A stretch of 64,000 nt of DNA, taken from positions 71,883,579 through 71,947,578 of the forward strand of contig CM034533.1 of assembly GCA_020002185.1 (NCBI GenBank), given 5' to 3'. This stretch comes from Paraescarpia echinospica (lineage: Eukaryota; Annelida; Polychaeta; Sabellida; Siboglinidae). Below are positions 1 through 64,000 of the stretch, one piece after another; positions within the stretch are counted from its first letter, which is position 1, and each line of letters starts with the position of its first letter. The notes below the pieces were generated by a model. The model made no database searches. It was not told the DNA's origin and saw nothing but the letters and a program-made list of their open reading frames with translations. A program made the translations under genes and the position numbers.

Positions 1-435
1 TAAGTTATACCAGGTTGGCAGGTCTGCTTGTGACGGCCAAAAAACTGGCACCATAGGTGCAGAAGGCATGCCGTACCTGGTGGCTTTCTACAGGTACCTC
101 TGCGGCCAATGTTGCGCGGAATCTGGTTCCACTACTTCAAACATTCAGAGTCTGCAAAGACACTGACGCTACAGCAGCCGGCCTTCTTACCCGGATGAAC
201 AACATCAAATTTGTGGGCACGCATGTTACAGTTCCATCAAACTTCTGTGGAAGCCACAAAGGAGAGGATCAGAGAAGTCAGTAACAACTATGATGTGGTC
301 GAAGACCTTAAGTTACAGACAGGTCCCAACGGTCCATATGCTGACCTACAGCTTCAACACAAGGATGACAGTCTGCAGTTTACGTACCTCAAAGACCTGG
401 TGAAGCATTATACTGCTGCCCTGGAGGTTAACTTG
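1..435 (+). pseudogene. hAT-derived (ZNF862/KIAA1586-like) C-terminal fragment
   Basis: Two overlapping reading frames (about 57-210, then 211-435) encode consecutive pieces that look like the part of ZNF862/KIAA1586-type proteins following their zinc finger: a WLSTGTSAANVARNL stretch and AGLLTRMNNIKFVGT, then SVEATKERIREVSNNY and AALEVNLDNRF. The frame change, with apparent loss of the segment between them, points to a decayed copy. The second piece ends in AACAGgtttgt, which could be a splice donor, so an exon of a gene entering from the left is an alternative. These proteins descend from hAT transposases; no catalytic region is visible here. The assignment rests on remembered family pattern only. 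Confidence 0.45.
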
Positions 436-600
436 GATAACAGGTTTGTAATATTAAATATAAAAATCAGTCATTGCGTCTTGTGTTTTATAATAATGGT
501 AATTGTGCTCATATTTTATTATTATAATTAATGTAAATCTCCTCGTTTTTTCGCTCTGTACCAATTTTGAAGTCTTTGCATTGGCTTCCTGTGCTATATT
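436..600. other. AT-rich spacer
   Basis: AT-rich sequence between the hAT-like fragment and the CR1 fragment. No gene or repeat structure is visible. Confidence 0.6.
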
Positions 601-1073
601 AGTACAAAGGAGAGCGACTAAAATTATACAAAAACTGAGGGATCTTAGTTATGAAATTCGCCTAAAAGAATGTGGTTTAACAACACTAGAGACCAGGAGA
701 TTGAAAGGAGATCAGATAGAAGTGTTTAAAATAATAAATAGTTATTAAAATATTGATATAAATATTTTTTACCAGTTAAGAAAGATGGAAGGACTAGAGG
801 ACATGAAGTTACATTAGCAAAGGAGCAGTGTAGATTATATATAAGAAAGTTCTCATTCTCACAAAGGACTGTAAATGAATGGAACAGATTATCTGCTGAT
901 TGTGTGGGTGCTAGTAGCGTGAATATGTTTTAAAATAAAATCGACACATACTTCAGAAGGGCGGGATACACATAGATAAAAGGGTTGGACTCTCGATAAG
1001 CCAAAGGCTTCCTTGTCCACCTGCCACCTAGAGTTAATTCTCTGGGTGGCAATCCTGTTAAATCTTGTTAAAT
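601..1073 (+). mobile_element. CR1-type LINE, 3' end fragment (5'-truncated)
   Basis: Nearly collinear with the 3' ends of the longer copies at 18304-20370 and 50022-53700. It encodes the end of the reverse transcriptase ORF (QRRATKIIQKLRDLSYEI, then TTLETRRLKGDQIEVFKI), broken by a stop at about 748 and small indels. It ends with the family's 3' tail: a short hairpin (CCACCTAGAG / CTCTGGGTGG) followed by tandem TTGTTAAATC. The 5' break at 601 is typical of incomplete target-primed reverse transcription. Not functional. Confidence 0.85.
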
Positions 1074-1381
1074 ATCGTATAATATTTAAGATCCGTACCA
1101 TTACATACCAGGCACTGTCCAGTAAGCAACCATCGTAGTTGCAATCACTGCTTTCTCCTGTAAGAAAACCTATCCAGTTTCGATCATCTAGTTCTGACCT
1201 ATTACTATTGTATAATCGGGTAATATGTATTACCCTATATGCGTAAGCTAATGTCATAATGCATTGCAAATGCAGGTGTGTGTATTGTATTAACACGCTA
1301 ACAGCATATCGACGATAACGAACCGCTGTTAGCATAGCTACATACAACACACACAAACCAAATACACCACACACACGATCG

Positions 1382-2990
<1,609 letters not shown>

Positions 2991-3218
2991 CTATAACACA
3001 CTGCGGCTAGATGGCTTCACTTCGATTTGATGTCGTCTGGATAACCTGTCGATCTTCGTCTCGTTGAGCTGTACCGTCAACTTACCAAACTACGAACAAT
3101 TCCAGTTACGGGAAAGTTTGTGGCGGGTCAGCGCTGGTAAGTCACGAGTGGAGATCTATGCAACGTCAGCTATAAAGTCGCCGATCGAAGTGAAGCCATC
3201 TAGGGCAGTGTGTTATAG
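2991..3218. mobile_element. MITE with about 35-bp terminal inverted repeats
   Basis: The left end (2991-3026) and right end (3184-3218) are inverted copies, both reading CTATAACACACTGC inward and sharing AGATGGCTTCACTTCGAT, with a one-base indel and one or two mismatches. The 228-bp body has no coding potential. The outermost bases allow a TA duplication, which would fit a Tc1/mariner-type origin, but the exact border is ambiguous. Confidence 0.85.
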
Positions 3219-3368
3219 ATTTTACAACAACACACTTTGAATTCAGGTTCCATTTATTTGTTTTTATTAATATAATGTGTTAATGGGGTTAATATGACAA
3301 TTTAGTCATGCTGCAAAGGATTGTAAAAGGAATGCGAACAAACTAACCGTCCGGAATAACTATTGCTA

Positions 3369-3409
<41 letters not shown>

Positions 3410-3870
3410 ATATATATATACATATATATATATATTATATATATATATCATAATTATACTGAACATTATTTGCATTCATAAATCAATATGTATATACGAT
3501 CATCCTGTGTATATTCCCCAGTAACATGCAGATGAACAACTAATATTTAAACTTATGAAGAGATATATTTTTTTAATGTTTTTTTCTGTACACGATGGAT
3601 CGCAAGAAACGTATTCCGTACTTTATTATCTTTGTCTTTTAGAACCGTAGAATGTAATCTGCAAAAGCGGCAGCAAAAGACACTTGACTTTAAACAATAA
3701 ATGTTATGTCATTATAGTTACCATTTATATACACCCGGTATGTATATGATGAAAATGTACCACTAATAATTAGAGGAGATCAAAGTGGAATAATAAGCAG
3801 CCGTCGCAACGTGGTGAATGTCGGGGCCTTGCCACTTGGACGCTCTCAGACTTCACATCGAAACACCGAT
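3219..3870. other. AT-rich intergenic sequence with a (TA)n tract
   Basis: A (TA)n microsatellite with a short GT interruption lies at about 3371-3449. No gene is seen. Confidence 0.7.
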
Positions 3871-3879
3871 GGGCAGTGG

Positions 3880-4240
3880 TTGCAGTTGGTGGTTTTCAGT
3901 GATCAACCAAGAGATGATGCCGAGTCCGCTCGGAGGATGAAGCAATTCGAATGACGCTCACTAAAATATCAACCACTATAATAAATACTGGGGTTTCAGG
4001 CCCCCACTCAATAATGGAGGCTAAGCCCCAAAGCCCTCCCATCCCGACACCCATGACAAGCAGTGCTGGAAGAATGGGAGTGTTTGAGAAGCATGGGTTG
4101 AAGATAAGTCTGAACAAGACAGAAATGGCACGGTTGAACACAAGAAAAGGGGATGGACATCATATTGGAGGTAAATATGATCAAGCGTGCGGATGGCTAC
4201 TTGTACTTCCGTGGAATGGTGGCTAACGATGTCGTGCGCT
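3880..4240 (+). pseudogene. LINE reverse transcriptase remnant
   Basis: Around 4081-4150 the sequence encodes VFEKHGLKISLNKTEMA, the segment just after the RT active site in many endonuclease-RT LINEs. After a frame change it continues IILEVN and DGYLYFRGMVA, corresponding to the family's DGF(V/L)YLGG motif. The YADD-type motif upstream is not preserved. The following frame to 4392 has no recognised match. Confidence 0.5.
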
Positions 4241-4774
4241 TGTATAAGTATGCCCTAGCGGAGGGCATACCTTTGAAAGAAGAAGTCACAAGGTGGGTAA
4301 TTACGTTGGCATGTTTATATGATTTAAAGTATGTGGCATTGAGAGAACAGAAACAGCATTGGCTGCACAGCAACATCCGGAGACGCACTTAAGCAAAGAG
4401 GACGAATTACGTGAGGAAAGAGATTGGCATGCAATTTAGCTCAACAAGAAATATAGTAAGAAGACAGTTAAGGATTCTCGTTGAAAAATTATGTGACAAC
4501 TATAGCTTCTTCGTGAAAAATAATAAACAACGATGATCAGCACAAAACTCCATTTAAACATCACTGCCTTAGTCATCCACCCGATTACACGTTTTTAATC
4601 ACAATAATGTCGCGGTCGTGAAAGTATATCGGCCATTGTCTTTGAGTTATGGTAACTTTACCAGACGAAACTGAAGGCGTATGACTCAATATAATTGTGA
4701 AATCTTTACATAAATGTCTCAGTTTCAGTGTCTCTACATAACAACAGTTCCTGATTCCTACAGAGCAGTGCAAG
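4241..4774. other. Upstream region of gene 1
   Basis: No clear TATA box or CpG-rich promoter was recognised. A tract ending in TTCCTACAG at 4755-4763 looks like a splice acceptor, so the start codon may lie in an exon preceded by an unseen 5' UTR exon. Confidence 0.4.
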
Positions 4775-29007
<24,233 letters not shown>

Positions 29008-30721
29008 GACGACGTGGAGGGACAAGAGGAAGTCCTCACGAAGAGATCCTCACGAAGAGGTCCTCAAGAAGAGACCCTCACGAACAATAATATGAAAAAG
29101 AAACACAATATTTGTTCTCACACTTACTACGTGTAGATTTGTCAAAAAGAAAGTGAAATTATTCATACTGATTAATGCACACACGCACGCGCTATATGTG
29201 CTTAAAAGCTTAACATTGTTTGATGTTTTTCTTCATAGGAATTGTTATTTAAATGACAAATCTGATTAAAATGCGATGGTAGAATCTTAGGCTAGTGTAA
29301 ATATGTGGTATTTCTACTGGTTGAGAACTGTTGACACAACATGGAAGAAATGTGGAAAAAGTAGCCACACTTATTTATCAAATGTAGTTAATTTGTAAGC
29401 ACAAATTAAAATTGGCGTAACAATTCTCTGACAGAACCAATAACCTCTCTCCGTTGTTTTGCCACCAACGAGACCTCTCGTGTTGTTTCTCTCACTATCA
29501 ATTGATAAACTCCAGATCATACATCAGATCATGATGTTTAACTTCGAGGGTGGCCATGTCAAGTAGATGCACATGAATTCACCTAGCAGTTTCACTGATC
29601 TAAGGGAGAGAACCACGGAACCACATTGGTCAGTGCATCCATGTAGAGAAGGAAATACGTATCTAGAATTGCTTTCACATAGATCATCATTCTACTCTGA
29701 AGCTGCGAGATATGTTGACACTCCCGTTTGCCATATATATCAGTGTCTCCCCCTCTTCCTCTGCTGCTGCTTTCTGCTATAGTCCATACAGATAAATAGT
29801 TGTGACGTGACAAGCGCGTGTCTCCTCGAAGACTTTAGGAACGAGTCTACTGGTGTCGCAACGCCAGCTTGATCCTTCGTACTTGTCCACCTACTGTTCT
29901 CCAGATTATCTCCGAGTGTCGTTGACAGATGCTGGTCCTTTAGTGGGCAGGGGCAATGTTTTCCCGTAGGCATTGAATGATAATTTATGACAACCTTTAT
30001 AAATGCATTCTCAAATGACTTAGCAATACAAAAACTGATGTTATCAGTTTTTCTCTTGACTTTTTAGTGACGTTGAACAAAGGTCACGTGTGTTTTCTCC
30101 CCTAAAATCTCCCTGCTAGAGTGTGAACATTATTGTTTGCAGCATTCAGTCATTGGGACACACGCAGAGGCATTATTCGTGGTCATTTTGAGACATTTGG
30201 CATCTTTATGTTGGTGCATGGGTTGATTTTCTGGCCAAAACATTATCCCCACTCTTTAAGGTTACCGTGCCTATTTTCTTAAATGTGTACACAATAACAT
30301 GTATCACGTTATATTGTAATCCACTGTCGAAATGAATTTGGTTTATGTTATTGTGAAACACATTGGTTTATGTTATTGTTAAACACATTGGTTTATGTTA
30401 TTGTTAAACACACTGACATTACTGCTGGTCATTTTGGGCTTCTTTATGTGTGCATATAGAGATTTCCTGACAAAAACATGTCATCACACGATACGGTCAC
30501 AAGTTCTTTTTTGTCCTTAAACCACCTATTAAGACACAAGTGCAAACCTTCAGCCACATTAAATAGTGTCTGCTAATGCGACACTTTTCGATATATTACT
30601 CTTGGTCACATTGAGTCATTCCAGTGGGTACAAGCATTGGATTTATAGTCAATACAGGCTTCCATCCCGTAAAGTAGCAAATGCATTTGTTGTCCCCACA
30701 ATACACATTAAAACATCGGTG
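29008..30721. other. 3' flank of gene 1
   Basis: ATTAAA at 29265-29270 and 29405-29410 are possible polyadenylation signals; no AATAAA was seen close to the stop. A 25-bp unit containing TTGGTTTATGTTATTG is repeated about three times at 30337-30411. The surrounding 30140-30720 belongs to a loose repeat family (CTGGTCATTTTGGG-type blocks) also glimpsed near 42300, 48400-48680 and 53760-53900. No gene. Confidence 0.55.
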
Positions 30722-31382
30722 TTAAAGGAAATAAAAACAAGGCATTAGCTAAAATCCGTTTTCCATGTGTACAGAAAATTTAATATTGCATGTAACATTC
30801 GAGAACATAAAAAAAATACAGAAAAATACATTTGTAGCATAAATTCGATTTTAAACCCGTCTGTGTAGCGATTCCCGCGGAAAATAAAAATTTAATGAGC
30901 TAGGCGATCACGTGGTATCTTAACGTCACACATGACTCTCACTCGCAGCAGGCCGACCCTTTCTATGCATTCAGAGCATGTTTACATGGATAATGTTGGG
31001 GTCGAAACGAGCGTCAGAATGAGTTGTTATGCAATAATCCGATGTAATACAAACACTAGTCATCATAGAGGAACAAGCAGTTATCTTACGGTTCCACATG
31101 AATTAAATTTTATTCAAAACAATGAATGCGAATGAGCCTACAACTTGTAGTACAAGTCGACTAGGTTTCGCCGAGCTTGGGCTCGTTTGCAGAATAATTA
31201 TATCGAATGCAACCAACGGGAGATAATGTACACCAATATACATACATAGCAAACATATATCGTATCCAGCTACAGAAAGTAACGTGTAAAATCTCATAAT
31301 ATCACTAGAATATCGATGTATGAAGGAGGAGTTGTATAATTTATCATAACAACTGAAATCAGTCAGCGAATTTCTGCCGGCC

Positions 31383-31460
31383 CTGATAGCTCTCTTGATA
31401 AACGCGTTGGTACCTTGGCATTCGTTTTACAATCGGGCGACGCCGGTTCAATCCTGACAG
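31383..31460 (+). repeat. tRNA-like sequence, left arm
   Basis: B-box GGTTCAATCCT is intact; the A-box (TGATAGCTCTCTTGATA) is degraded. Same family as 20592-20674. Confidence 0.5.
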
Positions 31461-31569
31461 CATGCAAACTATTGATTTTCTTTACACTTTTTTGTTTATG
31501 TTTTCACGAAGTAATATAAACCAAATCATTTAGTATACTATGATGCACTGTTTGTAAATTTATATTTTT

Positions 31570-31818
31570 GTAGTAATTATTTATTCGCCACAAAAATGAA
31601 AATATGGTCATTATATATAACGATGTTTCTAAATTGTATTTATCCAGACAGATCACAATCTTTTTCACATATATAATTACAATATATTACTGTACAATAT
31701 ATTTACAATTAATAAATTATATATCCATTACATTATATTTGTTTTGGTAAATAAAATTTCGAAACATCGTTATATAATGACCATATTTTCATTTTTGTGG
31801 CGAATAAATAATTACTAC
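31570..31818. repeat. Palindrome centre of element B copy 2
   Basis: GTAGTAATTATTTATTCGCC at 31570 is mirrored exactly at 31799-31818. The centre lies near 31694. Confidence 0.95.
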
Positions 31819-31934
31819 AAAAATATAAATTATTTACAAACAGTGCATCATACTATATACTAAATGATTTGGTTTATATTACTTCGTGAAAACATAAACA
31901 AAAAAAGTGTAAAGAAAATCAACAGTTTGCATGC

Positions 31935-32016
31935 TGTCAGGATTGAACCGGCGTCGCCCGATTGTAAAATAAACGACAAGTAACCAACGCGTCTACCCAC
32001 TGAGCTATCGGAACCA
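31935..32016 (-). repeat. tRNA-like sequence, right arm
   Basis: On the minus strand: a good A-box (TAGCTCAGTGGGTAGA) and B-box (GGTTCAATCCT). It is the best-preserved tRNA-like copy, consistent with a tRNA-derived Pol III promoter. Confidence 0.6.
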
Positions 32017-32129
32017 ACGGAAACTCCCTAACTGATTTAAGTTGTTATGGTAAATTGTACAACTCCTTCATGTATCGATATTCTAGTGATATTATGAGAT
32101 TATACACCTTACTTTATGTAGCTGGATAC

Positions 32130-32460
32130 TACGGTGGCTGAGAGAGGACATAGCAAAATTTTATTTTTGGGGAGAGGATATAGCAAAATTTTATTTTTTG
32201 GAAGAGGATATAGCAAAATTTTATTTTTTGTCTTCGAAAAATATTTTTTACGGTGCCTGGGAGAGGACATAGCAAAAATTTATTTTTGGGGAGAGGATAT
32301 AGCAAAATTATATTTTTTGGAAGAGGATATAGCAAAATTTTATTTTTTGTCTTCGAAAAATATTTTTTACGGTGGCGGGGAGAGGATATAAAAAAAAAAT
32401 ATTTTTAGTTATTTTTATCTCGAGATCTCGATGTTTTATCTCGAGATCTCGAGTTATGAA
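32130..32460. repeat. Left subterminal array of the IS3EU-like element
   Basis: Two units of about 125 bp. Each starts with an end-like TACGGTG motif and contains three sub-repeats of the type GAGGATATAGCAAAATTTTA. After a third TACGGTG (about 32369) there are two CTCGAGATCTCGA palindromes (32419-32453). Confidence 0.93.
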
Positions 32461-33815
32461 AGCGAGGCGAGTGAGAAGAACGTCGTGATTCATGGTCATG
32501 AATGCGGAAAAGTCGTTTGATTGATAAGTTTATTAGCTGAAATCATTTAGATTGGTATAATTCGTAAGGCACACCATTATGTACATTATGATAGTTCGTG
32601 AGTGTGTAGGTGGAGTCGTAGCCTTACTGCAAGTTACGCCACGGACACGGTTTAAGTTAGGAGTTAGGACCTTAGGCTTAGCCTTAGGCTTAGCCTTACT
32701 AGGTGATCGATAGACGATAGCTGGGCCAACTAACCAAATTTGGTATAGTTGTGGCTTAGGACCATACATAACTTATACATATATACGGTGTCGACTTATT
32801 AATATAAGCTGACGTCATGCCATTCGATCAACGCCAGATATTAAAATTATTGTCAAAAACGTCACATGACATTCGCCTTGCTACGAGGTTTGCGCTGCAT
32901 ACGCTAGATGGCAGCATTTAACAGTTCTCCAGCAGACAACACTGGAAGAAGAGGAAAATGTCAAAACTTGTTCCTATTTTGGCAACTGCAAAACGCAAAG
33001 CAAATTAATACAAGCTTGTATTATCCCCTTTGAGCAGCGGTAGTAGCATCAGCATTTGTTTGCGGACGCCTCTGAACTAGCACGTGGTTCTTGGACATGG
33101 GAAGTGGTCCACCTCATTCAATTGCCAGTGTCGGTGAACGTTCCGCTCGCGTATCTCACTCCATCTACTCCTGGCGGAGGTGATAGGATCAACAATATCC
33201 ATTAGCCCACTGACAGTAATTATAAATCGACTGACTTAAGTCAATTTTAGCTCATACACACATCATTTCATGTGATATGTGCACTGTGGCTACTCCACAT
33301 ACAATTTAACCATAAGACTGTCACAGTTTAAATAGGGTTGAAACTAGAAAGGGCCCATGCACATTTCCTGAGCGCAACATAGTGAACTGTGTGTATCTGG
33401 TACTTCAGTTCAGAAATCTTGATGTGAGAACTACATTGTCTTCAGGGATTTGTGTAACCCAATGTTTGAGGTTAGGGATTAGTGATCTCACTCTAGAAAG
33501 GCATGTATATATTGGTCGTCTAATAAATTCCACGGTACTTCTCCAATGAAGACCATTTTGTAGCAAAATTTTGTGTATGTGGCTGAGCATTTCTGGGATG
33601 CCTATAAATAATTTTTCATTGATGGTTTATAAACCTTGATCAATGCTAAAAGAAACCTCCTAAAAACGTCCCTAGAAATGACAGCGTGGTCACATTGTTT
33701 TGTGCAGAACACGGTCACTGTTGTCTTTGCTCCGTTGTTGTCTGGGTAGGGCCAACATTCATCTTTCCTGATTTATCTATAATTTGCATTGTATTTTTAA
33801 TTTAAGGAAACCTTA
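32461..33815. other. Interior of the transposon, left of the HECT gene
   Basis: Contains a short TTAGGCTTAGCC-type repeat (32670-32697). No coding sequence recognised; presumably promoter and 5' UTR of the HECT gene. Confidence 0.4.
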
Positions 33816-36800
33816 ATGATGGAAATTGACGTGATGGAGTCTGGCAGTGGCATGTACGAATACCTTGCAAAAAGAAATGTGGCAGCCAACATATTGGCAA
33901 AAATGAAGGATGAAAAGGTACACATTTTAGCCCTTGGACAAATTTTGCTTATTATTTCTAATGTATTTTTATACTATATTCATTCAAACCCATTGCTGAG
34001 GTATTGAGGTGAGAACCTGACAATGTTTTTTCAAAAGTCAATAGTTGTTCCTAAATCAATCAAAAAATAAAGAATATAGCTAAATGAACAATTATAAAAC
34101 TACTTTCTGTCACAAAACCCTTCCTCAGTTGATACCCCCCAAAAAATTGAACAAACATGTTATCTTTTACTTATCACCCTGGTACACTTTCAACCCTATA
34201 CTAGAACAATACATATAGGCCATGAGCCAGAGGGTTTGTTGGTCCATTTTTAGGGACGAATGTGATTTTTGGCTAGGCCTACATCCCTAGAGATGGAAAA
34301 AAGGTGATAGCATTGCAGCACTCCCATATCCGCATATCCGCTATCCCCATATCCGCGACAACAAGTTTTCTATGAAATTGCTAATGGGGGCCTATACACA
34401 AACTACTATGGAATATTTACTATACATCTCAGTAGAATGAAAATTGGACAACGTGTGGTTTCAATGGCATGCTTTCCAAACATATCAAACTTATTTTCAT
34501 TCCTTGAGAATTGTGGATGTTGTGGTAATTGATCTACCACATCTCAAAATGTAATCCACAGCATTCAGGTTTTAAAAAAAATTACTTAAAATTCTGGCTA
34601 ATAACCACATGTATCCTCATTCGAGGTTCTTATTGCACCAGAATGTTGGATTACATCCCTAGATATGAAAAATATATGTGACTGCATTGCAGTACATACA
34701 TTCTTTTGTGTGAAATCACTCTTTTTAATCCTTTGCTCATTTCTGCGAAAACTATTTTTCTATGGAAACTGCTGAAGGCGTGGTCACGCACAAATCATTA
34801 TACAATAGTTATTATACCATATTATATCTTATGGGTATGATAATTGTACGTAATACGGCTGAAGTGTCATGTGTCATATACATGTGAAAATGGTTTTAAT
34901 ACCTTGAGAAATGTGGAATTTATGGCATTTTATCTACCGCGTCTCAACATGCAATCCACGCCATTCAGGCATTCAACAAAATAAATCACTTAAATGTCTG
35001 GCTAGTAACCTCATATATCCACATTCAAGGTTCTTGTTGCAACAGAATGGTCACTGGAGTTCAGGTTTTATTATGTAGACACAGCCTGTACATTTTATTG
35101 CAGTTATATGTATTATCATGACATTTAAATTTGCAGTTGTTGTCATTGAAATAAAATTACATTTTCTTATGTTAGCCACCTAAAGTTCTGACTGTAACAC
35201 TAACTAACATACTATGGACTTATAGACATTCAAATTATACAGGTACACAGTATTGAACATTTCACATGCATAATTAATTATGTCCTTAGTTGAGGTTGGA
35301 GACAGTGTTTAGTAATCACAGCCATCATCCAGTTCCTCCTCAGCTACACTTTCATCATTGTCAGTACTAGACATCTGATTGTCACAGTCTTGTAGTCTGT
35401 ACATATCAGTACATCTGTGTCCATTTGACAAGCAGACACACTTTGGCAGTTCACACTTCCTGGGACAACTGCATGCTAGTAGATCCAACATGGCACCGGG
35501 TGCTGGCTGACCTTCCATCCAGTGTACAACCAGTTGCTCAGTCCCATCTTCTCTTTCCAACTTCCAGCCTCTGCCAACTGGGGTCTGAGTCCTTGGGTCC
35601 TGCTCCAAACATCTTCTCCATATTGCAGCCTGGTAGTTTACGCATTGTGCATGTTTCAACAAACAGTCAGTGCATGGTGGCAGTTGGTGACTCTATCTCA
35701 CCTTTCTTTGCACAGAACAAGTGGTATCTCAGATCATTGACATTCACAGCAGAAGATTTTGGAGCGTAAAGACAGCATGTAAATGCCTCTAGTTTGTCCA
35801 TGAGATCTGGAGAGAGAGATCCCATTCCTGGCCCAGCATCCTGAATGAGTCCTGTGATTCTTTGTTGCTAGTCAAGAGTGATTTCTCAAAGAAAGCTGGG
35901 GGTGCTGCAATGCTATCACCTATTTTCCATCTCTAGGGATGTAGGCCTAGCCAAAAATCACTATGAGCATTCGTCCCTAAAAATGTACCGGTTGCCCAAA
36001 TTTTTGGTCTTGGCTCAAGGCCTAATAGGAAAGAACATTTTTCACTCTTAATTTGTATGCAAGTGTTTCATTTTATGTGTGTGTGTGTGTGCGTGCGTGC
36101 GCGTGTGTGTATTGGGATCAGCTTTGTCATGTTGTAAGTTGAATGTTGAACAGTGCCCAAAAGAGAACCCCATTGGCCACTAAAAATAATCAAAATAAAT
36201 CACAGCCATTTGCAAAACGGCCGCCATTTTGATTTTGTTTATTTCTTTATCATTTCAGATTGATGAATTCGCTATAACTCTGATGAGTGACGAGATGCTT
36301 GGCCAATACCTCTGTGTGGGAGATCGAGTGGCATTGGTCAACTATTGTAAACGAAAACTGGCTGGACATGTTGGAGACAACCAGCCAACCAGGAAGTCGA
36401 CACTTCTACAAAAGCTCCGGAAAAAATTTAAAGCATCAACAGAGGGTGCTAGCGAGGAGGCCAGCAGTCCGAATGCCGCAAAGAAGTATCGGCTAATCGA
36501 AATTGGCTGGTTACATTTTGATGATAATGTCGATGCGTACAGGCCAGTACGAATGAAGAAAGGAGGAGGAACCAGGTCAAGGCGAGTAGAAAAATCTGCA
36601 AAGAAAAAGGACCTTCTTACCATTGCAATAGATTTGTTTTTCCCAGGAGGAGAATCCAGTAAAGGATCTAGGTCGAAATTCGATTTCGATCTAGTTGACT
36701 TCAAAGAATGTGAAATCGATGCAGAAAATACAGTCGGTCAGCTATATGAAGATACAAATATCAGACTCCTAAGGTTTTATCTTCGAACTACTCCTCGTGA

Positions 36801-38121
36801 ATCGGAGGAGGAAATCGACTCGCCTCTGCCTACACTTCCATGGTTATCTTGCCATGGTAAATCTGCCGAAAGTGCATCGTCCTCCTCGGTTGCCGACGTT
36901 GTTGGAAACATTGCACGTTTTGTAAACACCACTACCTGTAGCAGCACTGCAGAGTGTCAGACCGCACCTCCTCTTGATGTACGCCAAGCGGTTGATGACC
37001 TTATTGAGGAAGTAAGTTTTTCACACGATGCCTCATTAGACTCCGAGATACGATTCGGGCCAGTCGAAGCTGGAGAATTTTGGAACCCCAGTGTCACTAT
37101 TCCCTACGAACCTGCTGACCATTCAACACCATGAAATTTGCGTCACCTCGTGATTAGTCGTGGAAATAGCCTCAATGAACTGACCGAAGCTTTCTCTGAT
37201 CCAGACATTCTGAATGACAATATATCGATAAGGCGCAAGGGCACAAATGGTGAACTAGAAGCCGGCGTTGGAGAAGGTGTAGCAAAGGACTGTTTGTCTG
37301 AGTTCTGGGAGGAGTTCTACAGCCGATACACTCTTGGTAATGACGTGAAAGTACCTTACTTGCGCCACGATGTTCACGAGTCCAAATGGAAAGCTGTAGC
37401 GCGAATAATCTTGTATGGCTGGAAAGAATTTGGCTACATCCCGATCGCACTGGCCCGAACGCTTATTGAGCATGCTCTGTACGGGAAGGCGTTCTCTGAC
37501 CTTAGAGAACAATTCCTCCACTACGTGGACACTGTCGAACGAGATATTATTCGAGTTGCACTGGATAACTTCAAGAAGGCTGACGAAATAGAGCTTGACT
37601 TTCTTGAAAACCACAATTGCAAGCGGGCTGCAACCACAGCAAATTTTGCCATGATTATAGACGAGATGGCCCATAAGGAACTCGTGCAAACGCCGATGTA
37701 TGTGATCGAGTGCTGGAGGAGTGTATTGCAGCCAAGGATGGGGCATCTTCAATTCGAAGAACTAAACCGTCTGTACGAAGGATTAGTTCTGACGAACAGG
37801 AAGGTTGTGAAGTGCATTGATTTTCCCCCGGAGGTTTCCGAATCAGAGAAGACGGTGTCCAAATGTTTGCAGATGTATGTCAGAGGACTTTCAGAAAAGA
37901 AACTCGGCGACTTCCTGCGATTCTGCACCGGAAGTGACTTACTTTCTTGCTCACGGATTCAAGTCATCTTTGTGACCATGTCAGAATTCGAGAAACGGCC
38001 CATTGGTCATACATGTGGAAATGTGTTGGAGGTGCCAACCAACTACGAAAACTACCCAGACTTCCGTGCTGATTTTGATCGCATTCTCGAGTCTAATGTT
38101 TGGGTGATGGATATCAATTAA
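33816..38121 (+). CDS. HECT-domain E3 ubiquitin ligase carried by the transposon (one in-frame stop)
   Basis: Exon 1 (33816-33917, donor AAAAG|gtacac) joins in phase to exon 2 (36259-38121, acceptor CATTTCAG). Across the junction the sequence resembles a SAM-like helical domain (ILAKMKDEK + IDEFAITLMSDEML ... GDRVALVNYCKRK). A basic/acidic linker follows. After a single TGA (37132-37134) the same frame continues with a HECT domain: NLRHLVISRGNSLNEL ... GEGVAKDCLSEFWEEFY in the N-lobe, and LGDFLRFCTGSDLL ... PIGHTCGNVLEVP in the C-lobe. The catalytic cysteine is codon 38014-38016. HECT ligases pass ubiquitin from an E2 via this Cys to substrates. It is about 656 codons plus exon 1. Exon 1 may have further upstream exons (TTTAATTTAAG precedes it). 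Whether it is one gene with a nonsense mutation or two proteins is open. Confidence 0.78.
34216..36024. mobile_element. Nested element in the HECT-gene intron
   Basis: Inverted ends of about 110 bp. Left from 34216 and right ending at 36024 both read TAGGCC(A/T)TGAGCCA inward, then share TTTTTAGGGACGAATG and GGCTAGGCCTACATCC. The body holds a decayed minus-strand gene (35309-35770). It makes up most of the HECT intron; target duplication unclear. Confidence 0.72.
35309..35770 (-). pseudogene. Cys-rich transposon-associated protein fragment
   Basis: Read on minus: VNDLRYHLFCAKKGEIES, then (after a one-base frameshift) LPPCTDCLLKHAQCVNYQAA, IWRRCLEQDP, VHWMEGQPAP and the Cys cluster CSCPRKCELPKCVCLSNG, ending in an acidic tail. 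I recall this LPP-x4-L-x-x-H / C-x-C pattern from uncharacterised multicopy proteins of invertebrate transposons. Function unknown. Confidence 0.55.
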
Positions 38122-39434
38122 TAGAACCGAAATGTGGGCTACTGCACACCGTCATCAGCGTGTTTAACACGGCAACGAGACATGCAGTTGACACATAGGC
38201 ATATGGGTCTCATGTGGATCCCGAGTGTAGAATCCTACAGGCCAGCCCTCATAATATGGGCCCACGTACCATATATGGACTTGCTGCCTGGCAATAAGTG
38301 TTTCGTTTAATTACGTTCGCATGTTACAATGGACGGCATGCGCTGTTTTTGCTATGTCCTCTCCCAGGAACCGTTTCGTTTAATTACGTTCGCGTTTTAC
38401 AATGAACAGCATGCGCAGTTGAACATAACCAAACATGAAAGTCTTCCGGGTGTGTGGTAAAATGTTAATTAGCTTACCAACGTAATCCGAAGTTTCAGTT
38501 AAAGCATTATTAATTGGTAATTTAGGGTTTGTTTAATGTGTGTTACGTATACATAATTGAACACTAATTAATAAAGCAGTTAATCGATAAATATTGATTG
38601 TTTGCTTTTTCCTTATTCATTCAATTTATACTAGGGGTGTCACACTAAAATTAATCAGTAATCAAAGCACAATTTCATTATGTTAAATTGATAAAGCATT
38701 TTGATACGGAAAAATTACACGTACACACACACCATTATATAAATCTTGGATTTCAGAAAGTCTTGAATATTCCATAACTGAGACAACATCAGCGTTTCAT
38801 CAAAATGTCATACTAAAGAATTTAGACAGGTCTCTTCTTGATTAAAAGTCATACAGATTCATCAACTGAATTTTGCTTTACCCAGAATAAATAGGTAAAC
38901 GTGTGTGAGGCTGTGATATAGCTAGCTGCTAGTCTAACATCAGTACACTTCAGTTAATAACAGTTATCAATTTATTGATAAAAAAATTACAAAGAGCGAA
39001 AAATGTACCAGTTCTGGTAGCACAGTATAATGCGTATTTCATGGTATACATCCAAATAGCAAGACCGTTTTGGGACAGCCATTGTACCGTTGACGTTGGG
39101 TGATAATTGTTGGGCCAACGTTGTGTAATCAAAACAATGTTCAAGTCAAACGAGCTTAACGTTCCAACACTAGTCCAACGTTGGTTCAACGACTGACCAA
39201 ATACACGTAATTAGACATTTATATATTCTTGTATAACAACTGGGGCCATCGTTGGGTCAACCACCCGTTGGACCGTCGTGGTGCCAACATTGGGCTAACG
39301 CAAAATTTAACCACATTAGTCCAAAGTCTGTCTGTTACCTGGGCACTGTACTGTGTATGTTGTACAATTCACTCAATACCTCCGGTTTATATCCGAAGTA
39401 ATTCTACATACCGTCATCACCAAAATGTGTAATT
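38122..39434. repeat. Spacer between HECT and integrase genes
   Basis: A copy of the terminal unit (GCTATGTCCTCTCCCAGGAA, 38350-38369) lies between two copies of TTTCGTTTAATTACGTTCGC (about 38306 and 38374). At 39070-39340 many CAACGTTGG-like motifs suggest a small palindromic MITE. No gene. Confidence 0.7.
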
Positions 39435-41151
39435 TTAGGCTAGAGCTACATTCACGATGTCTCTAAGAGTTTTGTACAAATCGATAGCCTCGTGTGGATT
39501 GCTTGGGAAAACAAGTCCATTCTCCTCTATCAAGATACAGCATAGCTCAAACATATCCTCATCGCATGGATAGTCAGATTTAAATCTACAATGCTCCTGG
39601 CAGATCCTGATCTTGGTATGGTCCACTGGACGAAGATAATCGTCAGCTTCAAACAACTCGGGTATGTTGTACATCATAAACGGCCGTCCGTGATTAAGGT
39701 TCATATTGTTGTATTTCCTGATCTTGTGAACGTTCCAAAGATGAGATACTTCACACAATTCATCCTGAAATAGAGACAAGATTATTTGTTTTATGACCCG
39801 ATTAATAGTATAGAAATGTAAATAATTTAAAAAACACAGCCATCATAGTCGGATATGGATTTCTTTGAATATGATCGTGCATTTTGGGACGCAATACTGA
39901 ACAGTTTGTATACTTCCAAAATTACCTTTAGTAATATCCTTGGGGTACTAAGTATGCCCCAAAATTCAACCATTGTTGTTTGCATAAAAATTAGGTATAT
40001 ATACAACTGTATATATATACAGCTGTATATATACCTAATTAAGTATATATACAACTGTATATATATATACAGCTGTATATATACCTAATTTTTATGCAAA
40101 CAACAATGGTTGAATTTTGGGGTATATATATATATACAGTTGTATATATACCTAATTTTTATGCAAACAACAATGGTTGAATTTTGGGGCATACTTGGTA
40201 TCCCAAGGATATTACTAAAGGTAATTTTGGAAGTATACAATATATATATATATACAAACTGTACCATTGGCTGCATGTACATTTGCATCTTCATCATTGA
40301 GGTGAGGGTGATTACGGTGTGACAGAATTACAATATGACAAGAAAGAGTGGCCTATATAGGGGGTCTACATATATAAGAATTGAAACCCATGATTTAAAT
40401 TCACTTACTTGTATCAAATCCTTATGGAATAGTGCCATCCAATACTCGGAATTCTCCTTTCGCAGTATTCCCCACCATGATTCAATTCTTTGGTTGGCAG
40501 TGCTACGACCGTATTGGAAAGATCGCTCCTCATTGCCTTCGTCATTCTCTCTAAGAAATGTTTGTATTTGTTCAACGTGTCCATTTTCCGTACCACGATC
40601 TGCACGTACAATCTTTGGACAACAGCTATAGTTCAGAACAGCTCTGATGTAATATCCGCCAATAACTGCCTTGTTCTGTATGCTTCCAGCCACAAAATGT
40701 ACCTTGAAAAGCCGTCTATGCAACCGTTGATGCAGATTCCAAACGGCTTAAGTTTGTCATATGAATCCATGTGCCACACGTAATTCGGCCCTTTGACACT
40801 GTACCGACGGCGAATTAGCCTCCTCGCTCTTCGTAGTTCCACGCCTTCCGGATCAAGAATACCAAGAAGAATTCTGACCGTCTCTTTACTGACCACAAGT
40901 CCATTGGTAATGCACTTCAAATGCATGAACCTATATCCGTGTAATTGCCCTGAGGTTGCAAGCTGATTCCGGATAAAGTCAACTACTTCGTCAAAATCAG
41001 TAAAATATTTCCGCCTATATAACTGCAACCTGGCGAGGACACGCCTCAACTGTCTTACACTTATACTGCAGCTGAATCTTCTTGATAGAACACACCGTAT
41101 TTCATGCTGACTTAGTCCAAGATCAAAAATACTTTTCACGGTAGCATCCAT
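39435..41151 (-). CDS. IS3EU-like integrase/transposase (one frameshift, at least one intron)
   Basis: Exon 1 is 41151 to 40409 (donor CAA|gtaagt); the next exon is about 39764 to 39435 (acceptor CTATTTCAG). The start MDATVKSIFDLGLSQHEI leads a helix-turn-helix-like region and the QLHGYRFMHLKC block. The DDE core follows: WHMDSYDKLKPFGICINGCI with first Asp codon 40765-40767, KIVRADRGTENGHVEQ with second Asp 40598-40600, and NQRIESWWGILRKE with Glu 40481-40483. A one-base-type frameshift near 40690 separates the first Asp from the rest, so this copy is probably inactive. The exon-2 join is uncertain: the frame before the acceptor (MSLFQ) also resembles the family, so an exon may be missed in 39780-40400. 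Confidence 0.78.
39901..40262. repeat. Foldback element in the integrase intron
   Basis: GTATACTTCCAAAATTACC at 39908 is mirrored at 40220-40238. About 95 bp of arm matches, with TATATATAC expansions and a partly duplicated inner arm (GCCCCAAAATTCAACCATTG and its complement, twice). Confidence 0.9.
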
Positions 41152-41187
41152 GCTGGCTTTCGTCCTTTGATCAGCCTAGCATTTAGA

Positions 41188-41740
41188 ATTCGAGATCTCG
41201 AGATAAAACGTCGAGATCTCGAGATAAACAATATTTTTCGAACAAAAAAATAAAATTTTGCTATATCCTCTCCCCCAAAATTAAATTTTGCTATGTCCTC
41301 TCCCAGGCACCGTAAAAAATATTTTTCAAAGACAAAAAGTAAAATTTTGCTATATCCTCTTCCAAAAAATAAAATTTTGCTATATCCTCTCCCCAAAAAT
41401 AAAATTTTGCTATGTCCTCTCCCAGCCACCGTAGGCTTTCGTCCTTTGATCAGCCTAGCATTTACAATTCGAGATCTCGAGATAAAACGTCGAGATCTCG
41501 ATAAACAATATTTTTCGAACAAAAAAATAAAATGTTGCTATATCCTCTTCCAAAAAATTAACTTTTGCTATATCCTCTCCCCAAAAATAAAATTTTGCTA
41601 TGTCCTCTCCCAGGCACCGTAAAAAATATTTTTCAAAGACAAAAAATAAAATTTTGCTATATTCTCTTCCAAAAAATAAAATTTTGCTATATCCTCTCCC
41701 CAAAAATAAAATTTTGCTATGTCCTCTCCTAGCCACCGTA
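41188..41740. repeat. Right subterminal array of the IS3EU-like element
   Basis: Mirror of the left array but longer: two blocks (41224-41435 and 41512-41740), each with end-like TACGGTG motifs and TTTTGCTATATCCTC sub-repeats. Each block is preceded by paired CGAGATCTCGA palindromes (41188-41225 and 41468-41505). Confidence 0.93.
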
Positions 41741-42252
41741 GGATACAATATATGTTTGCTATGTATGTTTATTGATGTAGATTATCTCCCGTTGGTTGCA
41801 TTCGATATAATTATTCGGAAAACGAGCCCAAGCCCGGCGAAACCTAGTCGACTTGTAGGCCCATTTGCATACGTTGTTTTGACTAAAATTGGATTCATGT
41901 GGAACCGTAAGATAACTGCTTGTTCCTCTATGATGACTAGTGTTTGTATTATGTCGGAAAATTACACAATAACTCGTTCTGACGCTCGTTTCAACCCAAA
42001 AACTATACTTGTAAACATGCTCTGAATGCATGGAAAGGGTCGGCCTGATGCGAGTTTGAGTCATAAGTGACGTCACATCTCGGCATCCCGAAAAGCGCGC
42101 CAAAAATATGCATATTCGAAAATGTCCGGATGTACAGCATAAAATGTGGAATTTCTAATTCATTGAATTGTTTTTGCTTGGTGGACGTGGAAACAGATAG
42201 CAGGATGCAGTATAACATGAATTCAAGCAATATATGTTTTTATTCCCTTTAA

Positions 42253-42480
42253 GCTTTCATCAAATAAAACTTGTATTTTACTACTGTGACACCAGTAGAC
42301 ATTTATCCTGGTCATTTGGGACATTTATTTCTATGTGCTTGTATTGATTACGCGTCCTACAATCCAACTGTTCCGGGCGACCAAGTGGAAACAGCGAGAC
42401 GACTCACATACTGCTTTGAGGAAGTCAGACGGTGGATGGCGCTGCGCAGTCTGTTCAAAGCTGAATGATGAAAAAACTGA
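42253..42480 (+). mobile_element. L2/CR1-like RT fragment
   Basis: Encodes VETARRLTYCFEEVRRWMAL and, after a stop and indel, DEKTEMIIL. This is the segment of L2-type RT after the YADD motif (EIRxWM ... KLNxDKTE). Highly truncated. Confidence 0.55.
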
Positions 42481-42797
42481 GATGATCATATTAATAATAA
42501 TAATATTTTATGTTGTTAAGCGCCACATCCAATATTGTTCACAGCGCTTTACAACAATATACAAATGTATATTAAAAATAATGCATTTGAATAAAAAACA
42601 ATAGTTGTTATATCATAGATAAAATATTAACATCGAAACATCACCTCAAGCTGCACGGACTTTGAACATTGGAGACAACACAAGCTGCGAAAAGTGCTAT
42701 AACTCACTCTTCTTCAATCTACCGTCATCATAGACAGCGGGTTTACTGAACAATGCCGCCAGACTAGCGACACTCAGCAGTAGACGGCAGCACACTG
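42481..42797. other. Spacer with a SINE-like 3' piece
   Basis: ATAATAATAATATT followed by TTAAGCGCCACATCC and CAGCGCTTTACAACAA resembles interspersed repeats of marine invertebrates. Otherwise nothing. Confidence 0.4.
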
Positions 42798-43008
42798 CGC
42801 CAATGGCTATTAGTTACTATTCCATGATTGTTGTTCAATGGTAATATTGTCGTGACCCCTAGTTTCCGGGTCACGGCCTCGCATGTTTGGATACTTCCTG
42901 TTGTGAGTTGCAGTTTTGTGTTCTCTTATTAAAACACTGTTCTAGTTACGCATACGTACTAGTGTTTGTTTGTGTGACTCGAAGTGTGCATTTGATCACC
43001 TAATGGCG
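42798..43008 (+). repeat. 5' LTR of Gypsy element
   Basis: 211 bp, starting CGCCAATGG and ending TAATGGCG, matching 48107-48317 except for one base seen by eye (GTACTAG here, CTACTAG there). The ends form a CGCCA/TGGCG inverted pair rather than TG/CA. Confidence 0.9.
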
Positions 43009-43144
43009 TGGTGGCAGCGCTCACAACGAACCCGCTCACCAAAACGGGCGCAATAAAAGCAGATACACATTGACAGTCCGCCGACCTCACGGCGCAAACA
43101 GCTAGCCGAAACGGCTCTGTATCACTAGCAGGTGTGGTAACAAC

Positions 43145-46100
43145 ATGGCTAACAACATGCAACGCGCACCGAGACAGTGGTGCCTCACAAAAACGGAAAC
43201 GGTCAACACATTTGAGAACTGGCGCCAGAACCTCGTCTACACCCTCTCACTCGACCCAAACTTCGCCCAGTTTATCGCCACTGACGCTAAATGGGAGAAG
43301 CGATGTGCAGCACATCCAAACCGCGGCTTCACCGACGAGAATGATCATACAGCCATTCAGCAAGCCTACATGCTCGATCTAATGTTAGGCCAAATAGCGA
43401 ACTATTGCCCAGTCATATCGCGCAACACGATCGCCAAAAACTCAACCAGTTTATCCGGTATCTGGCAAACTATCCGACTGCACTATGGGTTCCAGTCTAC
43501 AGGGGCCCATTTCCTGGACTTTGCTGATATCCACCTACAAGCTGACGAACGCCCCGAAGACTTGTATCAGCGCCTAGTGGCCTTCGTTGAAGACAACATG
43601 CTACAAGAGGGAAGTGTCATTCTGCACCACGGTGACGTCATACACGTTGACGAAGAAATGTCTCCTTCCCTAGAGAACATGGTAGTACTGACCTGGTTAC
43701 GACTTATCAACCCCGCACTGCCTAAGCTCATAAAGCAACGATATGGCACAGAGCTGAGGTCAAGAACACTAGCATCGATCAAGCCAGAAATATCACAGGC
43801 ACTCGAATCACTACTAGACGAGATTGCGTCTGCTGACACCGCAAAGGTTATGCGCACCGAGACTAGGCCTAACCTACGCGGACAAAGACCAGCGTTCTCA
43901 AGACGACAACCGGCACCATCTAACAACCCTAGGCGTCCCACGAGCGTGAAGACTTGCCCTCTTTGCAAACAAGTAGGCCGCAGTGATGTACACCACTTCC
44001 TCAGCGAGTGCTCGTACCTTCCGGAACAAGATCGCCGCTACATGGCTAAGGTACGACAAGTCAGTGATATCATCGACGGAGTCGATGAAGGCGACGACGA
44101 TACCTACGAAGTTTATGACGAACGCCCCGTAAACACCACTACCGTGCAACGTATCGATGTACGACAATCGCCTTACCTCGACGCGTTCCACGACCATCAC
44201 GCCGTTCGAGTGACGATCGATAGCGGTGCAACGGGCAATATGATCCGTCATGACACGGCAGTGAGATTGGGGTGTACTATCAAGAACTCTTCCCAATCGG
44301 CTCACCAAGCTGACGGATCATCGCCTCTAACCATAGTTGGCGAAATTACCATATCACTCGCCCGCAAAAATAAATCATTCCAGTTCTGTGGACTAGTGGT
44401 ACAGAATCTGGATGTCGAGATGCTGGCCGGGACACCATTTATGGAAGTCAACGACATTACCATCCGTCCCGCCAAACGAACCATCACCCTCGCAGATGGC
44501 ACCACGTACACATATGGTACAACACAGAGGGCCCTCAACAGGCATGCAGTCCGCCGTGCCCACATACTGCGAGCACCACCAACCAACATCACTGTGTGGC
44601 CAGGCGACTTCGTGGAAGTCGACCTGCCTTCAGACGCGTATATCGCAGACGCCACATTCGCTCTGGAACCACGTCACGATACCACCGGCAACAAAGGAGT
44701 ACACGAGAACGATGTGTGGCCACAACCTTCACTAATCACCAGCGTAGAAGGTGTATTGCGCATACCAAATCTCACGAACTCCACTCGCACACTGAAAAGA
44801 AACGAACACTTTTGCCAAATCAGAGAAGTGTTCGTACCCGACAAGGCAACATCCATACCAGACAGTCAATGCACCAGCGTAGCCGTAAGCATACGCACAC
44901 GCAGCTCGAATGCTACTGCCATCAAACACTCAACAGCGGTCACCATCGATCCTGATCACGCGCTCTCCCCCGACGAACGAGCGGCATTCCGATCGATCGT
45001 GGAAGAGTATGACGACGTATTCGACCCAAGCTACAGTGGATACAATGGTCACGTGGGACCATTCAAAGCTGTTGTCAACATGGGCCCAGTACAACCGCCC
45101 CAACGTAAAGGACGCCTACCCCAATACGCACGAAACCAGCTCGTAGAACTCCAAAACAAGTTCGATGAACTCGAGATGATGGGCGTGTTCGTCCGGCCTG
45201 AGGATGTACCGGTCAACGTCGAGTACCTCAACCCGTCATTCCTGATAAAGAAGCAAAGCGGAGGACACCGACTCGTCACTGCCTTCACTGACGTAGGCCG
45301 CTATAGCAAGCCGCAGCCTTCATTGATGCCTGATGTCGACAACACCCTACCAAAAATCGCACAATGGAGGTACATAGCGACTACCGATATGTCCAATGCG
45401 TTCTACCAAATCCCTCTATCGCGTGAATCAATGAAGTACTGCGGAGTAGTCACTCCGTTCCGCGGTGTACGCGTATACGCTTGCTCAGCGATGGGCATGC
45501 CCGGGTCCGAAACCGCACTCGAAGAGCTGTTGTGCCGCGTACTGGGAGATCTACTCGAAGAAGGTGTCGTCGCCAAACTGGCAGACGATATATATTGTGG
45601 AGGAAACACCATCGCCGAACTCCAACAGAACGTAAGACGATTGCTCCAAAGCTTCGCCAACAGCGGGTTGCGCCTGTCCGCTGCCAAAACAACGATGTGC
45701 CCTACTACGACCACGATACTTGGCTGGGTGTGGAACCTCGGCTCCATCCATGCAAGCCAACATCGCATCGCCACCCTAGCCAGCTGCGACGCTCCACTCA
45801 CAGTCAAAGCGATGCGAGCATTCGTCGGAGCCTACAAAATGCTAGCACGCGTCATACCAGGATGCTCCGCCTTGCTTGCCCCGTTCGACGAAGTAACGGG
45901 TGGCAAACAGTCAAGTGATCGCGTCACATGGACCGATGCATTAAGAGAAGCCTTCAAACACGCACAAACCAGTCTTCAGACTAACAAGGCTATCACATTA
46001 CCTCGGCCAAGTGACGAACTATGGCTAGTGACGGACGGCGCTGTCAAACAGTGCGGTCTAGGAGCCACCTTGTACGTGATGCGCAATGGCAAATTGATGC

Positions 46101-48022
46101 TGGCCGGATTCTTCAGCGCAAAACTCCGCGGACGACAGATCTCCTGGTTGCCATGCGAAGTAGAAGCACTATCCATCGCAGCCGCTATCAGACATTTCAG
46201 CCCGTATATCGTACAGTCAGCGCACAACACAGCGATACTCACAGACAGCAAGCCTTGCGTACAAGCCCACGAGAAGCTTTGTCGCGGTGAATTCTCCGTC
46301 AGCCCGCGCGTATCGACATTCCTATCAGTCGTCAGTCGGTACCAGGCAACTACTCGCCATCTCGCCGGTTCAGCTAATGTTCCATCAGACTTCGCGAGTC
46401 GCAACGCACCCACATGCCGGGAACAACAGTGCCAAGTGTGCTCCTATATACGACAGACTGAAGAGTCAGTCGTGATGCAACGCGTTACAACAGACGACAT
46501 AACATCTGGGAAAGCTCGACTTCCGTTCACCAATCGTTCAGCGTGGCTCGGCATTCAAGCAGACTGCCAAGACTTGCGAAGGACTCATTCACACCTTACA
46601 CAAGGAACACAACCATCCAAAAAGGTGACAAACGCGAAAGACGTCAAAAGATACCTTAACGTCGCATCAATCGCTCGTGACGGTCTACTGGTCGTACAAC
46701 GTAACGACCCACTGAGTCCTACACGAGAGTGCATCATCGTACCGCGAAAAGTCCTAGACGGACTAGTAACGGCCCTGCACATCCAACTGGATCACCCGTC
46801 TTCGTACCAGCTAAAGCAAGTCATGCATCGCTATGTATTCGCTCTCGACCTCGACAAGTCTGTCGAGTCCACCTCGCGCAGCTGTCATCACTGTACGTCG
46901 TTACGGAACACCCCAAACCTAACTATCGCGCAATCTACCAACGATCCCCCAGAAGTAGTGGGTATCTCATATGCAGCCGACATCATCAAACGAGAAAGAC
47001 AACTGATATTGGTGCTACGCGAGTGTGTAACATCATACACGGTAACATGCTTCGTCAACGACGAACGACGCGACACGTTACGGGACTCCATCATTCAACT
47101 CTGCATCGGCCTCCGACCGCTTGATGGACCTCCTGCCGTAATACGCACAGACCCAGCTCCTGGATTCGCAGCTCTCGTCAACGACGCACTGTTGAACAAG
47201 TATCGACTCACCATCGAACTAGGACGGGTCAAAAACATCAACAAAAACCCTGTGGCCGAAAAAGCCATTCGGGAACTCGAGGGTGAAATTTTACACCAAC
47301 AACCAACAGGCGGCGCCATCACGCAGGTGCTACTGTCTGTCGCTATTGCCAACCTCAACGCCCGAGTACGAAACAGAGGAATGTCAGCTCGTGAGCTGTG
47401 GACCCAGCGTGACCAATTCACCAACGAACAATTACCACTGAACGACTATAGCATCATTCAACAACAGCATGCCTCGCGCAACGCTAACCACGAACACAGT
47501 CAAATATCGAAGTCTCCTCGCGGTTCAGTACCCAGACCCCAACATATCGACATTGGCGACATCGTGTACTTGTACTCAGACAAGAGTAAACTACGCTCCA
47601 GGTGTCGGTATCTCGTAGTGAGCACAGAAGGAGAATGGATCAACATCAGCAAGTTCGCCGGTAACCAGTTGCGTGCCACGTCATACAGAGTGAAGCGAAC
47701 AGAGTGCTACAAGGTGGCAGCTGAAGCTACCCACGATCTTCCAGTGTCGTACCAGTATGACGAACTAACACCCGCAGATGACCCAGCTCCTCCAGAGAAA
47801 CCTCCAGACGTACCAGTTCAACTCTCGTACCCTCCAGTCACAGCAGCTCAGCCCGTAGAACCATCAACAGCCGAGTCTCATCGACAAGAAACGGCGACAG
47901 TCAACAACGAATCGACAATGTCATACGAGCCAGATCAACATAGCTGTCCGCCCGAGGAACCTCCGAGACGCTCTACAAGAACTCGGAAGCCTCCTGAGTA
48001 TCTGAAAGACTTCATCTCATGA
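43145..48022 (+). CDS. Gag-Pol polyprotein of Ty3/Gypsy retrotransposon
   Basis: 1625 codons without a stop or frameshift. Gag occupies about 1-340, with a zinc-knuckle-like CPLCKQ...HHFLSEC near 270. The aspartic protease motif TIDSGATGNMI is near 358. The RT spans about 690-900, with the catalytic motif L-A-D-D (about 812-815) in place of the usual Y-x-D-D and a preserved TDMSNAFYQIPL block. RNase H begins LVTDGAVKQ near 964. The integrase zinc finger has H...H near 1211 and CHHC near 1246; its catalytic Asp, Asp and Glu are near 1279, 1335 and 1372. A Pro-rich C-terminal tail follows. Gag and Pol are one fused frame. It should copy and integrate the element's cDNA; activity is inferred from intactness. 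Confidence 0.93.
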   Translation: MANNMQRAPRQWCLTKTETVNTFENWRQNLVYTLSLDPNFAQFIATDAKWEKRCAAHPNRGFTDENDHTAIQQAYMLDLMLGQIANYCPVISRNTIAKNSTSLSGIWQTIRLHYGFQSTGAHFLDFADIHLQADERPEDLYQRLVAFVEDNMLQEGSVILHHGDVIHVDEEMSPSLENMVVLTWLRLINPALPKLIKQRYGTELRSRTLASIKPEISQALESLLDEIASADTAKVMRTETRPNLRGQRPAFSRRQPAPSNNPRRPTSVKTCPLCKQVGRSDVHHFLSECSYLPEQDRRYMAKVRQVSDIIDGVDEGDDDTYEVYDERPVNTTTVQRIDVRQSPYLDAFHDHHAVRVTIDSGATGNMIRHDTAVRLGCTIKNSSQSAHQADGSSPLTIVGEITISLARKNKSFQFCGLVVQNLDVEMLAGTPFMEVNDITIRPAKRTITLADGTTYTYGTTQRALNRHAVRRAHILRAPPTNITVWPGDFVEVDLPSDAYIADATFALEPRHDTTGNKGVHENDVWPQPSLITSVEGVLRIPNLTNSTRTLKRNEHFCQIREVFVPDKATSIPDSQCTSVAVSIRTRSSNATAIKHSTAVTIDPDHALSPDERAAFRSIVEEYDDVFDPSYSGYNGHVGPFKAVVNMGPVQPPQRKGRLPQYARNQLVELQNKFDELEMMGVFVRPEDVPVNVEYLNPSFLIKKQSGGHRLVTAFTDVGRYSKPQPSLMPDVDNTLPKIAQWRYIATTDMSNAFYQIPLSRESMKYCGVVTPFRGVRVYACSAMGMPGSETALEELLCRVLGDLLEEGVVAKLADDIYCGGNTIAELQQNVRRLLQSFANSGLRLSAAKTTMCPTTTTILGWVWNLGSIHASQHRIATLASCDAPLTVKAMRAFVGAYKMLARVIPGCSALLAPFDEVTGGKQSSDRVTWTDALREAFKHAQTSLQTNKAITLPRPSDELWLVTDGAVKQCGLGATLYVMRNGKLMLAGFFSAKLRGRQISWLPCEVEALSIAAAIRHFSPYIVQSAHNTAILTDSKPCVQAHEKLCRGEFSVSPRVSTFLSVVSRYQATTRHLAGSANVPSDFASRNAPTCREQQCQVCSYIRQTEESVVMQRVTTDDITSGKARLPFTNRSAWLGIQADCQDLRRTHSHLTQGTQPSKKVTNAKDVKRYLNVASIARDGLLVVQRNDPLSPTRECIIVPRKVLDGLVTALHIQLDHPSSYQLKQVMHRYVFALDLDKSVESTSRSCHHCTSLRNTPNLTIAQSTNDPPEVVGISYAADIIKRERQLILVLRECVTSYTVTCFVNDERRDTLRDSIIQLCIGLRPLDGPPAVIRTDPAPGFAALVNDALLNKYRLTIELGRVKNINKNPVAEKAIRELEGEILHQQPTGGAITQVLLSVAIANLNARVRNRGMSARELWTQRDQFTNEQLPLNDYSIIQQQHASRNANHEHSQISKSPRGSVPRPQHIDIGDIVYLYSDKSKLRSRCRYLVVSTEGEWINISKFAGNQLRATSYRVKRTECYKVAAEATHDLPVSYQYDELTPADDPAPPEKPPDVPVQLSYPPVTAAQPVEPSTAESHRQETATVNNESTMSYEPDQHSCPPEEPPRRSTRTRKPPEYLKDFIS

Positions 48023-48106
48023 ACCTTTATCTCTATAATCATTATTGTATGTCTATATGATAGCTATCTCATAGTAGCATACATAATTATGAGAAGAAAG
48101 AAGTCA

Positions 48107-48317
48107 CGCCAATGGCTATTAGTTACTATTCCATGATTGTTGTTCAATGGTAATATTGTCGTGACCCCTAGTTTCCGGGTCACGGCCTCGCATGTTTGGA
48201 TACTTCCTGTTGTGAGTTGCAGTTTTGTGTTCTCTTATTAAAACACTGTTCTAGTTACGCATACCTACTAGTGTTTGTTTGTGTGACTCGAAGTGTGCAT
48301 TTGATCACCTAATGGCG
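48107..48317 (+). repeat. 3' LTR of Gypsy element
   Basis: 211 bp, practically identical to 42798-43008. Confidence 0.9.
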
Positions 48318-48690
48318 CTGTGCTAAAGGGATTGCGTTGGCTGTCGGTAGCGAACCCAACTACAATGTTACGTTGCTATTGTGACACATAACGTGCATTA
48401 CTCCTGGTCATATGGAGCTATTTTGTACGTTTCTCTATATGCAAGATTTTACTTTCCGGCCAAATATGTACCTCGCACGTATTGTAGGGTCAATTGCGAG
48501 TCCCTATTTTGTTAAATAAATATTCAGTAATAAAATATATACAGTTGTAGCCCTTTTTGCACGATAAATTCGTTTGTGTTATTGTGTCATCCATGAACAG
48601 TACTCCCTATCATTTTGAGCTATTCTTATATTTCTGTGGGTTGCATGTGTTGGTTTCCTGAACTAGAACATACTATGATCATCATCAACA
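48318..48690. other. Spacer with loose repeat family
   Basis: Contains blocks such as CTCCTGGTCATATGGAGC resembling 30390-30640 and 42290-42340. No gene. Confidence 0.45.
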
Positions 48691-49960
48691 TTGTGCAGCC
48701 GTAGTGTCCCGTGGTTGGGCCTCAGCATGTCGTTTCCAAATCTGCCTGTGTTGCGCTATCCTCTGCCAGATGGTGCCCTTCCAGTTCTCGTCTAGTTCGT
48801 CTCTCCATCGTCTCGCCGATCTTGCTCTAGATCGTTTCCCTTCGTAAGGTCACCAGGTTGTGATACATGATGTCCATCGGTTATCTCGTAGTCTGCTGAT
48901 GTGCCCTGCCCAGGTCCACTTCTGCCTTCTTATTTGTTCTATCACGTCTATGACATTTGTCTTCTGTCTTACCCAGATGTTTGTTTTTCTCTCCCGATAT
49001 GTGACGTTTAATATACTTCTTTCCATCTTTGTTTGTGCGGCTGCTAGCTTAATTGTTCTTTACCTGGATGGTGAGTGGCCATGTTTCCGCGCCGTATGTC
49101 ATCGCTGGAAGTACGCATGAGTTGAAGACTTGTCTCTTCAAGCAGGTTCCACAGTTACCCTTGAAGATGTCGCGGTGTTTGGCGAATGCTGTCCAGCCGG
49201 CGGTGATTCTTCTTTGAATCTCCTTGTCTTGGTTTTTTGTTTCTGATACTGTATCGCTCTCCCAGATAGACGTAGCTTTCAACGCTCGCTATCTGCGTGG
49301 TGTTGGTATATATTGGTGTGTAATTTTCTAACACCACTTTTTTATTCGAGATGTTCATCTTCAGACCTTGTTTTTTCATTTTTCATCAACTAGCTCCTGC
49401 AGCATGTTTTGTAATTTTGCGGTGTAGTAGCGCATATGAGTATGTCGTCGGCGAAGCGAAAATGGCTGATATATTCTCCGTCTATCCTCAAGCCTCTGGT
49501 TTCCCAGGTCAGTCTTCGGAATATGCTTTCGAGTGTTGCCGTAAACAGCTTGGGCGATATGTTGTCACCCTGTCGTACACCTCTCTTGATGTTGATCCTG
49601 TTGCCCTTTTGTGTAGGTGGACTGTCACCGAGCTGTTAGTGTCTTTCAGGAGTTCAATGTACACGTCTTCTATCCCCCGTTCTTGAAGGGAGGTCAATAT
49701 TGCTTGAGTTTGCACTGAGTCGAAAGCCTTCTCGTAGTCGACGAAAGCGATGCAGAGCGGGATATTATATTCTCGGCACTTCTCTTTCAGTTGGTTTACG
49801 ACGTGTATGTGGTCTGTCGTTGAGTACCTGCTTCTGAATCCTGCTTGATCTCGTGGTTGGTTTTCGTCGAGTGTCTTCTCTAGCCTATTCGTTAGTATCT
49901 TTATGAGTAATTTGTAGATGTTTGATAACATACATATCGGTCTGTAGTTCTTTAAGTCTA
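48690..49960 (-). mobile_element. Non-LTR retrotransposon RT fragment (endonuclease-RT type), rearranged
   Basis: Read on minus: YRPICMLSNIYKLLIKILTN, QAGFRSRYSTTDHIHVVNQL and LCIAFVDYEKAFDSVQTQAI. After a deletion that removes the YADD region come KQGLKMNISNKKV, YVYLGERYSI, QRRITAGWTAFAKHRDIF and LPAMTYGAETWPLT. The end is WRDELDENWKGTIWQRIAQH. Several frameshifts. Family uncertain (RTE/Jockey-like group). Confidence 0.8.
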
Positions 49961-50120
49961 TATTAACTTACCATACCTTTGACAAAAAGGCACTCGTGAC
50001 ATTACAGGGTGGAGGAGTTTTATTTAACAAGATTTAACAAGATTGCCACCTAGAGAATTAACTCTAGGTGGCAGGTGGACAAGGAAGCCCTTTGGCTTAT
50101 CGAGAGTCCGACCCTTTTAT

Positions 50121-51992
50121 CTATGTGTATCCCGCCCGTCTGAGGTATGTGTCGATTTTATTTTTAAACATATTCACGCTACTAGCACCCACACAATCAG
50201 CAGGTAATCTGTTCCATTCATTTACAGTCCTTTGTGAAAATGAAAACTTTCTTATATCCAATCTACTCTGCTCCTTTGCCAATGTAAGTTCATGTCCTCT
50301 AGTCCTTCTATCTTTCTTAAATGAGAAAAAAATATTTATATCAATATTTTCATAACCCTTCAATATTTTAAACACTTCTATCTGATCTCCTCTCAATCTC
50401 CTGGTCTCTAGTGTTGTTAAACCGCATTTTTTTAGGCGTATTTCGTAACTAAGATCCCTCAGTTTTGGTATCATTTTAGTTGCTCTCCTCTGCACTCTTT
50501 CTAGCATATCTATGTCCTTCCTGCGATATGGCCTCCACGCTTGAATACAATATTCTAAATGAGGCCTAACTATTGTTTTGTACAGCGGTATTATTAGCTC
50601 TTTTTCCTTATACGTTATGTTTCGCCTAATTAATCCAAGGATTTGATTTCCCTTTGAAGCTGCAATTCCGCACTGCTCTGAAACCTTCATATCAGCACTA
50701 ATGGTTAACCCTAAGTCCTTTTCTTTTACAGTAGTACTTAGTACAGTACCCCCTATTGTATATTCTACTTCTTCGTTCCCATGTCCTGTGTGGAGGCATT
50801 TACATTTCCCAAAATTGAACAGCATTTGCCACTTTTCAGACCATTTGATCAACCTGTCAAGATCATCTTGTAAATGCTGTCTATCTCCATCACTTTTAAT
50901 CCTTCTAAACACTTTTGTATCATCCGCAAATTTCAACACCTTGCTTGTTATTTCATCATCCAAGTCGTTGATATATATTAAGAATAATATAGGACCTAAT
51001 ACTGATCCCTGTGGTACCCCACTCAATACTGATTTCCAGTTTGAAGCCTCCCCATCAACTACTACACGTTGTCTTCTGTCAATCAACCATTGTTCTATCC
51101 AGTTTATTATACCATTTCCTATGCCATGGGCCTTTAGTTTAAGCAGTAATCTTTGATGTGGTACTTTGTCGAAAGCTTTTTGAAAATCTAAATAGACGAT
51201 ATCTACTGGTGATCCCTCATCTACCCACTTAGTGATGTCTTCCAAAAAACATAACATATTTGTTAAGCATGACCTCGCTTTAAAAAAACCATGTTGAGAT
51301 GGGTTTATCAAGTTTTGTTTAACAAGAAAATCCACCATGTGATCTTTAATTAGTCTTTCTAACAATTTACAAATCACTGATGTTAAACTCACTGGTCTAT
51401 AGTTCTCTGACTTGTTTCTCGAACCTTTTTTGAATAACGGTATAATGTTTGCTTCTTTCCATTCTAAAGGAACCACTCCCTCTTCTAATGACAAATTGAA
51501 AACTGTTGCAAGCGGTATGCTAATTTGTTCTACAATTTCCAATAGTAGTTTGGGTGGAATACCATCCACTCCAGGTGATTTATTATCTTTCATAGCCCTT
51601 ATTTTCTTACCTACCATTTCCGGGGTTACAATTAATTGTCCTAAATAGTCTGAATCTGCCCCCTTGAACTTAGCCTCTGGTACTGGCAGTGAACTAATAT
51701 CTTCCCTGGTAAACACTGAACTAAAGTACTCATTCAGGTCTTCTGCCATTAAGAATCCCTCTGATATTATATTTCCAGCACTATCTTCTAGAGGACCGAC
51801 TTTATCTTGAACTTTCTGTTTGCTTCGAACATACGCATAAAAACTCTTGCTGTCATGTTTTATATTACTAGCTAATTGTTGTTCATAGCTTCTCTTTGAA
51901 TTTCTAATTTCAGCTGTAGCTTGGTTAAGTGCTTCTTTATAACTGTTGTAGTCTTCATCATTTCCAGTACATCTATATGACTTCCACATCAT
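50121..51992 (-). CDS. CR1 reverse transcriptase (ORF2 C-terminal part)
   Basis: A 623-codon open frame. Motifs: DNKSPGVDGIPPKLLLEIVE, NYRPVSLTSVICKLLERLIK, VYLDFQKAFDKVPHQRLLLK, SGVPQGSVLGPILFLIYIND and the catalytic KFADDTKVFRR. A C-terminal domain ends FKNKIDTYLRRAGYT. The upstream endonuclease is in other frames, so ORF2 as a whole is broken. Confidence 0.92.
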   Translation of the reverse strand: MMWKSYRCTGNDEDYNSYKEALNQATAEIRNSKRSYEQQLASNIKHDSKSFYAYVRSKQKVQDKVGPLEDSAGNIISEGFLMAEDLNEYFSSVFTREDISSLPVPEAKFKGADSDYLGQLIVTPEMVGKKIRAMKDNKSPGVDGIPPKLLLEIVEQISIPLATVFNLSLEEGVVPLEWKEANIIPLFKKGSRNKSENYRPVSLTSVICKLLERLIKDHMVDFLVKQNLINPSQHGFFKARSCLTNMLCFLEDITKWVDEGSPVDIVYLDFQKAFDKVPHQRLLLKLKAHGIGNGIINWIEQWLIDRRQRVVVDGEASNWKSVLSGVPQGSVLGPILFLIYINDLDDEITSKVLKFADDTKVFRRIKSDGDRQHLQDDLDRLIKWSEKWQMLFNFGKCKCLHTGHGNEEVEYTIGGTVLSTTVKEKDLGLTISADMKVSEQCGIAASKGNQILGLIRRNITYKEKELIIPLYKTIVRPHLEYCIQAWRPYRRKDIDMLERVQRRATKMIPKLRDLSYEIRLKKCGLTTLETRRLRGDQIEVFKILKGYENIDINIFFSFKKDRRTRGHELTLAKEQSRLDIRKFSFSQRTVNEWNRLPADCVGASSVNMFKNKIDTYLRRAGYT

Positions 51993-52168
51993 TTGTTTGT
52001 ACTTAATTTTTCTAATGGCTTCTTTCGATAAGTGTTTCTTTTTGGACCGTTTTCCTTGTTTTTTGAAGGGTACAAATTTATCGACTATGCACTTAATTTC
52101 ACTCTTTAATACATTCCAGCATTCTGTTGCCGTCTTATTTTTCAGTGTGTTATTCCAGTCTATCTTTG

Positions 52169-53017
52169 CTAAATATTCCTCATGTCCTTATACCTTCCTT
52201 TGTGGAAATTTCTCCTATACTGCTTTTTACTATTCCTTTCTGATTTTACTTTGATGATAAAATGTATCTGGTTGTGATCGCTACTCCCCAGTGGCTCACA
52301 TATCTTGACATTGTCAACTAATTCATTCTGTGAGGACAAAACTATGTCTAACACATTCTCACACCTGGTTGGTTCTAGCACATGTTGAGAAAGGAATGTA
52401 TCTTGAACTAAAACTAAAAACTTGTGGTCCTCACTCCCCGTACTCTGTAGAGATTTCCATTGTATATGCCCGTGGTTAAAATCCCCATAATAATACAGTC
52501 CCGTTTGCTTACTTCCCTTATAGCGTTTTGTATTTTTTCATTCTCTTCTATGCTTATGTTTGTACTTCGATAAACTAACCCAACTGTTAACGTTGAGTTT
52601 CCTGTAACTATGTTACACCAAACAGCTTCTTCGCAATCTGCTTCTTTTTTTAATTTTATTTCATAAGCCTGAATAGATTATTTAATATATAAAATAACTC
52701 CACCTCCCTTTCTTCCTATTCTATCTTTTTCTAAACATTACATATCCTGTCAGTCCCAATTCAGCATCTGATATATCGGTGGTGGTCCAGGATTCGGTTA
52801 TACCTATTATATGAGGGTCAATATCTTCTACCATAATGTTTAGTTCATTTTTTTTGTTTACTATACTCCTTGCATTTAAACAAACACATTTATATCCAGC
52901 TTCAGAAGAGTTTTCCACACTGTTATTTGCTGATTTATTTGTGCTGTCTTTATCTATGCCTCCATTTTCAGGCTTTTCTGTGAGTCCCCCCTGCGAATCT
53001 AGTTTAAATAGATGCAA
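52169..53017 (-). pseudogene. CR1 endonuclease domain, frameshifted
   Basis: The N-terminal part CVCLNARSIVNKKNELNI ... IIGITESWTTTDIS carries the conserved N and E of AP-type endonucleases. The C-terminal part ENVLDIVLSSQ ... GSSDHNQIHF carries the conserved SDH motif. Stops and shifts between about 52400 and 52720 (VGLVYRS- and GDFNHG-like remnants) break the domain. Confidence 0.85.
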
Positions 53018-53661
53018 CCTGTCCCACTGTCAGCAGATCGCAGCAGGTTCTCTGAGAAAACTGCTGCCCCCTTTCCACTAAGATGGAGGCCATCTCTCAT
53101 GTACATATCTTCCCTCCCAACAAAGTATCCCCATAAATCTGTGAATCCCACCCCCTCTTCGTCACACATCTGCTCAACTAGTACGTTGATCGCCATCCTC
53201 TTACAGTTTCTATACGTTGCCCCCCTTCCTCCCATTACTGGCAAAATTCCTGACAGAATAACCTTCTCTACCCTGTCAGTCACATGTTCAATCCTAGCCC
53301 CCGGTAAACAAACAACGATGTCCTTCCCCTCGCTCAGTGCCTTGTCCGTCTTTCTCATAATGGAGTCGCCCATAAACACCCTCTCTTTCCTCATTGCCCC
53401 CTCTATCACTGCCTTAGAATAGCTCCTTCTTCGGTTTGCATCTGTCTGCTTGTTGTCTTTCCCCCCTGTCGTCTTCTCTCCTGTCACATTCTCTTCCGAT
53501 CCATTCTTTCCTGTCACTTTTTCTCTTGTCACCTTCCCTTTTATTGAATTCTCTTCTATCACATTTTCTCTCACTTCCTTTCGTCCCTTCTTCGTTCGTC
53601 CCATCTCGTTTTCCTCTCTCCTCTCCCTTCCCATCTTCCCTCCCTCCTTCTCTACGGTCAC
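52999..53661 (-). CDS. CR1 ORF1 with SGNH-esterase domain (internal deletion)
   Basis: A Lys/Glu-rich N-terminus is followed by RVFMGDSIMRKTDKAL (block I, catalytic Ser in GDS) and ends GREDMYMRDGLHLSGKGAAV (block V, D-x-x-H). The expected central V-x-x-GTNN block is missing between VEKVI and LSGILPVMG, an apparent internal deletion. Esterase ORF1 proteins are known for CR1/L2 LINEs. Confidence 0.8.
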   Translation of the reverse strand: MTVEKEGGKMGRERREENEMGRTKKGRKEVRENVIEENSIKGKVTREKVTGKNGSEENVTGEKTTGGKDNKQTDANRRRSYSKAVIEGAMRKERVFMGDSIMRKTDKALSEGKDIVVCLPGARIEHVTDRVEKVILSGILPVMGGRGATYRNCKRMAINVLVEQMCDEEGVGFTDLWGYFVGREDMYMRDGLHLSGKGAAVFSENLLRSADSGTGCIYLN

Positions 53662-53700
53662 TTTTTTTTCTTATTGACCAGGTATAAAAGATTGCTCTCA

Positions 53701-54035
53701 ACGAGAGCTGTCAAATGGTTTCAGATGACCATATATACTGCTAGTTGGTGTTAAATTGTAACAAATAAAAACAAGGGTAGCACTGTTACCTTAATGGGTG
53801 CTTGTTTGACAGAATGGGCACTTGTGACCTTACAGGTTGGTGCAGTGTTTTGGCCAGAAAATAAACCCAAAGATACCAAAGATGTGAAATGTTTTAAAGT
53901 AGCCAGTAATAATACCTCTGTACGTTACAAGAATTGAAGACTTCAAACGATCGTAATCACTCTCTGGTAGGGGGATTTTAGAAAATAAATTGCAGCTATC
54001 CTTTGTTCAATCTAAAAAGTATATGTACGTTCTTA
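53701..54035. other. Spacer
   Basis: Contains the repeat block with GGGCACTTGTGACCTTACAG and GTTTTGGCCAGAAAATAAAC. No gene. Confidence 0.5.
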
Positions 54036-54350
54036 CATAGCGCAGAATCCAGTCCTCAGGACTGCTCAAAGTGCTTTACACTTTACACCCTGGCAGACCT
54101 GTTCAATCGAACATCATCTCGACTTCTCTAGGAAGCATTAAACCAGGCTACAATTAATGCGCGAATATTATTCGTATACAAATATCCACCACTGTCTATA
54201 GCCAGCTACTCATTCATACAACTGAGTGAACTGAAGCAATGTAGAGTAAACGAACTTGCCCAAGGTTCGACACCACCGCACAGGATTCAAATCCGTGTTC
54301 TCTCAGTCGATAGTCCGGACCTCTTATTGCTGCGCTACTGCGCTCCACTG
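54036..54350 (-). repeat. SINE-like interspersed repeat
   Basis: CTCAAAGTGCTTTACAC, CTTGCCCAAGGTTCGACACC, GATTCAAATCC and CTGCGCTACTGCGCTCC match the general pattern of marine-invertebrate repeats with a tRNA-like B-box element. Orientation uncertain. Confidence 0.4.
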
Positions 54351-54519
54351 AAGGTGATTGAAGGTCAACAGAAAAAGTGGCCACATCATTATTCTTATTG
54401 TTAAGACATGTGAGAAGTTATAAATGTTGCTATAAATTAACGTTCCTTGCCTACGGGAGCCAAAGCCTAATACATATGAACGCCCAATTTTGTATATTTC
54501 AACGTAAGTCCTGTGTCGA

Positions 54520-54960
54520 AAACATTAGAACGATATGTATTAGACCGCGAAGCATAACGGCAGCACTGAAAGAACTGAAAGAACTTCACTGGTTGCCGGT
54601 GAAGTGGAGCACTGAGTAGAAATTACTCGTCCTGGTATTTCGCGCCCTTCTCGACCGGATGCCTGCGTATCTCGTCTCGCTCATCACGCCGTACTTTCCG
54701 CACCGCGCCCAACGATCTGCCGGTCGCGCGCTATTCACCGTTCCGCGCCACAATCTTGAGCGCGATACGGCCTCCGTTCGTTCTCTCGCGCGGGGCCGAC
54801 TTTGTGGAGCGCGCTACCTGAAGACCTGCGTCTGACCGAGTGCATGAACACATTTAAATCGCGTCTTAAGACTCATTATTTTCAACTTGCTTTTAATGTC
54901 TAGTTTTATATGATCCTCAATCCCCATCATCATATGATATTTATTATTGCTATTATTTTG
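54520..54960 (+). mobile_element. L2-like LINE 3' end
   Basis: Encodes ALKELKELHWLPVKWSTE, then MPAYLVSLITPYFPHRAQRS, and after a frameshift LWSALPEDLRLTECMNTF plus SRLKTHYFQ. These are the C-terminal landmarks of L2-type ORF2. Stops and shifts show decay. Confidence 0.75.
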
Positions 54961-55320
54961 ATTGTCTACTATTATACTAGTATATTATTTTATAATATTG
55001 ATTCATTAATATTTACTGCATATATTAGTCCGATTTAATTTAATTTGGTTTACAATTTTTTTATTCTATCTTAGACTCTTTTTTATAAATACCTAGTTTC
55101 ATTTTTATTATTATACAAGAGTTACAGCTATAATATTTATTTTAATCGACTTTATATAAAAGTTCTTTTATATTGAATTTACGTTTACATCACTAAATCT
55201 TACGCAGGTATATATGCATCGTTTTACTGTAGCCAGTTTTTATTGTAGACTCTGTAAACACTATTGAACAAGGTCTTACTCTGGATACCTGTGTCTAAAT
55301 AAAGTTCATTATTATTATTT
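54961..55320. other. AT-rich sequence
   Basis: Ends in ATTATTATTATTT. Possibly the L2 3' UTR and tail. No gene. Confidence 0.5.
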
Positions 55321-55770
55321 CCAGTAGTAACAGGGCAAACTCCGTACGAGTTGAGATGATGTTTTGATGTAAAAGTGATCATCAGTGTTGTAATCTTTCA
55401 GCTTCAGCATGCTCAGCGTCATCCATCGTCTGACTTCCTCGATGTTTAGTGAGTCCCCTCCCTGTCGTCGGCGTATCTTGGTAATGTAGGCATGCATATG
55501 CCACGTCTTCTGAATATGGGCAGCATTGGAGTGGTGTATATTAAAACAATAACTGACAGAAAGACCGAGCTCTGTGGTACGTCACACTGCAGAGGAATGT
55601 AGTCGGATGTCATTGAGTCGATCTGGACGCGGTGGGCGCGATCATCCGTATGGAACCATGGTCTTGCCGTTTTGCGACCAACATATCCACCATGGAGCAG
55701 TTGCAGCGTGTGACACAATCGACGATGTCAAATGCTTACAATAAATCAATCATGACTTTGCACGGTTCTT
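55321..55770 (-). mobile_element. L2-like LINE RT fragment
   Basis: Minus strand: VPQSSVFLSVIVLIYTTPML, RRGICMPTLPRYADD and, in another frame, EEVRRWMTLSMLKLKD. These are the VPQGSVLGP, YADD and KLN landmarks of L2 RT, decayed. Confidence 0.7.
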
Positions 55771-57160
55771 GCCGAACGCACCAGAAATGTCATCTTGAAC
55801 TCACAGGAATGCTGCCGCAGTAGGGCAACATCTTATACGCTTATCTCCCGATCTCCTGAATTAGAATACAAATCTCCCGATTGTATTCGAAAACTTTATA
55901 AACTGCACTGCAGCCCATGAGTGCCTTGCTGGCTTGCAAAGCCAATGTTTCCACTGCATACTGCCAGTTGCAGATGTCGCCAGGTTTGCTGGAGTCGGTT
56001 GGAAAGGCGACTCACCTTTACAACGCTATGTTGCAGAAGTAAATAAAGTAAAAATAAAGTGACGATTGCATGGCGATCACAGTCTTTTGTTTGTCTAATT
56101 TTTTTAATGTTTTGCCCTATACATCTACATTTTTTAATGTTGTAGGTTTTGCTGGTATGTGTGTGTTTCAGTTTAGGTGGCTTTCGATAAGCGTTCCCTT
56201 TTTAAAAATTACCGGTAAAATCTCCCTATTGTGTTTTGATAATATAGGGAGATCTCCCTATTTTGGGTTCATTCAACTTGGAAGCTCTGGTGTCGTCAGC
56301 TACTGCATTGACCGTCTAATCGTTGGCATGATTGCACACACGCACACGCAAACGTACACACAAACGGACACGCACACACACACGCACGCATGCACGCACG
56401 CACGCACGCACGTACGCACGTAAGGACGGACGTACAACTGATGCCTACAACTGTTGCAAACTATGTCATGTGAGAATAAAACAATACGGGTATAACACAA
56501 TTTTTGTCACGAAATGTCTAGTTTGACTGATGTAAAGGGGCCGAGAGTAGTCACGTGGCAGAAGTAGGGGACCTCTAGGCTCTAGAACCGTGACATGAGC
56601 CTAGGCGATGATTTCATGACGATTTGTGGTTGCCAACCTTGCAATTTAATATTTTAATTGTTAAAATACACATCATAGACATAAATGTAACTTGTGCAAT
56701 TATTTGCAGGAAAAACACAATAAAATAACACAAACATGCAAACACACATCTGGTACGACAGGGGTCAGCACACTGTCAGTTTTCCCATTGGCGACCATGT
56801 TAATGTTTTGTGTGATTATAAGAAAACGTGACCTATAAAGTTTCTTAAACTTCTCACCTGCTGTTATTATCATCTCATTGACATGCTGGTCGAGTTTAGT
56901 CAAACTCTAATATCTCTAGCTCTTGCAAAATGCCTGTATGTATGACACCCATCAATATTTACAAATGGATGCAGGCAGTAATCCGGCTAAAGTGTCAACT
57001 AGCCAAATTGCTGCCAGATACCCTTCCGCTTAGTAAAATCAGCTAAAAAGACACCATTTTACTGTCAACAGCTTCTACAATCAAATCTAGAAATCTGACT
57101 ACTCAAATGCACTTATGTCAGAGCAAGTGAATATTGTAAAAAGTCATTTCTCAAAAATAT
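55771..57160. other. Intergenic, no gene seen
   Basis: Has an imperfect inverted motif around GGGAGATCTCCC (about 56245) and CTCCCGA blocks (55845-55885), and a CA/CG tract (56330-56425). Nothing else recognised. Confidence 0.55.
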
Positions 57161-57165
57161 ACTGC

Positions 57166-57470
57166 ACTTTTTTTTTTTTTTTTTTCCTGGCACGGGACTA
57201 CATTCGGCCCGTTATACGGGGTAAGACCACATTAGATGTTACATAGGCGACCATTATTACCTATCCTGTGCTGGAAGGACGTTTTCTTTAAACTTTCTCA
57301 GCGCTCAGAGAGATGTAAAAAACGTCCTGATGTATTTGTACTTGTTCCAATAATCAACTGTCCACAGAGCAGCAGTAGTGAAGTATAGTTTAGTTACACT
57401 GATTATAATTCAACAAGTTAAGTGTAGTTAAATAAGTTATGTGATATCGACATTGCTTTTGTTTTTCATT
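57166..57470 (-). repeat. Possible retroposed sequence with poly(T) start
   Basis: A run of about 19 T (57167-57185) preceding unique-looking sequence would be a poly(A) tail on the minus strand. The source gene is not identified and no target duplication was confirmed. Confidence 0.3.
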
Positions 57471-57699
57471 CCTGTATGATACTGAAATGCAAAACGAAAA
57501 ATATGTTCTATCCGTAAACAGTGTAATTAGTAAATAATACTAAATGTGATAGTTATATTGTGTGGTACATATTTATGCATTATGCTATAAATAGCTCCGA
57601 TGAAAAATGTAATAGTAATAGTAATATATCAAGTTTAGCATGTAATAGGAAGAAAATTAAGTAATAGCAATAAATTACAACCAACCAATCAATCAAATC

Positions 57700-59540
57700 A
57701 ATCACAATCGCAATACTTTATTGTCCCTTGGAAATTCATCGTGACCACGCCGCTCAAATACGTCGCGTTGAAATGAAGTCTTGTAGTGTGACGAAAGCAG
57801 AGCTGCAGCAGCATTGTTGACGTCCAATATTAGATTCTCCCAACGAAATTCCTGGGGCAGCTGCCCCCTGCCCCCTCCCCCCCCGTTCCCGCGCCTATGA
57901 CTGGGATGCAATTGGATGTTTTCAGTGAGCCGTGAAAGGAGTGCAGTTGGAGGTTTTTGGTGAACATCAAAGGGGTGATGGGTGGCTGCCCCCCCCCCAT
58001 TGGGCAATCCATAATTCCGCTCCTGACAGATACATTGTAAAGAGGGAATTAACAATTAATGTTGACTTGTATTTTAGTATTCAGTGTTTTGGTAAAACAA
58101 AACGCGACCGAGAATAGGTGCACGAGTCTGGTGCGAAACCTCTTAGCAAATACTATCCGTATCTATGCCTGACAACTTCTTTTGTTGAAATGCGGGAAAT
58201 TCATCAGCGGTTCAGCACGCTTCCGGTGTCGCGCTGTCTCGGATCTTGACATCGGAAGACGGGAAAGGGTGCTGTTGGAGATTTGTTGCCAGAAATTCAG
58301 CGGTTCAGCACGTCTCAGCACATTTCCCGTGGTGTTGCGCTGTCTCGAAGACGAGATATTTGCTTGTATTCTGGGAAACCCGGAGATACACCCAAAATCC
58401 GGGAGACTCCCGTATTTCACGGGAGACTTGGCAGATATAAGTATCTAAGAGACACCACAGGGTCATATCATGAATGTCCAAGAAGCCTCCTGCAATATTG
58501 GTGCCCTTCCAAAATTCGCGACGATTTGTCCAAAAAGATCCGTGAAAAATGCAAGGAACGATGTGTGGAATTGGTGAGTAGGTTCAGAGAATAACTACCT
58601 GAGAACTAGCACGAGATTGTGGCCTCTCGGCTGTACAGGGAAGCATACAGTGTCATAAACACACTCTGGACTGGCTTCAGCAGGTAATGGTACTCTCTTC
58701 GCAAGGAAGTGAATGCCAAACTCGGCTTTCTGCTGGACACAGTAGGCCTACATTTCACGACATTTGAGCACCATGATTCGACAGCTTTGACTACCATGGT
58801 TCGACTAACCATCGACTGATTTGAACATCACGGGAACAGACGCGGGAACAGGGGGGCAGGGCGCCCTGGAATTTCTCGGGGGGGGGGGCAGACATATGGT
58901 TCTGCCCCCCCCATTAAATGTGAACGTGAATGTTTGTTTTTGTGGCGAGCGTCAATGAATGTAAATTTTATGAGACGATTAATGTGTATTTTTGTTGACT
59001 GTGAAAGGTGAGTGCAATTGGAGGATAGACATATTGTTTTCTGCCCCCCCCCCCCTAGTAATAGGTGGCGTGGTGGCGAAATGTTTTTCGAAAGCACCCC
59101 CCTCCCCAACAAACGTTCTTCTCATCCAATCTAACGGTGGGTTACTGCAATATCCATTCAAACTATAATAATTTTAGCAAATTTTTGCAATTTGTCCTAC
59201 GTTATCTGCCACTTGTCTTACTAAATTTAACTTAGCACACTTAAAATCAACATTTAAGAAATGAAAAGGGTGCCTAGTGCAAAGTGAGACATTGGCCACA
59301 GCATGCACAACACTAATTAATATACACATTATTTACGACCAGAGAGGTGTCATAGCAAAATACGAGTTTGTTTTGCTGATTTGGAAATATGAATAAATAA
59401 TTAACAGCACTGTCAAAAAACCCACAGGGTGGAGGAAGATGTGAAGATGTGAAGATGTGAAGATGCGACAACGACAATTTTTCAGTGGTGCTAAAGCTCC
59501 GTTAGCCCCCCCCATATGAATTTCGTTCCCGCGTCACTGA
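57700..59540. repeat. Cluster of C/G-homopolymer interspersed repeats
   Basis: Runs of 7-10 C or G at 57880, 57990, 58880, 58905, 59045 and 59505 are each adjacent to similar context (CTGCCCCCCCC, CGTTCCCGCG, AATTTCTCGGGG). A direct duplication around AATTCAGCGGTTCAGCACG lies at about 58200-58325. No coding sequence. Confidence 0.6.
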
Positions 59541-60165
<625 letters not shown>

Positions 60166-60408
60166 ATGACGTGTATGTGTGTGCGCGCGCGCGTGCGTGC
60201 GAGCGCGCGAGTGCGTGTGTGTGTTTATTAATAATTACGTTACGCTTATTTTAAATGTCTTTAGCTTTTTAGTTAATGATTCATTTAACATGTTCAGGCA
60301 CGTGATGCTGTTGTGCATGAAACAACAAATCCACCACTGCTGATGTTTATAAAGCATCACGCTCGCACAGGACGCAGAAAGTTTCAGTTATAATTGTTTC
60401 TACAATGC

Positions 60409-60409
<1 letters not shown>

Positions 60410-60476
<67 letters not shown>

Positions 60477-60700
60477 GACAGACAGACAGACAGACAGACA
60501 TCGACTGACAGAGACTGTGGCAGAAATATAGGCAGAGGCAGAGGCAGAGGCAGAGGCAGAGGCAGAGGCAGAGGCAGAGGCAGAGGCAGAGGCAGAGGCA
60601 GAGGCAGAGGCAGAGGCAGAGGCAGAGGCAGAGACAGAGGCAGAGGCAGAGTCGTAAACAGAGACAGAGGTAGGGGCTGAGACGGAGAGAGAGAGACAGC
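60410..60700. repeat. (GA)n then (AGGCAG)n tracts
   Basis: (GA)n at 60412-60468, a CAGA stretch, then about 20 copies of the hexamer AGGCAG (60531-60656). Arg-Gly, Leu-Pro and Ser-Ala frames here are artefacts. Confidence 0.97.
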
Positions 60701-60906
60701 AAAAGACAGATGCAAAGAAGAACCAGAGCCAGTACCATAGAGGATAGAAGGGACGGAGAGATGGAGGTGACGTAGCTAGGAAACGATCATGCGAGAACAC
60801 GCTCAGATGTAGAAATGCCGTTGCAAAAGCGGCTCATCAGTGACAGTGACACGGGTCATGACCCCGAGGTGGGCGTGCGCAGTTGGCATCTCGCAGCGTC
60901 CTACCG

Positions 60907-60915
60907 TTATATATA
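60907..60915 (+). promoter_or_regulatory. Candidate TATA box of gene 2
   Basis: TTATATATA lies about 54-62 bp before the start codon at 60969, in an otherwise GC-rich stretch, so a short 5' UTR is possible. Confidence 0.35.
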
Positions 60916-60968
60916 CCCCAGATGGCGCAGGCGACACCGACGTAGCGGCGGTGATAGTGGTGGCGGAC

Positions 60969-63191
60969 ATGGAGTGTGTGCGCGTTTTCACTGTTCTTCT
61001 TGTTTCGTGCATTTTAATCCCGCGCACGTCGCAGGACACGCGAGAGAAGCGAGCCGTATCTACATTGCAGTGAGTCTCTTTCAATTTGTTCTCGTTTTTC
61101 GCGACGATGTCGGGTAATTTCGCAAGAATAACAGACAGCATCGGCGCCCACCCCCCTCTTCTCTTGAACACGTTGTTGAGCAACTTGTAACGCGAGCTGT
61201 TACACGGGTCACGGGCAATCACTTCTGGGGGTGTCGGTGTCAACTAGCGTCTTCTTGCAACATACTTTCATGCCCCATAGCATTCAGTTTCATCCATTCA
61301 ATGCCGGTGGTTTGTGAACGTCAACATGTGATTCAAACAAGTAATAAATAAGATAGTTTGCAAATATGACTGAATGTGTGATAATGTGGGGACATGGACA
61401 TGTCAATCGTCGGACTAAATCCAAATAACATAATTTTTTAAATATAATATAGCCTTATTACAGGCTCTATTGCAACTGGCAGTGCCAAGGCATGATCATC
61501 CGTTTCAGTACAGAAGTTTTTAGTAACACCGACTTCGTGGAATTAAGCATAGATTAGCGAGATGAACATTCAATTTTTTTCTTACAATGTAGATGATTAA
61601 CCGAAGAAAACGGCACAGTGAAACTCGTAAATAAAATACCCCGCTAATTATAATTATTTGTGACACGTAACCCGACCGGTGTAGCCTGGCAAATCGCATA
61701 CAGACGAGTTCGCGCCACGGGAGGGGGTTGATCCCGGAATATACGAGTGGGTCTAGCAGAGAAAACGCTGTTATCACGTCTTGTGTACGGTGTCGAATGT
61801 CCATACTGGGAAACTCCTACAACAAAACATACGTAGCCCAAAACTTGAATTGTCACATTGGATTGCTGGACTCTGAAAACACTTTGGGTGATTTTGTCTA
61901 AAGATGAGCATTGTTATCACTGAGAATGATACTATATTTTGTGACATCCTTCAGTGGAATGTCATATCATTACCTAGTCATAGGCATCTGATGGTGGCTC
62001 AAGAAAACTCTCCAAGACCAAATGCACCCCCAATAAGCTTGCCAAAAACTCCCAACTGTACCCCCTTTTGAGGCTCACCAGAAATTTCTAACTACCCTCT
62101 GCTGAACTGTTATTTCCAACCCCACCACCCAAAATATTTGGGGTCAGTCTCCGATACTTGTTATTAACATTTCTGGGTTTGACCATAATGACAATATTGG
62201 CTAAGATAAAGTGCACAATAAAGATATGATTATATAATTATTATCATCATTTCTGTTTGGGATTTAAAATCTAATTTCACAACATATAAAATAAAAAATA
62301 TTTAATGAGTCTAGTAAAATGTGGAAATAACTATAACAGTTAGGACATAATATTATAGATTTTTGATAAGAGAAATGAATAACATTTTTCCACAAAATAA
62401 ATATACCTTCTGTCCTGGAGAAAAAGGCAGTCGTGCTAATCTTAGAGGGTAAAGTTTGTTATCTGCCCTTGTTAATAGGTGTATGCAGTCTGACTTAAGG
62501 TCAAAGGTCACATGTAAGCACCCTCTGTGGTTTGTAGTGACTCCAGAGTTCAGTCTACATTGTGTTGCATTGTTGTTGATGTTCTTTGTAATTTCACTCC
62601 ATTAAAAAATAAAGGATCTTACAAATATGTTTTGAATGAAGTAATTGAATGTATATGTGGTATTGACAGTTGGAATTGTGATTTTAATAAAATAAAATAA
62701 CAGGTTGTGCTAAATTAATAAATTTCCAATCCAAATACTACTAATTTATTTAGGCCATACACAATTCATTCATATACTTTCCCATCAAAATGTTGTCAAA
62801 TAGTAAATGAAGGGTATGTTTTTTTTTATGTTTTATGCTGATGGAGATGTTAGCGACAGTCAAAGGGGTTATTCACATGAACAGTTAACCACTTAAGAAA
62901 GTTCTCTGTTTCCGTTAAATCAGTGTAGTAGTTCTGATATGAAATGTGTTGTTCAAAGATTGCTCCAAAGTAAGTGTATTTCTCACTGTCTATTGGTAGT
63001 TCTGATGATTTGAAAAAAAGGAGAGATTTTCTTCAATACACCATTGTCACACTATTTCCAGGCCACGCATCATTACACAAGATGGACACCTGGTGTTTGA
63101 AACAGGAACTTATCGTAACATCACTTTCAAGGCCAATGAGGGTGGCTACATTATGCTGGATGGCGAGAATATTAAAGCCGTTGCTGAAACT
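60969..63191 (+). CDS. Gene 2, 5' end: secreted protein of unknown family (two exons, continues beyond window)
   Basis: Exon 1 (60969-61069, donor TTGCA|gtgagt) encodes a signal peptide (MECVRVFTVLLVSCILIP) followed by a dibasic REKR-A site that could release a propeptide. Exon 2 (63062-63191, acceptor ATTTCCAG, donor GAAACT|gtaagt) joins in phase and encodes PRIITQDGHLVFETGTYRNI, then TFKANEGGYIMLDGENIKAV, a beta-rich pattern. The two exons sum to 77 codons, ending phase 0. No stop or further exon is visible by 64000. I do not recognise the family. Confidence 0.65.
61070..63061. other. Gene 2 intron 1
   Basis: AT-rich; no repeat family recognised. Confidence 0.55.
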
Positions 63192-64000
63192 GTAAGTACC
63201 AGTTTACATACATTTACATCCACATTCAACTTTGCTTTACAAAGTAGTTTTTACAAGTCTTGTTTTGTAATCGTTCTGCACCATTTCTTCTTCCATTATG
63301 TAATTTTGTGATAGTGACTAAGATAATGTAATAGCACTACTCAATGTCAGTGTAAATTTAACACGTTCATACTTTGCATCAAGACATCCATGCGTCATGT
63401 TTAATATACAAAATAATTATCAAAACTGATGTACCATTCATATAAGTCATAGGAGAGAGAGAGGGAGAGAGGGAGAGAGGGAGAGAGGGAGAGAGGGAGA
63501 GAGAGAGAGAGGGAGAGAGGGAGAGACAGGAGATGTTTAAATATAATATAGTTTGCCAATGATAATATTACACAAGTTAATTAATAATGTACTGTCATGT
63601 TGTTAATTAATGAATCTCTGTAGAGTAACAGCTATGCCAGCTACAAGTTGTGAACCTGTTTCCAATTACAACTTGTAACTTGTATCCAATGAATCAGCCA
63701 GTTTTTCCCACCATTGCTGTTAATCAATGCCAATGAGTGTAATTTAGATCAAATGTCAACAATGAACTCACGTCTAACAACAGTTTTTCTAAGCCCATAA
63801 TAAATCCACTTTGACATGTACACAGATAAATCTATTTATACAAGAATACCTGTATTCAAACTAATAAGTACATGTACTTGCTTCCAATTTAATATCTGCT
63901 CTTTAAATGGTCACATATGAGTACATTTAAACATGATGCTGAAAAACATACACAATTTACAATATCAATCTTTGGGTGGAAGTTTCTTGACAAAATAGCT
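63192..64000. repeat. Gene 2 intron 2 (partial) with (GAGG/GAGA)n
   Basis: A purine tract of GAGAGAGG-type units at 63453-63528. Otherwise no feature. Confidence 0.7.

Follow-up and report, generated by a model that had tools for sequence, protein, structure and literature searches.

A defective IS3EU transposon of the annelid Paraescarpia echinospica pairs its transposase gene with a gene for a predicted HECT ubiquitin ligase

The window analyzed here is a stretch of 64,000 nucleotides of the Paraescarpia echinospica genome (contig CM034533.1, positions 71,883,579 to 71,947,578), and it contains a transposon whose boundaries, read directly from the window sequence, are exactly positions 32130 and 41740. 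The left end is TACGGTGGCTGAGAG and the right end, as reverse complement, is TACGGTGGCTAGGAG; the exact bounds and the 6-bp duplication GGATAC of the first-pass annotation were confirmed by this reading. Pfam matches placed a transposase gene on the minus strand and a HECT gene on the plus strand, the opposite orientation that had been described for them. The features of the element are as follows.

32124..32129, no strand: target site duplication, left copy GGATAC (direct reading)
32130..32369, plus: left terminal inverted repeat, starting TACGGTGGCT, two 119-nt units built from 30-nt repeats
33816..33917, plus: HECT gene exon 1, 34 aa, initial part of the SAM-like region (frame reading)
33918..36258, plus: predicted HECT gene intron, GT..AG (from the sequence)
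34241..35989, no strand: 1.75-kb inverted-repeat insertion within the HECT intron (repeat analysis, copy comparison)
36259..38121, plus: HECT gene exon 2, interrupted in frame by a single premature TGA at 37132-37134 (frame reading)
37135..38118, plus: HECT domain, with the catalytic-position cysteine codon at 38014-38016 (Pfam HECT)
39435..39764, minus: transposase exon 2 (acceptor site and frame)
39765..40408, minus: predicted transposase intron, with an inverted-repeat insert at about 39906-40240 (from the sequence)
40409..41151, minus: transposase exon 1, DD38E integrase core (rva_4 in both pieces, D-38-E spacing; assumed start codon)
41155..41433, minus: additional tandem copy of the right terminal region (repeats D1, D5)
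41434..41740, minus: right terminal inverted repeat, terminating in AGCCACCGTA (sequence reading and repeat analysis)
41741..41746, no strand: target site duplication, right copy GGATAC (direct reading)

The inverted arms (32123-32348 and 41522-41747) were 95% complementary over 226 nt, flanking bases included, and the left-terminal 240 bp had 66 matches in the genome. The exact 10-base terminus occurred at 862 places in the genome vs. 2125 for a reversed control pattern, and therefore it is no evidence by itself.

The HECT domain of the window copy was matched by Pfam at E=3.1e-6, and the cysteine of its HTCG motif is intact; the plus-strand gene proposed earlier stands in these two respects, but its frame is broken by the premature TGA. 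In four other copies the exon 2 frame was open. Of the five other copies read at length, four have an open counterpart of exon 1, and in one of these four the donor is GC instead of GT. The exon junction (K|ID) falls within fish homologues that are uninterrupted. The 1.75-kb insertion in the intron was found in all five other copies read at length, and thus it predates the amplification. On the minus strand, the rva_4 integrase core was matched in two frames of the window copy (E=2.3e-11 and 3.4e-8), supporting the DDE integrase that had been suggested, and homologue P0094 runs uninterrupted across the transposase exon junction. The frame itself is disrupted: the transposase is split over overlapping frames (40633-41175 and 40328-40747) and is therefore frameshifted, and about 66 bp are missing that all three copies aligned through that point possess. 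Another copy has an open transposase frame of 350 aa (rva_4, E=1.2e-22). The Pfam matches of the window included neither an OTU or Ulp1 domain joined to the transposase nor a zinc-finger family (HHCC before the core); for the zinc finger, the lack of a match is a weak indication. With a premature stop in one gene and a frameshift in the other, the window copy is now defective.

A bilobal HECT fold was present in the predicted structure, with both lobes modelled (the full-length model comparison reached the HECT part), and the identity to solved HECT domains was only about 15%. The histidine and cysteine of the HTC motif were invariant in 30 of 30 homologues, and the catalytic-position cysteine was aligned with the HTC of the E6AP C-lobe at E=0.3, which is weak by itself. 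The SAM-like N-terminus claimed in the first-pass annotation was suggested by five helices at residues 1-60 in the structure model of homologue P0034, whereas Pfam recognized a SAM family (SAM_3) in a single one of 30 homologues (E=0.03). Ten homologues found with the HECT query were scanned with Pfam, and no integrase domain was recognized in any; four exceed 700 aa, and three of these four were also without a HECT match. The predicted layout begins with the SAM-like N-terminus, continues through a beta-grasp-like region and a disordered linker, and ends in the HECT domain. It would be that of an E3 ubiquitin ligase, which we judge probable together with the whole explanation proposed below.

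The linkage of the two genes was counted in this one genome, where only the best candidates were scored, so that the locus counts are lower bounds. At least 91 HECT loci were detected. For 50 of them an IS3EU transposase lay no more than 12 kb away, against an expectation of 0.33, and all 50 pairs of neighbors were convergent. A transposase lay within this distance at 34 of 46 detected loci with at least 70% identity to the window HECT, at 8 of 19 with 35-50% identity and at 8 of 26 with 24-34%. Among the 50 linked HECTs, 16 loci, not all independent, were merely 25-48% identical to that of the window. The other 41 of the 91 detected loci had no transposase within 12 kb, and a cluster of HECT frames about 29% identical was observed on C14 with no transposase alongside. 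A single-copy host HECT gene hit by insertions is ruled out by the number of loci, their convergent arrangement and the presence of both genes in bounded copies.

Opposed terminal repeats no more than 20 kb apart were found at nine places, and by these searches eight contained both genes and one (5.4 kb) neither, which bears out the pairing of transposase and HECT gene. Three of the five further copies read at length were full (9111, 9179 and 9193 bp), each with both genes, with the TACGG..CCGTA termini of the window element and with a 6-bp duplication of its own (GGGATC, CGCATC and GCGTTG). Including the window element, the duplication was present in 4 of 6 copies examined; copy c13 had the end motifs between unlike flanks, and copy c18 had no right end within the stretch read. 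Internal stretches of the five copies were 92-99% identical to the window element, well beyond the HECT gene. The element has spread in multiple copies as a unit. In a second family, read directly (L078), an open HECT frame of 346 aa (Pfam HECT, E=4.8e-7) is convergent with an rva_4 transposase. Distantly related IS3EU families in this genome share the gene pair and its orientation, and because this side-by-side arrangement recurs, the HECT gene seems to have belonged to the element for a long time.

Copies with the same termini but lacking the HECT gene, which would have spoken against the pairing, were encountered in part: 7 of 39 transposase loci with at least 75% identity had no HECT match within 12 kb, one of which (C6, 23.22 Mb) adjoins a terminal repeat, while eight of the nine paired-end places keep both genes. 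Neither gene was near 11 of the 22 terminal-repeat clusters that are unpaired. By analogy with other transposons, these seven loci and the gene-less clusters may be deletion derivatives. Copy L085 has an open transposase frame, but about 5.4 kb read downstream of it showed a reverse transcriptase and no HECT gene. Of the 101 transposase loci below 75% identity only 15 had a HECT match. A single remnant, about 68 aa long and present repeatedly, makes up 29 of the 101, and HECT diverges fast, but the rest of the HECT-less loci stay unexplained. No relatives were found in viral contigs or in prokaryote genome contigs, the latter searched since animal contamination could reveal the linkage in another species.

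Purifying selection on the HECT gene was weak within the family, with an omega of 0.81 over eight copies (2dlnL 1.7, not significant) and of 0.55 over four open copies selected for being open (2dlnL 6.3). Changes seen in a single copy gave about 1.2 (near neutral) and shared changes about 0.77. The within-family dN/dS is not decisive. Between families, seven HECT stretches from other families were compared, only three of which were open in one frame, two of these identical; dS was beyond estimate in 21 of 28 pairs, with dN of 0.53-1.0 there, so that the protein outlived synonymous saturation. As judged from these comparisons, the HECT gene is under weak selection inside its family, and conservation is strong and clear only between families.

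Considering all the above results, we propose that the window element is probably a defective copy of a cut-and-paste IS3EU transposon whose standard set is a DDE transposase and a convergent predicted HECT E3 ligase working in trans against a host factor. The ligase would be made from the element and act in trans for it. Its HTC cysteine would accept ubiquitin from host E2 enzymes, and the ubiquitin would then be handed to a nuclear target recruited via the SAM-like and beta-grasp-like part. The likeliest target class would be a host factor limiting transposition, such as a silencing or repair/checkpoint protein, with the transposase itself second; the ligase may thus modify host proteins or the element's own, as had been supposed. 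Some viruses likewise mark chosen host proteins. More tentatively, and with somewhat less confidence than doubt, animal IS3EU could be an ancient lineage defined by a second gene for a SAM/beta-grasp/HECT E3 ligase, which the element would need in trans for disabling a host restriction or repair factor. The many uncharacterized HECT genes known from fish, molluscs, sea cucumbers and fireflies could then largely be copies of this gene. The earlier suggestion that such elements could explain why HECT genes are multicopy in fish and invertebrates would fit the homologues found there.

It is also conceivable, if unlikely, that the ligase ubiquitinates its own transposase and limits its amount, and so host damage. 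Both genes lie within one element, and SAM-like domains are frequent mediators of protein–protein contacts; a self-limiting gene, however, should be easily lost from selfish copies, and it was kept in eight of nine two-ended copies. No measurement here separates such self-regulation from a host target. We consider it improbable that the HECT gene was taken up from a host by an ancestral IS3EU and has since been carried along without function for the element. The weak within-family selection, the close transposase loci without a HECT match and the derivative bounded by terminal repeats with neither gene are in its favor, but a passenger should have decayed, yet the HTC motif persists in all 30 homologues and dS is saturated between families, and the gene holds the same convergent place at the 16 divergent loci (not all independent). 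There is very little probability that the protein is a structural or DNA-binding helper that retained the fold for another use and is no ligase: the low identity to solved HECT domains would allow this, but the catalytic-position cysteine and its histidine are invariant and both lobes were modelled. A multicopy host HECT family that merely gathered IS3EU insertions, to which the unlinked loci and the C14 cluster might point, is scarcely credible given the uniform convergence, the similarity of the five copies well beyond the gene and the enclosure of both genes by termini and duplications in full copies, and for the family of the window element it is contradicted by these bounded copies.

If the preferred explanation, a ligase acting in trans against a host factor, is true, an element with its own ubiquitin ligase could mark chosen host proteins, and unnamed HECT genes in animal genomes could be accounted for as transposon genes instead of host family expansions. 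The explanation can also be put to the test by comparing transposition when the ligase cysteine is present and when it is absent. Known transposon cargo includes anti-silencing enzymes and ubiquitin/SUMO-pathway proteases (TET/JBP, SET, Ulp1, OTU; PMC2836005 for the ubiquitin/SUMO part), and cargo-bearing IS3EU elements, as well as transposons that have deubiquitinase-type domains, are already published. Within listings and abstract openings of the open-licence literature, a scope that excludes Repbase, no report of a transposon-encoded HECT ligase was found, nor, in the open-licence literature outside Repbase Reports, a paper on IS3EU together with HECT. Term searches did not return HECT in PMC12062965, on domains combined with transposon domains, or any word starting with transpos in a survey of animal HECT genes (PMC2837046), and by term counts the word HECT is absent from the main texts of PMC10045372 and PMC12730594.

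In the parts of the latter two sources consulted, the IS3EU superfamily (with GingerRoot) is described with TA..TA ends, a TAYGG..CCRTA motif, 6-bp duplications and an integrase-type DDE transposase (PMC10045372, PMC12730594), and the window element resembles it in its TACGG..CCGTA ends, 6-bp duplications and rva_4 transposase with DD38E. In fungal TET+ IS3EU, as outlined there, an alpha-kinase gene is oriented opposite to the transposase, and a TET/JBP dioxygenase lies between the two (PMC10045372, PMC12730594), whereas the opposite gene here encodes a predicted HECT ligase. Ginger1 likewise combines an integrase-type transposase with a ubiquitin/SUMO-pathway enzyme, and a role of that pathway in transposition is proposed by its authors, as far as the portion consulted goes (PMC2836005). 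However, its OTU or Ulp1 proteases, which remove the modifier, are C-terminal domains of the transposase, whereas the predicted E3 ligase, which attaches it, is encoded by a separate convergent gene; the 4-bp duplication given for Ginger1 (PMC10045372) also differs from the 6 bp of the window element and its full copies. Mutator-type elements with Ulp1 proteases share a transposon-borne gene of a ubiquitin-like pathway (mentioned in PMC2836005). They carry a protease and belong to another transposase superfamily, in plants and some animals, in contrast to a predicted HECT ligase in IS3EU. The animal HECT ligases UBR5, HUWE1, E6AP/UBE3A and G2E3 (the last left out of the comparison) are alike in the bilobal HECT fold and the HTC motif, whereas the window HECT, about 15% identical, has a SAM-like and beta-grasp-like N-terminus, is multicopy and is borne by a transposon.

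By direct reading, the element spans 9611 bp of the window (32130-41740), its termini are TACGGTGGCT..AGCCACCGTA, and GGATAC is duplicated, with one copy on each side. The window corresponds to C3:71883579-71947578 of a 1.08-Gb genome, which is the genome covered by our own-genome searches. The element is organized as follows.

Terminal arms: long inverted repeats of 30-nt units (226 nt including flanking bases, 95%)
Left arm: two 119-nt units
Right terminal region: two copies in tandem
33816-33917, plus strand: HECT gene exon 1
36259-38121, plus strand: HECT gene exon 2
39435-39764, minus strand: transposase exon 2, introns predicted
40409-41151, minus strand: transposase exon 1, frameshift within, putative start codon

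The HECT gene comprises 655 codons, counting both the final stop and a premature TGA (37132-37134); because of this TGA and the frameshift in transposase exon 1, both genes are broken in the window copy. The HECT intron carries a 1.75-kb inverted-repeat insertion (34241-35989), present in all five other copies read at length and containing a 127-aa cysteine-rich frame on the minus strand; any duplication flanking this insertion is ambiguous. A near-perfect fold-back repeat (39906-40240, 114-nt arms, 98%) lies in the transposase intron and occurs also in the deletion copy L013. An open frame of 1638 aa (43106-48022), some 1.4 kb downstream of the element, matches RVT_1, RNase H and, below threshold, gag-asp protease; it resembles a polyprotein frame of LTR type. 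LINE-like reverse transcriptase frames are located at 50121-52187 (688 aa, RVT_1 1.3e-34) and at 18303-20274, the latter similar by eye and in pieces.

As a genome query, the left terminal repeat matched 66 times, in 40 clusters. Opposed terminal repeats no more than 20 kb apart were found at nine places, and both genes were present at eight; at the other, 5.4 kb long, neither gene was found. The first-pass annotation had read the two genes as parts of one transposon, which the paired ends bear out. This holds also for three of the five copies read at length, with both ends, both genes and distinct 6-bp duplications (c17, GGGATC; c21, CGCATC; c10, GCGTTG), but not for all unpaired repeats: among 22 such clusters, both genes lay within 12 kb at eight, HECT only at one (copy c13), transposase only at two (one place, C6 23.22 Mb) and neither at 11. 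Copy c13 has kept the end motifs and HECT and lost the transposase, and its flanks are unlike each other; copy c18 has HECT and a partial transposase, and its right end was not found on reading it at length. At L078, a locus of a second family, HECT (28% identical) and transposase are convergent, and the right end was not located. At L085, which has an open transposase frame, the roughly 5.4 kb on the downstream side showed no HECT; a reverse transcriptase lies there.

Across the genome, the HECT-domain query gave 132 matches, merged into at least 91 loci, and the transposase query 150 matches at no fewer than 140 loci; with a second-family transposase query (150 matches), transposase loci numbered at least 161, all these counts being lower bounds since the searches score best candidates only. 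A transposase lay within 12 kb of 50 of the 91 detected HECT loci, against a random expectation of 0.33, and the first transposase query alone gave 47 pairings vs. no more than 4 in any of 10000 random draws. Orientation was convergent in all 50. Pairing was seen at 34 of 46 HECT loci with at least 70% identity to the window copy, 8 of 19 at 35-50% and 8 of 26 at 24-34%; the 16 divergent pairs (25-48% HECT identity) do not all look independent, some resembling duplicated segments or a single subfamily. Conversely, a HECT match was nearby at 32 of 39 transposase loci with at least 75% identity and at 15 of 101 below 75%. Among these 101, 29 are one recurring remnant of about 68 aa (query residues about 94-163), nearly all with one TGA, which suggests a repeated non-autonomous family. 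Six stop-free HECT-like frames (358-375 aa, 29-30% identical; G000 C14:28996798-30182051, C254 and C255) had no IS3EU transposase match within 12 kb and are possibly host genes or domesticated copies.

The HECT exon 2 frame is open in four copies (L013, L017, L018 and L021), with pairwise dN/dS of 0.35-0.49 and a codon-model omega of 0.55 (2dlnL 6.3 vs. omega 1); with eight copies, omega was 0.81 (2dlnL 1.7). Over 29 aligned sequences (the window copy and 28 of the 29 loci L010-L038, the partial L037 being dropped), dN/dS was about 1.2, neutral-like, for once-only changes and about 0.77 for shared changes, a pattern expected from a young burst from few sources. Purifying selection, raised by the first-pass annotation, thus finds weak evidence within the family (omega 0.55-0.81); between families, synonymous sites were saturated in 21 of 28 own-genome pairs (protein identity 23-44%, dN 0.53-1.0), and of the remaining seven, six gave dN/dS of 0.40-0.61 and one was identical. 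Three of seven other-family HECT stretches compared form a single open frame.

From established knowledge of integrase-type transposases, the DDE enzyme would bind the repeated terminal units, cut at the TA ends and join them to the target at positions staggered by 6 bp, as the observed duplications also suggest. The HECT protein, if made, would accept ubiquitin from a host E2 and hand it on to a target. We think that HECT serves the element in trans, because it is retained by eight of nine two-ended copies and, at an unchanged position, by distant families; our guess for its target is a host restriction or repair factor first, and the transposase next.

HECT homologues (about 30-49% identity) appeared under the source names fish, limpet, abalone, pearl oyster, sea cucumbers and fireflies. 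In the protein P0087 (635 aa), the N-terminal part of these homologues precedes a C-terminal protein kinase domain (PF00069, 1.7e-48) in place of HECT; this N-terminal module may have been swapped between effector enzymes, and the kinase ending recalls the alpha-kinase of fungal IS3EU. The element fits the IS3EU superfamily as described in PMC10045372 and PMC12730594. According to these, fungal IS3EU elements with TET/JBP also bear an alpha-kinase gene opposite to the transposase. This layout of an enzyme gene is therefore already known; here a HECT ligase has the opposite orientation. Ginger1 elements include OTU or Ulp1 domains, and the authors describing them proposed participation of the ubiquitin pathway in transposition (PMC2836005). 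In the portions of the literature searched, a scope outside Repbase entries, we found no mention of a HECT ligase inside a transposon.
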